Assembly (NCBI RefSeq): GCF_016772315.1
Contig: NZ_CP053482.1
Location: 3,591,501 to 3,655,500, forward strand
From: Thiothrix subterranea
GTDB lineage: Bacteria; Pseudomonadota; Gammaproteobacteria; Thiotrichales; Thiotrichaceae
Length of the DNA: 64,000 nt
Direction of reading: 5' to 3'
Below are positions 1-64,000 of the stretch, piece by piece. The translations under genes and the position numbers were made by a program. The number at the start of each line of letters is the position of its first letter. The stretch's first letter is position 1. The notes below the pieces were generated by a model. It was not told the origin of the DNA. It did not search any database and saw only the letters and a list, made by a program, of their open reading frames with translations.

Positions 1-120
1 AGTATTTGACGAATTGCCCGAAACTCTACCATAAGCTGACGAAAAATACCCACTTATAATGCGCCAATTCAATCACGCGACATCCGCCTCAAGAAAGCCC
101 TTGGCGCATTCTAACAGGCG

Positions 121-408
121 TTACGCATTCGCCTCAGCGGGTTGGGTGAAATCAACGCCTTCGTAAATGTCCGCAAGGGTCAGGGTGGTTTCCGGGCAAG
201 GCAGCGTAATCGTCTGTTCCAATGAGTCAAACCGTGCCACATCCCAAGCGCCTTCTGCATCGCGGTAAAATAGCGTCACTTGCGGTTGATCTTGCGCCAC
301 GATCAGGTAAACCTGCAACGATGCCAGCTTTTGGTAAGCGATCAGCTTTTCGGTGAAATCCTTCCACTCCGTGGATTTGGTAGTAATAGGCTTTGGAGCG
401 TAAGCAAA
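121..408 (-). pseudogene. Uma2-family (DUF820) endonuclease remnant, C-terminal part only
   Basis: An open frame on the minus strand reads through a segment typical of the C-terminal half of Uma2/DUF820 putative restriction-endonuclease-like proteins: a T-K-S-T-E-W-K-D-F stretch, then Y-Q-K-L-A-S-L-Q-V-Y-L-I-V, then an acidic tail with L-T-L-A-D-I-Y-E-G. The frame is closed on its N-terminal side by a TAA at 409-411, so the N-terminal half with most of the catalytic core is gone. No credible start codon or ribosome binding site precedes what is left; an internal TTG at 316-318 is unlikely to be used. I read it as a decayed fragment. Family assignment comes from the residue pattern, not from a search. 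Confidence 0.6.
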
Positions 409-477
409 TTAATCGCACCTTAAACCGCGTATCGTGCGATTATTTTGCTCTATAAATGACACACGCACGGGGATGCC

Positions 478-1428
478 ATGCTGGAATTTTGGAACACTGT
501 CCTGTTTTCCTTCGCGGTGACGGGGCCGATCTTTTTATTGCTGGGCTTGGGCGCGTGGCTGGTGCGTCTGCGGGCGGTGAATGACAATTTCGTCGAAGTC
601 GGTTCGCGCTTGGTGTTTACCTGGGCGTTGCCTGCCTTGTTGTTTGTGAGTATCGCGAAAACCTCGATCAGCGCCACCACGAATCTGGAACTGATTGCCT
701 ACGGTTTGGTGGCAATGCTGGTATTGTTTGTGTTGACGGAATGGGCGGTAACAGCCTTGGTGCAGCCGCCAGAAGATCGCGGTGTGGTGGTGCAGGGTAT
801 TTTTCGTTCCAATATGGCGATTATTGGGCTGGCGTATTGCGTGAATGCTTACGGTGAGGTGGCGTTGGCGGCAGCGTCGTTATACGTGGGGATTTTGAGC
901 ATTTTGTTCAATATTCTGGGGGTGATTACCTTGAGCCGTTCCCTGCATAAGCACCAAGGCGTGGGGCGGATGTTGCGCAATATTGTCACCAATCCCCTGA
1001 TTATCGGCATTGTATTGGCATTGCCGTTTGCATGGTGGGATGTGCGCCCGCCTGCGCTCGTGATGAAAGCCGGTGAAACTTTGGCGGATATGACCTTGCC
1101 GTTGGCGTTGCTGTGTACCGGCGCATCCTTGGATTTTCATACCCTGAAACAGGAATTCAGCAACACCATGCTGGCGAGTCTGAGCAAGTTGGTGGCGATT
1201 CCGTTGCTGTTTACGCTGGGCGGCTGGTGGTGGGGGTTTCGCGGCATGGATTTGGGCATTCTGTTGCTGATGTCGTCCGCACCCACAGCGGCAGCGAGTT
1301 ACGTGATGGCTCGTGCTATGGGTGGCAATGCCACACTCGCGGCGAATACGGTGGCGTTGACGACCTTGGGTTCCTTGCTAACCACGAGTGTGGGGATTGT
1401 GCTATTACAAAGCAGAGGATTAATGTGA
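478..1428 (+). CDS. AEC-family (auxin efflux carrier-like) transporter
   Basis: A 316-residue integral membrane protein made almost entirely of hydrophobic segments (about ten predicted helices), which is the usual size and layout of the bacterial AEC family (MdcF/malonate, malate permease and auxin-carrier-like proteins). Conserved-looking features include F-R-S-N-M-A-I-I-G around residue 110 and the C-terminal half repeat with S-S-A-P-T-A-A-A-S-Y near residue 270. It should act in the inner membrane as a secondary transporter of an organic acid or similar anion, but the substrate cannot be told from sequence. Its TGA overlaps the next ATG (TGATG at 1426-1430), so it is probably translationally coupled to the methyltransferase downstream. 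Confidence 0.85.
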   Translation: MLEFWNTVLFSFAVTGPIFLLLGLGAWLVRLRAVNDNFVEVGSRLVFTWALPALLFVSIAKTSISATTNLELIAYGLVAMLVLFVLTEWAVTALVQPPEDRGVVVQGIFRSNMAIIGLAYCVNAYGEVALAAASLYVGILSILFNILGVITLSRSLHKHQGVGRMLRNIVTNPLIIGIVLALPFAWWDVRPPALVMKAGETLADMTLPLALLCTGASLDFHTLKQEFSNTMLASLSKLVAIPLLFTLGGWWWGFRGMDLGILLLMSSAPTAAASYVMARAMGGNATLAANTVALTTLGSLLTTSVGIVLLQSRGLM

Positions 1429-2270
1429 TGGGTGAAGTATCAATGGCGCGAGTGGATTGCCGTACTTTTGTAGAATTTTGTCAGGGGCATCATGCTCACG
1501 CCTGCTCCATTCCCGTGGAGGAATTACCGGCCCGAATGCACGAACTCCCCAAAACCAGCGAACCCTTGATCGTGTACGCCAATGGCGCTGCGCTACCACA
1601 GGCAACCGCATTCCTCACCAGCAAAGGCTATCAAGTGGCGCAAGCAATCGAATGGACGCTGCCATTAGCGGTAAGCTTACAAGCCGCTGGCTTATGGCAA
1701 AGCGGTGCGCACTCACAACGCTTGTGGCAACCCGCACCCTTGATTGCGCGTTTCGTCAGCGAATTCATGCCCACTCACCAGATTCAGCCGGGGCAGGGTT
1801 TGGATATTGGCTGCGGGGCAGGGCGCGATATGGTGTATCTCGCGATGCACGGCTGGCAGATGATCGGCATCGACTACATTCCCGGCGCATTGCAACGCGC
1901 ACAGCAATTGGCAAGCAGCCAACACGTCGCGGTAACGACGCTGCAATTGGATTTGGAAACCGGGCAAGACCCGTTCGGTGCGTTTGCCGATGGGCAGTTT
2001 GCGTTGATCACCTTGGCACGTTACTTACACCGCCCGCTGTTCCCTTGGCTGAAGCGCCTGCTTAAACCCGGTGGCATTCTGATTTACCAAACCTTTATGC
2101 AAGGTTCAGAAAAATTCGGCAGCCCGCGCAACCCCAATTTCTTGCTGAAACCGGGGGAGCTGGCGCAGGTGTTTGCGCATACCGACATTCTGTTGGATAC
2201 GGTGGAAACACTGGACGATGGTCGCCCGGTGTCGGCGTTTATCTGTCGGCAGGTGGCAGACTGTCTCTAA
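1428..2270 (+). CDS. Rhodanese-like domain fused to a class I SAM methyltransferase
   Basis: I place the start at the ATG overlapping the transporter stop; an ATG at 1443 is an alternative. The product is about 280 residues. Residues 5-80 look like a rhodanese fold (V-D-C-R-T-F-V-E-F near the start, then I-P-V-E-E-L-P-A-R), but the active-site loop reads V-Y-A-N-G where active rhodaneses have V-Y-C-R-x-G. The catalytic cysteine is therefore missing and the domain is probably structural or a binding module. Residues from about 115 hold a Rossmann methyltransferase with motif I L-D-I-G-C-G-A-G-R-D and the post-motif L-K-P-G-G. The C-terminal half resembles TehB/Tam-like enzymes. Substrate unknown. 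It converges with the next gene and overlaps its 3' end by about 30 bp. Confidence 0.75.
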   Translation: MGEVSMARVDCRTFVEFCQGHHAHACSIPVEELPARMHELPKTSEPLIVYANGAALPQATAFLTSKGYQVAQAIEWTLPLAVSLQAAGLWQSGAHSQRLWQPAPLIARFVSEFMPTHQIQPGQGLDIGCGAGRDMVYLAMHGWQMIGIDYIPGALQRAQQLASSQHVAVTTLQLDLETGQDPFGAFADGQFALITLARYLHRPLFPWLKRLLKPGGILIYQTFMQGSEKFGSPRNPNFLLKPGELAQVFAHTDILLDTVETLDDGRPVSAFICRQVADCL

Positions 2271-4788
2271 TCGTGTCCAATGGCACTTCGATCAAATTTG
2301 GCACATCCAGCGTGAAGGTGTTGCCATTATTGTCCGCATCGGTAGCGGGTACTTCAAAGGTAACGCTAGGCGTTGGTACGGGTTGTGGTGCAACCGCCGG
2401 GTTATCAAGCTGTACCGGCGGCAATTCGGTGGCGGCACTGCGTACTGGAACGTCGGGGGAAACGCGCACTTCGACGGGGGCATTATTCGCGGCGGCAGCG
2501 GCTGCGGCAGCCGCCGCTTCAGCGGCTTCAGGGTTTTCACGTTCCTGATCGGGCGCAATGACGGGGGCGGCGACAGGCGGCGTTGCGCTAAGGTTATTGG
2601 TCACAGGTGTCGGCGCAACAGGTTCTGGTTTAGCGGGTTTTTCTGGCTTGACCGCAACCGCAGGCGGCGCTTCGGGTTCGGTGCCGGGGGTGAAAATGCC
2701 CATGGCTAAGGTTTCACGGTAACGTTTTTCCAAGGCAATTTGCGCTTCGACGCGCTTATCGAGTTGGTATTTGCCGATGAGTGCTTGGCTGTCATTCAGG
2801 GCGGTGCGGGCTTTTTCGGTATCACGTTTGCGTAAGTGGGTACTGGCGGCTTCTTGTTGGGCATCCACGACTTTTTCCAGCAGTGCCAGCGCTTCGGGGT
2901 GATCCGGGGTTTTTTCCAATAACAAGCTTAAATAGGCAATGGCGCTGTCACTGCGGTCATCGCCCCGACTTAAGTTGCCGTAATCAATGGCTTCGCGGGC
3001 GCGGGCTAAATTGTCGGTGTCAGCGGTGGGCGCGTTGGTGTCTGGCGTGGGTGTGGGTTCTGGAGCGGTGATAGTCGCGGCAGTGGTGGCAGGGATTTCA
3101 GGAGTTTCTGGCTCTGGCTCCGGTGCTAACGCTTGTTTGCGTTGCGCTTGACCGAGAGCAGATTCCAGGCTGACTTGACGTTTTAAGCTGTCAGCCAGGG
3201 TGAATTCGGTAATCAAACGGTCAGCGCTGTGCAGCAGTGTGCTGGCTTCATCGAGTTTGCCGGTGTTTAACAGGGTTTCGGCTTCAGCGTGTTGCTGATT
3301 GATGAGTTGCGCTAACAGGGTTTGCGTTTGGGTATTGTCGGGTTCGAGCGCAATGGCTTGGCGCAAATAGTCCAATGCGGCGGGATTATCGGGGTTGTTG
3401 CTAAGCAGCTTGCCTTGCAGGATGGCATCGGCGGCTTGGGCTTGTAAGTTGCGCAGATTCTTGGATGCGGCGAGTTTGCTTTGATTCGCAGCCTCAGCAG
3501 CGGCTACCTCATTCGCCGCTTCTTCCTTTGTAGCTTCTTCACGGCGGCGTTCGGTTGCTGCCGCTACGCTTTCTTGATCGAGTGCGGGGGGAATAGCTTC
3601 TTCGTTGATTTGATTCGCAGCCTCAGCAGCGGCTACCTCATTCGCCGCTTCTTCCTTTGTAGCTTCTTCACGGCGGCGTTCGGTTGCTGCCGCTACGCTT
3701 TCTTGATCGAGTGCGGGGGGAATAGCTTCTTCGTTGATCAGTGCAGCGCTTTCGGTGGTACTGCGAGGCGCTGTGCCGGTGTCAGGCGGGGTCAGTTCTA
3801 GCTCAGTTGTGCGTGTAGCGGCGGGTTCTTCCGGCGCATTGCTCCAACTGGAAAGTAGCTGGTAAGTGGTGAGCGCCACCGCACCGGCAGCGACCAAGCC
3901 CGCGAGTGGCAACAGCAGCTTTTTTTGTTGCTTGCGTTGCAAGGTATTCAACAGTGCGGTCGGGGTTTTTTGCCGAGCAGTCCGTTTCAGGTTTAACCCT
4001 TGTTGCAGTGCCGCCCAAGTATCGGGGCGTAGTTTGCGGATGCTGCTGGGGGCGGCGTTACGTACCGTGGCTTCGAGGGTGCTGTGTTTACCGAAGGGTG
4101 CGCTGCCTTGCAGGAGGTGGTAAGCCAAGCACGCGATTGAAAACGTGTCATCTTCCGGCGTTGGGGTGTCGCCGAGCAAAACTTCCGGGCTAATGTAACC
4201 CGAACGCAGGGTTTGGCGGGTACGTTCGCTGGAATTATTGTTATAGCTCATCCGCAAGGCGGCAGCGACGGGGGCGGTCAGTAAGCAGGGGGATTTGTCA
4301 TTGAGTAGAATGGCATTCGGTTCTAAATACCCAAACACCCCATCGGGGCGCTGGTTGGCAAATAAATGACTGATGCCATCCAGTAATTCCAGCGCTTCGG
4401 GCAGTGGCATTCCCCGGTCATCGAGTTCGGTTAAACGTTCGGATAACAACATGCCGCCATTATTGCGCATCACCAGCCAGCGCGTGCCATCCGCACTTTT
4501 ACCATCGTCGGTGATATGCGGCATACCGAGGGTGGGTTTTTGATACGCGGGTAACACATGCCCCAAGACTTGTTCAAACACCGGGTCTTGTGCCAAGGCG
4601 GGCAGCAGGGTAAAGGCTAAAACGTTGGCTTGTTCGCCATTGCTTTGCTGTTGTTTGAGGTCTTGTGCCCAATACAGTTTGCCCAGCGCAGTCTCTGCCA
4701 TGCAGCGCCGCAGGGCATAACGCTCCTGAAGGATGGGCAAAGATTGCGTGGTGTTGGCATCCACAGAGGGTTGGTTTGAAAATGGCAT
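2239..4788 (-). CDS. Membrane-anchored pseudokinase-like protein with coiled-coil, TPR-like and Ala/Pro-rich regions
   Basis: I start this at 4788, where GGGAG lies about 10 bases upstream, giving 849 residues. Residues ~20-265 follow a Ser/Thr protein-kinase fold, but the catalytic loop is degenerate (G-Y-L-E-P-N-A-I-L-L in place of H-R-D-x-K-P-x-N-I-L) and no DFG is evident, so it is probably a pseudokinase. The late-lobe features S-G-Y-I-S-P-E-V-L and Y-H-L-L-Q-G-S-A-P-F-G are kept. One transmembrane helix sits near residues 285-306. Beyond it come Glu/Ala-rich repeats (including a perfect 43-residue duplication), TPR-like helices and a long Pro/Ala tail. The tail should be periplasmic. 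A role as a scaffold or envelope stress sensor is inference only; I do not recognise a named family. Confidence 0.65.
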   Translation of the reverse strand: MPFSNQPSVDANTTQSLPILQERYALRRCMAETALGKLYWAQDLKQQQSNGEQANVLAFTLLPALAQDPVFEQVLGHVLPAYQKPTLGMPHITDDGKSADGTRWLVMRNNGGMLLSERLTELDDRGMPLPEALELLDGISHLFANQRPDGVFGYLEPNAILLNDKSPCLLTAPVAAALRMSYNNNSSERTRQTLRSGYISPEVLLGDTPTPEDDTFSIACLAYHLLQGSAPFGKHSTLEATVRNAAPSSIRKLRPDTWAALQQGLNLKRTARQKTPTALLNTLQRKQQKKLLLPLAGLVAAGAVALTTYQLLSSWSNAPEEPAATRTTELELTPPDTGTAPRSTTESAALINEEAIPPALDQESVAAATERRREEATKEEAANEVAAAEAANQINEEAIPPALDQESVAAATERRREEATKEEAANEVAAAEAANQSKLAASKNLRNLQAQAADAILQGKLLSNNPDNPAALDYLRQAIALEPDNTQTQTLLAQLINQQHAEAETLLNTGKLDEASTLLHSADRLITEFTLADSLKRQVSLESALGQAQRKQALAPEPEPETPEIPATTAATITAPEPTPTPDTNAPTADTDNLARAREAIDYGNLSRGDDRSDSAIAYLSLLLEKTPDHPEALALLEKVVDAQQEAASTHLRKRDTEKARTALNDSQALIGKYQLDKRVEAQIALEKRYRETLAMGIFTPGTEPEAPPAVAVKPEKPAKPEPVAPTPVTNNLSATPPVAAPVIAPDQERENPEAAEAAAAAAAAAANNAPVEVRVSPDVPVRSAATELPPVQLDNPAVAPQPVPTPSVTFEVPATDADNNGNTFTLDVPNLIEVPLDTIRDSLPPADR
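3481..3738. repeat. Perfect 129-bp tandem duplication inside the pseudokinase-like gene
   Basis: Two adjacent 129-bp copies (3481-3609 and 3610-3738) appear identical base for base. Each encodes the same 43 residues, beginning I-N-E-E-A-I-P-P-A-L and ending A-A-E-A-A-N-Q. The unit length is a multiple of three, so the frame is kept. Silent differences are absent, which points to a recent duplication and likely copy-number variation between strains. Confidence 0.95.
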
Positions 4789-4848
4789 AATGCAAAAGCT
4801 CCCGCGAATCACCGCCGGTTATTCCAGAAATGCGGCGATTATAGAGGA

Positions 4849-6339
4849 TTACTTCGCTTTGAGCACATCTTCATGGAATAACTGCCCCACGGCCTCCAAC
4901 GCAATCAGTTCGTCGGCATCGCCGGTGATGCTCGTGACCATGTGCGGCGGCACGAATGCACCCGCACCCAGTGCTTTGGGGGCGACGATTTGTTGCGCCG
5001 CTTGCAACTCTGGCGCGATGGCGGCTCGTAAGGCTGCATACGATTCATAATTGCGCCGCACTTTGGCTACCAGCGTATCAAACAGCATCACCAGCGGCGG
5101 TGGCGGCGGATTACTGCGGCTAAAGCCCATCGAATGGAAAATGCCCGGTTTCAACCACAACAGCAATTCGGCTTGCGCGTTGGACACTTCCCAAGTTTCA
5201 CGCCCATTACGCGGGATAGCTGTTTTGATGAAATGTTCGATCATGTCTGCCACATCCCACGGGCGGAAAACTAGCCCACCACCAGCCAAGGGTCTGCCGG
5301 GGAGACGGTCTTTGAGCGCTGCCAGCCACGCGGGGGCGGGTTCCATATCCACCAAACGGTTTTGTTCGGCATTTTGCATAAAGCCATCCGTGCCATTGCC
5401 GTAGTAGTCTAAATATTTGCCATTGCGCCAAAAGGCTTCGCCTTCATTGAGCAGGGTGCTGACGTTTGCCCATTTATCTGCCCCAAACAGGGCGCTGACG
5501 CTGGCTTGGTTGAGCGGGGCATTTAAGCCGAGATTCAGGGCGAGGTGCATCCCCGCCTCCGAGCAATACACTTGTTCGGCTTGGCTGTGCAAGGTAGCCA
5601 GTGCGCTGCGGCTGCCCAGCACAGCATTCAGCACATTGCTGCCAAATTCCATCACCTTGGCGTAGCTATTGGTCATCAAGTTGTCATTGCCGTTGTAGTC
5701 GGGCGGGAATTTAGTCACTTTCTGCAACAGCATTGACCACGTGCGCACATTGTTGACGTAAGCGCGTTGTTCGGCGGGGGAAATATCGCCGAGAAACCGG
5801 ATACGCCACAGCAAAGCTGGGTAATCTTTCGGATTCACATGCCCAGCCGAATGTTGGTTGGCGTAGCTGCGTGGGCTGTCGGTGGCGACCATGCCGCTGG
5901 CTACCCCGATGTAATTGCGCACATGGGTAATGCTGAATTTGAGCATTTCCAAGCCTTTTTCCTCATTGTGGAACACGGATTGCACAATGTGGCGATTGCC
6001 AGGATTGTGGTGTGAGGAGCCTAAATACCATTCGCCGGGCTGGATAAAACGCAACAGGTCGCGCTGCTTGGTTTTCCAGACATTTTGGTAGGCAATCAGG
6101 CGCAAATCTTTGTCGCTGTGGATATGGGTGGGGACTTCTTCCCATTTCCCGCCGACTTCAATGAGTTTGGTAACGAGGCTGCGCTCGGTTTTTAAAGTGG
6201 GGTCTTTCCACAAGGTTTGCGCGGCGGTGGGGTTGATGGTGTAGGCGGAGGCGGGTAGTGGGCGGTCGTAACGGGCTTGCGGATTTTGTGTGTACCAAGC
6301 ATTCGCTGCTGCCAAGGTTTGATCGGCGAGTCGTGACAT
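4849..6339 (-). CDS. Hypothetical protein, 496 residues, family not recognised
   Basis: A long, well-formed reading frame with normal codon use for this genome and a start at 6339, about 10 bases downstream of a GAGGGAG-like site. I do not recognise the family. No signal peptide or transmembrane helix is evident, so a soluble cytoplasmic protein is likely. Features: a Trp-rich N-terminal third, H-V-R-N-Y-I-G-V-A-S-G near residue 140, C-S-E-A-G-M-H-L-A-L near residue 260, and a run of five prolines near residue 415. The His...Cys-Ser-Glu pattern is faintly like permuted NlpC/P60 (YiiX-type) cysteine peptidases, but the order and spacing are not convincing. It is transcribed toward the pseudokinase-like gene with a gap of about 60 bp, so the two may share a transcript. 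Confidence 0.6.
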   Translation of the reverse strand: MSRLADQTLAAANAWYTQNPQARYDRPLPASAYTINPTAAQTLWKDPTLKTERSLVTKLIEVGGKWEEVPTHIHSDKDLRLIAYQNVWKTKQRDLLRFIQPGEWYLGSSHHNPGNRHIVQSVFHNEEKGLEMLKFSITHVRNYIGVASGMVATDSPRSYANQHSAGHVNPKDYPALLWRIRFLGDISPAEQRAYVNNVRTWSMLLQKVTKFPPDYNGNDNLMTNSYAKVMEFGSNVLNAVLGSRSALATLHSQAEQVYCSEAGMHLALNLGLNAPLNQASVSALFGADKWANVSTLLNEGEAFWRNGKYLDYYGNGTDGFMQNAEQNRLVDMEPAPAWLAALKDRLPGRPLAGGGLVFRPWDVADMIEHFIKTAIPRNGRETWEVSNAQAELLLWLKPGIFHSMGFSRSNPPPPPLVMLFDTLVAKVRRNYESYAALRAAIAPELQAAQQIVAPKALGAGAFVPPHMVTSITGDADELIALEAVGQLFHEDVLKAK

Positions 6340-6474
6340 ATGTTTCTCCCTCGTGTGGTTGCCCTATCGCCTGAGTATAGTGCAGCATTTCAGCATGAGG
6401 GTTGCCAGCGGGAACGTTTTAGCGCAATTTTGCCATTGGTTTGATGCCAATGGCATAAATGCGCTGGTATTTGC

Positions 6475-7050
6475 TCAGGCAGCGGTCTCAACGGGTTCGG
6501 ATTGTTCGATGGCATGTACCAACTGTGGGATTTGCGATAGCGCGGGTGCGCCGTCCATCAGCAATGCAATCGGCATGACCTCGAAGATTTCTTCCGGGCT
6601 TGCGCCAAATTCGCGAGCAGCTTTGACGTGCATATCAATCAATCGGGCGTCTTGTTGCACCAAAGCAATGCCTAGACCGACCAATTCGCGGCAACGGCGA
6701 TCAATGCAGCCTTTGCTGAGGGAAAATTCACGCCATGAATCGACCCACGCTTTCCAGAGTTCGGTGTTGTGATGTTCAGGGCTGGCTTGCGAGTAAAGTG
6801 CCACGCGGCGGACTTGCAGCATCTCGGTATCGGTTGCACCGAGTTTGAGGGCGGCTTGGGTGTGAATGTCGATGCAGCGATGGCAGTCTTTAGCGAGGGC
6901 AATGCCTAGCGTAATCAACTCTTTATGCTTGCGATCCAGTGCGCCTTTTTTGGTACTTTCTTGCGAAAGCTCACCAATAATTTCCAAAAATTCGCCTAGC
7001 CCGTAAGTGCGTGCGCGTTTGAGTGAGGCGATGAAGTCGTTATCTACCAT
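6475..7050 (-). CDS. Carboxymuconolactone decarboxylase (AhpD-like) family protein
   Basis: The start at 7050 is chosen because AGGATC lies just upstream; the product has 191 residues. It contains two tandem CMD/AhpD-type helical repeats, around residues 20-95 and 110-180. The first carries C-H-R-C-I-D-I-H, the CxxC-xxx-H motif of alkylhydroperoxidase AhpD-like proteins, which suggests thiol peroxidase or redox activity. The second repeat has lost both cysteines (Q-Q-D-A-R-L-I-D-M-H). Known members act in peroxide defence or protocatechuate catabolism; nothing here points to an aromatic pathway, so a redox role is more likely. It is cytoplasmic and appears to be transcribed alone. Confidence 0.8.
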   Translation of the reverse strand: MVDNDFIASLKRARTYGLGEFLEIIGELSQESTKKGALDRKHKELITLGIALAKDCHRCIDIHTQAALKLGATDTEMLQVRRVALYSQASPEHHNTELWKAWVDSWREFSLSKGCIDRRCRELVGLGIALVQQDARLIDMHVKAAREFGASPEEIFEVMPIALLMDGAPALSQIPQLVHAIEQSEPVETAA

Positions 7051-7171
7051 GGTTGTTGATCCTTTTTTGTTGCAGTGCAAAACAAACTGTACCACAGAAC
7101 GCTCTGTATGCATTAAGTTGTCTGCTAAGCGTCATGAAAGTGTCAAACTAACAGCAAGTAGTGTGCCAAGG

Positions 7172-7202
7172 AGAACCCCTCACCCCTTGAGGGTGAAGGG
7201 TA
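7172..7202. repeat. C-rich palindromic repeat (same family as the smc insertions)
   Basis: The intergenic stretch reads aacccctcaccccttgaggg followed by tgaaggg. It shares the CCCCTCACCCC and CCCTTGAGGG words with the elements inside smc at 10062-10218. It sits just past the cyclophilin stop codon and can form a short hairpin, so it may also act as a weak terminator. Probably a dispersed REP-type repeat. Confidence 0.6.
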
Positions 7203-7211
7203 ACAGTGGAA

Positions 7212-7820
7212 TTATTCGACGATAGAAACTTTATTCATCAGAATAGGTTGCACTGGCACGTCACCGTGCGGGCCGAAGTTGCCCGTTTTTACGCCAACAA
7301 TCGCATCTACCACATCCATGCCTTCGACGACTTTACCGAAGACCGCGTAGCCCCAGCCTTGTGCGGTTTCAGAACGGAAGTTCAGGAAATCGTTGTTACT
7401 GACGTTGATGAAGAATTGTGAAGAAGCGGAATGCGGGTCGTTAGTACGCGCCATTGCCACGGTGCCACGGTCATTTTTCAAGCCGTTGTTGGCTTCGTTT
7501 TTGACAGGTGGGCGCTTGTCCGCTTTTTCTTTCATGGTTTCGTTCATGCCGCCGCCTTGCACCATGAAGCCGGGGATGACGCGGTGGAAAATAGTCCCTT
7601 CGTAAAAACCTTCTTTGACATAAGCCAGAATGTTTTCAACCGTTTTGGGTGCAGCGGCGGCATCCAATTCGATTTTGATGTTGCCTTTGGTGGTTTCAAT
7701 CAGAATAGTCGACATTTTATCTCCAGAAGTGGGTGTTCCTGCGGCTTTTTCCTCGGCGTGGCTGCTCAAGGTAGCAAAGCTCAGTAACATGGCAAAAAGT
7801 GTAATAAAGAAACGTTTCAT
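7212..7820 (-). CDS. ppiA: Peptidyl-prolyl cis-trans isomerase, cyclophilin type, with signal peptide and possible internal start
   Basis: A 202-residue cyclophilin. The N-terminus ([15 protein letters not shown], cut after S-S-H-A) is a Sec signal peptide, so the full-length form should be a periplasmic prolyl isomerase. Core motifs are present: [24 protein letters not shown] and the conserved Gly-rich C-terminus. Inside the gene an ATG at 7715 begins [12 protein letters not shown], the usual start of the cytoplasmic PpiB type, and has GGAG five bases upstream, whereas the first ATG at 7820 has only a weak site. The gene may therefore yield both an exported and a cytoplasmic enzyme. The symbol follows the exported form. 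Confidence 0.85.
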
Positions 7821-7895
7821 GCGGTATGCCCCGTGTTGTTGTTGATAATCAAGCGATGCGCATAATACCGCGCACCGCCCGATTTTTCCAACGTA

Positions 7896-8285
7896 TTACG
7901 GCAGTTCAACTTTGGGGGCGGGTTGCCAGCCTGCTTGACGGTGTTCGACGATCACGGTGGTGTAAACGCCGCCGCGTACATTCCACACCCCGGTCAGGCG
8001 CATAAAGCGTGGGTCAGTGGCGGCAACCAGATCTTCCAGAATTTTGTTGGTCACGGCTTCGTGGAATGCGCCTTCTTCGCGGTAACTCCACATGTACAGT
8101 TTGAGGGATTTCAGCTCAACGCATTTGGTATTCGCGACGTATTCGATTTTGAATTGCGCGAAATCCGGCTGCCCGGTTTTGGGGCAAATGCAGGTGAATT
8201 CGGGCAAATCAATGCGAATGGTGTAATCGCGTTGCGGGTTAGGGTTGGGGAAGGTGTCGAGTTCTTTGCTGGGGTATGTAGACAT
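7896..8285 (-). CDS. queF: NADPH-dependent 7-cyano-7-deazaguanine reductase (short, type I QueF)
   Basis: A 129-residue protein matching the unimodular QueF class of the tunnelling (T-fold) superfamily. It reduces preQ0 to preQ1 with NADPH in queuosine tRNA-modification biosynthesis, in the cytoplasm. The nucleophile region is seen in [11 protein letters not shown], and the QueF NADPH/substrate motif in [10 protein letters not shown] around residue 55. A conserved F-H-E follows, and the C-terminus has R-G-G-V-Y-T-T. The length is right for this class. It diverges from smc, with about 110 bp between the start codons. Confidence 0.92.
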
Positions 8286-8396
8286 GGTTGCTCCTAAAGT
8301 GTCCCGATGAACAGTCGGGTGGATGTTGAAAACGCGCTGGTTTTATATCATGCTTGCGCGTTTGTCCATTACTACGCCCCTAAATTAGGAAAAGAA

Positions 8397-11300
8397 GTGC
8401 GCCTTAGCAAAATTCGCATCGCCGGATTCAAAAGTTTCGTGGACCCCGTGACGCTGGATTTACGCAGCAACCTCACCGGCATTCTCGGCCCCAACGGGTG
8501 TGGCAAGTCCAACACCATTGACGCCGTGCGCTGGGTCATGGGCGAATCGTCTGCCAAGCACTTGCGTGGTGCGTCAATGGAAGACGTGATTTTCAACGGT
8601 TCGTCCTCGCGCAAACCCATTGGCTTAGCCTCAGTCGAGCTGGTTTTTGACAATAGTGATGGCACGCTGGGCGGCGAATACGCCAGTTACGCGGAAATTT
8701 CAATCAAACGCCAAGTCAGCCGCGACGGGGATTCCAAATATTTCCTCAATGGCGCGAAATGCCGCCGCCGCGATATTACCGATATTTTCCTCGGCACAGG
8801 CTTAGGGTCACGCAGTTACGCGATTATTGAACAGGGCATGATTTCGCGCCTGATCGAAGCCAAACCTGAAGAATTGCGCCATACCCTCGAAGAAGCGGCT
8901 GGCATTTCACGTTACAAAGAACGCCGCCGCGAAACCGAAACCCGCATGGCGCACACCCGCGAAAATCTCGAACGCCTCAGCGACTTGCGCGACGAACTCG
9001 AAAAACAACTGGAACGCCTCGACAAACAAGCCAAAGCCGCGCAACGTTTCCGCGACTTGCGCGACCAAGAACGCCAACTCGAAGCCAGCGCCCTATTATT
9101 GCAATGGCAACACCTGCAAGCGGACGGTGCGCAACGCCTGCGCGAACTGAGTCAGCTTTCCAATGCGTACCAAGCACACCTCACCCAGATGCAGCATCTG
9201 GAAATGCTCCTCATCGACTTGCGTGAACGTTACACCGATGCCAACGAAACCCTGAACGCGGTACAGGGCGAGTATTACCAAGCGGGAGCAGAAATCGCCC
9301 GCATTGAACAAAGCATCCAACACCAGCGTGACATTGAGCGTCGCCAACAGGATGCCTTGCGCACTGCCGAACAGAGCATTGCCGAAACCTTACGCCACGC
9401 TGCCGAAGACCGTACCAAACTCAGCGTGAGCGAAGCGGCACTTGCTGATCTCATTCCGCGTGAAGCCGATCTCAGTGCGCAATTGGCCTTCGCCGAAGAA
9501 CGCCTTGCCGAAGCCGAAGACCAACTCAATGACTGGCAAGAACACTGGCACACGTTGCAACAACACATCGCCGACCCCACCCGCCAAGCGCAAGTCGAAA
9601 AAGTCCGTATTGAACAACTCGAACGCCAACTGAGCCAAACCAGCCAACGCCTAGAGCGCTTGCAGCAAGAAGCCAACAACCTTGCCCCCGCCAACGTTGC
9701 CGATGACGTGCAATTGCTGGAAGCGCAACGCGAAGCCGCCGCCGAAGAACTCGCGCTTGCCGAAGACCAGCTTGCCAATCTTAGCGCCACGCTCAGCCAG
9801 CAACAGCAAGCGCAACGCGACCTTAATAGCCAGATCGACGCGCAACGTTCCCGCCGCCAATCCGTGCAAGGGCGCTTAGCCTCGCTGGAAACGTTGCAAC
9901 AATCCGGCTTAGAAAAAACCAATAAAGCACGCCAACAATGGCTCAAAGAACACGCTTTGGATACCGCTCCCCGGATTGCCGAAATCCTCAAGGTTGAAGC
10001 CGGTTGGGAAACCGCGTTTGAAGCCGTGTTGGGGGAAGATTTGGATGCCATCTGCCTGAAGAACCCCTCACCCCTAACCCCGCACCCAGCCGCTTTCAGC
10101 GTCGTCCCTCAAGGGGCGAGGGGAACGGATATGTTCCCCAACGCCGGAATAACGTTACTAAACATCGAAGCACCTCCTGCCCCCTCGCCCCTTGAGGGAG
10201 AGAGCTGGGGTGAGGGGTCTCTTGCCCACAAACTCCACGCGCCCGCTGCTGCCCATAGCCTCGTCACCGGCATTCATTGCGCTGAAACCTTGCACGAAGC
10301 CCTATCTCAGCGTCACACCCTTGTCCCCGGTGACAGCATTATCACCCGTGACGGCGTGTGGTTAGGCATAAACTGGTTGCGGAGTCGCCGCCAAGACGAA
10401 GCCAACGGCGGTATCTTGCAACGCCAGCAAGAGATTGAGAGCTTACGTGAACAACTCGAACGGCTGGAAACCGACCTCAACGCTGGGCAAACCCGCGCCG
10501 ACGCCGTGCGCACCGGCATTAGCACACTCGAACAACAGCGCCAGCAAGCCCAAGCCGATGTCAACCGCTGGCACCGCAGCGAATCCGAACTGCGCAACCG
10601 CTTGCACACCTTACAACAGCGCATCGAGCAGATCAGCAAGCGCCGCCAGCAAATTGACAGCGAATGCGCCGAACTTGCCACCCAGCAACAGCAACAAAGC
10701 GCCGAACACCAACAAGCGACCATCCAACGTGACACGGCTTTGGCCTTGCTTGCCACCCTGCAAACCGAACGCGATCAACTGGCGGCAACCCGTGAAGACT
10801 GGCAGCACGCCGTCAGCGACGCCCGTCGTACCCAGCGTGACCTGCAAGCCACCATCCAAGATGCCCGCTTACAAATCGAAACCCATCGCACCCAGCGCGA
10901 CAACAGCCAGCAACAACTCGAACGCATTCACAGCCGCCTTGAATTGCTGGAACAACAGCGCGAAACCTTGCTGGAACAATTGCAATTACAAGACGATCCG
11001 CTCGCAGAACTGGAAGAAGAGCGTGAACAAGCGCTGACCCAACGCGCCGACGTCGAGCAACGCCTTACCCACGCTCGCCAGCAGTTGCAAGCGCTCGAAG
11101 CCGAGATTCGCCAGCAAGACAGCGCCCGTATCCAAACCGAATGCCTTGCCGAAACCTCGCGCACTGCCTTGGAAAACCGCAAACTGGAATGGCAAAGCGT
11201 GCAAGTGCGTGAACAAACTCTCGCCGAACAATTTGCTAAAACCGAGTTTGACGCGGCGAATTTGCAGGCTGAATTTCCGGCAGATGCCAGCGCGGAAACG

Positions 11301-11957
11301 TTTTTGCAAGCCTTGGACAGTGTGCAGCGCAGTATTCAGCGTTTGGGTGCAATCAACCTTGCTGCCATCGACGAATTCCGTGAACAACAAGAGCGCAAAC
11401 ACTATCTGGATCAACAAAATGCCGATTTAGTGACGGCATTAGAGACCTTAGAAACCGCTATCCGTAAAATTGACCGTGAAACCCGTGCGCGTTTTAAGGA
11501 AACCTTCGATAAAGTAAACAGCCGTTTGGGTGAAATGTTTTCGCGCTTGTTCGGTGGCGGGGAATGTTACCTGGACATGACCGGCGATGACTTGCTGACA
11601 ACCGGGGTGGCGATTATGGCACGCCCGCCGGGTAAGCGAATGTCGACCATTTACCTGATGTCGGGTGGCGAAAAAGCGTTAACGGCGGTAGCCTTGGTAT
11701 TTGCGATTTTTGAGCTGAATCCTGCACCGTTTTGCCTGTTGGATGAGGTGGATGCGCCCCTTGATGAGGCGAATGTCGGGCGTTTCTGTGAACTGGTCAG
11801 GCATATGTCAGAACAGGTACAATTCATATTCATCACCCACAATAAAACCACGATGGAACTTGCCGAAAATCTTATCGGTGTTACCATGCGTGAAGCGGGG
11901 GTGTCACGGTTAGTCACAGTGGATATGGCGGAAGCTGTCAAACTGGCAAATAGCTAA
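8397..11957 (+). CDS. smc: Chromosome segregation ATPase SMC
   Basis: I use the GTG at 8397, preceded by AGGA six bases upstream, because the product then begins V-R-L-S-K-I-R-I-A-G-F-K-S-F like other bacterial SMCs; 1186 residues. Walker A (G-P-N-G-C-G-K-S-N) is at about 31-39, the ABC signature (L-M-S-G-G-E-K) near 1087 and Walker B with L-L-D-E-V-D-A-P near 1112. Long coiled-coil arms flank a hinge around 525-680. SMC dimers with ScpA/ScpB compact and segregate the chromosome. Odd feature: residues ~555-607 in the hinge are low-complexity Pro/Gly/Ser-rich sequence encoded by two C-rich palindromic repeats inserted in frame. zipA follows 32 bp downstream, probably in one operon. Confidence 0.95.
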   Translation: MRLSKIRIAGFKSFVDPVTLDLRSNLTGILGPNGCGKSNTIDAVRWVMGESSAKHLRGASMEDVIFNGSSSRKPIGLASVELVFDNSDGTLGGEYASYAEISIKRQVSRDGDSKYFLNGAKCRRRDITDIFLGTGLGSRSYAIIEQGMISRLIEAKPEELRHTLEEAAGISRYKERRRETETRMAHTRENLERLSDLRDELEKQLERLDKQAKAAQRFRDLRDQERQLEASALLLQWQHLQADGAQRLRELSQLSNAYQAHLTQMQHLEMLLIDLRERYTDANETLNAVQGEYYQAGAEIARIEQSIQHQRDIERRQQDALRTAEQSIAETLRHAAEDRTKLSVSEAALADLIPREADLSAQLAFAEERLAEAEDQLNDWQEHWHTLQQHIADPTRQAQVEKVRIEQLERQLSQTSQRLERLQQEANNLAPANVADDVQLLEAQREAAAEELALAEDQLANLSATLSQQQQAQRDLNSQIDAQRSRRQSVQGRLASLETLQQSGLEKTNKARQQWLKEHALDTAPRIAEILKVEAGWETAFEAVLGEDLDAICLKNPSPLTPHPAAFSVVPQGARGTDMFPNAGITLLNIEAPPAPSPLEGESWGEGSLAHKLHAPAAAHSLVTGIHCAETLHEALSQRHTLVPGDSIITRDGVWLGINWLRSRRQDEANGGILQRQQEIESLREQLERLETDLNAGQTRADAVRTGISTLEQQRQQAQADVNRWHRSESELRNRLHTLQQRIEQISKRRQQIDSECAELATQQQQQSAEHQQATIQRDTALALLATLQTERDQLAATREDWQHAVSDARRTQRDLQATIQDARLQIETHRTQRDNSQQQLERIHSRLELLEQQRETLLEQLQLQDDPLAELEEEREQALTQRADVEQRLTHARQQLQALEAEIRQQDSARIQTECLAETSRTALENRKLEWQSVQVREQTLAEQFAKTEFDAANLQAEFPADASAETFLQALDSVQRSIQRLGAINLAAIDEFREQQERKHYLDQQNADLVTALETLETAIRKIDRETRARFKETFDKVNSRLGEMFSRLFGGGECYLDMTGDDLLTTGVAIMARPPGKRMSTIYLMSGGEKALTAVALVFAIFELNPAPFCLLDEVDAPLDEANVGRFCELVRHMSEQVQFIFITHNKTTMELAENLIGVTMREAGVSRLVTVDMAEAVKLANS
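10062..10121. repeat. Palindromic repeat inserted in the smc hinge, left copy
   Basis: This runs from aacccctcacccctaacccc to ctcaaggggcgagggg. Its ends are complementary (CCCCTCACCCCT against AGGGGCGAGGGG, one mismatch), so it forms a hairpin. It lies in frame in smc and encodes a Pro/Ser/Gly-rich peptide foreign to SMC proteins. The copy at 10181-10218 is its inverted partner. Confidence 0.8.
10181..10218. repeat. Palindromic repeat inserted in the smc hinge, right copy (inverted)
   Basis: The segment starts cccctcgccccttgaggg and ends tggggtgagggg. Its first 20 bases are the reverse complement of 10102-10121 with one mismatch, and its last 12 are the reverse complement of the left copy's first C-rich block. 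It encodes A-P-S-P-L-E-G-E-S-W-G-E-G in the smc frame. Confidence 0.8.
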
Positions 11958-11989
11958 CGCTGAAATAAACAAGGATTAAAGGATTTTAA

Positions 11990-12676
11990 ATGGAACTGGT
12001 AAGTCTGATTATCATGGTGTTGGGTTTGGCGGCTCTGGTGGGTATTTACGTCATTAGCCGTATTTCCCGGCGCAATTCCCCCACGAAGCGGGATGAAACC
12101 GTTCCCATGCTGCGCGATGCCGATGGCAATGAGCTTTCCAGCGTTGCCGATGATGTTCCCGCCCGTGACGGTAAGCGCCCCGCCGCGAATGCCCGTGATA
12201 TGTCGGATGTGATGATGTCGAATGTGTCAGGCAAAGCTAAAAACGCCGCTGCGCCAAGCCCTGCGAGTGCGGCGATGCTGCCGCCGCAACTGATTTTGTT
12301 CATTGCCGCCGATATTGACGCCGGGTTTGGCGGCGAAGAAGTGTTGCGGGCGCTGGATGATGCGGGTTTGGGCTTCGGTGAGATGGATATTTTCCACCGC
12401 TATGTGCTGACCGAACAGGGTGAAGCCAGCTTGTTTAGCGTGGCTAATGGGGTCAAACCCTGGACATTAGTACCGGATGAGTTAGTGATGCACGCCACAC
12501 CGGGGCTTTCCATGATCCTGAATTTACCCAGCCCGATTGATGATAATGACGCGATCAATGACTTTTTGCGTACTGCGGAACGGTTGGCGGAATCGCTGAA
12601 TGGGGTGTTGAAAGACCATAACCAACAACCGATTACGCCGGATGTGCGTTCTGATTTATTGGCGTTAGCGGCTTGA
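11990..12676 (+). CDS. zipA: Cell division protein ZipA
   Basis: A 228-residue protein with an N-out transmembrane helix at residues 3-24 (V-S-L-I-I-M-V-L-G-L-A-A-L-V-G), a basic stretch, a short disordered linker and a C-terminal ZipA domain from about residue 97 (L-P-P-Q-L-I-L-F-I-A-A-D onward). ZipA anchors FtsZ protofilaments to the inner membrane at the divisome; the C-terminal domain binds the FtsZ tail. It is shorter than the E. coli protein (328 residues) because the linker is reduced. Position directly after smc is the usual gammaproteobacterial smc-zipA(-ligA) arrangement, but ligA does not follow here; a palindromic repeat and a convergent gene come next. Confidence 0.9.
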   Translation: MELVSLIIMVLGLAALVGIYVISRISRRNSPTKRDETVPMLRDADGNELSSVADDVPARDGKRPAANARDMSDVMMSNVSGKAKNAAAPSPASAAMLPPQLILFIAADIDAGFGGEEVLRALDDAGLGFGEMDIFHRYVLTEQGEASLFSVANGVKPWTLVPDELVMHATPGLSMILNLPSPIDDNDAINDFLRTAERLAESLNGVLKDHNQQPITPDVRSDLLALAA

Positions 12677-12697
12677 TGACGTGGCGTGGGCATTGAT

Positions 12698-12755
12698 GTA
12701 GAGACGCAAGATGACGTTGGCATTAAAGTAGAGACGCAAAATCTTGCGTCTCTAC
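12698..12755. repeat. GTAGAGACGCAA palindromic repeat, one partial and one complete copy
   Basis: A complete hairpin at 12728-12755 has 12-bp perfect arms (GTAGAGACGCAA and TTGCGTCTCTAC) around an AATC loop. A second copy of the left arm lies 30 bp upstream at 12698, within a short direct repeat (gatgacg...cattaaag/cattgatg). It sits between the convergent zipA and HhH genes and may double as a bidirectional terminator. Probably a dispersed MITE-like or REP-like sequence. Confidence 0.75.
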
Positions 12756-12772
12756 GGTGGTAGTCGGGATGA

Positions 12773-13273
12773 TTAGCTTTTTTGTTTGGCTGCTTTTTTA
12801 TCGGCTTTTTTGGCTTGTTTAGCCGCTTTCTTTTCCGCTTTCTCGGCAGCTTTTTGCTCAGCTTTTAAGTGTTTTGCAGCCTTTTTCTCCGCTTTCTTTT
12901 CCGCTTTGCGGAGCGCTTTTTTCTCCGCTTTTTGGGCTTTTTTCAGCTTTTTGGCTTGTTTTGCCAGCTTCTTTTGGACTTTTGCAGAGAGTTCGGGTTC
13001 TGAGGATGTTTCTGACATGACTTCTGTAACTTCAGCACTTTCTATGGCAATAGGTTCTGGGGTTTCAGGTTCAGGCGCGGCGAGGGGGGCAGCGAGAACG
13101 TCTTGCGCATTGGCAATAATGAGCGGGGCGGTGTTTTCACCGATGCCGGGCAGGGCAGTGAGGGCTTCCACTGACATGGCAGCCAATTGCTCGACAGTGG
13201 TAATGCCGTGTTCGGCTAAGCGTTTGACGGTGGCAGGGCCTACATACTTGATAGCAACGACTTCTAGTTCCAT
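12773..13273 (-). CDS. Helix-hairpin-helix protein with a lysine/alanine-rich basic tail
   Basis: A 166-residue protein with AAGGA upstream of its ATG. Residues 5-60 contain paired helix-hairpin-helix motifs (Y-V-G-P-A-T-V-K-R-L and L-P-G-I-G-E-N-T-A), a non-specific DNA-binding fold. An acidic Pro/Glu/Thr linker covers ~62-95. The last ~70 residues are almost only Lys, Ala, Glu and Gln in K-K-A-E-K-K-A type repeats, resembling the tails of histone H1-like and AlgP/HU-like bacterial proteins. I infer a nucleoid-associated DNA-binding role; the low-complexity tail limits any stronger statement. The gene is transcribed alone, convergent with zipA. Confidence 0.7.
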   Translation of the reverse strand: MELEVVAIKYVGPATVKRLAEHGITTVEQLAAMSVEALTALPGIGENTAPLIIANAQDVLAAPLAAPEPETPEPIAIESAEVTEVMSETSSEPELSAKVQKKLAKQAKKLKKAQKAEKKALRKAEKKAEKKAAKHLKAEQKAAEKAEKKAAKQAKKADKKAAKQKS

Positions 13274-13379
13274 TTTGATTTTCCTTATGGTTTTGTTACT
13301 TGGAGAAATTCCTTGTCATAAAAGCTTAACATTAGCACCGTCTGAAAATGATGACAAAAACGGCTATATTTTGCTCAGT

Positions 13380-15068
13380 TTAACGGTTTTGTAATAATCT
13401 TCCCCATACGTCGCCACCAGATGTTTCTTGTCCTGTCAGTAAATAATGCAGAACATTTTCATTTTGAGTCGCCCAGCGCATCTCATCGCTAATCGGCCAA
13501 GCCGCACACATCAATAAGCGGTCGCTAACTTCTAGCGGTTTGTCCAGCTCTGGCAATACCATGACTTGCCCATCCCGTTTCAATAACAAGGGAATAACTG
13601 GCAAACTTTTAACCCGCTCGCGTGGGTCACGCAACAAATCGCGTAACTGCACTTGCCCCATCAAACACGCTTTATACAAGGCCGGAGTGCGCACCTTGTT
13701 GATTTTTATTTCCCACAAGTAAGGCACTTCCTCACTGACTACACCTAAAATCCGGCTAACCATTTGGTTTGCCCAGTCATCATCGCGCTCACGGGCAGCA
13801 TCCAGAAAATCGCTGATCAGCGGCGTCCGTAACAACGCAAAAATTTTGTGGGCAATGACATCACCGCGCTTCATCAACAGGTCAATGTCGGCGCGATCAA
13901 ATACCAGACTGTTATCACGCTGGTTTTGCCGCGCAACCATAAAAAGATCCGGGCGTAGTTCGCGGGCGGTCATTAAAATTGATAGGTTGCTCACATCATC
14001 GTTTGTTCCGGCTATCACGCCTACCGCCTGTTTCACCCCAGCTTGTTGCAACGTGATGGCCTCTACGCCAGAGCCGATAATTGCCCCCGTTGGAGCTTGG
14101 TTGGCAACGGGGTCGGGGTCAATCACTTGCATGGGGATGCCCGCCGCTTCCAGATGCCGGTGCAAGGCTTTACCAAACCGCCCAAACCCACAAATTACCC
14201 ATAAGCCCCGGTCAGGGAATAACGGTTCACGCAACGGCTCGTGCGGAACTCCGGTCATCCAGGTAAACAAGGTATACATGCCGGGTGAATGAATCGCCAT
14301 TGCCAACCGCCCCGCGAACGTCTCAAACGGGTTAATGACTTCATTTTTGCCAAAAGAACGGATATTTGCCCCGGCTTCTGCGGATTCGACCCGCGCTAAC
14401 ACCCGAAGATTCGGGTTAAGTAAGTGCGCACTCAAGGCCACCATCACATTGGTTTGGTCGGAATCCGTCAGCGCAATCACGCCAATGCAGTAATTGTTAG
14501 TAATGCCCGCCATTTCCAAAACCGCTGGCTTGGCAGCATCCGCCAATAAGCCCAGCGGACGACGGATACAATCATTCAATTCCAATTCATTGAGACGGTT
14601 TTCATCACGGTCAACCACCACCGCCTTAATGCCTTCATCAGCCAACGCTTTGACTAAAATCCCGCCGGTATCGCCGTAACCACACACCAGATAAAACGGG
14701 GTGCGCAAACGTTTCACACTGCGCTGAAACACGTATTCGGTACGCAACCGCCGAAAAGCCGGGTCTTGCAACACAGCCAGTAATGAACCAATGCTGTACA
14801 ACCAGCCAACCACCGTCAGATGGATAACAAACATCATCCACAAGCGTTGCGCCTCGGTAAAGGCGTAGGGAATTTCCCCAAAGCCAATGGTGGAAGCGGT
14901 ATAACTGACTATATAAAGCGCGTGGAAAAACGACATGTGCCAAGGCTGGCCTTCGGCATCTTGCCCCGGAATCAGGGTAAAACCCAACACCGCCACCGAA
15001 TACATCACAATCAGCACAATCAGCGGTGTACGCATCCGCCGTAACAGCACATAAAAAATGTCAGGCAT
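13380..15068 (-). CDS. Potassium channel protein with tandem TrkA-type NAD-binding domains
   Basis: A 562-residue, two-helix K+ channel subunit. TM1 lies near residues 14-34, the pore filter T-I-G-F-G-E is at 60-65 and TM2 near 77-98. Two Rossmann-like RCK/TrkA-N domains follow, with glycine motifs C-G-Y-G-D-T-G-G at about 129-136 and C-G-F-G-R-F-G-K further on, and a TrkA-C-like region ends the protein. The filter is the GFGE variant often found in prokaryotic channels. It should form a ligand-gated channel or K+-efflux pore in the inner membrane. AGGAG precedes the ATG. DUF6394 lies 13 bp upstream on the same strand, so they are almost certainly co-transcribed. Confidence 0.85.
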   Translation of the reverse strand: MPDIFYVLLRRMRTPLIVLIVMYSVAVLGFTLIPGQDAEGQPWHMSFFHALYIVSYTASTIGFGEIPYAFTEAQRLWMMFVIHLTVVGWLYSIGSLLAVLQDPAFRRLRTEYVFQRSVKRLRTPFYLVCGYGDTGGILVKALADEGIKAVVVDRDENRLNELELNDCIRRPLGLLADAAKPAVLEMAGITNNYCIGVIALTDSDQTNVMVALSAHLLNPNLRVLARVESAEAGANIRSFGKNEVINPFETFAGRLAMAIHSPGMYTLFTWMTGVPHEPLREPLFPDRGLWVICGFGRFGKALHRHLEAAGIPMQVIDPDPVANQAPTGAIIGSGVEAITLQQAGVKQAVGVIAGTNDDVSNLSILMTARELRPDLFMVARQNQRDNSLVFDRADIDLLMKRGDVIAHKIFALLRTPLISDFLDAARERDDDWANQMVSRILGVVSEEVPYLWEIKINKVRTPALYKACLMGQVQLRDLLRDPRERVKSLPVIPLLLKRDGQVMVLPELDKPLEVSDRLLMCAAWPISDEMRWATQNENVLHYLLTGQETSGGDVWGRLLQNR

Positions 15069-15081
15069 GGCTTTCTCCTGC

Positions 15082-15465
15082 CTAGCGACGCACGGTCATG
15101 GTTTCCGCCAACAGCAAAACAACCGAGACAATATTCGCCAGTAACGCCCCACCGGAGAACGATACCACCGCTACGGTTGCTTCCGTATCCATACCCGCCG
15201 CACTGACGTGAGCGGCGTAACCCCAGATCAGAGCAGCCATCAGCAATTGCAAATCTGCCACCAAACTGGTTGCCAAGAAAATCGCCCCCAGATGTGTTCT
15301 GTCGCCAAATTTCAATACCGTGGCAATCAGGCTGACGACCAGTGCGGCAAACAATTCGTAGACATTGTGATGGGCGATATTGTCAATGTCGCCGATGAAA
15401 AAACCGAAGTTCAGCGTCAACGCCAACAGGATAAAAAAACCGAAAACCACTTTTTCTGAATTCAT
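15082..15465 (-). CDS. DUF6394-type small membrane protein, partner of the K+ channel
   Basis: A 127-residue protein with four hydrophobic segments (around 8-28, 36-53, 60-85 and 100-122). I recall DUF6394 proteins as small membrane proteins encoded beside TrkA-domain K+ channels, and that is the arrangement here: it is the first gene of a two-gene operon with a gap of about 13 bp. The first loop (F-G-D-R-T-H-L-G-A) carries the charged residues. A role as an accessory subunit or regulator of the channel is inferred from position only. Confidence 0.7.
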   Translation of the reverse strand: MNSEKVVFGFFILLALTLNFGFFIGDIDNIAHHNVYELFAALVVSLIATVLKFGDRTHLGAIFLATSLVADLQLLMAALIWGYAAHVSAAGMDTEATVAVVSFSGGALLANIVSVVLLLAETMTVRR

Positions 15466-15548
15466 GGGGAATACTCAAATAGACATTAAAATTAATACAA
15501 TCAAAGTCATATAGGCCAAGTGATACGGAAAATCCGTTTCTGACTCGA

Positions 15549-15923
15549 TTACGCAGCCTCTGCCATCAACGTGAAGTCGGCGTGAATCTCGTCGTAGGGA
15601 ACGCAAACACCTTCTGCATCTTGTTCGACAATCCCGTGTTCGATCAGGATTTTAATGTCATCGTGTACCCGTCGGACATCACGCCCTGACTGCCGCGCTA
15701 GTTCACGGATGCTGGTTTTGCCGAGGGTTTGCAGTTTTATAACCAAATCCCAACGACGGGCGTTGATCACCTCAAAAAACATGCTGGGGGAAGTGAACGT
15801 CAGGTATTCGCCTGCGTATTCGCTTTTATTCCACGCATTCAGGAAACGCGCTGCTGAGGCTTGCATCGTCTGTTTTTCAGACTGGATTTTGATTTCGAGG
15901 GTGCGTTTAGGGTTGTTTTGCAT
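15549..15923 (-). CDS. HVO_A0114-type winged-helix transcriptional regulator (antitoxin-like)
   Basis: A 124-residue DNA-binding protein. The C-terminal half is a winged helix (K-T-S-I-R-E-L-A-R-Q-S-G-R-D-V-R-R-V followed by I-K-I-L-I-E-H-G-I-V-E), the pattern of the HVO_A0114 family. Members commonly follow a DUF6516 gene in a two-gene toxin-antitoxin-like cassette. Here its start overlaps the end of a DUF6516 remnant, so the pair was intact once and only this likely antitoxin survives. It may still repress its own promoter. Confidence 0.75.
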   Translation of the reverse strand: MQNNPKRTLEIKIQSEKQTMQASAARFLNAWNKSEYAGEYLTFTSPSMFFEVINARRWDLVIKLQTLGKTSIRELARQSGRDVRRVHDDIKILIEHGIVEQDAEGVCVPYDEIHADFTLMAEAA

Positions 15924-16117
15924 GGTATTGCCTCCGTTGCTCTTCTACATCAACTAAAAAATCTCCAACCAGTTGCTGGATAGTAACGAAAGGGTAAGCC
16001 ATATTTGTAGAGATGCTGACTGCCTGCCACGGGTTGCGGCACTTCCCAGATCACCATTTCTTGTATGTATCTGCCTTCGTACACGATTCTGTCTTTCAGG
16101 ATAAGTGTTGCTTTCAT
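15907..16117 (-). pseudogene. DUF6516-family gene broken by internal deletion and frameshift
   Basis: From the ATG at 16117 the frame gives a typical DUF6516 N-terminus (M-K-A-T-L-I-L-K-D-R, then E-M-V-I-W-E-V-P-Q-P-V-A-G-S) up to L-Y-K-Y-G-L. It then runs into a short unrelated tail and stops at about 15950. In the neighbouring frame, the same stretch reads Y-P-F-V-T-I-Q-Q-L-V-G-D-F-L-V-D-V-E-E, which matches the usual DUF6516 C-terminus, and ends at the TAA at 15907. The middle segment with the G-K-G-D-H-R-H-type motif is missing. I infer a deletion of about 25-30 codons that shifted the frame. The start of the regulator gene overlaps the end. Confidence 0.65.
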
Positions 16118-16174
16118 GTTGACATTATGACAACGGATGAGAGGTGAAATCAATGCTGTTTGGTGTTGTTAGCT

Positions 16175-16405
16175 TTACTTTCCTGCTTGAGCGTAATGCT
16201 TATCCAGCTTATCGAGTACTGCCAAACCTTCTGAGACATTGCCACGCGCTGCCCGTAGGCGGAAACGGGTTTCGGCATCCGTTTCAGTGAGAATGCGGAT
16301 GGCGAATTCTTCCATCAGCTTGTTCAGGCTAACGCCGCGACGGGTTGCTAGGGTTTTCAGGCGGTTGTGTTGCTCGTCAGGTAGACGGATTGTCATGGTT
16401 GCCAT
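16175..16405 (-). CDS. Ribbon-helix-helix antitoxin, pair 1
   Basis: A 76-residue protein with an Arc/CopG-like N-terminus: a beta strand M-T-I-R-L-P-D, then helices containing R-L-K-T-L-A and the turn G-V-S-L-N-K-L-M. The C-terminal ~35 residues (D-A-E-T-R-F-R-L-R-A-A-R-G) would wrap the toxin. It lies directly after the PIN gene, whose TAA shares one base with this ATG, so translation is coupled. The order is toxin first and antitoxin second, the reverse of most RHH/PIN modules. Members normally neutralise the nuclease and repress the shared promoter. It is a clear paralogue of the protein at 27030-27257. Confidence 0.8.
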   Translation of the reverse strand: MATMTIRLPDEQHNRLKTLATRRGVSLNKLMEEFAIRILTETDAETRFRLRAARGNVSEGLAVLDKLDKHYAQAGK

Positions 16406-16839
16406 TAGTTTGCCTCCTGTAGTGTTTGCAGAAATTCCGTCACGGTTGCTATCCGAATGTCAGGGAATTGCAATTCATGTTGCCAGAAATCGCGGGTGTT
16501 GCCTGTAATCAGCCATTGGGCATTGCCTGCTATGGCGAGTTCCATGAGGTGATTGTCGGCTTCATCCCGAAGGTTTGGTCGCCACCGATAATAGATATTG
16601 ACCCACTGGCATTGAGAAACAAAAGCGTTGAACAGTGTTTCGCGCTCATCCGCTGTTACGGCACTGGTGGTGAATACATGCTCCCGCGTCATGATGTCTT
16701 CGTATTCCGAATACAGGGCATTGCCGATCAATGGCTGTACTTGCCCCAACAGGCAGCGGCGCAACAATGCCCGTGGCGCGGTGTCAGCCTTCATCAGTGC
16801 GGAAATGAAAACATTGGTGTCGATAACGGCGGTAATCAT
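16405..16839 (-). CDS. PIN-domain toxin (COG1569-like), pair 1
   Basis: A 144-residue PIN-fold nuclease. The first acidic residue is in V-I-D-T-N-V-F-I at residues 5-12, the second cluster is E-Y-E-D-I around 45-49, and the third is R-D-E-A-D-N-H-L-M-E near 91-100, followed by W-L-I-T-G-N-T-R-D-F. All the metal-binding acidic positions expected of an active Mg2+-dependent ribonuclease are present. It resembles the group annotated as putative toxin component, PIN family. Known PIN toxins cleave RNA in the cytoplasm when the antitoxin is lost. It is the first gene of its operon. Confidence 0.82.
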   Translation of the reverse strand: MITAVIDTNVFISALMKADTAPRALLRRCLLGQVQPLIGNALYSEYEDIMTREHVFTTSAVTADERETLFNAFVSQCQWVNIYYRWRPNLRDEADNHLMELAIAGNAQWLITGNTRDFWQHELQFPDIRIATVTEFLQTLQEAN

Positions 16840-16935
16840 GCCGTTATGATAGCTGATATGCTGTCAGTTGTCGTGGTGTATGGTTAGGGTATTTCTGGCA
16901 TACTATACGCTAACTGCAACACACCGGGCTTTGCT

Positions 16936-17133
16936 ATGTCCCCCAAAAACATCACCAAAGCCGTCGTCAAAATGCAGGATGTGGTCGAAGCCGAAGCGCT
17001 GTTAAGCCGTTTTATCGGAGGAGTCAAACAAATTGCAGGTTTCACCGACGATGCCAGCAAAATTGGCGAGTTCGTAGCCAAACACCAAGACGACATCGGT
17101 GCTGTGCTAACCTCTATTCAGAGCAGCCTTTAA
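16936..17133 (+). CDS. Small hypothetical protein upstream of the Fic-like gene
   Basis: A 65-residue protein that appears to be helical and charged. It begins M-S-P-K-N-I-T-K-A-V-V-K-M-Q and has F-I-G-G-V-K-Q-I-A-G-F in the middle. No family is recognised. It ends four bases before the Fic-like start, so the two should be co-transcribed. Small partners of Fic proteins are often antitoxins carrying an (S/T)xxxE(G/N) inhibitory motif, but no such motif is visible here, and the Fic-like protein carries its own version of that region. Confidence 0.55.
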   Translation: MSPKNITKAVVKMQDVVEAEALLSRFIGGVKQIAGFTDDASKIGEFVAKHQDDIGAVLTSIQSSL

Positions 17134-17137
17134 CGTC

Positions 17138-17842
17138 ATGAGAACACCGATGCAAGACCTCCACTGGCAAATCCCCCCCAACTCCGCCACCGCGCTAATG
17201 CTGGCAAAGCGCCAGCTCAGCGAATTCGTCTGCGATGCGGTCAATCTGGAAGGCATCAACATGACCCTGCCAGAAGTCCAAACCCTGCTGGACGGCATCA
17301 CCGTGGGCGGACACAAACTTTCCGATCAGCAAATCACCGTCAACCAAGGCAACGCATGGCGGCTATTGTTTAGCTGGCTCGAACGCGGCGAATTCACCGT
17401 TTCCGCCGAAAAAGCCTGCGCACTCCACGCCGCTGCGGGCAAAGAAGAGGCATTAGAATGGGGACGCTTCCGCTCCGGTGGCGTATTCATCGCTGGAACA
17501 GATTACATGCCGCCACCCATCGCCGAATTGCCCGCCCGTTTCGAGGCAATGCTTGCCGACCTTGCCCACATCAACGACATTTACGACCAAGCCATCCACC
17601 TCTTCCTGACGATGGCGCGTTGCCAATTTTTCTACGACGTGAACAAGCGTATGGGGCGTTTCATGATGAATGGGCATTTGCTCCAACACGGCTACCCCGC
17701 GATCAATTTACCCGCCAAACGCCAACTGGAATTCAACACCTTGATGCTGGCGTTCTATGATTCGGGTGATGAAACCGCGATGAATGCGTTTATGCGTTCG
17801 TGCATGGATGAGCGGGTGCTGCGGATTATGCGCGGGACATAA
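17138..17842 (+). CDS. Fic-family protein with a degenerate active site
   Basis: A 234-residue Fic-fold protein. The N-terminal inhibitory-helix region is recognisable as V-N-L-E-G-I-N-M-T-L-P-E-V near residues 31-44. The active-site loop aligns with H-x-F-x-(D/E)-(G/A)-N-(G/K)-R-x-x-R but reads Q-F-F-Y-D-V-N-K-R-M-G-R: the catalytic His is Gln and the first Gly is Val, while the Asp, Asn and both Arg are kept. Fic enzymes transfer AMP or another phosphate-containing group to protein hydroxyls, and loss of the His normally abolishes this. It may be an inactive regulator, or use a different chemistry. The inhibitory Ser/Thr position is also changed (Ala). Confidence 0.7.
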   Translation: MRTPMQDLHWQIPPNSATALMLAKRQLSEFVCDAVNLEGINMTLPEVQTLLDGITVGGHKLSDQQITVNQGNAWRLLFSWLERGEFTVSAEKACALHAAAGKEEALEWGRFRSGGVFIAGTDYMPPPIAELPARFEAMLADLAHINDIYDQAIHLFLTMARCQFFYDVNKRMGRFMMNGHLLQHGYPAINLPAKRQLEFNTLMLAFYDSGDETAMNAFMRSCMDERVLRIMRGT

Positions 17843-17911
17843 TTTCTACACCATTTTTATCTCCAAACTGCCAGACTTCGCGCCATAGCCCTATGTGAAT
17901 CTGGATGTCAG

Positions 17912-19063
17912 ATGAAAAACGGATTGGAAGCCCGCCCTTTATGGCAACGGCATTTATTGGCATTGCTGGCGGTTGGCATCACCACCCTGCTGGCAGTACC
18001 GTTGCATAACCATCTCGATTTAGCCAATACCGCCATGCTGTTTTTGCTGACCGTGGTACTGGTGGCGGTCAAGCTGGGTCGTCGCCCTGCTATCCTCACC
18101 GCATTTTGCAGCGTGATTGCCTTCGATTTCTTTTTTGTGCCACCGCATTGGTCGCTCTCGGTTGCCCACGCCCAATACCTCGTCACGTTTGCCGTCATGC
18201 TAGTCGTTGCCCTCATCATTACCCACCTGACTGCGGGATTACGCCAGCAAGCCACCGATGCCAACACCCGCGAACAGCAAGCCCTGAGCCTGTACGAACT
18301 CGAAAAAGTTGCCCACGAAGCGCGGATGCAAATGCTCTCGGAACGCTTGCGCAACACCATCCTCTCTGCGCTATCACACGACATCCGCACCCCGCTCACC
18401 TCGTTATACGGGCTGGCAGAATCCCTAAAACTGAGCAAACCGCCGTTGCCATCCGACACGCAGGAAACCATTACCGCTATCCGCGACCAAGCCCTACACC
18501 TCAATAGCATGGTCAGCAATTTGCTGGAAATGGCACGGTTGCAAGCAGGCGGCATGAAATTCCGCAAGGAATGGCAGCCGCTGGAAGAAGTCATCGGCGC
18601 AAGCACCAAGCTGCTCAAAGTCGCCCTGCGCCACCAACCGGTCAAAGTCAGCCTACCCGCCGATTTACCCCTGCTGGAATTCGATGCCATCCTCATGGAA
18701 CGGGTATTTTGCAACTTGCTGGAAAATGCTGCGAAGTATTCGCCTGCCGATTCCACCCTGCAAATCACCGCCAAGCTGCTGCCCACACAGGTGGAAATTT
18801 GCGTGTGCAACCCCGGTGAAGGCTTTCCGGCTGACAAGCTGAACCAAGTCTTCGAGCTGTTTGAACGCGGCAACCACGAATCCACCATCCCCGGTGTGGG
18901 GCTGGGTTTGAGCATTTGCCGCGCCATTATCGAAGCGCACGATGGCGATATTGCTGCCAGCAACCCAACGCACGGCGGCGGGTGTATCTGCTTTCACCTG
19001 CCGTTGGGTACGCCCCCGATCATCGAACCCGAACCCTTTCACCCCACAGGCAATACCCCATGA
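17912..19063 (+). CDS. Short KdpD-like sensor histidine kinase (DUF4118 + HisKA + HATPase)
   Basis: 383 residues, against about 890 in E. coli KdpD. It starts directly at the DUF4118 membrane domain (four helices within ~12-110, with F-D-F-F-F-V-P-P near residue 72) and lacks the N-terminal KdpD and Usp cytoplasmic domains. A coiled linker leads to the H-box A-L-S-H-D-I-R-T-P-L near 150, the N-box N-L-L-E-N-A-A-K-Y near 270 and the G-box G-V-G-L-G-L-S. It should autophosphorylate and pass phosphate to the regulator encoded next, with which it overlaps (ATGA at 19060-19063). kup follows, not kdpFABC, so the pair probably controls K+ uptake through Kup. Confidence 0.85.
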   Translation: MKNGLEARPLWQRHLLALLAVGITTLLAVPLHNHLDLANTAMLFLLTVVLVAVKLGRRPAILTAFCSVIAFDFFFVPPHWSLSVAHAQYLVTFAVMLVVALIITHLTAGLRQQATDANTREQQALSLYELEKVAHEARMQMLSERLRNTILSALSHDIRTPLTSLYGLAESLKLSKPPLPSDTQETITAIRDQALHLNSMVSNLLEMARLQAGGMKFRKEWQPLEEVIGASTKLLKVALRHQPVKVSLPADLPLLEFDAILMERVFCNLLENAAKYSPADSTLQITAKLLPTQVEICVCNPGEGFPADKLNQVFELFERGNHESTIPGVGLGLSICRAIIEAHDGDIAASNPTHGGGCICFHLPLGTPPIIEPEPFHPTGNTP

Positions 19064-19752
19064 CCACAGCCATCAGCCATATTCTGGTGGTGGAAGACGA
19101 ACAGCACATCCGCCGTTTCGTCCGCACCGCCTTGGAAAGTGAAGCCTATCAAGTCACCGAAGCAGGTACTTGCGCACAAGGCTTACAGGACATCCGCACC
19201 CAACGGCTGGATATGCTCATTCTGGACTTGGGGCTACCCGACGGTGATGGTGTGCAACTCATTCAGACCTTGCGCACTTGGTCAAAATTGCCGGTGTTGG
19301 TGCTATCCGCCCGTAGTGCCGACCAAGACAAAATCAAGGCACTGGATGCGGGTGCTGACGATTACCTCAGCAAACCGTTTTCGACTGGCGAATTGCTGGC
19401 ACGGGTACGCGCCCTGTTGCGCCGCAGCCAGTTCAACCCAGAAACCGCCAGCCCGCTGATTCATTTCGGTGATATTGAAGTGGATTTGTCACAACGCCAA
19501 GTGCGCCGTCGCGGGGAAGCCGTGCGCATTACTCCGATTGAGTTTCACCTGTTAAGCCTGCTGTTGCTCAATGCAGGGCGGGTCATGACCCACCGCCATT
19601 TGCTGCGCGAAGTGTGGGGCAGCACGTATGTGGAAAGCAATCACTACCTGCGCGTGTACGTCGGGCATTTGCGCCAGAAGCTCGAAGATGACCCCAGCCA
19701 ACCGCGCCATTTACTCACCGAAACCGGCATTGGCTACCGTTTCCAATTGTAG
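19060..19752 (+). CDS. KdpE-like OmpR-family response regulator
   Basis: A 230-residue two-domain regulator. The receiver domain at about 5-118 has the acidic pair V-E-D-E-Q, the phosphoacceptor Asp in L-I-L-D-L-G-L-P-D-G-D-G and Lys in Y-L-S-K-P-F. The winged-helix effector at ~130-228 ends G-I-G-Y-R-F. Similarity to KdpE is suggested by the neighbouring KdpD-type kinase and by the receiver sequence. Its ATG overlaps the kinase stop, giving coupled translation, and kup begins 14 bp after its stop codon, so one transcript of three genes is likely. Expected target: the operon itself or kup. Confidence 0.87.
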   Translation: MTTAISHILVVEDEQHIRRFVRTALESEAYQVTEAGTCAQGLQDIRTQRLDMLILDLGLPDGDGVQLIQTLRTWSKLPVLVLSARSADQDKIKALDAGADDYLSKPFSTGELLARVRALLRRSQFNPETASPLIHFGDIEVDLSQRQVRRRGEAVRITPIEFHLLSLLLLNAGRVMTHRHLLREVWGSTYVESNHYLRVYVGHLRQKLEDDPSQPRHLLTETGIGYRFQL

Positions 19753-19766
19753 GAAGGAATCCTGAT

Positions 19767-21641
19767 ATGACTAACTCGCACGTTCCCAAACAAAAGCTGG
19801 GGGCATTGACCCTAGCCGCCTTGGGCATTGTTTACGGCGACATTGGCACTAGCCCGCTGTATGCCTTCAAAGAAGCCTTTACGCATGGGTTAGCACCCAG
19901 TCATGCCAATGTGCTGGCTACACTGTCGGCACTGTTTTGGGCGATTACCCTGATTATTTCCCTCAAATACGTATGGCTGGTATTGCGTTTCGACAATAAG
20001 GGCGAAGGCGGCGTGTTGGCTTTGCAAGCCCTTGCGCATCGGCACACGCGCCGTACCATGCCGCAATGGTCAAAGGCGGTGGCACTGATCGGGGTGTTTG
20101 CGGCTGCATTGTTTTACGGCGATGCCATTATTACCCCCGCGATTTCAGTATTGTCGGCGATCGAAGGGATCAGCGTGGCAACCCCGCAGTTTGAACACCT
20201 GATTATCCCGATTACTTTGGGTATTTTAATCAGCCTGTTTTTGATCCAGCGGTTCGGTACGGCGAAAGTGGGCATCTTGTTTGGCCCGATTACGGTGGTG
20301 TGGTTTGTGAGTTTGGGGGCACTGGGCATTAGCAGTATTTTGCAAACGCCGGAGGTGTTGCAAGCCTTGAACCCGTTGTACGCGCTGGAATTCACCCTGC
20401 ATCACCCGCTTGCTGCATTTGTATTGCTTTCCGCTGTGTTTCTGGCGTTGACCGGCGGCGAAGCCTTGTATGCCGACATGGGGCATTTTGGCGCAAAACC
20501 CATCCGCTTGGCTTGGTATGGCTTGGTGTGGCCTGCCTTAATCCTGAATTATTTTGGGCAAGGCGCGTTGGTGATGCGTGACCCCACGATGACGCAGAAC
20601 CCGTTCTATTTTCTCGCGCCAGATGGCTTGCTCGTGCCGTTGGTGGTGCTGGCGACGATGGCAACCGTGATTGCTTCGCAAGCCACCATTTCCGGTGCGT
20701 ATTCGCTTACCCAGCAAGCCACGCGCTTGGGCTATTTGCCGCGCATTCGGGTGCAGCACACCTCGGATTCGGAACAGGGGCAAATTTACATTGCCAGCGT
20801 CAACTGGTTGATGTTGTTGGGGGTTATCCTGCTGGTGCTGGGGTTTGGCTCGTCCAGCGGCTTGGCAGCGGCTTACGGGATTGCGGTATCCGGCACGATG
20901 ATTATTACCAGCGTGTTGATTTTTCTGGTGGCATTGGCTCGCCCCAACCAACGCTTGCGCAAGGCGATTATTGCCAGTGTGCTGGTGGCAATTGTATTTG
21001 AAATCATGTTCTTCAGTTCCAACCTGAGCAAAATCGGGCATGGCGGCTGGCTACCGATTTTACTGGGATTGGCCATTTTCACTTTGCTGACGACATGGAA
21101 AACAGGTAGCGAGTTGATTGCGGAACATCGGCGCAAAATCAATGTGACCATGCGTAAATTTGTCGCCGACCCACACCGCGAGATTCCGCGTGTTTCTGGA
21201 ACGGCGGTGTATCTGGCTTCCAACCCGAATCTTGTGCCTAGCCGCTTGTTTTATAACATTAAGCATTACAAGGTGATGCATGAGCAGATTGTGTTCCTGC
21301 ATGTGGATAATGAGGAAGTGCCGTATGTTGAGGAAGAAAATCGTTTGATGGTGACGGGGCTTGCGCCGGGGATCTACAGCGTGGCGGTGCGCTTTGGCTT
21401 CCGCGAAGAGCCGGATTTGGGCAAAGCATTGCGCGGTACGGTCAATTACCAATTGGACTTGCCTGCGGATAGCACTACGTTTTTCGTGGCGCGTACTTCG
21501 ATTGTGGATTGTGAAGGGGTATTACCGTATTGGCGGTGTGCGCTGTTTGGCTGGATGATGCGCCAGTCAGAAAGTGCCGCGACGTACTTTAATTTGCCAT
21601 CGGAGCAAGTGGTGGAAATTGGGACGCAGGTGACGTTGTAA
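19767..21641 (+). CDS. kup: Kup-family low-affinity potassium uptake protein
   Basis: A 624-residue K+/H+ symporter of the HAK/KUP/KT family, of normal length. The family's opening signature is clear (L-A-A-L-G-I-V-Y-G-D-I-G-T-S-P-L-Y at about 15-31), as is F-D-N-K-G-E-G-G shortly after. Twelve membrane helices fill residues ~15-430, and a cytoplasmic domain follows. AAGGA lies eight bases before the ATG. Third gene after the KdpD/KdpE-like pair; this link of a Kdp-type sensor to a Kup transporter is the notable point. Confidence 0.95.
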   Translation: MTNSHVPKQKLGALTLAALGIVYGDIGTSPLYAFKEAFTHGLAPSHANVLATLSALFWAITLIISLKYVWLVLRFDNKGEGGVLALQALAHRHTRRTMPQWSKAVALIGVFAAALFYGDAIITPAISVLSAIEGISVATPQFEHLIIPITLGILISLFLIQRFGTAKVGILFGPITVVWFVSLGALGISSILQTPEVLQALNPLYALEFTLHHPLAAFVLLSAVFLALTGGEALYADMGHFGAKPIRLAWYGLVWPALILNYFGQGALVMRDPTMTQNPFYFLAPDGLLVPLVVLATMATVIASQATISGAYSLTQQATRLGYLPRIRVQHTSDSEQGQIYIASVNWLMLLGVILLVLGFGSSSGLAAAYGIAVSGTMIITSVLIFLVALARPNQRLRKAIIASVLVAIVFEIMFFSSNLSKIGHGGWLPILLGLAIFTLLTTWKTGSELIAEHRRKINVTMRKFVADPHREIPRVSGTAVYLASNPNLVPSRLFYNIKHYKVMHEQIVFLHVDNEEVPYVEEENRLMVTGLAPGIYSVAVRFGFREEPDLGKALRGTVNYQLDLPADSTTFFVARTSIVDCEGVLPYWRCALFGWMMRQSESAATYFNLPSEQVVEIGTQVTL

Positions 21642-21743
21642 AATGGCATGGATCGCTGGCACACGCGGAGAGATGATGCACCAATAGTGAGCTACATGTG
21701 TTACCCTGAACAGTATTTTGTACAAGTGGGTGACTGATAATTT

Positions 21744-22736
21744 ATGAAGCGTTTCCACTGTATTTGCGGTCAAGAGGTCTTGTTTGAGGATAAAGAATGC
21801 CCGTGTTGCGGCAGGGCATTAGGGTTTAACCCGGATACGTTGGAGATGTTAGTGCTGAACCGTGCGCCGCACTTGCGGGTATGCTCGCTGCGTGAACATT
21901 CGGTGGGGTGTAATTGGTTATTGTCGCACGCTGATAAGCACAAGCAGTGCTATTCGTGCCGGTTGACACGCACCGTTCCGGCACAAGATATTCCCATCAA
22001 TGTGCAGCGTTGGACGGTGTTGGAACGCGCAAAGCGGCGCTTGGTGTATTCGTTGATCACCTTGGGATTGCCGTTGGTGGGGCGGGAACAAGACCCGTCT
22101 TTTGGCATGGTGTTTGATTTTTTGGAAGATCAACGCACGAACCCGTTGGTGAAAAAAAGAGTGGTTTACACCGGGCATAAAAGCGGTGTGATTACCTTGC
22201 ACGCGGTGGAAGCGGATGAGGCGCATCGCGTGACAGCGCGTGAACAATTGAAAGAACGTTACCGCACGGTATTGGGGCATTTGCGCCATGAAAGCGGGCA
22301 TTATTATTGGGACAAATTGGTGCGGGATTCGGCATGGTATCCGCGTTTCCGCAATTTGTTTGGGGGCGAGGAAAATTACCGCGAATCGTTGGATTGCTAT
22401 TACGCTTATGGCGCAATTCCGCAATGGGAAAAGCGCCACATCAGCGCTTACGCCAGCGCCCACCCGTGGGAGGATTGGGCAGAAACGTGGGCGCATTACC
22501 TGCACATTATGGATACGCTGGAAACCGCGACCAGCTTTGGCTTAATTCACCGTGAGACCGTTGACCCCGATGGTTTCCACTTATTGATGCAGGAATGGCG
22601 GCAACTGTCGCGCACCATGAATGCACTCAATCGCAGCATGGGGCAGCCGGATGCTTACCCTTTCACCTTATCGCGGCAGGTCATTGTGAAACTGCGCTTT
22701 ATTCACCAACTGGTCACGGGTTCAGAAGGTATGTAG
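21744..22736 (+). CDS. Zinc-ribbon metallopeptidase of the COG4307 type
   Basis: A 330-residue protein. Two Cys-rich knuckles form the N-terminus (C-I-C-G...C-P-C-C-G, then C-S-L...C-N-W...C-Y-S-C), so it begins with zinc ribbons. The middle holds L-R-H-E-S-G-H-Y-Y-W near residue 179, a gluzincin-type HExxH motif, with conserved acidic and Trp residues (W-E-D-W-A-E-T-W-A-H) about 60 residues later that probably supply the third zinc ligand. This arrangement matches the predicted zinc-binding metallopeptidases of COG4307. It is convergent with, and overlaps by 15 bp, the Anbu-type proteasome gene. I infer a soluble cytoplasmic peptidase. Confidence 0.78.
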   Translation: MKRFHCICGQEVLFEDKECPCCGRALGFNPDTLEMLVLNRAPHLRVCSLREHSVGCNWLLSHADKHKQCYSCRLTRTVPAQDIPINVQRWTVLERAKRRLVYSLITLGLPLVGREQDPSFGMVFDFLEDQRTNPLVKKRVVYTGHKSGVITLHAVEADEAHRVTAREQLKERYRTVLGHLRHESGHYYWDKLVRDSAWYPRFRNLFGGEENYRESLDCYYAYGAIPQWEKRHISAYASAHPWEDWAETWAHYLHIMDTLETATSFGLIHRETVDPDGFHLLMQEWRQLSRTMNALNRSMGQPDAYPFTLSRQVIVKLRFIHQLVTGSEGM

Positions 22737-23471
22737 GGTGCTGTTCGGTTTGGCGTGGACTTCCAAGCGCGGCATGGAACGGAACGCGCGATTCAACTGA
22801 TTCGCCCATTCGTGGCGGATTTCAAGTAAATACGGGTCTTCCGCTTCAAACTTGTAGTGTTTGGGGGCGTTGAATTGGTCGCGTGGGTAAATCATGACTT
22901 CAATCGGTGGCCCGACGCTGGCATTGCTTTTCATGGTGGAATCCATGGAAATCAGCGAGCAAATGGCGGCATCTTCCAGCGAAGCGTCGCGGGTGATAAA
23001 ACGATCCAACACGGGTTTGCCGTATTTGCTTTCGCCGATTTGCAAATAAGGGGTGTCCGCCGAGGAGGTAATGTAGTTACCTTGCGGGTAAATCATGTAG
23101 ATATTGGGGTTGCGCCCTTGAATCTGCCCACCGAGGATCAGCGTGGCGTCGGGGACAAAACCGGTTTGTTCGGTGTGCTTGCGAATCCGGTTGACTAATA
23201 CATCACCCAAGTATTCAGCTACATCCGCCAGATAGCTTAAGGTATTGATGTTACGGGGCAAGCCTTCCAATACATCGCGGCGGATTTGTTGAATCACGCC
23301 TTGAGTGGTGGCGAGATTGCCCGCACTCATAATCACTAAGCAGCGATCCGGGGTAGTGACGCAACGGTGCATCTTGCTGTAAGTGCTGACATGATCAATG
23401 CCCGCGTTAGTACGTGAGTCAGAGGTTAAAACAAGCCCATCGTCGAGAGAAATGCCGATACAATATGTCAT
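22722..23471 (-). CDS. Anbu/BPH-type proteasome-like peptidase (COG3484)
   Basis: A 249-residue Ntn-hydrolase of the T1 proteasome family. The start M-T-Y-C-I-G-I places Thr at residue 2, which would be the nucleophile once Met is removed. Conserved proteasome-fold features follow: L-T-S-D-S-R-T-N-A-G near 15-24, S-A-G-N-L-A near 48, and the G-E-S-K-Y-G-K-P and S-M-D-S-T patterns. Anbu proteins form open-ring or helical assemblies in the cytoplasm. They are often encoded with transglutaminase, alpha-E and ATP-grasp genes; none of these is in view, and the neighbour is instead a COG4307 metallopeptidase facing it. No clear ribosome binding site upstream. Confidence 0.82.
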   Translation of the reverse strand: MTYCIGISLDDGLVLTSDSRTNAGIDHVSTYSKMHRCVTTPDRCLVIMSAGNLATTQGVIQQIRRDVLEGLPRNINTLSYLADVAEYLGDVLVNRIRKHTEQTGFVPDATLILGGQIQGRNPNIYMIYPQGNYITSSADTPYLQIGESKYGKPVLDRFITRDASLEDAAICSLISMDSTMKSNASVGPPIEVMIYPRDQFNAPKHYKFEAEDPYLLEIRHEWANQLNRAFRSMPRLEVHAKPNSTLHTF

Positions 23472-23588
23472 GTCAGTTTGTGGGGTGGTTAAGGTGAAGA
23501 TAAGTTATTAGACTCTTTGTGATAGGTCAATGTTCCATTGAAATTGTTTGCAACTTTACGATGATAATAATGGTTTTTGGGATAAAAG

Positions 23589-24323
23589 ATGCGTATGTCA
23601 AGCTGGTTTATTGCAGATTTGCATTTAGATGGTACTCGCCCCGGTGCAATTCGGTTGCTGCTCAATTTATTGGAACAGATTGAGGGCAGGGCGGATGCGC
23701 TCTATATTTTGGGTGATTTGTTTGAATATTGGGTCGGCGATGATGCGCTGGCGACGCCTGATGCGGCAGTGTTTCAGCCGGTGGTGTCGGGTTTGCGACA
23801 GGTGCACGATAGTGGCGTGAAATTATACTTTCAGCACGGCAACCGCGATTTTTTGGTGGGGGAACGATTTGCTGAAGCGACGGGGTGTACGTTGCTGCCC
23901 GAACAACAGGTGATCGACTTGTATGGCACGCCGACCTTGCTGTTGCACGGTGATACGCTGTGTACCGATGATGTCGAATACCAGCAAGTGCGCAAGCTGT
24001 TTCGCAACCCGCAATGGCAGCAGCAATTCCTCGCCTTGCCGCTGGCAGAGCGTATTCGTCAAGCCGAAGCGATGCGGGCGCAAAGCCGCCAGCGTATGCA
24101 GGGCAAGGCGGAGGCAATTTTGGATGTGAATCAACAAACCGTAGAAGCGACCTTGCGGGCAGCGGGTGTAACGTGCATGATTCACGGGCATACGCACCGC
24201 CCTGCTGTGCATGATTTCCTGCTGGATGACTTGCGATCACAGCGGGTAGTATTGGGCGATTGGCACGAAGCCAAGGGCAGTTTTTTGCGTGTGGATGCCG
24301 ACACCATGACGTTGGAGTGTTAA
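23589..24323 (+). CDS. lpxH: UDP-2,3-diacylglucosamine diphosphatase LpxH
   Basis: A 244-residue calcineurin-like phosphoesterase that hydrolyses UDP-2,3-diacylglucosamine to lipid X in lipid A synthesis at the inner membrane. The metal-binding motifs are complete: I-A-D-L-H-L near residue 8, L-G-D-L-F-E-Y-W near 40, H-G-N-R-D-F near 80, L-L-H-G-D-T-L near 117 and I-H-G-H-T-H-R-P near 198. Length and order fit the LpxH family, and the second paralogue in the window (40146-40955) is a different subfamily. Its TAA overlaps the ATG of the hybrid kinase gene downstream. Confidence 0.93.
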   Translation: MRMSSWFIADLHLDGTRPGAIRLLLNLLEQIEGRADALYILGDLFEYWVGDDALATPDAAVFQPVVSGLRQVHDSGVKLYFQHGNRDFLVGERFAEATGCTLLPEQQVIDLYGTPTLLLHGDTLCTDDVEYQQVRKLFRNPQWQQQFLALPLAERIRQAEAMRAQSRQRMQGKAEAILDVNQQTVEATLRAAGVTCMIHGHTHRPAVHDFLLDDLRSQRVVLGDWHEAKGSFLRVDADTMTLEC

Positions 24324-27013
24324 TGATGCGTCGCCTCATCTGGCTAGGTTTGCTGTGTTGTCTGTTGGGAAAGCTGGCAAGCGCCGCGCCGCCTACCTTA
24401 GAACCTGTGACCGTACAATTGAAATGGCAACCGCAGTTCCAATTTGCGGGGTATTACGCTGCGTTGGAATACGGCTTTTTCCATGAGGAAGGGCTGGATG
24501 TCACGTTAGTACCCGGCGGTTCAGACATTGCGCCGCTGATTGAGGTCATGGAAGGGCGAGCAGACTACGCGATTGAGGCGGGGGACTTGGTGTACTACCG
24601 GTTGCAAGGCAAGCCGGTGGTGGCGTTAGCAAGCATTTTCCAGCATTCGCCCGCGATGTTGATGACTGAGGGCAAGGCGGGTTTGCGCACCCCGCACGAT
24701 TTAGCCCATAAACGCATTGGAATGCAGGTCGGCGGGCAGCCGCTGGTGGAAATTGCGGCGATGTTTGTGAACGAAGGCGTGACGTTGGATGCCTTGGCAT
24801 TGCAACCGAATCGACCGGGCATGACGGCGTTGCTGTCGGGGCAGGTGGATGCGGAATACGGTTACATGACCAGTGAGCCGTTCTTCAATCAGCAGGCGGG
24901 GCGAGATATCCACTACATTCAGCCGATCACTTACGGGGTGGATTTTTACGGCGATACTTTGTTTACCAGTGAACGCCACCTAGAGGAACACCCCGCGCAA
25001 GTGGCGGCGTTACGCCGTGCGGTGGTGCGCGGTTGGCAATACGCGCTGGAAAATCCCGATGATATGATCACGGTGTTGCTGAAACGTTACCCGCAGTTGA
25101 ACCGTGAGGCGTTGCAGTTTGAAGCGGCGCGTATCCACGAGTTGGTGAAGCCGGATATTGTCAAAATCGGTCACATGAATTCGGAACGCTGGCGGCGTAT
25201 GGCGGATACCTTCGTCAAGTTGGGGATGGTCAAAGACACTAGTAAGCTGGATGGTTTTTTGTACGACCCCGACCAGAAGCCGGATTACCGCTGGTTGTGG
25301 TGGGTACTCGGCGGATTTGGGGTGGTGGCGCTGTTGGGCTTTGTCGGCAGTGGCATGGTGGCGTGGTTCAATGGGCGTTTGCAGGAGAAAAATACCTTAT
25401 TGCAACACTCGGTTACTGCCCAGCAAGCCAGTGAGCAGTTATTGCAGGAAAGCCAGCGTTCCTTGCAGAGTTTGATCGGCAACTTACCGGGGATGGCTTA
25501 CCGTTGCCACAACGATGCGGATTGGACGATGGAATTTGTCAGCGAAGGCTGCGAAGCCCTGACGGGTTATCCCGCTGAATGGTTGATTGCGTCACAGCGA
25601 TTGACGTGGACGCATTTGATTCACCCTGATGACCGTGCGGGGGTGACAGCGACAGTGGTTAAGGCGAGTTCGGCGCGGCATCCGTTCCAGTTGAGTTACC
25701 GGATACAGCACCGTTCGTGTGAATGGCGTTGGGTGTGGGAGCAAGGGCATTGCGTGGCTTACGATGCAGCGGGCGAGCCGCTGATGTTGGAAGGCTTGAT
25801 CATGGACATTACTTCGCAGGTCGATGTTCAGCAGAAATTACAGCAAGCCAAGGAACAAGCGGATACGGCGACGCGTGCCAAATCCATTTTCCTTGCCAAT
25901 ATCAGTCATGAAATCCGCACGCCGTTGAATGCGGTCACGGGTTTGGCGCAATTGCTGCAACAGGAAAGTTTGCAGGGTAAGCAGCGGGATTACGCGGAAA
26001 AACTGCATAGTTCCTCACGCTTATTGCTGGGGATTGTGGAAGATGTGATGGACTTTTCCTGCATCGAAGCAGGGGAGGTGGTGTTGCGCCCTGTGCCGTT
26101 TAATGTGCGGGGGATTCTGCAAAGTGTCCGGCACATTGTGCAAGATGCCGTGACTGCCAAGGGCTTGGCGTTTCGGTTGGAGGTACAAGACGCTATTCCG
26201 GCGGTGTTGGTGGGCGACCCGTTGCGCCTGAGCCAAGTGCTGAATAATTTGCTGATTAATGCAGTTAAATTTACCAATAAGGGTAGCATTTCTTTGCATG
26301 TGAGCTTGCAAGCGCAGAAGGCAGATAAGGTTCGGTTGCACTTCAGTGTGCGGGATACGGGGATTGGGATTCCGGCGAATCAGCGTGAGAGTTTGTTTGA
26401 GCCATTCGTGCGGATTGATTCCGGTGAGCATGAAGCGGTGAAAGGCGCGGGTTTGGGCTTATCCATCAGCCGCCATTTGGTGGAGTTGATGGGCGGTGCG
26501 ATTAGCGTGGAAAGCATTCCCGGCGTGGGCAGTGAATTCGCTTTCAGTGCAGATTTTGGGTGTGAAGCCGCGTCTACGCTGTTGCCTGATGCGCCAACAC
26601 CTGCCGCTGATACCGCACAGACGTTGCTGACGGGGGCGCGGATTTTGGTGGTGGATGATGATGCGTTGAACCTGATGATCTGCACGGAGTTGTTGCGCAT
26701 TTTCGGTTGTGTTACCGAGCAGGCGGAAAATGCTACGCAAGCGCGGGGGGCATTGATGGCGAATACCTTCGATCTGGTGTTGATGGATATTGAGATGCCG
26801 GGGATGACGGGCGATGCGTTAACCCGTCAATTGCGGACTAATCCGCGTTGGCAAGCGTTGCCGATTATTGCGATGACCGCTCATGCTTCGACGACGATTC
26901 GCGAACATTGCCTCGCCAGTGGGATGAGTGATTATCTGGCGAAACCGTTTGAGGTGGCGCAATTGCGGGCGATGTTGGTGCGGTGGTTGGCGGAGAGAGC
27001 GTCGCATGATTAG
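24323..27013 (+). CDS. Hybrid sensor histidine kinase with an NMT1/THI5-type periplasmic sensor domain
   Basis: 896 residues starting at an ATG overlapping the lpxH stop. A signal peptide (R-R-L-I-W-L-G-L-L-C-C...A-S-A-A) is followed by a periplasmic NMT1/THI5-like substrate-binding domain at about 28-310 (V-T-V-Q-L-K-W-Q-P-Q-F-Q-F-A-G-Y-Y). Then come one transmembrane helix near 322-347, a PAS domain from ~372, HisKA with N-I-S-H-E-I-R-T-P-L near 529, HATPase with N-box near 639, and a receiver domain whose Asp lies in V-L-M-D-I-E-M-P near 818. The binding domain suggests a pyrimidine, thiamine-precursor or nitrate/sulfonate-like ligand. There is no DNA-binding output, so a separate Hpt or response regulator partner is needed. 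Confidence 0.88.
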   Translation: MMRRLIWLGLLCCLLGKLASAAPPTLEPVTVQLKWQPQFQFAGYYAALEYGFFHEEGLDVTLVPGGSDIAPLIEVMEGRADYAIEAGDLVYYRLQGKPVVALASIFQHSPAMLMTEGKAGLRTPHDLAHKRIGMQVGGQPLVEIAAMFVNEGVTLDALALQPNRPGMTALLSGQVDAEYGYMTSEPFFNQQAGRDIHYIQPITYGVDFYGDTLFTSERHLEEHPAQVAALRRAVVRGWQYALENPDDMITVLLKRYPQLNREALQFEAARIHELVKPDIVKIGHMNSERWRRMADTFVKLGMVKDTSKLDGFLYDPDQKPDYRWLWWVLGGFGVVALLGFVGSGMVAWFNGRLQEKNTLLQHSVTAQQASEQLLQESQRSLQSLIGNLPGMAYRCHNDADWTMEFVSEGCEALTGYPAEWLIASQRLTWTHLIHPDDRAGVTATVVKASSARHPFQLSYRIQHRSCEWRWVWEQGHCVAYDAAGEPLMLEGLIMDITSQVDVQQKLQQAKEQADTATRAKSIFLANISHEIRTPLNAVTGLAQLLQQESLQGKQRDYAEKLHSSSRLLLGIVEDVMDFSCIEAGEVVLRPVPFNVRGILQSVRHIVQDAVTAKGLAFRLEVQDAIPAVLVGDPLRLSQVLNNLLINAVKFTNKGSISLHVSLQAQKADKVRLHFSVRDTGIGIPANQRESLFEPFVRIDSGEHEAVKGAGLGLSISRHLVELMGGAISVESIPGVGSEFAFSADFGCEAASTLLPDAPTPAADTAQTLLTGARILVVDDDALNLMICTELLRIFGCVTEQAENATQARGALMANTFDLVLMDIEMPGMTGDALTRQLRTNPRWQALPIIAMTAHASTTIREHCLASGMSDYLAKPFEVAQLRAMLVRWLAERASHD

Positions 27014-27029
27014 CATGTGGATGATGATT

Positions 27030-27257
27030 TCATGATGCTGTATCTCCCATTGCTTTCCGTAACAGTTCAATCCCGCGTTCGGTTTTGCCGCGTCCACGTT
27101 CTGCCCTGGCCTTGAAGCGGGTTTCAGCGTCGAAACTTGCCAGCAGTAGGGTTGTCATTTCGTTCATGAGTTGGTTGACGCTCATGCCGCGTTGCTTTGC
27201 CAACACACTCAGGCGTTGGTGTTTGTCATCGGGTAGGCGTAAGGTGATGGCTGTCAT
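27030..27257 (-). CDS. Ribbon-helix-helix antitoxin, pair 2
   Basis: A 75-residue protein with the same layout as the antitoxin at 16175-16405: strand I-T-L-R-L-P-D-D, helix with R-L-S-V-L-A, turn G-M-S-V-N-Q-L-M, and the shared D-A-E-T-R-F-K-x-R-A block before the C-terminus. Its start codon overlaps the end of the PIN gene by four bases. The two antitoxins are clearly related but differ at many positions, so they probably arose by an old duplication or by separate arrivals, and may not neutralise each other's toxins. Confidence 0.78.
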   Translation of the reverse strand: MTAITLRLPDDKHQRLSVLAKQRGMSVNQLMNEMTTLLLASFDAETRFKARAERGRGKTERGIELLRKAMGDTAS

Positions 27258-27676
27258 GAGAATACCTCCGCAAAAAACTGTTCGGGTGGACGGATATGAA
27301 GCTCAGGGAATTTTAACTCCATCTGTTTGAAATCACGTAGATTATAAGTAATGAGATAGCGAGCATTACCAGCAACAGCCAGTTCAATCAGATGATTATC
27401 GCCTTCATCGCGTAGGTTAGGCCGCCAAGCATAATAAACCGGTGTCCATTGGCAGTGGCTGAGAAAAATATCCAGCAACTCGTCCCGTTCCTGCTGATTC
27501 AGGCGCGACTTGGTGAATAAATCATCCCGACCCAATATATCCTCATATTCAGCCAGCAAAGCAACACCCATCAATGGCGTGAACAGCTCTTGCAAGCAAT
27601 TCATCACCAGCTTGTTTGCTGCCCCTTGACCGATACAAGCACCAAGGAAAATGTTGGTATCCAAGACTATGTTCAT
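27254..27676 (-). CDS. PIN-domain toxin (COG1569-like), pair 2
   Basis: A 140-residue PIN nuclease related to that at 16405-16839. The acidic residues are in V-L-D-T-N-I-F at 4-10, E-Y-E-D-I near 43-47 and R-D-E-G-D-N-H-L near 88-95. The block Y-Y-A-W-R-P-N-L-R-D-E is nearly identical between the two toxins. The gene comes first in its operon, with the antitoxin second. Predicted function: Mg2+-dependent RNA cleavage released on antitoxin decay. It flanks the AT-rich broken ATPase gene, so this is an accessory region. Confidence 0.8.
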   Translation of the reverse strand: MNIVLDTNIFLGACIGQGAANKLVMNCLQELFTPLMGVALLAEYEDILGRDDLFTKSRLNQQERDELLDIFLSHCQWTPVYYAWRPNLRDEGDNHLIELAVAGNARYLITYNLRDFKQMELKFPELHIRPPEQFFAEVFS

Positions 27677-29245
27677 TTCAGAATGGTATCACTCTTGCCA
27701 CCACTACTGCTAGTAGTTAAATTTTTATAAAGTGGTGAAAATTTGTTACTTATCGACTATGATTGAGTGAGCTTAATTCACTTCCAGCAGTAATACCCAA
27801 TCATTTAATATGTTGCCGTGACTTAGATGAAAAAAATAGACTTTCAAGTAGATGCAAGGCTTGCCAAACTTCTGGCTAGTTATCGTTCTTCTGAACTAGC
27901 TCTGAAAGAGTTGGTCGATAATGCTTGGGATGCTGACGCGGAAACTATAAAAATTGACATTCCTACTCCTATGAGTGGTGAACCCCTCATCATAGAAGAT
28001 GATGGAACGGGAATGACAGAAGCCGAACTGCGAAATGAATACTTCCTGATTGCAAGTGATCGCCGCCAAAGACGAGGTGAGCTTACTAAAGGGAAAAATC
28101 GAAAAGTGAAGGGTAAAAAAGGAATAGGTAAATTTGCAGGTTTGATGGTCGCAAGCTCTATGTCTTTTGAAACTTGGGCGCGTGGTAAAAAGTGTCAATT
28201 TGTTATTACGAAAAATGATTATGACTCGGCAACGGATATAGAGAAACTTTCAATACCATTTACTTCAATTGATTATGCGAAAGAAAAACAGGGAGTTCGC
28301 ATAATATTGCGTGACCTTAATCAGTCTTTAGCTTATCCAGTTGCAGATAAACTCAGGCAGCTACTTTTGCGAGAGTATGGACGTGAAAATGGATTTTCTA
28401 TTATTATAGACAATAAAGAGTTGGGTGTGGATGATCTTCAAGGTGATTTCTCAGATCATTCTAAAAAATTAGAAAAAATAGGAAATGTTTCTTTGAGGTT
28501 TTCTATATCAGATCAAAAGTCGAATCTTAGGCAGCCAGGTCTTTCAATCAGAGTTGATGGTAAGATTATCGGGAAGCCAAGCTTCTTTGATTTAGATAAA
28601 CTAGATTACTTCCCTCAAAAATTGCTTAAAAAGCTATATGGAGAAGTAGAAGCTGATGGGCTGGTTGATCATGTTACAGCAGACTGGGGAGCTTTGATTG
28701 AAAATAGTCATCTTTATTTGGAATTAAAAAATTATATAGAACCAATATTGATAGAAAGATTTAATGAAGTATATGGTCGTGAAATTAACCTTGCACAAGC
28801 AAGATTAAAACGATCAGTTGATGCTAGATTATCAAAACTTCCTGAGTATAAAAGAGAGTTTGCTGATAAAGCTTTTAAGAAGGTTGCAGAAAAGTATTAC
28901 GGAGAATCAGAATCAAGGGTTACACCTATTGTTAATGTTATTTTGGATGCATTAGAGCGTACTGATTACAGAACCATTATTGAATATATACATGATACTA
29001 AGCACTCCGATGTTGCTAAGATAGCTGAAGTTCTTTCAGAGTTTGGTTTGCTTGAATTGGCTATGATTGGCGAACAAGGTAAAGCACGGCTTGAATTTTT
29101 AGATAAGTTAGAAGAATTATGTGATAAGGATGAAACAGATGAGCAGATAATTCATGAGGCATTGGAAAATAATCTTTGGATGTTTGATGTTAAGTATACT
29201 TTATTCAGCAGTAATAAAACACTTAAAAAACAAATTGAAAATTAT

Positions 29246-30516
29246 CTCTGTACACGACAATTCTCCTAACCCATTGAATTTTTATTAAACGAAAACGGCT
29301 TGAATCTCATACGTCCATCCTCTATCACCATGAATTGAGGTGGACAAAGGAACAGGATCACGAGCCTGAGATTATCCAAGGCTTCACGTCCACTTCGGGT
29401 TAACAGATCAGTCAGGTAATCCAAGCCGTAGCGGAAGACGCTCTGCTCTTTACGCCCATGCTTTTTAACCTTCAACGGTTTGACGGCTTTTTCCTTCCAC
29501 TCCCCGACTTTATGCGCCCAACAGAAGCCAATGGCGAGCAATGCCATCATCTTTTTGATGCGTGGGGGCTTGGTGAAGTGAGTGGCTTCCATGTGGAAAC
29601 CGCGCCCTTTCAGGCATTGGAACAGATTTTCGATTTCCCAACGCAGTCGATAGGTGTCAATCGGGTCAGGGGTGTAGTGGTTGTTGGCGACAATCAGCAG
29701 TTCACCGCTTGCTAGCTTCGAGCCGCTCAACCAAACCCATTCCCCGCTGACTTCCCGACGGTGACGCAGAACACGCTGTTTACCCAGTTTCAAATTAGCA
29801 AACAGCGAACGAACGTGCATTTCTTGACCGTGTTTATCGGTCATCAACTGGTTTTCCTTGATGCGAATCAGGTAGGGAATTTCTTTGGAAGACAACCACT
29901 TCCACCATTCTCCACCAATAAATTCACGATCAGCCAGCACCCCAAGAATGTGGTTGCGCCCAAATTGGCTGATAAAACGTTGTAACAGCGCAATGCGTTC
30001 CCGTTGGTTAGAATTGCCGCGTTTGTTCAACACCATCCAGTAAACGGGTATCGCTGCCCCTTGATAAACAATCGCCAGTGTCAGAATGTTGAGATTGGAT
30101 TTTCCCCATTGCCAGTTCGTTCGATCCAGCGTGAGGTAGTAGTCCTGCCCGCTGAAGGCGAACAGGTTCATGATGAGGTGCGCTATATCATTGTAGTCAA
30201 AGAGCACTTGGCTAAAAAAGCGTTGCATCCGTCGATAGCGGGAAGCGATTTCCGTATCGCTGTCTATATGCACTGCCAACAAGGTCAAATTCATTTGACG
30301 CGCATTCAGCAGCGCCAGCAGCATTGACACAAAACAATCCAGACGGGGCTTGCCCCAACCTAAGTAGGCTTTTAAACTGTCTCTCAGTCCATCGTTCAGA
30401 TCCATTTCGCTCTCCTGTGTGGTAACTAGAGAGTAAAACATTGGGGCGATGGACTTCCATCTCTTATGTGGTGTGATACCTAAATCAATGGGTTAGAAGT
30501 TTTGTCGTGTACAGAG
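29246..30516 (-). mobile_element. IS4-family insertion sequence
   Basis: About 1271 bp with terminal inverted repeats CTCTGTACACGACAA at both ends (29246-29260 and, reversed, 30502-30516). The match extends to about 29 of 32 bases including C-T-A-A-C-C-C-A-T-T-G-A. It carries one transposase gene. The flanking bases (ttgaaaattat and gtcaaaatca) are not a duplication, which suggests a deletion next to the element or recombination between copies. The element interrupts the GHKL ATPase gene. Confidence 0.88.
29266..30405 (-). CDS. IS4-family DDE transposase
   Basis: I start at 30405 where GGAGA precedes the ATG by six to seven bases; the product has 379 residues. The DDE triad is visible: Asp in L-T-L-D-R-T-N-W, Asp in V-L-A-D-R-E-F, and Glu in the IS4 signature Y-R-L-R-W-E-I-E-N-L-F-Q-C-L-K, which fits Y-(2)-R-(3)-E-(6)-K exactly. 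The frame is intact, so the element may still be mobile. Confidence 0.92.
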   Translation of the reverse strand: MDLNDGLRDSLKAYLGWGKPRLDCFVSMLLALLNARQMNLTLLAVHIDSDTEIASRYRRMQRFFSQVLFDYNDIAHLIMNLFAFSGQDYYLTLDRTNWQWGKSNLNILTLAIVYQGAAIPVYWMVLNKRGNSNQRERIALLQRFISQFGRNHILGVLADREFIGGEWWKWLSSKEIPYLIRIKENQLMTDKHGQEMHVRSLFANLKLGKQRVLRHRREVSGEWVWLSGSKLASGELLIVANNHYTPDPIDTYRLRWEIENLFQCLKGRGFHMEATHFTKPPRIKKMMALLAIGFCWAHKVGEWKEKAVKPLKVKKHGRKEQSVFRYGLDYLTDLLTRSGREALDNLRLVILFLCPPQFMVIEDGRMRFKPFSFNKNSMG

Positions 30517-30632
30517 GTCAAAATCATGAGCCAAATGTAGAAATTTTCATATTCTCAGAACTCATCTCAAATGCAAGGCATCAGCTTAACTGGTTGTTAA
30601 AAGAGTTAGGTGGAAAAATCCATGCTTGAATA

Positions 30633-30800
30633 TCAATTTCCCACCAACCTGCGTTACAATTTTCTGATCTTCGTCTCAAATACCCAAACCAATTTCTTCT
30701 TTGCATCTATCAACCGCTTTTCCTACTGAATCTCACTCTGAGCATCAAGATCAGGCAGATGACTGAAGTGATTTAACTTGATTGAGGAGACTCTGATTGA
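30633..30800 (-). pseudogene. Possible C-terminal fragment of a type I restriction-modification subunit
   Basis: The 300-bp gap between the IS/ATPase remnant and phoR holds no intact gene. In one minus-strand frame it reads L-D-A-Q-S-E-I-Q, stop, E-K-R-L-I-D-A-K-K-K-L-V, then V-F-E-T-K-I-R-K-L, stop. This resembles the coiled C-terminus of HsdM/HsdS-type proteins (E-I-E-A-E-Q-x-L-V-x-A-N-x-x-L-I). With three stops in about 170 bp it would be a decayed fragment. This is a weak, pattern-based call. Confidence 0.3.
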
Positions 30801-30813
30801 GTCGATTGTACGC

Positions 30814-32112
30814 TTAATCCAACACCCGCTTCGCCGGAAAACACGCCTTGAACTCGGTATGCCCCGGCTTGCTGTCAATCGTCAGCTTGCCGTTATGCCA
30901 TTGCATCACATGCTTCACAATCGCTAACCCCAAACCCGTGCCACCGCTGGCACGCGACCGCCCTTCATCCACGCGGTAAAAGCGTTCGGTCAAATGCGGC
31001 AAGTGCTTTTCAGGAATGCCGGGGCCGTTGTCGATAATGCTCAAACAGGCTTGCCCATCGTCAGTGCTTTCCCAGTGAATGCGGATGGTTGTACCAACGG
31101 GGGTATGTTTCACCGCATTCGCCAGCAAGTTGGTAATGACGCTGTTAATGTCTTTTTCCGAGCCGCACACGCACAAATCGGGTTCGATTTGGGTTTCCAA
31201 CAGGTGCGTATCGCTGGCTAGGGTGTCGCTGATGGCTTTAATACTGCTTTCCAACATCGCAGGCACATCGACACGATTGCCCATCAGCGGCGTGGTTTCC
31301 TGACTTTCCAGCCGTGACAACGCCAGCATATCGCTGATGATTTGCTGCATTCGGGCGGCTTGCTCTTGCGACTGTTGCAACGGTGCTTTGAGGTACTCTG
31401 GTAATTCCGGGTCTTGTTCAAACAGCTCAATGTAGCCGGTCAACACGGTTAACGGCGTGCGCAATTCGTGGGAAGCGTTGGCAATGAAGGCTTTACGGGT
31501 TTTCTGCAATTGCACGCCTTCGCTAATGTCGCGCACGCTCAACACCCGCGAGCCGCCTTGCAAGGGTAAGAGGCGAGCGCGTAAGGTTAAATTGCTATGG
31601 CGTGGCGACGGAAACGTGACTCGGCGTTCACTGTTTTCTTCCAGCAATTTGTGCAAATCGGGGTTGCGCAACAAGGTATCGACCCGTTTGCCGCGATCAA
31701 CCGCATCGCGAATATTCAGCAACTTAGCCGCTGATTTGTTTGCCCACTGAATGTGATTGTCGGCATCCAACAACACCGCCGCATCGGGCAAAGCGGACAG
31801 GACATTATCAAAGCGCGTCAGTAATTCCTGCTGTTTGCGTTTGCGTTCCAGACTTTTTTGTTGGGATTTCTGGAAAAGGTAAGCAATTTGTTCCCATGCG
31901 CCGTCGCTGTCGGGCATTTCTTCAGGCTTTTGCCCATTGGTGAGCCAGCGTTGCAATTGGTAGAGCTTGTGCAACATCCAGCCAATATAGCCGAGCAAGA
32001 CAAGCACCATAATGGGGAAAGGGTAGGGTGTGAACCATGCAAGCGAAAAACCGCCGCCTACTACGAGAGCCAGCCGGTAGCGTTCCACACTCCAATAGTT
32101 GTTCGGCATCAA
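30814..32112 (-). CDS. phoR: Phosphate regulon sensor kinase PhoR
   Basis: A 432-residue histidine kinase. The N-terminal membrane region (two helices within ~8-45) is followed by a charged linker, a PAS domain at about 105-190 (L-D-A-D-N-H-I-Q-W-A-N), then HisKA with N-A-S-H-E-L-R-T-P-L-T near 213 and HATPase with N-L-L-A-N-A-V-K-H-T-P. PhoR phosphorylates PhoB when Pi is low and dephosphorylates it when the PstSCAB-PhoU complex signals plenty. Its ATG overlaps the phoB stop (ATGA). It is the last gene of pstC-pstA-pstB-phoU-phoB-phoR. Confidence 0.95.
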   Translation of the reverse strand: MMPNNYWSVERYRLALVVGGGFSLAWFTPYPFPIMVLVLLGYIGWMLHKLYQLQRWLTNGQKPEEMPDSDGAWEQIAYLFQKSQQKSLERKRKQQELLTRFDNVLSALPDAAVLLDADNHIQWANKSAAKLLNIRDAVDRGKRVDTLLRNPDLHKLLEENSERRVTFPSPRHSNLTLRARLLPLQGGSRVLSVRDISEGVQLQKTRKAFIANASHELRTPLTVLTGYIELFEQDPELPEYLKAPLQQSQEQAARMQQIISDMLALSRLESQETTPLMGNRVDVPAMLESSIKAISDTLASDTHLLETQIEPDLCVCGSEKDINSVITNLLANAVKHTPVGTTIRIHWESTDDGQACLSIIDNGPGIPEKHLPHLTERFYRVDEGRSRASGGTGLGLAIVKHVMQWHNGKLTIDSKPGHTEFKACFPAKRVLD

Positions 32113-32813
32113 TCACCTATCGACTCGATTGCACTAAATAAATAGCCTGCGCCCCGGATGGTTTGAATCACATTATCGGCGGCGTAGGTCTTCAACGTTT
32201 TGCGCAAGCGTAGCACATGCACATCAACGGTGCGTTCTTCGATATAGGTATTTTGACCCCAGACAAAATCCAGCAATTGAGCGCGGGAATAGACTTTTTC
32301 GGGGTGCTGCATGAAAAATTCGAGCAGGCGGTATTCGGTCGTGCCGAGATGCACGGGTGCACCATCAATGCGCAATTGGTGCGCATCTTGGTTGAGTTGT
32401 AAGCGTCCGGCGTTAATCACCCGCAGCTCGTCGAAACCGTCGGTACGGCGCAACAGGGCTTTGATCCGCGCACTTAGGGCTTTCAGCGACACGGGTTTGA
32501 TCAGGTAATCATCCGCGCCCGCATCCAGCCCGTGGATCATGTCATCCTCTTCGCTTTTGGCGGTGAGCATAATGATCGGAATATCGCGGGTCAGCGGATC
32601 GCTGCGAAACCGCCGGATGAGTTCGGGGCCGGAAAGATCCGGCAGCATCCAATCCACCAACATTAAGTCGGGTAACTGGTCTGCGGCCAGATCACGCGCC
32701 GCCCGTGCATCGGCGGCTTCCATCACCCAATAGCCTTCGCGCTCCAGCGAAAAGCGGATCATGCCCCGGATGGCGGCTTCATCCTCAATGCACAAGATAC
32801 GTTTCTTACTCAC
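32109..32813 (-). CDS. phoB: Phosphate regulon response regulator PhoB
   Basis: A 234-residue OmpR-family regulator. The receiver domain has I-E-D-E-A-A-I, the phosphoacceptor in M-L-V-D-W-M-L-P-D-L-S-G and Lys in Y-L-I-K-P-V. The D-W-M-L-P version of this motif is typical of PhoB. The winged helix covers ~130-230. When phosphorylated it binds tandem 7-bp half-sites at 11-bp spacing, and such sites are found upstream of many genes in this window. Its start overlaps the end of phoU by 8 bp. Confidence 0.95.
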   Translation of the reverse strand: MSKKRILCIEDEAAIRGMIRFSLEREGYWVMEAADARAARDLAADQLPDLMLVDWMLPDLSGPELIRRFRSDPLTRDIPIIMLTAKSEEDDMIHGLDAGADDYLIKPVSLKALSARIKALLRRTDGFDELRVINAGRLQLNQDAHQLRIDGAPVHLGTTEYRLLEFFMQHPEKVYSRAQLLDFVWGQNTYIEERTVDVHVLRLRKTLKTYAADNVIQTIRGAGYLFSAIESIGD

Positions 32814-33522
32814 CCAACAACGCTTCGCGGATGCTTTCTAAATTGGTGTGGCGCACATCCTTGCCTTTCACCAAGTAGATCACGTATTCGCAAATGTTTT
32901 TGCAGTGATCGCCGACCCGTTCCAATGAACGCGCACACCAAGTGACATTCAGGCTGTCTTTGATATTGCGCGGGTCTTCCAACATGCGGGTGTAGAGCTG
33001 GCGGGTAATCGAATCGAATTCCTCATCCACTTGTTGGTCGTTTTTCACTACCTGCATGGCTTGAGCAACATCTAAACGTGCCAGCGCGTCTAGCGTATCG
33101 CTCAACATGGCTTTGACGTGTTCGCCCAAGTGACGCAGCGAATTGTGCAAATCGCCGTAAGTCGGGGTTTCTGCCATTTCCACCGCGTAACGCCCGACTT
33201 TTTCCGCTTCGTCACCAATGCGCTCAAGGTCGGTAATGACTTTGATAATGGTGATCAGCAAGCGCAAATCACCAGCGGTTGGTTGGCGACGTGCAATGAT
33301 TTCAGCGCAATGTTCGTCGAGCATGATTTCCATGGCGTTGATTTCATGGTCGGAATACGCGACTTTTTCACCCAAGGCACTGTCGCGATCCAGCAAGGCT
33401 TTGATGGCATTGCTGACTTGCGCTTCGACCAAGCCGCCCATTGTCATCAGTTTGCTACGGGCTTCTTCCAGCTCGCTATTGTATTTTTGAGACGTATGTT
33501 GTGTTGTGTTCATGTTTTCCAT
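32806..33522 (-). CDS. phoU: Phosphate signalling protein PhoU
   Basis: A 238-residue, all-helical protein with the two PhoU repeats: residues ~20-115 with E-I-N-A-M-E-I-M-L-D-E-H-C and D-L-E-R-I-G-D-E-A-E, and ~120-225 with S-L-E-R-V-G-D-H-C-K-N-I. The two E-R-I/V-G-D metal-binding motifs are intact. PhoU links the Pst transporter to PhoR and keeps PhoB inactive at high Pi. A start at 33513 (M-N-T-T-Q-H) is equally possible. It lies between pstB and phoB in the operon. Confidence 0.95.
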   Translation of the reverse strand: MENMNTTQHTSQKYNSELEEARSKLMTMGGLVEAQVSNAIKALLDRDSALGEKVAYSDHEINAMEIMLDEHCAEIIARRQPTAGDLRLLITIIKVITDLERIGDEAEKVGRYAVEMAETPTYGDLHNSLRHLGEHVKAMLSDTLDALARLDVAQAMQVVKNDQQVDEEFDSITRQLYTRMLEDPRNIKDSLNVTWCARSLERVGDHCKNICEYVIYLVKGKDVRHTNLESIREALLGE

Positions 33523-33536
33523 ACCCCGTACCGCCT

Positions 33537-34427
33537 TTAGCCGAAGCGGCCTGTGATGTAGTTTTCAGTCAATTGATGTTGCGGGTTGGTGAACACGGTT
33601 TTGGTGTCGTTCAACTCAACCAGATAACCCATGTGGAAGTAAGCGGTACGTTGCGAAATCCGCGCGGCTTGTTGCATCGAGTGGGTTACGATGCAAATAG
33701 TAAAGCTTGCGCGTAATTCGTCAATCAATTCCTCGATAGTCGCGGTCGCAATCGGGTCAAGCGCGGACGTGGGTTCATCCATCAGGATCACTTCCGGGCT
33801 GACTGCGATGGTCCGCGCAATGCACAGACGTTGCTGCTGCCCACCGGAAAGGCCGGTGCCGGGTGATAACAGGCGGTCTTTAACTTCCTTGAATAAACCG
33901 GCTTTGATTAAGCTTTGTTCAACAATATCGTCCAGTTCTGCGCGGTTCGCTGCCAAACCGTGCAGGCGCGGGCCATACGCTACGTTATCGTAGATGGATT
34001 TCGGGAACGGATTCGGTTTTTGGAACACCATGCCAACACGGGCGCGGAGCAATACCGGGTCTTGCTCTCTGTCGTGAATGTCTTCACCGTCGAGTTTGAT
34101 GTCACCCGTGACTTTACAGCCTGCAATGGTGTCATTCATGCGGTTTAAGCAACGCAGGAAGGTGGATTTGCCGCAGCCAGACGGGCCGATCATGGCGATT
34201 ACTTCGTTGCGCCCGATGTCCATGCTCACATCGAAAATCGCTTGTTTTGCGCCTGCGTAAAATACGTTTACGCCCCGGCAGAAGAATTTGGTGTCTTTGC
34301 CATCCAGATACGGCTTGCCAATCGTGCCGTTAATGGTGTGGGCAAATTCCTCACGCCCGCCACTGGTGGCAGTGTGGGCTTTGGGTGCTACGGTTGTCGT
34401 TGTCATGTCAAGGGTCGCTTCAGTCAT
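33537..34427 (-). CDS. pstB: Phosphate ABC transporter ATP-binding protein PstB
   Basis: 296 residues. Walker A is G-P-S-G-C-G-K-S-T near 82-90, the signature L-S-G-G-Q-Q-Q-R near 192 and Walker [13 protein letters not shown]. The N-terminal ~45 residues are a Thr/Ala-rich extension before the ABC domain, longer than in E. coli PstB (257). It drives Pi import through PstA/PstC at the inner membrane. It is separated from pstA by 76 bp, the longest gap in the operon. Confidence 0.96.
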
Positions 34428-34503
34428 TAGGTTTACCTTCGCATTTTAAAGGGTAAAAGAGTTTAGGTTAATAGTCCTGCACCATGAATGCAGTGATTAG
34501 GTC

Positions 34504-35787
34504 TTACCAACGTCTCTCAAATCGCTTGCGGAGAATGACTGCGATCAAATTCATCAGAATCAAGAAGGCAAGCAGTACGATAATGGCAGCCGAGGTACGC
34601 TCCATAAAGGCGCGTTCCGGGCTGTCTGACCACAGGAAAATCTGTACGGGCAAGGCCGCAGCGGGGGAAGTCACACCGCTTGGTACATCCATAATGAAGG
34701 CTACCATGCCGATCATCAGCAGCGGAGCGGTTTCGCCCAAGGCGTGCGCCATGCCGATGATTGCGCCAGTCATAATACCGGGCATCGCTAATGGCAACAC
34801 GTTTTGGAATACCGATTGCGTTTTCGACGCGCCCAAACCCAATGCGCCTTCACGGATGGAGGGTGGCACAGAGCGCAAAGCCGCACGCGAAGCAATGATA
34901 ATGGTCGGTAACACCAGTAACGACATCACCAAACCGCCAGTCAGTGGCGCAGAACGCGGTGTGCCAAAGAACTGAATAAACACCGCCAACCCCAGCAAAC
35001 CAAACACAATCGACGGTACGGCGGCGAGGTTATTGATATTGACCTCGATCAAATCCACCCAGAAATTATTCTTGGGCGCAAACTCCTCCAGATAAATCGC
35101 CGCCGCCACCCCAATCGGGAAGGACAACAGCAATGTTACCAACATGGTGTAGATTGAGCCGATCAAAGCACTCAGAATCCCCGCCTGTTCCGGTTCACGC
35201 GAATCGCCACGGGTGAAGAAGATGGTATTGAACTGGCTTTCGATACGGTCTTCCGCTTCCAGTTTATCCAACCAAGTGAGCTGGAAATCCTTGATGCGGC
35301 GATCGGATTCTGGCAAAGCACGGTCTACCCCACCTTTGTGGAATACGTCGATTTCGTCATCCGCCAGTAACCACAACGATTGCGTCGTGCCAATCATGCT
35401 GGGGTCAGCCACTATTTGGTCGCGCAAGGTGTAGGCGGCATCATCACTGATCATCGCCTTCAGTGCTTTCTTTTGCTTACGCTCTTCGACACCGGGGAAT
35501 AGCGTTTCCAAACTGGTATCAATGGCTTTGCTGTAATTAGCGGCATTCAATTGTTCCAGCGTCGGGTTGGCTTCCAGCCCAAGGGTTGGCGCATCCAACA
35601 CCACATCCAATTTAATGTAGGTACTGGTGAAGGCGGGCAAGCCTTTGCTGAAAATATCCAGCAATAAAATCGCCAAGAACAGAATGCTCAGCGCAATCGA
35701 GATAAAACCGTAGGCGCGGAAACGTGTTTCCCGTGCGTACCGCTTCGCCAATGTGGCTTTTACTTTTTCAGTGGTCGTGGTACTCAT
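34504..35787 (-). CDS. pstA: Phosphate ABC transporter permease PstA, extended type
   Basis: 427 residues, clearly longer than E. coli PstA (about 296). An N-terminal DUF3333-like region with one membrane helix (~28-48) and a large periplasmic loop precedes the permease core from ~205, which carries the EAA-type cytoplasmic loop (R-E-G-A-L-G-L-G-A-S-K near 345). GGAGG precedes the ATG. It forms the channel with PstC. The extended form is common in gammaproteobacteria outside the enterics. Confidence 0.94.
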   Translation of the reverse strand: MSTTTTEKVKATLAKRYARETRFRAYGFISIALSILFLAILLLDIFSKGLPAFTSTYIKLDVVLDAPTLGLEANPTLEQLNAANYSKAIDTSLETLFPGVEERKQKKALKAMISDDAAYTLRDQIVADPSMIGTTQSLWLLADDEIDVFHKGGVDRALPESDRRIKDFQLTWLDKLEAEDRIESQFNTIFFTRGDSREPEQAGILSALIGSIYTMLVTLLLSFPIGVAAAIYLEEFAPKNNFWVDLIEVNINNLAAVPSIVFGLLGLAVFIQFFGTPRSAPLTGGLVMSLLVLPTIIIASRAALRSVPPSIREGALGLGASKTQSVFQNVLPLAMPGIMTGAIIGMAHALGETAPLLMIGMVAFIMDVPSGVTSPAAALPVQIFLWSDSPERAFMERTSAAIIVLLAFLILMNLIAVILRKRFERRW

Positions 35788-35798
35788 ACAGCCTCCGG

Positions 35799-37190
35799 TT
35801 AATCGTATTGTTCACGGTATTTGCGCACAATATGCAACGCAAGCACGTTAAGAATCAGGGTGATAACGAACAGGCTCAAACCGAGGGCAAAGGCCGCTAA
35901 GGTTTTCGCGCTGTCAAATTCTTGGTCGCCTTTCAGGAGCGTCACAATCTGTACGGTGATCGTCGTAACCGCATCCAAGGGGTTGAAGGAAAGATTAGCT
36001 GCTAAACCTGCCGCCATCACCACGATCATGGTTTCACCGATGGCGCGTGATGCTGCCAACAGAAACGCGCCGACAATCCCCGGTAACGCCGCAGGTATGA
36101 CCACTTGTTTGATGGTTTCCGACTTGGTAGCGCCCATGCCGTAAGAGCCGTCACGCATGGCTTGTGGTACGGCGTTGATAATGTCATCCGACAACGAAGA
36201 CATGAACGGGATGATCATCACGCCCATCACAATCCCAGCGGCTAAAGCACTTTCCGAGGCTACGCTTAAACCCACGCTTTCACCGAGTCCGCGAATCATC
36301 GGGGCAACTGTCAGTGCGGCAAAGAAGCCGTAAACCACGGTGGGAATACCCGCCAGAATTTCCATCGCAGGTTTGGCGTAAGCCCGCATGGTAGGGCTGG
36401 CATATTCGGATAAATAAATCGCCGACATCAAACCCAATGGCACGGCAATCAACAAAGCAATCGAGGAGATTAAGAAAGTACCGACGAATAAAGGAACTGC
36501 GCCGAATGCGCCGGAACTGCCTGCCTGATCCGCTCGCAGTGCCGTTTGCGGACTCCAATGCGTGCCGAATATGAAGTCAAAAATATTGACGTGTCCAAAA
36601 AAGCGAATCGATTCAAACAAGACCGAGAACACAATCCCCACCGTGGTCAAAATCGCGATGGAGGCACAGCCAATCATAATGAACTGCACCACCCGTTCCA
36701 CTTGGTTACGCGCGCGAGTTTTGGGCTTGACGTAACGTAAACCAATGAATATCCCCGCAATCGCCAACGCCAATACCAGCACCGTTTTAATGGTGTTGCT
36801 CAGGGATTGCATTTGCTGGTATTCCTCTGCCGCTGCTTTGAGAACAGGTTCAGCCGTTGCCAGTTGTGCTGGGTCATTTGCCAGATTGTGGATACGGTTA
36901 GTGGTAAGGCTCAGCTCATCAGTCGATTTGTTCTGATATTCCACGGGCAAGTGCGACATAATGCTGGAGGTCAGCATCGGCTTTTCTAAGCTTGACCATA
37001 AGGCCAGTAGTAGCAACGCCGGAATAATCGCCCAGACTACCACCAAATACCCGTAGTAACTGGGCAAGGAATGCAGGTCGTTACCGCCACGCTTCACCGG
37101 GGTGGCGAGTGCGAGAGAGCGTTTGCGCCCGATGTAATAGCTGAATGCCGCTAACACCGTTAGCGTCAGCAAGATACCCAAGGTACTCAT
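35799..37190 (-). CDS. pstC: Phosphate ABC transporter permease PstC, extended type
   Basis: 463 residues with an N-terminal extension of about 150 residues carrying extra membrane helices and a periplasmic loop. A classical BPD permease core follows, with EAA loop (M-R-D-G-S-Y-G-M-G-A-T-K near 365). First gene of the pst-pho operon; AGGAG precedes the ATG. A two-unit Pho-box-like repeat lies at 37257-37274, so transcription under PhoB control is likely. The operon contains no pstS; that gene is at 41035-42075. Confidence 0.94.
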   Translation of the reverse strand: MSTLGILLTLTVLAAFSYYIGRKRSLALATPVKRGGNDLHSLPSYYGYLVVVWAIIPALLLLALWSSLEKPMLTSSIMSHLPVEYQNKSTDELSLTTNRIHNLANDPAQLATAEPVLKAAAEEYQQMQSLSNTIKTVLVLALAIAGIFIGLRYVKPKTRARNQVERVVQFIMIGCASIAILTTVGIVFSVLFESIRFFGHVNIFDFIFGTHWSPQTALRADQAGSSGAFGAVPLFVGTFLISSIALLIAVPLGLMSAIYLSEYASPTMRAYAKPAMEILAGIPTVVYGFFAALTVAPMIRGLGESVGLSVASESALAAGIVMGVMIIPFMSSLSDDIINAVPQAMRDGSYGMGATKSETIKQVVIPAALPGIVGAFLLAASRAIGETMIVVMAAGLAANLSFNPLDAVTTITVQIVTLLKGDQEFDSAKTLAAFALGLSLFVITLILNVLALHIVRKYREQYD

Positions 37191-37256
37191 GAAAACTCCT
37201 GATTGGGACTGTTCGGTCAGGTTGAAAGATCGCGGCTCGGATTGTAGGCGCGTAAT

Positions 37257-37274
37257 ATGACACTAATGTTACAG
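37257..37274 (-). promoter_or_regulatory. Candidate PhoB box upstream of pstC
   Basis: On the minus strand this reads CTGTAAC-atta-GTGTCAT: two heptamers similar to the PhoB half-site CTGTCAT at an 11-bp period, about 65 bp before the pstC start. A third, weak unit (37279-37285) may extend it. Confidence 0.6.
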
Positions 37275-37287
37275 ACAGTTAATGGTT

Positions 37288-38097
37288 TTATGCAGCCCGC
37301 AATAAACCCACGTCGCTGACCGGGCGGCGTTGCAAACTGCCCTGCACAAAATGGCGGTGATAGCGGGTGTTGAGGTTGTTCACGTCCAGCAGGATGAAAA
37401 TGTCGGCAACGTTGAAATCGGGGTCGAGGCACGGTTCGCCTGCTACCCACGCGCCGAGTTTCAGGTAGGCTTTCAGCAGTGGTGGCATATTCACTTTGGC
37501 GGCTGGTTGCGCAGGTAGTAAGTGCATCAGTGGTTTGACGCGCAATTCGACGGGGGCGAGGTTGTTAGCCCGCGCTTCCTGCATGATCGCGGAGGCTTGT
37601 GCGCCGCCGTCATTCATGCTGATGCTGGCGCAACCGAACATGAAATCGACGCGGTGCATTTCCATGAATTGTGCCAAACCTAACCACAACATGCCGATGC
37701 CTGCGCCATTGCGGAAGTCGGGGTGAATGCAGGTACGCCCGATTTCAATGGCGTTGCCTTTAAGTTGCGGGAACAGGCCGCGCAGGTCGAATTCGTTTTC
37801 GGAGTAAAAACTGCCCGCTTTCCGCGCATTCGGGGTGGTGAGGATGCGGGTGGAACCAACCACTGCATTATTATCCGTGCGACGCACCAGCAAGTGATGG
37901 CAGTAGTCGTCGTAATGGTCACGGTCGATGCTTTCACTGGCACTTTCTAGTTGTGCGCCTTGTTCTTTAGCGAAGATTTCATAGCGCAGGCGTTGCGATG
38001 CGTACACATCAGCGGGGGTGGCAGCGAGTTCTACCCGCAATTGCGGCAGATGCGGGCGTAAGTTTTGGTGGCTGTCGTGGTGAATAGCGGCGGTCAT
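37288..38097 (-). CDS. olsB: OlsB-like N-acyltransferase (ornithine lipid synthesis)
   Basis: I choose the ATG at 38097 because AAGGAG lies eight bases upstream, between it and an earlier ATG; 269 residues. It belongs to the hemolysin-like GNAT acyltransferases: L-R-Y-E-I-F-A-K-E-Q near 42, V-G-S-T-R-I-L near 83, I-E-I-G-R-T-C-I-H-P-D-F-R near 120. OlsB transfers a 3-hydroxyacyl chain from ACP to ornithine, giving lyso-ornithine lipid. The partner acyltransferase OlsA is not in the window. A three-unit Pho box lies just upstream, and the divergent genes make betaine lipid, so this is one phosphate-free-lipid locus. Substrate assignment is from family and context. Confidence 0.8.
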   Translation of the reverse strand: MTAAIHHDSHQNLRPHLPQLRVELAATPADVYASQRLRYEIFAKEQGAQLESASESIDRDHYDDYCHHLLVRRTDNNAVVGSTRILTTPNARKAGSFYSENEFDLRGLFPQLKGNAIEIGRTCIHPDFRNGAGIGMLWLGLAQFMEMHRVDFMFGCASISMNDGGAQASAIMQEARANNLAPVELRVKPLMHLLPAQPAAKVNMPPLLKAYLKLGAWVAGEPCLDPDFNVADIFILLDVNNLNTRYHRHFVQGSLQRRPVSDVGLLRAA

Positions 38098-38131
38098 AGG
38101 TTGCACTCCTTTCATAATATCGCGCCAGCTT

Positions 38132-38160
38132 ATGAAAGGTGTGTGACAGGGGAATGACGG
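38132..38160 (-). promoter_or_regulatory. PhoB box (three units) upstream of olsB
   Basis: On the minus strand it reads CCGTCAT-tccc-CTGTCAC-acac-CTTTCAT. The heptamers start exactly 11 bp apart and match the PhoB half-site closely. The box lies about 35-60 bp before the olsB start. Confidence 0.82.
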
Positions 38161-38199
38161 TTATTTTGCAGGGAGGTTAAATGTAGCCCCATAACACAA

Positions 38200-38228
38200 C
38201 CGTAATATAACCGTCATTTTGCCGTCAT
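38200..38228 (+). promoter_or_regulatory. PhoB box (three units) upstream of btaA
   Basis: The plus strand reads CCGTAAT-ataa-CCGTCAT-tttg-CCGTCAT with an exact 11-bp period, ending about 50 bp before btaA. With the olsB box 40 bp away it forms a divergent PhoB-controlled control region. Confidence 0.85.
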
Positions 38229-38279
38229 TCCCAAGCCTTAGCCTCAAGCCCACGATTAGATTTTGTTAGCGAGAGTTTC

Positions 38280-39494
38280 ATGGCAGGTATTTCCGACGCA
38301 ATGCGCGATGCTGTGCATCAACATGCCCCCACGTCTTTGATGGGGATGCAGCAACGTTTGTTCAGCTTTTGGTTCAACAGCTTCATTTACAACCAGATTT
38401 GGGAAGACCCCACGGTGGATATGCAAGCCTTGCAACTGACCTCGGAAAGCCGCGTGCTGACGATTGCTTCGGGCGGATGTAACGTGTTGAATTACTTGAC
38501 CGCAAGCCCTGCGCATATCACCGCGATTGACCTGAACCCGTACCATTTGTCCCTGACGCGCTTGAAGCTGGCAGCGATGAAACATTTGCCGGATCACGCC
38601 ACCTTCTACGATTTCTTTGGTTACGCTGACCGCGATACCAATCCGGCGCATTACGAGCAATACATCCGCCCGCATCTGGACGATGCGCTGGATGGATTCT
38701 GGCAAGGCCGCAGCATTCTGGGGCAAAAGCGCATTCATATGTTCCGTGACGGGCTGTACCGGCAAACGCGCTTTGGCTATTTCATGCGCTTCCTGCACTG
38801 GATTGCCCGCCGCACCAATTACCACCCCGAAAAGCTCCTCACCGCCACCAGTTTGTACGAACAGAAAGCGATTTTTAGCCAGCACATCGCGCCGTTTTTC
38901 GACAATAAACTGGTGAAGTTTTTGGGCAAATTGCCGATGTCGGTGTTCAGCCTTGGCATTCCGCCGCAGCAATACAAGGCGATGAAGGAACAGGGCAATC
39001 TGATTGAGCAATACCGCGAGCGCGTTGAACGCTTGGCGTGTGATACCCCGATTCAGAACAACTATTTCGCATGGCAAGGCTTTAGCCACAGCTATGACCA
39101 CGAAAAGCGTCAGGCGATTCCCGATTACCTGAAAGCCGAAAACTACGACGCTATCCGCCAGCAATTGGGTAAAGTCGATACGCACCTCGGTTCCATGATC
39201 GACTTTCTGGAACAGCAAGCCCCGCACAGCTACGACCGTTTCGTGTTCCTCGATGCGCAAGACTGGATGACGGATGAAGTCCTTACCCAGTTATGGACGC
39301 AAGTTGCCCGCGTGGGCAAACCGGGGACGCGCATTATCTTCCGTACCGCCGCCGCCGAATCACCGTTGGAAAGCGCATTGCCAGCCGAATTACGTAGCCA
39401 GTTTGTGTACGAAGCCGCGCTTTCCGCGCAACTGTTCCAGCAAGACCGTTCGGCGATCTACGGTGGTTTCCACCTCTACCGTAAGGCCGATTGA
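38280..39494 (+). CDS. btaA: BtaA-like SAM:diacylglycerol 3-amino-3-carboxypropyltransferase (DUF3419)
   Basis: A 404-residue DUF3419 protein. A Rossmann-like motif appears as V-L-T-I-A-S-G-G-C-N-V-L-N-Y near residues 60-73, with I-T-A-I-D-L-N-P-Y-H following. BtaA transfers the 3-amino-3-carboxypropyl group of SAM to diacylglycerol to give diacylglycerylhomoserine, the first step of DGTS betaine lipid. The next gene is a BtaB-type N-methyltransferase, as expected for this pathway. The start follows a GCGAGAG-like site and the Pho box. It acts at the cytoplasmic face of the membrane. The pair replaces phosphatidylcholine-like lipids when Pi is scarce in alphaproteobacteria; its presence in a gammaproteobacterium is less usual. 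Confidence 0.87.
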   Translation: MAGISDAMRDAVHQHAPTSLMGMQQRLFSFWFNSFIYNQIWEDPTVDMQALQLTSESRVLTIASGGCNVLNYLTASPAHITAIDLNPYHLSLTRLKLAAMKHLPDHATFYDFFGYADRDTNPAHYEQYIRPHLDDALDGFWQGRSILGQKRIHMFRDGLYRQTRFGYFMRFLHWIARRTNYHPEKLLTATSLYEQKAIFSQHIAPFFDNKLVKFLGKLPMSVFSLGIPPQQYKAMKEQGNLIEQYRERVERLACDTPIQNNYFAWQGFSHSYDHEKRQAIPDYLKAENYDAIRQQLGKVDTHLGSMIDFLEQQAPHSYDRFVFLDAQDWMTDEVLTQLWTQVARVGKPGTRIIFRTAAAESPLESALPAELRSQFVYEAALSAQLFQQDRSAIYGGFHLYRKAD

Positions 39495-39496
39495 CG

Positions 39497-40195
39497 ATGG
39501 ATGCCGCACAGAAAATGGATCAGCAGTACCGTTACCAGCGGTATGTTTACGACTTGTCGCGCAAGTATTATCTGTTGGGGCGCGATGCCTTGCTGGCAGA
39601 CATTCCGTTGCAGCCGGGTGAAACCTTGCTGGAAATCGGCTGTGGCACGGGGCGTAATTTAACCAAGTTGGCTTACCGGCATCCGCACGCCAAACTCTAC
39701 GGCATGGATGCGTCGGCGATGATGCTCGATACTGCCCGTGACAATTTGCGTAACACTTTGTATGCGCAACAAATTACTTTGCAGCAAGGCTTGGCGGGGC
39801 AGGTTGATCACACCACATTCGGGCTGGAAAAACCGTTTGATCACCTTGTGTTTTCCTATGTGCTGTCGATGATCCCCGGTTGGCAGGATGCGCTGGAACA
39901 TGCCTTGAGCATCCTCAAACCCGGTGGTTGTTTGCATGTGGTGGATTTTTCCGACCAGCAAACCATGCCCGCGTGGTTTCGCAAGCTGCTGTTGCGGTGG
40001 CTGGATTGGTTCAACGTCCACCCTGATCCGGCAGTCCCGGCGTATTTGGAGCAAATGGCAGCCCGTCACCATGACCAATTGCGTATCCGTCACCTGAGTG
40101 GGCGTTACGCGATGCTTGCGCATTACCAGAAAGGGGGGATTCCCAATGACCATCAACCAGAACTTCCGCAAATATCGCAGTATCTGGATTTCTGA
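39497..40195 (+). CDS. btaB: BtaB-like betaine lipid N-methyltransferase
   Basis: A 232-residue class I SAM methyltransferase beginning two bases after the btaA stop. Motif I is L-L-E-I-G-C-G-T-G-R-N near residues 41-51, the acidic post-motif is L-Y-G-M-D-A-S, and L-K-P-G-G-C-L marks motif III. BtaB methylates diacylglycerylhomoserine three times to give DGTS. Identity rests on the methyltransferase fold and its place behind btaA. Its 3' end overlaps plcP by 50 bp, so the three genes are translated from one message. Confidence 0.85.
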   Translation: MDAAQKMDQQYRYQRYVYDLSRKYYLLGRDALLADIPLQPGETLLEIGCGTGRNLTKLAYRHPHAKLYGMDASAMMLDTARDNLRNTLYAQQITLQQGLAGQVDHTTFGLEKPFDHLVFSYVLSMIPGWQDALEHALSILKPGGCLHVVDFSDQQTMPAWFRKLLLRWLDWFNVHPDPAVPAYLEQMAARHHDQLRIRHLSGRYAMLAHYQKGGIPNDHQPELPQISQYLDF

Positions 40196-40955
40196 TACGC
40201 ACCTCGGTTCACGCGGGTGCAAAGCCGAGTTCTTGCTCGATTTCCTGCAACACAATCAGTCCGATCATTTGTATTTGGTCGGCGATATTATCGACGGCTG
40301 GGCACTGCGCAAACGCTGGTATTGGGATACGTTCCACGACCAGATTTTGCATCTGCTGTTTGAACGGGCGCAACGCGGCACGCAAGTGACTTATGTCAGT
40401 GGTAATCACGATGAGTTTTTGCGCCCGTTTATTCATCATCAAATTACTGCCATCAGTTTGGAAGACGAGGTGGTGCATACCACCGCTGATGGGCGCAAGT
40501 TTTTGGTGCTGCATGGCGACCAGTTTGATGGGGTGATGCAGTTTGCACGCTGGCTGGCAATCTTGGGTGATTGGATTTACGAGCGTTTATTGGTGGTGAA
40601 CAATGTGTATAACCGTTTGCGGCGGCGCATGGGTTATCCGTATTGGTCGTTATCGGCGTACCTCAAGCACAAAACCAAATCAGCGGTGAATTTCATCTCG
40701 GCATTCGAGGAAACACTGGCGAAAGAAGCGAAAAAGCGTCAGTTGGATGGGATTATTTGCGGGCATATTCACCATGCCGAAATCCGTGATATTGACGGGG
40801 TATTGTATTGCAACGATGGCGATTGGGTGGAGAGTTGCACTGCGCTGGTGGAAGAGTGGGATGGGAGTTTGCATGTGGTGCGTTGGACAGAAGCAAAAAA
40901 TGCTGCTGCTGAAGTATGTTTACCCGTCGGAACGCCTGAACCACTAGCCGCTTAA
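40146..40955 (+). CDS. plcP: PlcP-like metallophosphoesterase (phospholipase C of lipid remodelling)
   Basis: 269 residues, starting inside the end of btaB after a GGGGGG ribosome site. It has the calcineurin-like motifs I-S-D-T-H-L-G near 15, V-G-D-I-I-D-G near 44, S-G-N-H-D-E near 84, L-H-G-D-Q-F-D near 125 and C-G-H-I-H-H-A near 212. It differs from LpxH in carrying the W-Y-W-D-T segment and a longer C-terminus. PlcP-type enzymes hydrolyse phosphatidylcholine/ethanolamine/glycerol to diacylglycerol under Pi starvation, feeding BtaA with substrate and releasing phosphate groups. The operon context makes this role far more likely than a second LpxH. Confidence 0.82.
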   Translation: MTINQNFRKYRSIWISDTHLGSRGCKAEFLLDFLQHNQSDHLYLVGDIIDGWALRKRWYWDTFHDQILHLLFERAQRGTQVTYVSGNHDEFLRPFIHHQITAISLEDEVVHTTADGRKFLVLHGDQFDGVMQFARWLAILGDWIYERLLVVNNVYNRLRRRMGYPYWSLSAYLKHKTKSAVNFISAFEETLAKEAKKRQLDGIICGHIHHAEIRDIDGVLYCNDGDWVESCTALVEEWDGSLHVVRWTEAKNAAAEVCLPVGTPEPLAA

Positions 40956-40980
40956 GGTTTTTAGCGCAACAAGCATAAAA

Positions 40981-41002
40981 AAGGGAGCATCCATGCTCCC
41001 TT
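40981..41002. terminator. Bidirectional terminator between plcP and pstS
   Basis: The hairpin AAGGGAGCAT-CC-ATGCTCCCTT has perfect 10-bp arms. On the minus strand it is followed by a run of six T, making a strong terminator for pstS; on the plus strand a weaker T-rich tail follows plcP. Confidence 0.88.
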
Positions 41003-41034
41003 AATCTTGTATTAAAGCTTTGTTATTGATTGCT

Positions 41035-42075
41035 TTATTTCAGAGAGTTCACTGAAACTGTTTTCAGGGTAGCCGCTGCATCTTGCGAGGCTTTCAACTC
41101 ATTAGCTGGCAGTGGAATCAAGCCTTTATCAGCCAAATAGCCGTCTGCACCCATTGCTGCATCGCTGGCAAACTCAACTAAAAACTCTTTCAGGCCAGCG
41201 ACTTGACCGACATGGTTGTTCTTTGCGTAGATGAACATGGAACGCGCCATCGGGTACTTGCCGTTCATAACGGTTTCAGGTGTTGGTTCTACACCCGCAA
41301 TAGGAACCGCTTTGAGTGAATCTGCGTTTTGTTCCAAGAAGCTATAACCGAACACGCCCAGTGATTTCGGGTTAGCTTGCAGCTTTTGCACGATCAGGTT
41401 GTCGTTTTCACCGGCTTCAACAAAGCGACCGTCTTCACGCAAGGTGTGGCACTTTTCTTTGAACATCTTTTCATCTTTCTTTTTCAGTTCAGGGATGCCT
41501 TTGAACAGCATACAACCTTTTTCGATGCCCAATTCTACGAAAGAGTCACGTGTACCAGACGTTGGTGGCGGCCCGATGACTTCGATTTCATTGGCTGGCA
41601 AGTTAGGGTTAAGGTCTTTCCAAGTGTTGTACGTGTTAGGCACGAATGTACCGTCTTCCATTGGAATTTCTTTGGCAACAGCCAAGTACAATTCGCGGGC
41701 AGACAGTTGGATAGGTTCACCTGTCTTGGATTGTGCGATAGCCAGACCGTCATAACCGATTTTGATTTCAGTGATGTCGGTAACGCCGTTTTTGATACAG
41801 GTTTCCATTTCACCTTTCTTCATGCGACGTGAAGCATTGGTGATGTCAGGGGTTTCAACGCCTGCACCTGAGCAGAACAGCTTCATCCCACCGCCAGTAC
41901 CGGTGGATTCTACTTTAGGGGCTGCACCGCCGTTTTTCTTGGCAAACTGTTCAGCAACAGCGGTGCTGAATGGGAATACGGTGGAAGAACCGACGATTTC
42001 AATGTTGTCGCGTGCTTGTGCAACGCCAGCAGCAGCCGCTAGACCCAATACGACTGCCAAAGTGAGTTGTTTCAT
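41035..42075 (-). CDS. pstS: Phosphate ABC transporter substrate-binding protein PstS
   Basis: 346 residues with a Sec signal peptide (M-K-Q-L-T-L-A-V-V-L-G-L-A-A-A-A-G-V-A-Q-A). The phosphate-binding loops are visible as I-V-G-S-S-T-V-F-P-F-S near residues 27-37, S-T-G-T-G-G-G-M near 57 and G-T-R-D-S-F-V-E near 165. It captures Pi in the periplasm for PstCAB. It is encoded alone, apart from pstCAB, with a four-unit Pho box and its own terminator, which would allow the higher expression a binding protein needs. Confidence 0.95.
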   Translation of the reverse strand: MKQLTLAVVLGLAAAAGVAQARDNIEIVGSSTVFPFSTAVAEQFAKKNGGAAPKVESTGTGGGMKLFCSGAGVETPDITNASRRMKKGEMETCIKNGVTDITEIKIGYDGLAIAQSKTGEPIQLSARELYLAVAKEIPMEDGTFVPNTYNTWKDLNPNLPANEIEVIGPPPTSGTRDSFVELGIEKGCMLFKGIPELKKKDEKMFKEKCHTLREDGRFVEAGENDNLIVQKLQANPKSLGVFGYSFLEQNADSLKAVPIAGVEPTPETVMNGKYPMARSMFIYAKNNHVGQVAGLKEFLVEFASDAAMGADGYLADKGLIPLPANELKASQDAAATLKTVSVNSLK

Positions 42076-42131
42076 TCAAAAGCTCCTTAAAAGAATCCTG
42101 GATGGATTTGCGCGAATCGTAGAGCGTTTTA

Positions 42132-42171
42132 ATGAAAGTTTTATGGCGGTTATATTAAGAAATGATGACGG
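42132..42171 (-). promoter_or_regulatory. PhoB box (four units) upstream of pstS
   Basis: The minus strand reads CCGTCAT-catt-TCTTAAT-ataa-CCGCCAT-aaaa-CTTTCAT, four heptamers at an exact 11-bp period. It ends about 57 bp before the pstS start. This is the longest PhoB box in the window. Confidence 0.85.
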
Positions 42172-42183
42172 TGCTCACGAGGT

Positions 42184-42513
42184 TTAATGTTTCACGATTT
42201 TTGAAAACATTTGGATAATGACCACGCCCGCAATGATCATGCCCATGCCAATAACAGCGGGTAAATCCAGCCGTTCATCGTACATAACAATGCCAATGAC
42301 GCTGATCAGCACAATCCCCAGCCCTGACCATACCGCATAAGTGAACCCCAATGGCAGGGTGCGCAGCGCGAGCGTCATGAAATAAAACGCAAACCCATAA
42401 CCCACGACCATGATCAGGGTAGGGATGGGCTTGGTAAATTCTTCTGTCGCCCGCAATGAACTGGTGGCAATGACTTCAGCGATGATAGCAAGCGCAAGGT
42501 AAAAATAAGACAT
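42184..42513 (-). CDS. Small multidrug resistance (SMR) family transporter
   Basis: A 109-residue protein with four transmembrane helices. The active Glu is present in A-I-I-A-E-V-I-A-T-S near residue 13, followed by the SMR pattern G-Y-G-F-A-F-Y-F and Y-A-V-W-S-G-L-G. It dimerises and exports cationic compounds with proton exchange; members close to EmrE/QacE handle quaternary amines, while others export guanidinium. The substrate is not known. It is transcribed toward pstS, and no Pho box precedes it. Confidence 0.88.
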   Translation of the reverse strand: MSYFYLALAIIAEVIATSSLRATEEFTKPIPTLIMVVGYGFAFYFMTLALRTLPLGFTYAVWSGLGIVLISVIGIVMYDERLDLPAVIGMGMIIAGVVIIQMFSKIVKH

Positions 42514-42670
42514 AAGTTAGGGTTTTGGTTTTACACAACAAAGGACTGGTATCATAAACGGAATGCGAGTGTTATGGCATTGGATTCTTACCTATTATCG
42601 CCTTGTCATCAGTGTGTATTAGAGTTTTGTTATATTCAAGCATGACAAGACCCCACAGAGTGATCGTAAA

Positions 42671-43114
42671 ATGAATGATAAAAAACATTGTGCAATGGAT
42701 ACCCGTGATTTAGTCACGCTATTGGCTGACTTAGCCGAGCAAATTGAAACCTTGATTGGCAAAAAAGGCGCGGTCAGCGTGTTCCGCTATGCAGGCAAGC
42801 AAATGGGCAAACGTTTAGGCGCTGGGCAATCCGGCGATGCGGAGCAGGCACGCGGTATTGTGGCAAAGTTCTTCAAAGACAAAGAGTTTATGGATGACGT
42901 GACGCTGGAAGGCAATGGTGCAGAACTCAGCGGTTGCCGTATCGGTTTGGTATTGCGTGACCGGGGCGTGCAAGCCGGTTCACATGCACTGTGCCATTTC
43001 GGGTTTGGCTTGATTGATGGCGTGACGGAAGCCGTGACAGGGCGCAAGATTATTACCCTGCATGTGGCTTCGGAATACCACGATGACGGCATTACGTGCC
43101 ATGAAACTTGGTAA
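42671..43114 (+). CDS. Hypothetical protein, tentative V4R-like ligand-binding domain
   Basis: A 147-residue soluble protein. The C-terminal half (C-H-F-G-F-G-L-I-D-G, then G-R-K-I-I-T, then D-D-G-I-T-C-H-E) has the general Cys/Gly spacing seen in V4R (4-vinyl reductase-like) domains, which bind small hydrophobic ligands or metals. The match is by pattern only and is weak. The N-terminal third is helical with D-L-A-E-Q-I-E-T-L-I-G. No nearby gene gives a clear role. Confidence 0.55.
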   Translation: MNDKKHCAMDTRDLVTLLADLAEQIETLIGKKGAVSVFRYAGKQMGKRLGAGQSGDAEQARGIVAKFFKDKEFMDDVTLEGNGAELSGCRIGLVLRDRGVQAGSHALCHFGFGLIDGVTEAVTGRKIITLHVASEYHDDGITCHETW

Positions 43115-43199
43115 CAGCACCAATTAAGCGGCGTGGCATCAAATTTGCTTAACATTACCGTGTGACAATACCGCCACCTCACGTTTAGGAACACGGATC

Positions 43200-43508
43200 A
43201 TGAGCCTCAAAAAACAATACCTGAAAACTCGCCCGATTTGCAAAGTCACCTTTCGCATCGGCAAACCTGCTGCGCAAGCGGTCAACACCGTTCATTTAGT
43301 TGGTGATTTTAACGCTTGGGATAGGCAAGTAACCCCGATGACTGCGCTAAAAAATGGTGAATTCACCGCCATGTTGGAATTGGAAACCGCCATGTCGGAA
43401 TACCAGTTTCGCTATTTGTATGACGGGTGTCGCTGGGAAAATGACTGGGAAGCCGATGGTTATGTGACCAACGGTGTGGACGGCGAGAATTCCATCGTTC
43501 GCGTGTGA
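43200..43508 (+). CDS. Isoamylase N-terminal / CBM48-like early-set domain protein
   Basis: A 102-residue single-domain protein with a beta-sandwich sequence (V-H-L-V-G-D-F-N-A-W-D near residues 30-40, then Y-Q-F-R-Y-L-Y-D-G and W-E-N-D), the pattern of AMPK-glycogen-binding/isoamylase N-terminal domains. Catalytic domains are absent. Such stand-alone proteins may bind glycogen or other glucans. It precedes two alpha/beta-hydrolase genes, but no operon link is certain. Confidence 0.8.
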   Translation: MSLKKQYLKTRPICKVTFRIGKPAAQAVNTVHLVGDFNAWDRQVTPMTALKNGEFTAMLELETAMSEYQFRYLYDGCRWENDWEADGYVTNGVDGENSIVRV

Positions 43509-43559
43509 ACCAAAATAAGGTATAAACACCGGTTTCCATAGCGTGATAATGGAGCGCGG

Positions 43560-44519
43560 ATGCCTGCTAGTTTTACCCACGGTTTTGCCTTTGACCCCAG
43601 TTACGGGTATTCGCTGGATGATTTTCTGGCGGTTGCTGTGCCGCCTGCACCGGCTGATTTTGCGGATTTTTGGCAAGCGCGTTATGCCCGTGCTTTGCAG
43701 GTACATCCCCGCCCGCGTATCACCCACACAGGAACGGCGCAGCATGGCTATGAAGTGTACGATTTGCGCTATTGTTCCACCGACCATTGCATGATTCGCG
43801 GGTGGGTATTGATTCCGCAACACCAGCCAGTGACGCGGGCGCTGGTATTTGGGCACGGTTACGGCGGTTGTGACGGCGCGGATTTTCGGTTGCGACCAGA
43901 AGGCACGGCGTTGGTGTTTCCGTGTTTGCGGGGGTTATCGCGCAGCCAACATCCGCCGATTTCGGCGAATCCGGCATTTCATGTGTTGCATGACATCGAC
44001 AAGCCGGATCGCTATGTGATTGGCGGTTGTGTGGATGATGTGTGGCTGGCGGTGTCGGCGGCGCAGATGTTGTTTCCGGCGGCGACGGGGCATATTGGCT
44101 ATTCCGGCATCAGTTTCGGGGGCGGGATTGGAGCATTGGCGTTGCCGTGGGATGCGCGGATTCAGCGGGCGCATGTGAATGTACCGACGTTTGGCAATCA
44201 GCCCTTGCGCTTGCAATTGCCGACCATTGGCAGCGGCGCGGCGGTGCAGCGTTACCAGCAGCAACACGGGAATGTGTTGAATACCTTGCAATATTATGAT
44301 GCCGCGAATGCCGCGCAGTGGATTCAGCAGCCCATGCACGTTGCAGCAGCCTTGTTTGACCCCGCCGTTGCACCACCGGGGCAGTTTGCGGTGTACAACG
44401 CTTTGCCGGGGGAGAAAACGCTGTTTGTGCTGGAGGCAGGGCATTTTGATTACCCTAAGCGGGCAGAACAGGAACAGACGCTATTGCAGGAGTTGGAAGG
44501 GTTTTTCGCGCTATTGTAA
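43560..44519 (+). CDS. Acetyl xylan esterase / cephalosporin C deacetylase (AXE1)-like hydrolase
   Basis: A 319-residue alpha/beta hydrolase. It has the oxyanion-side motif F-G-H-G-Y-G-G near residue 100, the nucleophile elbow Y-S-G-I-S-F-G-G-G near 181 and a C-terminal His in E-A-G-H-F-D. These follow the AXE1 family, whose members deacetylate sugars and cephalosporins. No signal peptide is seen, so the enzyme should be cytoplasmic. Natural substrate unknown. The following gene encodes another alpha/beta hydrolase. Confidence 0.72.
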   Translation: MPASFTHGFAFDPSYGYSLDDFLAVAVPPAPADFADFWQARYARALQVHPRPRITHTGTAQHGYEVYDLRYCSTDHCMIRGWVLIPQHQPVTRALVFGHGYGGCDGADFRLRPEGTALVFPCLRGLSRSQHPPISANPAFHVLHDIDKPDRYVIGGCVDDVWLAVSAAQMLFPAATGHIGYSGISFGGGIGALALPWDARIQRAHVNVPTFGNQPLRLQLPTIGSGAAVQRYQQQHGNVLNTLQYYDAANAAQWIQQPMHVAAALFDPAVAPPGQFAVYNALPGEKTLFVLEAGHFDYPKRAEQEQTLLQELEGFFALL

Positions 44520-44595
44520 AACGCTTGCAATATCGCACGCTTATGATGCGCCCATCGAAACAATGATTGTCGCAAACAGTAAGAAGGTCAGGTCA

Positions 44596-45324
44596 ATGCA
44601 ACGCGAATATCACCGCTGGCACAGTCCCCGCATGGGGCGGATGATGGAGTTGCTGGTTTTTGGGCACGCGGGAGCCAAGGTGCTGGTATTTCCGACCCGT
44701 GACGGGCGTTTCGATGAATACGAAAAGTTGCGCATTGTGCAGCAGCTTGCGCCCAAGATTAATGCAGGGCAATTGCAACTGTTTTGTGTGGATAGCGTGG
44801 ATCACGATGCGCTGTATTGTTTTTGGAAACACCCTGCCGAACGTATCCGCCGTCACATGCAGTTTGAGGATTACATCCTGCATGAGGTGTTGCCGTTTAT
44901 GCAGCATAAGAATCAGCACCCTTGCACCATTGCCCACGGCTGTAGTTTGGGGGCGTTCCATGCCGCCAATATCGCGTTTCGGCATCCGCACTTGTTTCAA
45001 AAACTGAGTGCATTTTCAGGGCGTTATGACTTGACGATGCAGACGGAAAGTTTTTCCGATCTGTTCAACGGGTATTATGACGACAATATCTATTTTCATA
45101 CCCCGACGCATTTTTTGCCGAATTTGCACTGTGAGGGGCGATTACAGCATTTGCGGCAAATGGATATTGTGTTAGTGATCGGCAAGGAAGATCCGTTTCT
45201 GGGGAATAATCACTATTTGAGCCAGATATTGCACGGCAAAGGTATTCGGCACCAGTTGCATGAGTGGCATGAGCGGGCGCACCGGGGCTATTACTGGCGG
45301 CGTATGGCGCCGTTGTACGTGTGA
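44596..45324 (+). CDS. Esterase D/PHB-depolymerase-type alpha/beta hydrolase
   Basis: I use the ATG at 44596 after AGGTCA, giving 242 residues. The nucleophile elbow is H-G-C-S-L-G-A-F-H near residue 118, and R-G-Y-Y-W carries the likely terminal His region (H-E-R-A-H-R-G). It fits the putative esterase family (PF00756-like) of proteins without signal peptides. Ser, Asp and His candidates are all present, so it is probably active. Substrate unknown. Confidence 0.75.
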   Translation: MQREYHRWHSPRMGRMMELLVFGHAGAKVLVFPTRDGRFDEYEKLRIVQQLAPKINAGQLQLFCVDSVDHDALYCFWKHPAERIRRHMQFEDYILHEVLPFMQHKNQHPCTIAHGCSLGAFHAANIAFRHPHLFQKLSAFSGRYDLTMQTESFSDLFNGYYDDNIYFHTPTHFLPNLHCEGRLQHLRQMDIVLVIGKEDPFLGNNHYLSQILHGKGIRHQLHEWHERAHRGYYWRRMAPLYV

Positions 45325-45330
45325 TTTCGT

Positions 45331-45348
45331 CCGACACAATATTGTCAC
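45331..45348 (+). promoter_or_regulatory. Weak candidate PhoB box upstream of ppk2
   Basis: CCGACAC-aata-TTGTCAC: two heptamers 11 bp apart, about 70 bp before the ppk2 start. Only two units and moderate matches, so tentative. Confidence 0.4.
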
Positions 45349-45420
45349 ATAGAAACGTTAGTATTCCGCTTGAAGCAAGGATTATGTTAATTCCCACCGT
45401 TGAGAATGCGAGGAATAGGA

Positions 45421-46344
45421 ATGGATTACGACAATGTGACGGAAGACTTTAGCCGCGACTGGCTACAAGCGGAACTGGACGATACCTTGGATGACATGAT
45501 CGAGATGGAATTCAGCGAACCCATGCTCAGCGAGGAAATCCGCAAAATCTACAAGCGCCAGCACCCGGATATGTTGGATAACCGCACTTATTACACCAAC
45601 CTGCTACGCCTCCAATCTGAGCTGATCAAGCTGCAATACTGGGTTGAGAAGACCAATGCCAAAGTGCTGATTATCTGCGAAGGGCGCGATTCCGCAGGCA
45701 AGGGTGGTGTGATTAAGCGCATTACCCAGCGTCTGAATCCGCGTGTTGCGCGTGTGGTGGCCTTGCAAAAGCCGAGCGACCGCGAAATGACCCAATGGTA
45801 TTTCCAGCGTTATGTGCCGCACCTGCCTGCGGGCGGTGAGATCGTGCTGTTTGACCGTTCTTGGTACAACCGCGCTGGTGTCGAGCGAGTAATGGGATTT
45901 GCGTCCGACAATCAGGTGGAACAATTTCTGCAAGACGTGCCGGAATTCGAGCGCATGTTGGTGCGTTCCGGCATTATTGTGCTGAAATACTGGTTCTCGA
46001 TTACGGATGAGGAACAGCAGTTGCGCTTCCTGACGCGCATTCATGACCCGATGAAACAGTGGAAACTCAGCCCAATGGATTTGCAGTCGCGTGTGCGTTG
46101 GGAAGATTACACCAAGGCGAAGGAGGAAATGTTCGAGCGCACCAATATCCCGGAAGCGCCTTGGTACATCGTCGAGGGTAATGATAAGAAGCGCGAACGT
46201 CTGAACTGCATCGAGCATATTTTGTCGAAAATTCCGTATGAAGATGTCGCTACAGAGAAAGTGACGCTGCCGGAGCGGGTGTTCAACCCGGATTATGAGC
46301 GGCGCACGTTGCCGGATGATCTTTACGTGCCGAAGATTTATTGA
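45421..46344 (+). CDS. ppk2: Polyphosphate kinase 2 (PPK2, class I-type)
   Basis: 307 residues from the ATG at 45421, which follows GAGGAATAGG. It has Walker A G-R-D-S-A-G-K-G-G near residue 90, the lid/Walker B-like block F-D-R-S-W-Y-N-R-A-G near 144-153 and R-W-E-D-Y-T-K-A-K, all typical of PPK2. These enzymes use polyphosphate to phosphorylate NDPs or NMPs (or make polyphosphate from GTP/ATP) in the cytoplasm. The single-domain layout suggests class I. It lies in the PHO island with a possible Pho box, matching a role in polyphosphate use when Pi is low. Confidence 0.93.
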   Translation: MDYDNVTEDFSRDWLQAELDDTLDDMIEMEFSEPMLSEEIRKIYKRQHPDMLDNRTYYTNLLRLQSELIKLQYWVEKTNAKVLIICEGRDSAGKGGVIKRITQRLNPRVARVVALQKPSDREMTQWYFQRYVPHLPAGGEIVLFDRSWYNRAGVERVMGFASDNQVEQFLQDVPEFERMLVRSGIIVLKYWFSITDEEQQLRFLTRIHDPMKQWKLSPMDLQSRVRWEDYTKAKEEMFERTNIPEAPWYIVEGNDKKRERLNCIEHILSKIPYEDVATEKVTLPERVFNPDYERRTLPDDLYVPKIY

Positions 46345-46369
46345 TTAGGGCTGAAGAAACCCCTCCAAA

Positions 46370-46396
46370 CCTCCCCTTGTCAGGGGAGGCTTTTTT
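46370..46396 (+). terminator. Rho-independent terminator after ppk2
   Basis: CCTCCCCT-tgtc-AGGGGAGG followed by C and TTTTTT. It lies between the converging ppk2 and phytase-esterase-like genes. Confidence 0.85.
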
Positions 46397-46403
46397 CTAC
46401 CAC

Positions 46404-48767
46404 TTACTTGATGATATTGCCCAAGTTGATCAACTGGGTTTCACCGTTGTTGTCTTTCACGCCATCGTTGTCGTTGATGATCAAGACATTGCCATTGGCG
46501 AGTACGGCTGAACCTTCGATCTTTTCCATCACCGGGCTACCAGTGGCTTTCAGGTCTGGCAGGATGTCGCGTACCAAGGTCTTGGCAACGGTTGCACCCG
46601 CCGCTACGCCGTTGGTGTCGATGCGGTACAGGCGTTTGATGGCAGCATCCGGCCCGCCTTGGTTATCACGCTCGACCACCAAGAATTGACCGTTACCCAG
46701 CGAAGTCAAGTCAGACAAACCGACCCAGCCGCCGTTTTTGGACGCGACCGCATCCAGCGGGTAAAACACAAAGCTCCAAGTTTTGGTCGCGGTGTCGTAG
46801 ATGCCGATGCGTGGGTTGGCTTCCTTGTTCCAAGCGCGTTGGAAGGCGACGTAAGCCCGCCCGTTGTATTCCGCCACGCCTTCAAAGCCGAAACGGATTT
46901 GCTTGCTATTAATGTCGGCTGGCAGCGGGATGGCTTGCTGGATAATGCCGTTAGCGTCGGTCTTGAACAGCAGGTTAGCACTATTAACCGGGCGAGCTGC
47001 TTCACCCACCGTGCCTGCACCTTCGGAGGCAATCCAGAAACCGCCATCGCTGGCAACCGCTACACCTTCGGGGTCAAGGTTGACGGTTTTGTCGGCGTTG
47101 ATCATGGCTTTCAGGTCGGCACTGTCAAACACGTCTTTGCGGGTATCGCTGTCGGCTTTGGCAGCCGCATCAACCGTGGCAACGGGCAAACTTCCCAGCA
47201 CACTGTTTAGGTCGCTGATTTTGGCAGCAACGCTCAGCTTGGCAGGTTTACTGGATACGTCCAGTTTGAAGATGCGGTTTTGCTGGTAAACGCTGTCTTC
47301 GATCGCGTACACCGCGTTGGCATCATTCGGCGTCGCGGCAAGACCCGACATTGCACCCCACGCTACCGGCTGACCACTGGCATCATCGGTGGAAATAACC
47401 GTCGGGTATGCAGCGGTTTTGTCTTCGTAGCGGTAAATGTTCAGTGTTGAGCGAATAATGTCAGCACGCGCATCGACTTCGCTGGCAGCAATCAACAAAT
47501 TGCGCGATGGAATCGCCAGCACACCTTCCGGCCCTGAACCCGCTGGCAACACTTGTTTCAGCACAGGTTTGCTGTTGTCGTTGGCGTTGTAGACGAAGAC
47601 GGAGTTGGAGCGCTCGGACGCAACAAACAGGAATTTATTGGATTCAAAAGTGCCAGAATCGGCATTTTCCGGTTCATTGCCTTTGTTTTTGGAGCGGTCA
47701 TCGGGGTAGTGACCCATGCGGATGGTTTGATGTTCCATGCTATTGCCTGCCGCAAACACCACCTCACCTTTGGTATTGAAAATGGTGAAACCACGGCTGC
47801 CACCCAACCAGTCGCCTTCGTCAGCGGTGACGAACAAGTCGGTGGATAACCACGTTACGCCATCCGGTTCACGTGCGATGGCACTCAATGTACCGTCGGT
47901 GGTAATCAGCGCCGGGACTTCTTCTTTGGTGTCGATTTTGTCGAGGTCTACCGCGCCTGCATTGAAATGGTTAGTGATTTTGCCATCGACTAAGTTCACC
48001 AAGGCGATGTGGTTGTTTTCTTGTAAGGTCACGACGGCGATGTTATTGCTGTTAATGTCGACGTATTCCGGCTCTGGGTCGCCGGGGGCAACGTCGGCTA
48101 AGCCGCTCATGTCAACTTTGCGGCTTGTCCATGCGCTGGGTTCGCCTTTGAGGTCGATGATCATTAGATAACCGGCGGGTGATTGGGGAATCGCGCCACT
48201 GTTCACGCTTTCATCGCGTTCGTTTTCGATGGCAATGGCGGCGTAATTACCGTCAGGGCTAACTGCTACGGAATCCGGTTGACCGCCAAGGTCGAGGGAG
48301 GCAACCACGGTTTTGCTGCTAAGGCTGACCACATCCAGTTTGCCGCTGGCATTGATGAAGTCGGCGGAGGTGTTGACACCGACCAGCGCGTAATTGCCTT
48401 TGACGGCAACGGAGGTCGGTTCGCCGCTCATTTTCAGTTTGCCAGCGGCTTTGGGTTTGGTCGGGTCGGTGATGTCAACGAAACCGATGGATTTGCTAGG
48501 GCTGTCGCTGTAAATCAGTGTCATGCCATCGGTGCTGGCGGCGACGATTTCAGCGGCGGTTGTGTCAGCAACATTGCAATCAGCATCCAGTTGCAGGCAC
48601 ACCGGAAACGAGGCAACGCGATTGAAATTTTTGGTGGTGGTGGTTGCCGGGGTGGTGGTGTTATCCGTGCCAGTGCTGGTTTCGTTGTTGTTATCGTTAC
48701 AGGCACTTAAGCCGAGTGTGACCGCGAGCGCGAGGGCGCACAGTTTTAGGGAAACAGGTAGGCGCAT
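46404..48767 (-). CDS. Lipoprotein with choice-of-anchor-I-like and phytase-esterase-like domains
   Basis: 787 residues from the ATG at 48767 (GGAG upstream). The N-terminus is a lipoprotein signal peptide ending L-S-A-C-N-D-N-N, then a Thr-rich linker. Residues ~50-450 form a beta-propeller-like region (V-S-P-D-G-N-Y-A-A-I-A-I-E-N-E near 180) like choice-of-anchor-I proteins. The C-terminal ~330 residues match the esterase-like activity of phytase family (D-P-E-G-V-A...G-G-F-W-I-A-S-E-G and G-F-E-G-V-A-E-Y). It is probably a surface or periplasmic phosphoesterase, in line with neighbouring phosphatases. Substrate (phytate or other organophosphate) is inferred. Confidence 0.78.
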   Translation of the reverse strand: MRLPVSLKLCALALAVTLGLSACNDNNNETSTGTDNTTTPATTTTKNFNRVASFPVCLQLDADCNVADTTAAEIVAASTDGMTLIYSDSPSKSIGFVDITDPTKPKAAGKLKMSGEPTSVAVKGNYALVGVNTSADFINASGKLDVVSLSSKTVVASLDLGGQPDSVAVSPDGNYAAIAIENERDESVNSGAIPQSPAGYLMIIDLKGEPSAWTSRKVDMSGLADVAPGDPEPEYVDINSNNIAVVTLQENNHIALVNLVDGKITNHFNAGAVDLDKIDTKEEVPALITTDGTLSAIAREPDGVTWLSTDLFVTADEGDWLGGSRGFTIFNTKGEVVFAAGNSMEHQTIRMGHYPDDRSKNKGNEPENADSGTFESNKFLFVASERSNSVFVYNANDNSKPVLKQVLPAGSGPEGVLAIPSRNLLIAASEVDARADIIRSTLNIYRYEDKTAAYPTVISTDDASGQPVAWGAMSGLAATPNDANAVYAIEDSVYQQNRIFKLDVSSKPAKLSVAAKISDLNSVLGSLPVATVDAAAKADSDTRKDVFDSADLKAMINADKTVNLDPEGVAVASDGGFWIASEGAGTVGEAARPVNSANLLFKTDANGIIQQAIPLPADINSKQIRFGFEGVAEYNGRAYVAFQRAWNKEANPRIGIYDTATKTWSFVFYPLDAVASKNGGWVGLSDLTSLGNGQFLVVERDNQGGPDAAIKRLYRIDTNGVAAGATVAKTLVRDILPDLKATGSPVMEKIEGSAVLANGNVLIINDNDGVKDNNGETQLINLGNIIK

Positions 48768-48823
48768 GAAGGACTCCATAGCTGGGGATTAATAAAATAA
48801 TCCGTAGAGTCTGAGAAGGTAAT

Positions 48824-48852
48824 GTTAAGAATTGCTAACAGCATGATGAATA
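48824..48852 (-). promoter_or_regulatory. Candidate PhoB box upstream of the phytase-esterase-like gene
   Basis: The minus strand reads TATTCAT-catg-CTGTTAG-caat-TCTTAAC, three heptamers at an 11-bp period, about 57 bp before the start at 48767. Individual units are degenerate. Confidence 0.45.
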
Positions 48853-48867
48853 TTTCATTAAATAACA

Positions 48868-48896
48868 TTATCACAAAAACATCACCAAACATTCGC
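48868..48896 (+). promoter_or_regulatory. Candidate PhoB box upstream of the CpdB-like gene
   Basis: TTATCAC-aaaa-ACATCAC-caaa-CATTCGC at an 11-bp period, about 64 bp before the start at 48960. Two fair units and one poor one. Confidence 0.42.
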
Positions 48897-48959
48897 ACCC
48901 CTGTAACCCTTCAGTCAGCACCATGCGCTGGATTCTCAACGTTTCCTACGGAGCGCCCC

Positions 48960-50948
48960 ATGAAGCTGAAAAACGTCCACAGACCTTGGTCATTGAGTAT
49001 TCTTTTAGCCTTATCTGCCAGTGTCCTGCTGATTTCTGGTTGCAACGATAATAATGAAACCGCTACCACGAGTGACACGACTAACACCACCAGCGCGGCG
49101 AAAACCACCCTCGCTATCCTCGCCACCACCGATGTCCACACCAATATCCTGTCTTACGACTACTACAAAACCACCGAAGACAAGACCATCGGTCTGGAAC
49201 GCACCGCTGCCCTGATTCAGCAAGCACGGGCGCAATACCCCAACAGCATCTTGCTGGACAATGGCGACACCCTGCAAGGCACGGCAATGTCGGATTATCA
49301 AGCGGTCGTGAAACCCGTGACGTGTGGCGAAACCGCTGCCCAAATCAAAGTGATGAATTACCTGCGTTACGACGCAATGGCTTACGGCAACCACGAATTC
49401 AACTACGGCTTGCCTTGGCTGGATCAAGTGACTGGCAAGAACGGCTGTGCGGGCGCTAATTTCCCCATCGTGGTTGCCAATGTGCTGAATGTCGATGACA
49501 AAAAACCACGTTACCCTGCAACCACCATCGTCGAAAAAACCATCGACGGCAAACCGCTTAAGATCGGTGTTTTCGGCGTCACCCCACCGCAAATCGTCTT
49601 GTGGGATAAACGCCATCTGGATGGCAAAGTCGTCACCGAAGGCATCAAGGAAGGCGCGACCAAAGCCGTGGCAGAACTCAAAGCCAAGGGTGCTGACATC
49701 ATCGTTGCGCTCAACCACGGCGGCATGACCAAACAACCTTACTCCGCCGAGTTGGAAAGCGCCGGTAATTACGTGGCAGAAGTACCCGGCATTCATGCGA
49801 TGATCATGGGGCATTCCCACAGCTTTTTCCCGGATGGCAAAGCCTACGCCGATATTCCGAAGGTGGATAACAAAACCGGCAAAGTGAATGGCGTACCTGC
49901 GGTGATGCCCGGTTTCTGGGGCAACCATTTGGGCGTGATCACGCTGGAGCTGGAGCAAAAAGATGGCAAATGGTCAGTCGCCAGTTCCAAAAGCGAAATC
50001 CGCCCGATTGCGATTAAAGATGCCGCAGGCACAACCACTGGCTACGTCGCACCCGATCCACAAGTGAAAACCTTGGTGCAAGCGGAACACGATGCCACGG
50101 TCACTTACGTCAGTACCCCGATTGGCACGAGCGAAATGCCGATTGCCAGCTTCTTTTCGCACGTGGGGGATACCACCGCGCTGGAGCTGATCAATAAGGC
50201 GCAAACCCGCTACGTCAATGATTACGTGAAAGCCAATTTGCCACAATACGCCAGCTTGCCGGTGTTATCAGCCGCAGCACCGTTTAAGATGAATTTCCGG
50301 GGGTCGGGTTACACCGATATTCCTGCCGGTGGGGTGGCAATCAAGAACGTTGCCGACTTGTACCTTTACCCGAATACTGTGCAAGCGGTGAAAATTGACG
50401 GCAAAGCGGTTAAAGCCTGGTTGGAAAAATCCGCGCAATATTTCAAGACCATTGACCCGACCAAGGCCGAGGCTCAGGAATTGATTGATAGCACTTTCCC
50501 GTCCTACAACTTTGACGTGATAGATGGCGTGACGTATGAGATTGATGTTGCCGCCGCCGTGGGCAGCCGTATCAAGAACCTGAGTTACCAAGGCGTGCCA
50601 GTGACGGATACGCAGGAATTCATCGTGGCCACCAACAATTACCGTGCTTCTGGCGGCGGTGGGTTTGCCGGTTTGAATGGTAGCCAGACGATTTTTGAAT
50701 CACCGGATACCAACCGCGACATGATTGTGGAATACATCAAAACCACCAAAACCCTGACCAAAGCGAATAGCGGTGCGGATAAGAACTGGCGTTTTGCCCC
50801 GACACTGACCGGAGGCACAGTCACGTTCAAATCGGCTTGCGACAAGCTGGTGGTGGCGACGGCTGATGACATTGCCAATGTGACCCAAACCAGTGCGGCT
50901 AAAGACGAGAACGGTGACTGTACTTACAGCATCGACTTGAGCAAGTAA
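48960..50948 (+). CDS. CpdB-like 2',3'-cyclic-nucleotide phosphodiesterase/nucleotidase lipoprotein
   Basis: I start at 48960 so that the product begins M-K-L-K-N-V-H-R with a lipoprotein signal peptide ending L-I-S-G-C-N-D-N-N; 662 residues. The N-terminal metallophosphoesterase has A-T-T-D-V-H-T-N-I, L-D-N-G-D-T-L-Q-G, Y-G-N-H-E-F-N-Y-G, A-L-N-H-G-G and G-H-S-H-S-F-F, all metal ligands intact. The C-terminal nucleotidase domain has N-N-Y-R-A-S-G-G-G-G-F. This pattern follows CpdB, which hydrolyses 2',3'-cyclic nucleotides and 3'-nucleotides in the periplasm. Divergent from the phytase-esterase-like gene. An IS630 element has inserted just after its stop. Confidence 0.87.
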   Translation: MKLKNVHRPWSLSILLALSASVLLISGCNDNNETATTSDTTNTTSAAKTTLAILATTDVHTNILSYDYYKTTEDKTIGLERTAALIQQARAQYPNSILLDNGDTLQGTAMSDYQAVVKPVTCGETAAQIKVMNYLRYDAMAYGNHEFNYGLPWLDQVTGKNGCAGANFPIVVANVLNVDDKKPRYPATTIVEKTIDGKPLKIGVFGVTPPQIVLWDKRHLDGKVVTEGIKEGATKAVAELKAKGADIIVALNHGGMTKQPYSAELESAGNYVAEVPGIHAMIMGHSHSFFPDGKAYADIPKVDNKTGKVNGVPAVMPGFWGNHLGVITLELEQKDGKWSVASSKSEIRPIAIKDAAGTTTGYVAPDPQVKTLVQAEHDATVTYVSTPIGTSEMPIASFFSHVGDTTALELINKAQTRYVNDYVKANLPQYASLPVLSAAAPFKMNFRGSGYTDIPAGGVAIKNVADLYLYPNTVQAVKIDGKAVKAWLEKSAQYFKTIDPTKAEAQELIDSTFPSYNFDVIDGVTYEIDVAAAVGSRIKNLSYQGVPVTDTQEFIVATNNYRASGGGGFAGLNGSQTIFESPDTNRDMIVEYIKTTKTLTKANSGADKNWRFAPTLTGGTVTFKSACDKLVVATADDIANVTQTSAAKDENGDCTYSIDLSK

Positions 50949-50978
50949 GCCTTTTTTGAGCGACCGCCTAGTGCATCG

Positions 50979-51674
50979 TCATTCCTTAGATTTGGGATAA
51001 ATGGATTTGAGTTTACAGCGTGCATCGCTGATGTTCATCTGCCAATCCACCCCACGCTGCTGGCTATTCACGTCGGTAGACCATGCTGCAATTTCTTTCT
51101 GTAAGGTTTCAATATCGCCAATACGGCGACCTGATACACACTGGCGCGTCATGGAACTCAATTCATTTTCAGCGATGTTGAGCCAACTGCCATGTTTAGG
51201 GGTATGGCAGAACTCAATCCGACGTACCAATGCCCGCGCCCGTTCCGGTTCAAAGGCTTCATAAAATGCACCCTTGGTGTGGGTGTTAAGGTTGTCGCTA
51301 ACCAAGGTGATTTTGTCACACTCCGCGTAACGCCCTTCCAGCAGCTCGGCAACTTCAATCGCCCAGTCCACTTTCGTCCGGCGTGGTCGGGCATGGGCTT
51401 CGCGCCAACCCGATAGCGGTTCGGTGAACATAAAGATGCTGGCTGTACCCGCCCGTTCGTATTCGTAATCCACCCGACGGGGATGGATTTGGGTCGCTGC
51501 AATCGGTTGACGGGTTTCTTTGGTGAGCTGCACGGGTTGCTCATCCATGCAAATCACCGGATGCTGGGCATCATAGGGTTTCGCATAGGTTTCAAGCACT
51601 TCCTCCATATTAGCCACAAACTCGGCATCACTGTCCGGTGGGATAACCCAATATTGGAGCTTGCGCGAGGTCAT
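50979..51674 (-). CDS. IS630-family transposase, DDE catalytic part
   Basis: 231 residues with DDE-superfamily features: I-C-M-D-E-Q-P-V near residue 42, L-V-S-D-N-L-N-T-H near 122, and S-W-L-N-I-A-E-N-E near 158. All three acidic positions are present. Its ATG overlaps the upstream frame's TGA (ATGA). A run of eight A just before could cause a -1 frameshift that would join the two frames into one transposase. Confidence 0.9.
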   Translation of the reverse strand: MTSRKLQYWVIPPDSDAEFVANMEEVLETYAKPYDAQHPVICMDEQPVQLTKETRQPIAATQIHPRRVDYEYERAGTASIFMFTEPLSGWREAHARPRRTKVDWAIEVAELLEGRYAECDKITLVSDNLNTHTKGAFYEAFEPERARALVRRIEFCHTPKHGSWLNIAENELSSMTRQCVSGRRIGDIETLQKEIAAWSTDVNSQQRGVDWQMNISDARCKLKSIYPKSKE

Positions 51675-52114
51675 ACCGTTTTTTTTAGCATCTTCCGTAG
51701 GGTTTCGTGGCTAACCGACTCCACGATCGCCAATTCAATCACGTGGCGGGTGAGCAGGCGCAATGACCAGTTGGCATAACCCGCTGGCGGCGAACCTAAG
51801 CGCAACGCGATAATCTTCGCCTCTTGTTCGCCATCCAGTATTGTTGGGATGGGTGGGTGTTCACGTCGCTTGCCGTCCAATGCCTGCTGAAAACCGTGCT
51901 GCACCAACTGTTGGCGAATATTTTCAACGGTCTTTGTCCGGCAGTTGAAGGCTTCAGCTATCTGACGGTCTGTCCAGTTGGCTCCTTCTACATCAGCTTT
52001 CAGCAAAATCTGTGCACGGCGGACTCTTTGTCCACTGCCACGGAGTTTCTTGATGGTTTCTTCAAGGATCTGACGCTCTTCATCGCTTAAGCGGACAATG
52101 TATTTCTTTTGCAT
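51671..52114 (-). CDS. IS630-family transposase, N-terminal DNA-binding part
   Basis: 147 residues with a helix-turn-helix region (W-T-D-R-Q-I-A-E-A-F-N-C-R-T-K-T near 56-71) and a second HTH near 110-140 (W-S-L-R-L-L-T-R-H-V). It ends at L-K-K-T-V after a run of eight A. Alone it can only bind the IS ends; function needs fusion with, or assembly alongside, the catalytic frame. Confidence 0.88.
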   Translation of the reverse strand: MQKKYIVRLSDEERQILEETIKKLRGSGQRVRRAQILLKADVEGANWTDRQIAEAFNCRTKTVENIRQQLVQHGFQQALDGKRREHPPIPTILDGEQEAKIIALRLGSPPAGYANWSLRLLTRHVIELAIVESVSHETLRKMLKKTV

Positions 52115-52262
52115 GGGCTAACCTTTCGTGTGTTGCCCATAGCATCTACCTAAATCAGGTGACTTAAAACCCTAATTTCTGAATTTGGCAATGCACTAGC
52201 CATCAAAATCTGTTGTCACCCAACTGCCGTGTTTAACATGGCAGTTTTTGTGAGGGTGAAAC

Positions 52263-52577
52263 ATGGATATTTTATCTTGGTTTATGGGCGATGGCTTGGC
52301 GGTGTTTAATATCGCGTTTACTGGGGGGTTAATAGCGCTCATTTTACTCTGGAAAGTGTACCGATGGCGCTCGCGGTCGCGTTGCCCGGCGTGTAAGACG
52401 CAAGGTGCATACCAGCCGACGGGCGCTGTCAACGCGATTACCCGCAGAGAGGAGCATCGCTGCGAGATGTGCGGGTATATGGACTGGGTAAAACCGCGCC
52501 ACGGCGGTGGTGATAATGGGGGCGATATTGGTTGGGGTGATGGCGGCGGCGATGGCGGCGGCGATGGCGGTGATTAA
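52263..52577 (+). CDS. Small membrane protein with a zinc-ribbon and Gly/Asp-rich tail
   Basis: A 104-residue protein with one transmembrane helix (V-F-N-I-A-F-T-G-G-L-I-A-L-I-L-L near 14-29), a basic segment, two C-x-x-C knuckles (C-P-A-C and C-E-M-C) forming a likely zinc ribbon, and a tail of Gly-Gly-Asp repeats from residue 80. Such G-G-D tails are common in small membrane proteins of unknown role. No function can be assigned. A terminator follows. Confidence 0.65.
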   Translation: MDILSWFMGDGLAVFNIAFTGGLIALILLWKVYRWRSRSRCPACKTQGAYQPTGAVNAITRREEHRCEMCGYMDWVKPRHGGGDNGGDIGWGDGGGDGGGDGGD

Positions 52578-52580
52578 GAA

Positions 52581-52606
52581 AAGCCCTGCAAGTGATGGCA
52601 GGGCTT
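52581..52606 (+). terminator. Rho-independent terminator
   Basis: AAGCCCTGC-aagtgatg-GCAGGGCTT followed by TCGTGTT. Perfect nine-bp stem just past the zinc-ribbon protein; it can also serve the convergent gene. Confidence 0.8.
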
Positions 52607-52632
52607 TCGTGTTGTGAACGCGCTAAACCGCC

Positions 52633-53040
52633 TTACTCGAAATAAAACTTCCCAAACAAGGCTTCCATTTCCTCTTTAGTAAACAGCGAACCGCTCACGG
52701 GTTTTAATCCTGCTGGCGCTGAGGGTTTGGTCTCAGGCTCCGCCGGTAAACCCAGCAGTTCCACTGCCCGTTCATGCGCCACCATCGCTGCGCTGCGGAA
52801 CGGGTAGGTTTGCTGATGGAAGGAATAGCGCCCTGCCTGAATGGTCGTGAAAGCGATCAAGGCATCTTCCCCATGCAAACGGCTGAACGTGCAATGCGTT
52901 AAGCGCCCCTGTTCAAGGGCGAAGCGGCAAGACGCATTGTCATGGGTCGCAATCAGCAAGGTGCCAGATAATTTCTGGACAACCACGTCAATTAACCCAT
53001 TCCATAAGACGAGGTAAGGGTGGTAATCACGATTTGGCAT
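52633..53040 (-). CDS. DUF4388-like (PATAN-type) protein
   Basis: A 135-residue soluble protein. The N-terminal ~80 residues (L-S-G-T-L-L-I-A-T, then R-F-A-L-E-Q-G-R-L-T-H-C, then G-R-Y-S-F) have the DUF4388 pattern seen in proteins tied to signalling and motility or gliding. A flexible Pro-rich segment and a short acidic tail follow. It starts 20 bp after the phoD stop, so it is probably co-transcribed with phoD. Function unknown. Confidence 0.65.
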   Translation of the reverse strand: MPNRDYHPYLVLWNGLIDVVVQKLSGTLLIATHDNASCRFALEQGRLTHCTFSRLHGEDALIAFTTIQAGRYSFHQQTYPFRSAAMVAHERAVELLGLPAEPETKPSAPAGLKPVSGSLFTKEEMEALFGKFYFE

Positions 53041-53060
53041 GTAACACTCGTAAGATCAAA

Positions 53061-54875
53061 TTAACTGCGCACCAGCTTGCGCTTGCCCGCACCGGCTACC
53101 GTGGTTTTCAGGCTTTTTTCCAGCTTGGTGGTGTAAGTGCTGGTTTTGACGCTGGAAACAAAGTACCAGTCCGCTTTGGCTTCGGTCGCATTCACGCTTA
53201 ACACCATGTAACCCCGTTGTGCGGTATCCGCGTAAGCCAGCGTGGGGATTAATTGCTGCACGCCAGCCGCCAATTCCGCCGGTTTGGTGTCGGGGATGTA
53301 TTCTTCCAAACCCGGCGAGGAGACGGATGGTGTCGCAAATTCCACCCCGATGGCATTGCCACTCACGTCTTGCAAATCGCTTGCCCAAGCATTGTGGGTA
53401 TCGCCGCTTAACACCACCACGTTTTTGTCCAATGCCCGTGCGGTGCCGAACACCGTTTCGCGGGCTACGGCATAACCATCCCACGCATCCAGATTGTAAG
53501 GGATGCTGGGGGCGGCGATGATGGCTTGATTCACCGGGTCATTGACGATGGTAAGTTGTGCCGCTGTCATGCCCGCTGCCAGCAGGTTTTCCGGGGTAAC
53601 AGGTGTGCCTGCCGCTGTCAGTTTGGCAACCAAGGTTTGGTAGGTGATAAATGCGACGGCAAGCACCCCATACTGGGCAAAGCTGACGGTAGGCTTTTGC
53701 GGGGTTGGCGTCAGCAACGGCGAGGGTAGGTACATCTTGCCCATTAGGATTTGTTGCCCCAATACTTGCCAAGTTGCGCCGGATGCCGCCAGTTGGCTCT
53801 GCAACCACGCCATTTGTTCCGCGCCCAACAATTGGCGGGTCGGGTCTGCCATGTCAGCGGCAAAAGTCGTGGCATTGAATGCGCCAGTGGTCGGGTCAAT
53901 GTATGTGGCGTAGTCGAGTTGCTTGTCACGTCCACCGGCACGGGTATCGAGCATGTGCAAGCTCAACAATGTACCGAAGTCGAACGAGCGGTAAGCCCGC
54001 AGCGGGTTGCTGGCATCTTGTTCGCGTACTGGCAACCATTCTTGCCAGGCTTTCAGGGCAGCGGCGCGGCGCAAGGCAAAGTCGCCTTCGGTCGCCGCTG
54101 TGTGGTTTTCCGCGCCATCTTTCCAAGTGTCGTTGGCAATTTCGTGGTCATCCCAGATGCAGATGAAAGGCAGTTTGGCATGGACTGCTTGCAAGTCCTT
54201 ATCGCTGCGGTATTGCGCGTAACGCTGACGGTAATCGTCGATTTTCACCAATTCATTGGCGGGCAGGGCAATCCGCCCCAATTTTGCGGCATCAGCCGAC
54301 GCATATTGATCAGCACCGGCTGGGTATTCGTAGATGTAATCGCCTAAGTGGATGGCGGCAAACAAATCATCGCGCTTGGCGGCTTCGGCATAAACGTGGA
54401 AATAACCCGCTGGGTAATTGGCGCATGAAAATACCGCGAGTTTCACTTCATCCGGCGAGGCTTGTGGTAAGGTGCGGGTTTTGCCGACGGGCGACGTGCT
54501 GCCATCGGCTTTGAAGCGGTAATAGTACGTGTTGCCAGCAATCAAACCAGCGGCATCGACCTTAACGGTGTAATCACGGGCGGCATCGGTTTTGGTTTCA
54601 CCTTTGCTCACGACGTTGGCGAAGGCGGCATCGCTGGCAACTTCCCACGTCACGCTGGTGTTGGTGGCGTTGGCGCTGGGCAATACCCGCGTCCACAATA
54701 TCACGCGATCAGCCAATGGGTCGCCGCTGGCAATCCCGTGAGTAAAACTGGCAGCCGTAGCGGTGGTTGCGCTGTCATTGTCATTATTATTGCAACCCGT
54801 GAGTAAGCCACTGGCAAGCGCACTCGAACCCAAAATGGCGTGGCGAATAAAATTACGGCGATCAATAGGGGGCAT
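53061..54875 (-). CDS. phoD: PhoD-family alkaline phosphatase, Tat-exported
   Basis: 604 residues. The signal peptide has the twin-arginine motif R-R-N-F-I-R near residue 6 and a lipobox L-L-T-G-C-N-N-N, so it may be a Tat-exported lipoprotein. Core motifs of PhoD are clear: H-G-I-A-S-G-D-P near 46, F-S-C-A-N-Y near 148, L-G-D-Y-I-Y-E-Y near 175, W-D-D-H-E-I-A-N near 236 and L-S-G-D-T-H-N-A-W near 490. It cleaves phosphomonoesters and some diesters in the periplasm or at the surface, using metal (Ca2+/Fe3+ in known members). A three-unit candidate Pho box precedes it. Confidence 0.92.
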   Translation of the reverse strand: MPPIDRRNFIRHAILGSSALASGLLTGCNNNDNDSATTATAASFTHGIASGDPLADRVILWTRVLPSANATNTSVTWEVASDAAFANVVSKGETKTDAARDYTVKVDAAGLIAGNTYYYRFKADGSTSPVGKTRTLPQASPDEVKLAVFSCANYPAGYFHVYAEAAKRDDLFAAIHLGDYIYEYPAGADQYASADAAKLGRIALPANELVKIDDYRQRYAQYRSDKDLQAVHAKLPFICIWDDHEIANDTWKDGAENHTAATEGDFALRRAAALKAWQEWLPVREQDASNPLRAYRSFDFGTLLSLHMLDTRAGGRDKQLDYATYIDPTTGAFNATTFAADMADPTRQLLGAEQMAWLQSQLAASGATWQVLGQQILMGKMYLPSPLLTPTPQKPTVSFAQYGVLAVAFITYQTLVAKLTAAGTPVTPENLLAAGMTAAQLTIVNDPVNQAIIAAPSIPYNLDAWDGYAVARETVFGTARALDKNVVVLSGDTHNAWASDLQDVSGNAIGVEFATPSVSSPGLEEYIPDTKPAELAAGVQQLIPTLAYADTAQRGYMVLSVNATEAKADWYFVSSVKTSTYTTKLEKSLKTTVAGAGKRKLVRS

Positions 54876-54923
54876 GGCACTCTCCGGCTGGTTTTAAATG
54901 ACGACCATGATAGAGGTGGGAAT

Positions 54924-54952
54924 GTGTCAATGCGGTGAAAAGGGGATGATTT
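54924..54952 (-). promoter_or_regulatory. Candidate PhoB box upstream of phoD
   Basis: The minus strand reads AAATCAT-cccc-TTTTCAC-cgca-TTGACAC at an 11-bp period, about 50 bp before the phoD start. Units are imperfect. Confidence 0.45.
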
Positions 54953-54957
54953 TTTCG

Positions 54958-55884
54958 TTATCCGCCCTGCGCATCAGGGGCATTGGTCGCTATCTGTAAC
55001 CGAAGTTGTTGAATCGTATCAATTGCCAGCCCCGTCATGCTGGCAATCTCTGCCTCAGAAATTATACCCAGCCGCAGCAGATGATAGGCCACCTCCTTTG
55101 CCTTTTCAGCCATACCTTCTGCCTTGCCTTCCACCATGCCTTCCGCTTTGCCCTCCTGCCAACCTTCGTCGCGAGCCGTATCTGTCACATTTTTCAAATC
55201 ACGGTAATATTTAAGACTGTCTTCGTACACTTGGCGTTCAATGGGGCTGAATTGAGCAATGTTGGCAACCGCGAACAGTTTCAGGAAAATGGCTTCTTGC
55301 AATTCCGGTGGGATTTCCTGCAACTCATGCAAATGCCTGAAAATGTAAAACCATTTGTCTTGCAGGGTGCGCAGTTCCCCACGTGTCTTTTGAAAATGTG
55401 GCAGCGTCAGGTAGATGAACGTCAGTTTGTCGTAAAATACGTGTCCGTTCTGGTTTTTCAGTTGGATGAAGTGGACGACTTCATGATCATCTTCGCGCCG
55501 GTCTTCATCAAACACAAAGTCGAGGATACCGACCGTGTAAACCGCCGTGAGCTTATAATCCCAATCACCGCGTTGCGCCTGTTCCTGAATCGGGAAGGTG
55601 GCGTAATAAAGGCTGCGGTCTTTGAAATAATTCTGCTTGGCTTTTTGCAGTTCCACAATAAAGCGCTCGCCCGTGCTGCTGGTACAACTCAGGTCGAAAA
55701 TTGCCTTGCGGTCGAGGGCGTTAGCGCCTTGGTATTCATTCTTGGTGAATTGCAAATCCTGAATACGGTGTTTTTCAGGCAACAAGGTGTTTAAGAAGCT
55801 GATCAGCAGGTCTTTGTTCGGCTCTTCACCAAACAGCTTTTTGAAACCGAAGTCAGTGAATAGGTTAATGAATTTATCTTGCAT
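54958..55884 (-). CDS. Rpn-like PD-(D/E)XK nuclease-family protein
   Basis: A 308-residue protein of the Rpn/PDDEXK-transposase group. It begins L-F-T-D-F-G-F-K-K-L-F-G near residue 9. The nuclease core shows F-D-L-S-C-T near residue 64 (Asp) and F-I-V-E-L-Q-K-A near 74 (E-x-Q/K), which is the typical ELQ variant. The C-terminus has G-K-A-E-G-M repeats, a common feature. Rpn proteins are DNA nucleases linked to recombination or phage defence. Probably accessory; it sits between PhoD and the UshA-like gene on the same strand as phoD. Confidence 0.82.
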   Translation of the reverse strand: MQDKFINLFTDFGFKKLFGEEPNKDLLISFLNTLLPEKHRIQDLQFTKNEYQGANALDRKAIFDLSCTSSTGERFIVELQKAKQNYFKDRSLYYATFPIQEQAQRGDWDYKLTAVYTVGILDFVFDEDRREDDHEVVHFIQLKNQNGHVFYDKLTFIYLTLPHFQKTRGELRTLQDKWFYIFRHLHELQEIPPELQEAIFLKLFAVANIAQFSPIERQVYEDSLKYYRDLKNVTDTARDEGWQEGKAEGMVEGKAEGMAEKAKEVAYHLLRLGIISEAEIASMTGLAIDTIQQLRLQIATNAPDAQGG

Positions 55885-56012
55885 GGCGCTCGCCTGTCAG
55901 GTGGCTGGATGGAGTGAGTTTAGCATAAATGAATCCTCCAACAGCGATGCTCCCGAACACACATCCTTATATCTTACATGTGCCAGCGCACAGTAAAGCC
56001 CAATTAATTAAG

Positions 56013-56030
56013 TTGTCATCAAACTGCTGT
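56013..56030 (+). promoter_or_regulatory. Weak candidate PhoB box upstream of the UshA-like gene
   Basis: TTGTCAT-caaa-CTGCTGT: one good heptamer and one poor one 11 bp apart, about 33 bp before the start. Confidence 0.35.
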
Positions 56031-56062
56031 ATATCAGAAGCATCCAAACAACCCGGAGTCTT

Positions 56063-57928
56063 ATGATGAAATTTCAGCATTCCCTATTAGTCGGCTTGTG
56101 CGTTTCCACGTTAGTACTAATCAGCGGCTGTAACGATAATGACACCCCAGCAGCAGCAAGCGACACCGCCACTACCCCTGCGACCAGCCTGCGCATTTTG
56201 CACATCAACGACCACCATTCACACTTGCAACCCAACAGCGCCACGTTGACGCTGGCGGGCAAAGCCACTGCCGTTAAAACCGGCGGCTTCCCGCGTGTGG
56301 TGTCTAAAATCAACGAATTGGCAGCCAGCGGCGGCAATGTATTGAAACTGCACGCAGGTGATGCAACTACCGGCGATTTGTATTTCACCCTGTTCAAAGG
56401 CAAAGCCGACGCGGAGCAGATGAATCAGGTCTGTTTTGATGCCTTCACGCTGGGGAATCACGAATTCGACTCTGGCGATGCCGGTTTGAAAAACTTCCTC
56501 GATTTCCTCAATAGCAGCGCAGCCTGTAAAACCGACGTATTGTCTGCCAACGTGCAGCCTAAAGTTGGTACGTCACCACTGGCGCTGAATTCTGCCACCG
56601 ATTACATCAAGCCTTACACCGTCAAAGAAATTAACGGGCAGAAATTCGGCATTATCGGCTTGACCATTGCAGGCAAAACCAAAAATTCTTCCAGCCCGGA
56701 TGAAACCACCCTGTTTGCCAATGAAGCCACTACCGCACAAAAATACATCGACGAACTGGCAGGGCAGGGTGTCAACAAGATCATTTTGCTGACGCATCAA
56801 GGTTACGACAATGATCAAACCATCGCCAAGCAGCTCAAAGGCGTTGACGTGATTGTAGGTGGCGATTCGCATACCTTATTAGGCGAGGGTTTCAAAGCTT
56901 TTGGCTTGACTCCCGCAGGCGCTTACCCAACCAAAACCACCGACGCGAATGGCAAGCAAGTGTGCATTGCCCAAGCGTCACAATACAGCGACATCGTGGG
57001 TGAATTGAATATTGAGTTCAATGCCAGTGGTGAGGTGAGCGCGTGTTTCGGTACACCGCACTTGTTGCTGAGCGACACCTTCAAAGTGAGCAATGTGGAA
57101 CTGACGGGTGCGGAGCATGATGCGGTGCTGAAAGTGGTAGCCGATGCGCCGGAACTGTCCCTTGTAACTTCGGATGCCGCCGCGCAAGCCAACCTCGATA
57201 GCTATTCCCAGCAAGTTGACGTGTTGAAGCAAACCAAAATCGGCGTAGCTGCTGAAACGCTGTGCCATGAGCGCATTCCCAACCAAGGTTTGAGCAAGAC
57301 CGCAGGCTGCACCGTTGCTACCCAGTCAAATGGTAGTGACATTGCCAATATCGTTTCCAAAGCGTTTTTGGAAATGAGCCTGACTTCTGACATTTGCTTG
57401 CAGAATGCTGGCGGTGTGCGCGTTGATGTACCCGCAGGCGATATTACCCTCGGTACGGCTTACACCTTGCTGCCGTTTGCTAATACGCTGACTGAAATGG
57501 ATATGACTGGGAAAGAAATCATCGACTCCTTGGAAGATGGCATTGATTTCGCGCTGAATCCACAAGGTTCAACAGGTTCATACCCGTATGCAGCCGGTTT
57601 GCGTTGGGAAGCGGATTTATCGCAAGCCAAAGGTGCGCGTGTCACCAATGTGCAAGTTAACCCGCGTGTTACGGGGGCGTGGGTCGCCATTGATCCGGCG
57701 AAAACTTACAAGGTTGTGACCAACAGTTTCCTCGCGACCGGTGGCGATGGTTACACCACCTTCAAGAATCTGGCAGCGGCTAAAAAGCTGAACACCTACC
57801 TGGATTACGCGCAATCCTTCGCTGATTACGTGACTCGCGAAACCGCAGCGGGACGTAGTGTGATGAAATTGCCGTTAGAGGAATACAGTACTCAACGCTT
57901 CATCGACAAGGGTGGTGTGTTGCGTTGA
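56063..57928 (+). CDS. UshA/NadN-like 5'-nucleotidase lipoprotein
   Basis: 621 residues starting at tandem ATGs. The lipoprotein signal ends L-I-S-G-C-N-D-N-D. The metallophosphoesterase domain has L-H-I-N-D-H-H-S-H, H-A-G-D-A-T-T-G-D, L-G-N-H-E-F-D-S-G-D, L-T-H-Q-G and G-G-D-S-H-T-L-L. The C-terminal 5'-nucleotidase domain has Q-N-A-G-G-V-R and F-L-A-T-G-G-D-G-Y. These enzymes release phosphate from 5'-nucleotides (and UDP-sugars or NAD) outside the inner membrane. This complements the CpdB-like enzyme, which attacks 2',3'-cyclic and 3' species. Plus strand, followed by phoX 100 bp on. Confidence 0.88.
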   Translation: MMKFQHSLLVGLCVSTLVLISGCNDNDTPAAASDTATTPATSLRILHINDHHSHLQPNSATLTLAGKATAVKTGGFPRVVSKINELAASGGNVLKLHAGDATTGDLYFTLFKGKADAEQMNQVCFDAFTLGNHEFDSGDAGLKNFLDFLNSSAACKTDVLSANVQPKVGTSPLALNSATDYIKPYTVKEINGQKFGIIGLTIAGKTKNSSSPDETTLFANEATTAQKYIDELAGQGVNKIILLTHQGYDNDQTIAKQLKGVDVIVGGDSHTLLGEGFKAFGLTPAGAYPTKTTDANGKQVCIAQASQYSDIVGELNIEFNASGEVSACFGTPHLLLSDTFKVSNVELTGAEHDAVLKVVADAPELSLVTSDAAAQANLDSYSQQVDVLKQTKIGVAAETLCHERIPNQGLSKTAGCTVATQSNGSDIANIVSKAFLEMSLTSDICLQNAGGVRVDVPAGDITLGTAYTLLPFANTLTEMDMTGKEIIDSLEDGIDFALNPQGSTGSYPYAAGLRWEADLSQAKGARVTNVQVNPRVTGAWVAIDPAKTYKVVTNSFLATGGDGYTTFKNLAAAKKLNTYLDYAQSFADYVTRETAAGRSVMKLPLEEYSTQRFIDKGGVLR

Positions 57929-57938
57929 TGACATCATT

Positions 57939-57967
57939 TCTTAATATTGCTGCAACATAACTTTCAC
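57939..57967 (+). promoter_or_regulatory. PhoB box (three units) upstream of phoX
   Basis: TCTTAAT-attg-CTGCAAC-ataa-CTTTCAC with an exact 11-bp period, about 60 bp before the phoX start. A fourth, weaker unit (ATGACAT) lies 11 bp further upstream. Confidence 0.65.
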
Positions 57968-58028
57968 AGTGAGGCGTTAGGCTCTCACCCGTACATTCCC
58001 TTTAGCAACACATGTTGAGGATAGAAGC

Positions 58029-60269
58029 ATGAGCGATTTACGCACGGTTAACCATCCGGTGGTTGATCCAGATGATATTGGCTACAACACTTCGAATAAC
58101 CCTTCATTTGAGCAAATCCTTGAAGCTCGCATGACTCGTCGTGGTTTACTGCGCGGCAGTTTTGCCTTGATGGCAGCGTCTGTACTCGGCGTTGGTTTGA
58201 CTGGCTGCGGTAATGATAGCGACACAACCGCAACTACGGACACAGGTACTGGCACGAATACTGGCACTAGCGGTTTAACGCTGAGCTTTAACCCTGTTGC
58301 TAAGAGCATTGCTGATGCATTGTCTGTACCAGCCGGTTACACCGCGACTGTATTGATGGCTGTTGGTGATCCGATCAATAACAGTACGTCTACTTACAGT
58401 AACGTGGGGACAGATGACGCTGCTAGCTTCCAGTTCCGTTTTGGTGACCATGCTGATGGTATGCATTACTTCGGTCTGAATGCAGCGGGCACCGGTTTGG
58501 ATTACAGCAACGCTACACGCGGTGTACTGTGTACTAACCACGAAGTTTCTGAAGATTTGGGTTTCATGCACGCGGCTGGCCCAACAGAATATGGTTCTGC
58601 CAGTACTGCTGCTCGCCCGACTACTGAAATCGACAAAGAAGTGGCGCTGCACGGTGTCACGGTTGTGGAAATTGCTAAGAGCGGCACAACGTATCAAGTT
58701 AACCGCGCTTCTACCTTGAATCGCCGTATTACTGCTGCGACTGAAATGGAACTGACGGGGCTTGCGCGTAGCAGCGATTTGATGGTAACGGCACATTCTA
58801 CCGCAGGCACAAATACACGCGGTACGATCAATAACTGTGGTAATGGTTATACGCCTTGGGGTACTTACCTGACTTGTGAAGAAAACTGGGCAGGTTATTT
58901 CTATCGCCGCGAAGACAATGCTGTGCGTACTGCTAAAGAAGTTACCGCGTTCGCACGTTATGGCATTAAAAATGACACATCTGGGCGTTATAACTGGTCG
59001 CGTCCGGGGATTACGGATACTACAGATTTATACCGTCGCTGGAATGCGGGTGTTACCGGGGCAAGTGCTGCGGCAGACTTCCGCAATGTGGCTAACACCT
59101 TCGGTTGGATTGTGGAAATCGATCCATTCAACCCAACGTCAATACCTAAAAAGCGTACAACAATGGGGCGTTTCGCCCATGAAGCTTGTTTCCCTGCTAA
59201 ACCTGTCGCGGGTAAACCGGTGGTGTTCTATATGGGTGATGATTCCCAGAACGAATACGTCTACAAATTTGTGTCGGATGCTGTATGGAGTGCTTCAGAT
59301 GCAAACGCTGGGGCATCAGCGGGTGATAAGTACCTGAATGCGGGTAAATTGTATGTTGCCAAATTCAATGCTGACGGCACGGGTACTTGGGAATTGCTGA
59401 GCATGAGCAATAGCAAAGTGGCAAGCTACACCACTTACAGCTTTTCCGGTGAAGCGGATGTCGTCATCAACGCACGTTTAGCAGCGGATGCGGTGGGCGC
59501 AACGAAGATGGATCGCCCAGAATGGGGCGCTATCAACCCAGTCAACGGCGAAGTCTATTTGACATTGACCAATAATAGCTCACGGGGTAGCGCTGCTAAT
59601 CGTGCGTTGGATGCGGCTAATCCCCGTTACTACACCGACCAGAAAGGTACTACATCCACCAGTCAAGGTAACGTCAACGGTCATATTATCCGCTGGAAAG
59701 AAACCGGTGGTGATCATACGGCGACGACCTTCAACTGGGATATTTACCTGTTCGGGGCGCAAGCAGATGCGGATAGCAATATCAATATTTCCGGGTTAAC
59801 GATTGAAAATGATTTCTCCAGTCCAGACGGTCTGTGGTTTAGTCAGGTAACACCGGGCTTGTTGTGGGTGCAAACTGACGATGGCGCGTATACCGATGTG
59901 ACCAACTGTATGATGTTGGCAGCACTTCCTAGCACTATGGGCGATGGCAATACGGTCAATGTGGTGAATAAGGCGGTTCCGTCTAATACCAATGCGGATC
60001 AAACCGTGGCAACCCGTGTGGGCAGTAAGGCAAGTAATACGTCTCTGCGGCGTTTCTTGGTCGGGCCTAAAGGTTGTGAAATTACAGGTATTACCGAAAC
60101 ACCGGATGGCAAAGCGATTTTCGTCAATATTCAACATCCGGGTGAAGGTAGTAAGTCGGTGACTGACCCTACCCAATTCACCAGCCACTGGCCAAAAGGT
60201 GGCAGTGCGCGTCCGCAGTCTGCGACGGTGGTGATTACCCGTAATGATGGCGGCAAAGTTGCTGTTTAA
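58029..60269 (+). CDS. phoX: PhoX-family alkaline phosphatase, Tat-exported
   Basis: 746 residues of the DUF839/PhoX family. The Tat signal lies some 35 residues in (R-R-G-L-L-R-G-S-F near 36-44) and ends in a lipobox-like L-T-G-C-G-N, followed by a Thr-rich linker. Family blocks are L-C-T-N-H-E-V-S-E near 160, C-E-E-N-W-A-G-Y-F near 280, G-R-F-A-H-E-A-C near 380, M-G-D-D-S-Q-N-E-Y near 400 and S-S-P-D-G-L-W-F. PhoX is a Ca2+/Fe3+-dependent monoesterase. Codon use leans to GGT, CGT and ACT, which may reflect high expression. A good Pho box precedes it and a terminator follows. Confidence 0.92.
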   Translation: MSDLRTVNHPVVDPDDIGYNTSNNPSFEQILEARMTRRGLLRGSFALMAASVLGVGLTGCGNDSDTTATTDTGTGTNTGTSGLTLSFNPVAKSIADALSVPAGYTATVLMAVGDPINNSTSTYSNVGTDDAASFQFRFGDHADGMHYFGLNAAGTGLDYSNATRGVLCTNHEVSEDLGFMHAAGPTEYGSASTAARPTTEIDKEVALHGVTVVEIAKSGTTYQVNRASTLNRRITAATEMELTGLARSSDLMVTAHSTAGTNTRGTINNCGNGYTPWGTYLTCEENWAGYFYRREDNAVRTAKEVTAFARYGIKNDTSGRYNWSRPGITDTTDLYRRWNAGVTGASAAADFRNVANTFGWIVEIDPFNPTSIPKKRTTMGRFAHEACFPAKPVAGKPVVFYMGDDSQNEYVYKFVSDAVWSASDANAGASAGDKYLNAGKLYVAKFNADGTGTWELLSMSNSKVASYTTYSFSGEADVVINARLAADAVGATKMDRPEWGAINPVNGEVYLTLTNNSSRGSAANRALDAANPRYYTDQKGTTSTSQGNVNGHIIRWKETGGDHTATTFNWDIYLFGAQADADSNINISGLTIENDFSSPDGLWFSQVTPGLLWVQTDDGAYTDVTNCMMLAALPSTMGDGNTVNVVNKAVPSNTNADQTVATRVGSKASNTSLRRFLVGPKGCEITGITETPDGKAIFVNIQHPGEGSKSVTDPTQFTSHWPKGGSARPQSATVVITRNDGGKVAV

Positions 60270-60305
60270 GGGAAACGAATAATAAGTTGAGGTTTTATCA
60301 GCTTT

Positions 60306-60332
60306 AGCCCGGTAGCGATACCGGGCTTTTTC
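60306..60332 (+). terminator. Rho-independent terminator after phoX
   Basis: AGCCCGGT-agcgat-ACCGGGCT followed by TTTTC. Perfect eight-bp stem directly behind phoX. Confidence 0.9.
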
Positions 60333-60350
60333 ATATCTTCATGCCAGTGA

Positions 60351-61517
60351 ATGACAATGCATATATTAATGGTTTCCGACGTGTATTTTCCGCGTGTGAA
60401 TGGTGTTTCCACCTCGATTCAGGCGTTCCGGCAGGCGTTGCAAGCAGCAGGGCATCAGGTTACGCTGATTGCCCCCGCTTATGCAGACGTGACGGACGAT
60501 GAAACCGACATTATCCGCATCAGCTCACGCCATGTGATTGTTGACCCGGAAGATCGCATGATGCGCATCCGCCATATTCACCGCTTGACTGATACGTTGC
60601 GGGCGGGGGATTACGACATTGTGCACATTCACACCCCGTTCGTGGCGCATTACGCGGGGTTGAAACTGGCACGCAAACTGAAGTTGCCGGTAGTGGCGAC
60701 TTACCACACGTTTTTTGAAGAATATCTCTATAACTACATCAAGTGGTTGCCGAAAGAGTGGTTGCGTTACGCGGCGCGGCGCTTTTCGCGTACCCAGTGT
60801 GCCGAGCTGGATGCGTTGGTCGTGCCTTCCACCGCGATGCAGCAAGTGTTGGTCGATTACGGGGTAACAACGCCGTTGACGGTGTTGCCGACGGGTTTGG
60901 ATATGAAGGTGTTTGCCAGCGGTGATGCTGTGGCGTTTCGCCAGCAATACGGGATTGCGCCGGAGCGCCCGATGATCCTGTTTGTCGGGCGGGTGGCGTT
61001 TGAGAAAAATATCGGATTTTTGTTGGATGTGACCGCGAAATTGCGTGAACGCATCCCGGCTGTTTTGTTGGTGATTGCCGGTGAAGGCCCTGCCGAAAAA
61101 GGGCTGCAAGCGCAAGTGACGCGCCAAGGTTTGCAACAGCAGGTGATGTTTGTGGGTTATTTGCCGCGTGATGGCGGTTTGCAGGCGTGTTACAAAGCGG
61201 CGGATGTGTTTGTGTTTGCTTCGCGTACCGAGACGCAAGGTTTGGTTTTGATTGAGGCAATGGCGTGCGGCACGCCTGTGGTTTCGACTGCTGTGTTGGG
61301 GACGAAGGACATTATGCAAGGTGAACATGGCGGTTTGATTGCCGAGGAAGACCCCGCTGCTTTTGCCGCACAGGTGGCGCGTTTGCTGGGTGATCAGGCA
61401 CTACATGCGGCGACGGTGGAAGAGGCGGTGGCTTATGCGGCTACTTGGTCGCATACGGCGCAGGCGGAAAAGTTGCTGGGATTTTATCAGCAGGTTTCTG
61501 CGCGGCAGAACGGTTAG
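60351..61517 (+). CDS. Family 4 (GT-B) glycosyltransferase
   Basis: 388 residues of the GT4/GT-B fold, close to the group of diacylglycerol and mannosyl glycosyltransferases. It starts M-H-I-L-M-V-S-D-V-Y-F-P-R-V-N-G-V (an ATG at 60357 is an alternative). Central features are H-I-H-T-P-F, F-V-G-R-V-A-F-E-K-N-I near residue 205 and the E-x7-E region in S-R-T-E-T-Q-G-L-V-L-I-E-A. Its proximity to the phosphate-regulated genes suggests a glycolipid-forming enzyme, such as a glucosyl-diacylglycerol synthase, but the acceptor cannot be read from sequence. Its 3' end overlaps the convergent GNAT gene by 77 bp. Confidence 0.82.
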   Translation: MTMHILMVSDVYFPRVNGVSTSIQAFRQALQAAGHQVTLIAPAYADVTDDETDIIRISSRHVIVDPEDRMMRIRHIHRLTDTLRAGDYDIVHIHTPFVAHYAGLKLARKLKLPVVATYHTFFEEYLYNYIKWLPKEWLRYAARRFSRTQCAELDALVVPSTAMQQVLVDYGVTTPLTVLPTGLDMKVFASGDAVAFRQQYGIAPERPMILFVGRVAFEKNIGFLLDVTAKLRERIPAVLLVIAGEGPAEKGLQAQVTRQGLQQQVMFVGYLPRDGGLQACYKAADVFVFASRTETQGLVLIEAMACGTPVVSTAVLGTKDIMQGEHGGLIAEEDPAAFAAQVARLLGDQALHAATVEEAVAYAATWSHTAQAEKLLGFYQQVSARQNG

Positions 61518-62106
61518 CATAGCGCCACATCCGCATTTCCAACCCTTGTTTGACCATCCCCCATTCGGTATCGAGAATGCTGTACACCGCCGTATCGCGC
61601 ACCAGACCGTCGGGCATGATGGCACTACGCCGCAACACACCTTCTTGCACCGCACCCAGCTTTTCCAGTGACTGGCGCGAACGGGCGTTGCGGATGTCGG
61701 TCTTGAATTGCACCCGCAGCGTGCCAAAGGTCTCGAAGGCATGGCGCATCAGCAGGTATTTGCATTCCAGATTCACGCCACTGCGCTGGTATTCGCTGGC
61801 GTACCAAGTGCCGCCGATTTCCAGCTTCATGTGTTTCAGGCAAATGTCGCGGAAACGGGTGCTGCCAATCGCTTTGTCCGTGGCGTTGTGGATGACCGCA
61901 AACGGCAAGTCAGTGCCGAGATCACGTAGTCGGATGGCCTTGCTGATGAAGGCTTCCATCGGTTCACGTTCTGCCAGATTGCCGTAGAACATGTATTGCC
62001 AGATGCGTTCATCGCGGGCAGCGTGTAATAAATCGGGGATGTGCTCGGCAGTCAGGGGTTCAAGGCGTACCAAACGGCCTTCCAAAGTCACAGGTTGTAA
62101 TGTCAT
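61441..62106 (-). CDS. GNAT-family N-acetyltransferase (RimJ/RimL-like)
   Basis: 221 residues with the GNAT pattern of ribosomal-protein and Ala-tRNA-type acetyltransferases: V-R-L-E-P-L-T-A-E-H near the start, A-I-G-S-T-R-F near residue 73, E-I-G-G-T-W-Y near 89, L-E-C-K-Y-L-L near 105 and V-Q-F-K-T-D-I-R-N-A-R-S near 130. It probably acetylates an amine or protein N-terminus in the cytoplasm; the substrate is unknown. It is on the minus strand, 17 bp after PAP2, so likely in one transcript with PAP2 and the glycosyltransferase. Confidence 0.8.
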   Translation of the reverse strand: MTLQPVTLEGRLVRLEPLTAEHIPDLLHAARDERIWQYMFYGNLAEREPMEAFISKAIRLRDLGTDLPFAVIHNATDKAIGSTRFRDICLKHMKLEIGGTWYASEYQRSGVNLECKYLLMRHAFETFGTLRVQFKTDIRNARSRQSLEKLGAVQEGVLRRSAIMPDGLVRDTAVYSILDTEWGMVKQGLEMRMWRYANRSAAQKPADKIPATFPPAPYATK

Positions 62107-62123
62107 GGGTCGTTACTCCTCAC

Positions 62124-62663
62124 TCACAATACGCAGGACAACACGCAGAAACTGCCTTGCGCCAGCCCTGCGCCCAAGAACGCGCCGATCAGCACATCGC
62201 TGGGGTAATGCAGCCCCAGAATCACCCGCGATAACGCCACCAATACGGTGAATGGCACCACCAGCACATACCATTCCGGGTAATAGTGCAGCAATACCCA
62301 GCTAAACCCGACCGCGTGCAGGGTATGCCCGGAGGGGAAACTGAACTGGTCAAGTGCCGCCACATTCTGGAAAATAGTGTCGCTGTGGCTGTAAGGGCGT
62401 ACCCGTTCGGTGGAGGTTTTCAGCCACTTGTAAATCAGCAAGGCTGCCAAACCGACCAAGGCCATGTGCGAGGACACGCGCAAGGCTTCCAGGCCGTAAA
62501 TCAGCGGCAACATTAGCATCAGCACGTACCAGAATACTCCGTTACCCAGGCGGCTGATGGCAGCGAAAAACAGGCTGATGGGTTTGAGGTGATTGATCCG
62601 ATTGAACAACAGGCACAACGGGATTTCACGGTCATTAAGTTGATGCAAACGCTTGATGTTCAT
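62124..62663 (-). CDS. PAP2-family (type 2) phosphatase
   Basis: A 179-residue integral membrane phosphatase. The three active-site motifs are intact: K-x6-R-P in K-T-S-T-E-R-V-R-P, P-S-G-H in F-P-S-G-H-T-L, and S-R-x5-H-x3-D in S-R-V-I-L-G-L-H-Y-P-S-D. It probably dephosphorylates phosphatidic acid or an undecaprenyl/lipid phosphate, giving diacylglycerol for the glycosyltransferase. Its start lies inside the end of the upstream glycosyltransferase gene (29-bp overlap). Confidence 0.87.
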   Translation of the reverse strand: MNIKRLHQLNDREIPLCLLFNRINHLKPISLFFAAISRLGNGVFWYVLMLMLPLIYGLEALRVSSHMALVGLAALLIYKWLKTSTERVRPYSHSDTIFQNVAALDQFSFPSGHTLHAVGFSWVLLHYYPEWYVLVVPFTVLVALSRVILGLHYPSDVLIGAFLGAGLAQGSFCVLSCVL

Positions 62664-63837
62664 GGTGTACCTCGCGGAGTACGGTTTGAATGGTGTGATG
62701 CAGGCGTTCCACCACCTTTTCCCAGCTCAGGCCGAGCGCAGTCTGGTGGGCAGCCTGGCCTTGAGTGCGGCGTAAGTTGGGGTCGAGCGCCAATGCGATA
62801 CTGGCTTCGATAAAGGCAGCAGTGTCGTCCAGCGGTATGCCCATGCCGTTGATGCCGCTGCGCAAGTGTTCATGGGCGGCGGCGTAATCGAAGGTCACGA
62901 CCGGCAGGCCACTGGCCATTGCTTCCAGTACCACATTGCCGAAAGTTTCGCTGGTGCTGGGGTAGAGGAACAAGTCGCCGCTGGCATAGTGTTCTGCCAA
63001 GGCTGTGCCGGTTTGCATCCCGACGAACAGGCAATCGGGATGCATGTCTTGCAGGCGTTTGCGTTCCGGGCCATCGCCGACCAGCAGGAAACGCGCATCG
63101 GGGAGGTGTTGCTGGATGGCTCGAAAGGCGCTGAAGGCCAGATCAAGGTTTTTTTCCGGCGACATGCGCGATACCAGTGTGACCAGCAATTGTTCCGGGC
63201 GAATGCCGAGTTGGGTGCGCAAGGTGTCGCTGCGGCGTTGCGGGTTGAAGCGTTCCACATCAATGCCGCGATCCAGAATGCCGAGTTTGGTGTAACCATT
63301 GGCACTGAGTTGTTGCTGCAATTCGCGGGTAGGCACGAGTGTGACCAGCGTTTGATTATGGACGTGGCGCAAATAACGTTTCGCCAGATTGAAAAATCCA
63401 CTCAAGCGGTAATAGCGGCTGTACTGGTCAAAATTGGTGTGAAAGTCGCTGATGACGGGGATACCGAGCTTTTTGGCGGCTTTCATCGCGGAATACCCCA
63501 AAGGCCCTTCGGTCACGATTTGCACGATGTCAGGGCGCTGTTTTTTCCACAGGCGTTTGAGGGCGTTGTATTGCGGGAAGCCCAGGCGGACTTCCTTGTA
63601 AAAGGGAAGTGTCAGTCCATTGACGAGGTGTTCCTGAAAAAGTGCTTCGCGTTGCGGTTTTTCGTGTGCCGTTTGGCGGGGGCGCACCAACTGGATGTGG
63701 TAGCCACCGCGTGTGCGCAAACCTGCCACCATGCGACTGATGGAATGCGCCACCCCGTTGATTTCTGGCGGCCACGTTTCCGTGACGACGCTCAGGTGGG
63801 TGTGGTTGCTGACAAGTTGAAGGCGGGCGTTTGACAC
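62635..63837 (-). CDS. Family 4 (GT-B) glycosyltransferase, probable glycolipid synthesis
   Basis: 400 residues from a GTG start with no strong ribosome site; a later start is possible. The N-terminus has V-V-T-E-T-W-P-P-E-I-N-G-V-A-H-S and V-T-E-G-P-L-G-Y-S. The nucleotide-sugar site has S-R-M-S-P-E-K-N-L-D near residue 215 and P-S-T-S-E-T-F-G-N-V-V-L-E-A near 305. This resembles the GT4 enzymes that glycosylate diacylglycerol or make SQDG-type lipids. The upstream PhoB box, the overlapping PAP2 gene and the sister GT4 in this stretch point to phosphate-responsive glycolipid synthesis. Sugar and acceptor are unknown. Confidence 0.85.
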   Translation of the reverse strand: MSNARLQLVSNHTHLSVVTETWPPEINGVAHSISRMVAGLRTRGGYHIQLVRPRQTAHEKPQREALFQEHLVNGLTLPFYKEVRLGFPQYNALKRLWKKQRPDIVQIVTEGPLGYSAMKAAKKLGIPVISDFHTNFDQYSRYYRLSGFFNLAKRYLRHVHNQTLVTLVPTRELQQQLSANGYTKLGILDRGIDVERFNPQRRSDTLRTQLGIRPEQLLVTLVSRMSPEKNLDLAFSAFRAIQQHLPDARFLLVGDGPERKRLQDMHPDCLFVGMQTGTALAEHYASGDLFLYPSTSETFGNVVLEAMASGLPVVTFDYAAAHEHLRSGINGMGIPLDDTAAFIEASIALALDPNLRRTQGQAAHQTALGLSWEKVVERLHHTIQTVLREVHHEHQAFAST

Positions 63838-63897
63838 AAAAATATACGTCTTATAGTGAATACCCTGATGATTTTGCAGGTTTAATACTGCAAGACA

Positions 63898-63926
63898 GTG
63901 ACGTTTTTATGACGGTTAGATGTCAT
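63898..63926 (-). promoter_or_regulatory. PhoB box (three units) upstream of the glycosyltransferase-PAP2 operon
   Basis: The minus strand reads ATGACAT-ctaa-CCGTCAT-aaaa-ACGTCAC with an exact 11-bp period, about 60 bp before the GTG start. CCGTCAT is identical to units in the olsB and btaA boxes. Confidence 0.7.
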
Positions 63927-63936
63927 CTGACAAGGC

Positions 63937-64000
63937 TTATACCGTGGGTGAAAACCGATAGCCTGCCCCGCGCACGGTCTGGATGTAATGCTCAAAACCG
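63937..64000 (-). CDS. Response regulator, winged-helix C-terminus only (runs off the window)
   Basis: The last 64 bases encode, on the minus strand, a C-terminus reading F-E-H-Y-I-Q-T-V-R-G-A-G-Y-R-F-S-P followed by a short tail and TAA. The T-V-R-G-A-G-Y-R-F pattern is the end of an OmpR/PhoB-type winged helix. The rest of the gene lies beyond the window edge. It lies upstream of the glycosyltransferase operon on the same strand. Confidence 0.75.
   Translation of the reverse strand, partial: GFEHYIQTVRGAGYRFSPTV

Follow-up and report, generated by a model that had tools for sequence, protein, structure and literature searches.

A stretch of the Thiothrix subterranea genome that the initial annotation had called AT-rich (35% GC versus about 53% around it) holds a GHKL-ATPase gene that runs into an insertion sequence (IS). 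What was this gene, does it resume beyond the IS, and what did it lose? The window that we analyzed is a 64,000-nucleotide stretch of contig NZ_CP053482.1, and all coordinates below refer to it. We consider it very probable (roughly 93%) that the locus is an acquired one-gene, ATP-dependent Shedu nuclease, sited by phoR and destroyed by an IS4-family element together with the deletion of a 77-codon catalytic core.

Results

Two pieces of one gene flank an IS4-family element

The open reading frame at 27827-29269 encodes 480 aa, the final 7 codons of which are IS sequence. The 5′ part of the gene itself (27827-29245, forward strand) thus comprises 473 codons and reads through without any other stop or frameshift. 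Its domain order is a GHKL ATPase, an S5-like domain, a helical linker and the start of the Shedu nuclease domain. The HATPase_c_3 model matched it with 94.1 bits (cutoff 25), and a W-M-F-x-x-x-Y motif lies at residues 451-457, with W451 and Y457 conserved across the family; both features had been proposed to precede the IS. Using a family HMM built from 83 complete homologues of 575-600 aa, drawn from genomes, viral contigs and plasmids, we obtained a match over positions 2-475 with 724 bits. The 5′ part is 45-62% identical to intact homologues of about 587 aa.

The IS (29246-30516, 1271 bp) carries 35-bp inverted repeats (89%) at 29246-29280 and 30482-30516, the left of which starts exactly at a codon boundary of the broken gene. 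It encodes a 391-aa DDE transposase on the reverse strand (29266-30441; DDE_Tnp_1), which scored 248.7 bits against NCBIfam NF033591 (cutoff 152). The repeats and the transposase match bear out the earlier statement that an IS4-family element splits the gene.

Beyond the IS, the forward-strand segment 30519-30629 translates to QNHEPNVEIFIFSELISNARHQLNWLLKELGGKIHA followed by a stop. The initial annotation was right that the gene resumes here; this tail supplies the final 36 nuclease-domain codons and the stop codon. Aligned with the ends of intact homologues (residues 554-588 of L055, for example), the tail gave a raw score of 139, whereas the best of 500 shuffles reached 42. Against the family HMM, it matched positions 552-581 with 26.0 bits, versus 2.9 for the best of 2000 shuffled tails, and it shares its end (..LNWLLKELGG..HA) and the place of its stop with the nearest homologues. 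A whole-genome search by means of the aligned-family profile gave the two pieces in order, at profile positions 2-478 and 551-582, flanking the IS; one further weak match covered the ATPase motif only. The 5′ part and the tail are pieces of one gene, and the tail does not belong to another. Searching the organism's own genome with PF14082 gave no match anywhere, controls included, and so carries no weight as evidence.

Intact homologues combine a GHKL ATPase with a Shedu-type nuclease

In plasmid records, tblastn revealed intact homologues (about 586 aa) from rhizobia, Azospirillum and Caballeronia. Scanning one genome per species, we obtained 190 relatives; the best 80 of these bear organism labels from at least 12 phyla. 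Almost every complete homologue has 575-600 aa and RPDL...IEFK, with [IVL]EFK at about residue 501-508. Intact proteins do not end near residue 475, an outcome that would have refuted the initial annotation. A few relatives look broken themselves: the Rhizobium gallicum copy (L013, 5983-7491) has 502 aa and loses its frame ahead of IEFK, the Nitrosomonas copy (L122) falls into two tblastn pieces, and the Acetobacter copy (L126) has 458 aa. Close relatives also occur on contigs classed as viral in IMG/VR (L134-L138), one of which (L134) equals the Endozoicomonas copy L056 in sequence over the aligned part; some copies may travel on prophages.

Intact homologues match HATPase_c_3 with 91-101 bits. 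In a structural model of one of them (mean pLDDT 79.8), residues 9-320 had MORC2 as the top match (Z 17.3, 277 residues aligned, rmsd 11.2). MORC2/3/4 and Hsp90/TRAP1 share the GHKL-S5 fold with these residues; unlike the intact homologues, they have no nuclease domain. Since a search with the full-length model retrieved matches to the ATPase half only, the nuclease domain was modelled alone (pLDDT 86). Its top four solved matches were all Shedu proteins (8ti9, 8ps4, 8ps5 and 8ti8, with Z of 12.3, 11.6, 11.4 and 11.0), the best extending over 141 residues at 3.1 Å, and the next match outside these four had a Z of 9.9. Foldseek returned nothing at E ≤ 0.001 for this model, and the Shedu assignment is based on VIA-align and on profiles. 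Among the latter, Pfam SduA_C matched homologue P0003 with 27.9 bits (cutoff 27) and stayed under cutoff for P0002 and P0005, while the C-terminal domain profile matched the solved SduA 8ti8 at E 8e-4. Taken together, the Pfam model, the profile and the predicted fold support a Shedu-type C-terminal domain, as the initial annotation had suggested. The B. cereus and E. coli SduA structures (8ti8, 8ti9, 8ps4, 8ps5) resemble the modelled domain in fold (Z 11.0-12.3, 13-20% identity) and in its C-terminal position; they differ in their N-terminal domains, where the family studied here has the GHKL ATPase.

GHKL ATPases also occur in type II restriction enzymes of the BbrUII/HgiDII kind, and the gene could be read as one of these with no relation to Shedu. 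NCBIfam NF050001, which represents those enzymes, does match the ATPase half with 155-165 bits, and the PADLOC REase_II models match residues 19-127. Yet 155-165 bits is far under the family cutoff of 550, and the best stretch, about residues 19-206, is centred on the related ATPase domain. The nuclease half is assigned to Shedu by profile and fold, and no methyltransferase is seen beside the window gene. We regard a type II restriction enzyme as highly improbable.

The architecture of the family is already known

The intact homologues have the architecture of Shedu type I-D, also described as paraMORC3. Iyer, Abhiman and Aravind defined paraMORC3 in 2008 as a GHKL and S5 protein with a C-terminal restriction-endonuclease-fold domain bearing E-D-ExK, prevalent in proteobacteria and bacteroidetes and standalone in some cases (PMC2292703). 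The D-ExK part of this signature is absent from the window copy. VcSduA of the Vibrio cholerae WASA lineage, a Shedu type I-D protein, was shown in 2025 to have anti-phage activity, and VcSduA-like proteins had previously been annotated as paraMORC3 (PMC12137116). In view of both reports, calling the ATPase-nuclease fusion little described is outdated.

VcSduA and the intact homologues alike are encoded by a single gene, with an N-terminal GHKL ATPase, a clamp-like middle domain and a C-terminal DUF4263/Shedu nuclease. Defence by VcSduA depends on E27 of the ATPase and K557 of the nuclease, and mutants of either active site lost it (PMC12137116). These residues are 530 positions apart, whereas the corresponding pair in homologue L054, E29 and K507, is 478 apart, i.e. 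52 shorter. By this spacing, taken for VcSduA from its published residue positions, the homologues probably form a subfamily different from VcSduA.

The window copy has lost its catalytic core

Comparing the two gene pieces with nine homologues, we find that 76-78 codons (about 77) are missing between them. The earlier claim of a codon loss thus holds, while its figure of about 100 was somewhat high. RPDL and IEFK both fall inside the gap. In L054 numbering, R488, P489, D490, E505, F506 and K507 are invariant or at least 90% conserved in 64 aligned family rows, and R, P, D, E and K are invariant in the nuclease-domain alignment. Because the gap contains these invariant or nearly invariant motifs, the catalytic core is gone, as had been supposed from the letters of the locus. 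A whole-genome search with the aligned family did not find the lost nuclease core elsewhere. Judged from its sequence, the window copy would be unable to cut DNA. Unlike VcSduA, which is intact and active, it is a pseudogene with a dead nuclease, the remnant and no working member of a defence family already known.

How well is the rest preserved? The window copy retains 55 of the 56 columns that are invariant in all other aligned members. Of 124 conserved positions, it is changed at 8, including G454D and T157V, where intact members have a median of 2 such changes. The lack of any other stop or frameshift, together with this mildly raised number of changes at conserved sites, suggests that the break is recent. 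No close intact relative was found, the best being 62% identical.

The open frame of 473 codons and the retained invariant columns could also mean that the remnant is still in use, its 480-aa product (ATPase, S5 and helical domains) acting nuclease-free, for example as a DNA-binding ATPase or regulator. However, a recent break would equally leave the frame intact, the excess of changes at conserved positions points the other way, and in VcSduA the loss of either active site abolished defence (PMC12137116). A surviving function of this kind is improbable.

The IS insertion is probably associated with a deletion

The IS is present as a single copy in the genome. Comparing its flanks (...GAAAATTAT / GTCAAAATC), we found no target duplication in common, in agreement with the earlier reading of the site. 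In G015, another member of the genus, two related IS copies (L048 and L052) are flanked by 9-bp target duplications, while one of the three full-length copies there (L042) has none. A target-site duplication is not strictly defining for IS4 membership and can be lost. The missing duplication is consistent with an adjacent deletion. From the absent duplication and the gene sequence missing at the IS edge, we infer an IS-associated deletion.

Two other histories would lead to the same end: an unrelated deletion may have removed the core first, with the IS inserting later at the scar, or two flanking IS copies may have recombined. The present single-copy state would have erased such a history, and L042 shows that duplications do get lost. 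An insertion precisely at the scar, however, requires a coincidence and ought to leave a 9-bp duplication, which is not present, and recombination between two copies requires one additional insertion. We therefore hold these histories to be possible but unlikely, and favor the IS-associated deletion.

The gene was probably gained at a variable site next to phoR

The broken gene has a hybrid histidine-kinase gene on one side and phoR on the other, and the gap between these two (27005-30810) is a variable site in the genus. Beside it is a ribbon-helix-helix (RHH) and PIN_3 toxin-antitoxin-like pair (27030-27676, reverse strand), and behind it the non-coding remainder of the inserted cassette (30630-30810) runs up to the end of phoR, unmatched in sister genomes. 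Homology to the sister genomes resumes at 30811-30814. In G009 and G010, the site is nearly empty, and in G003 it holds the PIN/RHH pair alone, without the defence gene, while the window has both. Most simply, about 3.1 kb (roughly 27706-30810) was gained as a cassette by this lineage.

We found no copy of the gene in any of the 15 sister genomes searched within the genus. Searches of genus and family relatives gave ATPase-domain matches only and no full-length one, and phage genome records gave no match to the gene. Elsewhere in the window, at 3476-3738, a 129-bp unit is tandemly duplicated with 99% identity, which suggests a recent duplication.

In one clade, intact genes follow type III restriction genes

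Examining 72 homologue loci, we found no general conserved partner gene, in agreement with the description of standalone paraMORC3 by Iyer et al. In about 10 of the 72, all in one clade, the gene comes shortly after a type III methyltransferase (mod) gene and a restriction-subunit-like (res) gene and shares their strand. The elements that carry these loci also have DUF4400 and TraG/TraD genes, and because the loci cluster in the family tree, which was built with a quick method, they may represent a single element lineage. For this one clade, the placement of the intact gene on mobile elements, behind type III restriction genes, is mildly new. Some intact homologues adjoin restriction-modification genes, in contrast to the standalone subset of paraMORC3. 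The loci (L061, 3455-12700, and L060, L063, L066-L068, L071, L072, L081 and L116) possibly form a three-gene defence operon.

A PADLOC/Pfam tally of 100 neighbouring ORFs, a plain count with no measure of enrichment, included genes of type III and other restriction-modification systems, GajB, GmrSD and MmeI. A divergent helicase adjoins the gene in Sinorhizobium meliloti (L010, 3012-5537) and Agrobacterium pusense (L011, 3031-5559), and the phage-defence-candidate family PDC-S28 matches the L010 copy along its full length.

A broader reading takes the intact ~587-aa subfamily as a branch of Shedu I-D apart from VcSduA which, in one clade carried by integrative elements, serves as a third component of a type III restriction system. 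We put this forward tentatively, as an unlikely though not negligible reading; if true, the GHKL-Shedu protein would serve as a backup to type III restriction or take its guidance from it.

Discussion

The observations are best accommodated by the following history. A single-gene anti-phage system would have arrived horizontally at the site flanked by the hybrid histidine-kinase gene and phoR. An IS4-family element would then have moved into it, and the adjacent 77 codons, which held the D...ExK catalytic core, would have been deleted.

The likely mode of action of the intact relatives can be sketched by analogy with VcSduA and with Shedu in general. In EcSduA, an N-terminal clamp binds DNA ends, and Shedu in general combines the sensing of DNA ends with a release of the nuclease from autoinhibition (PMC12904381). 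In the intact relatives, the GHKL ATPase most likely dimerises as an ATP-driven clamp; the clamp would sense a feature of invading DNA and then free the Shedu nuclease to cut. Among GHKL-Shedu proteins, phage protection has been shown only for VcSduA (PMC12137116), and by this analogy the intact members of the ~587-aa subfamily probably defend against phage as well.

The locus offers an example of a defence gene that one lineage took up as a one-gene cassette and then lost through IS inactivation, and its relatives add further evidence for the wide spread of GHKL-Shedu fusions. The broken copy by itself alters little; the family around it is the part that deserves experiment.
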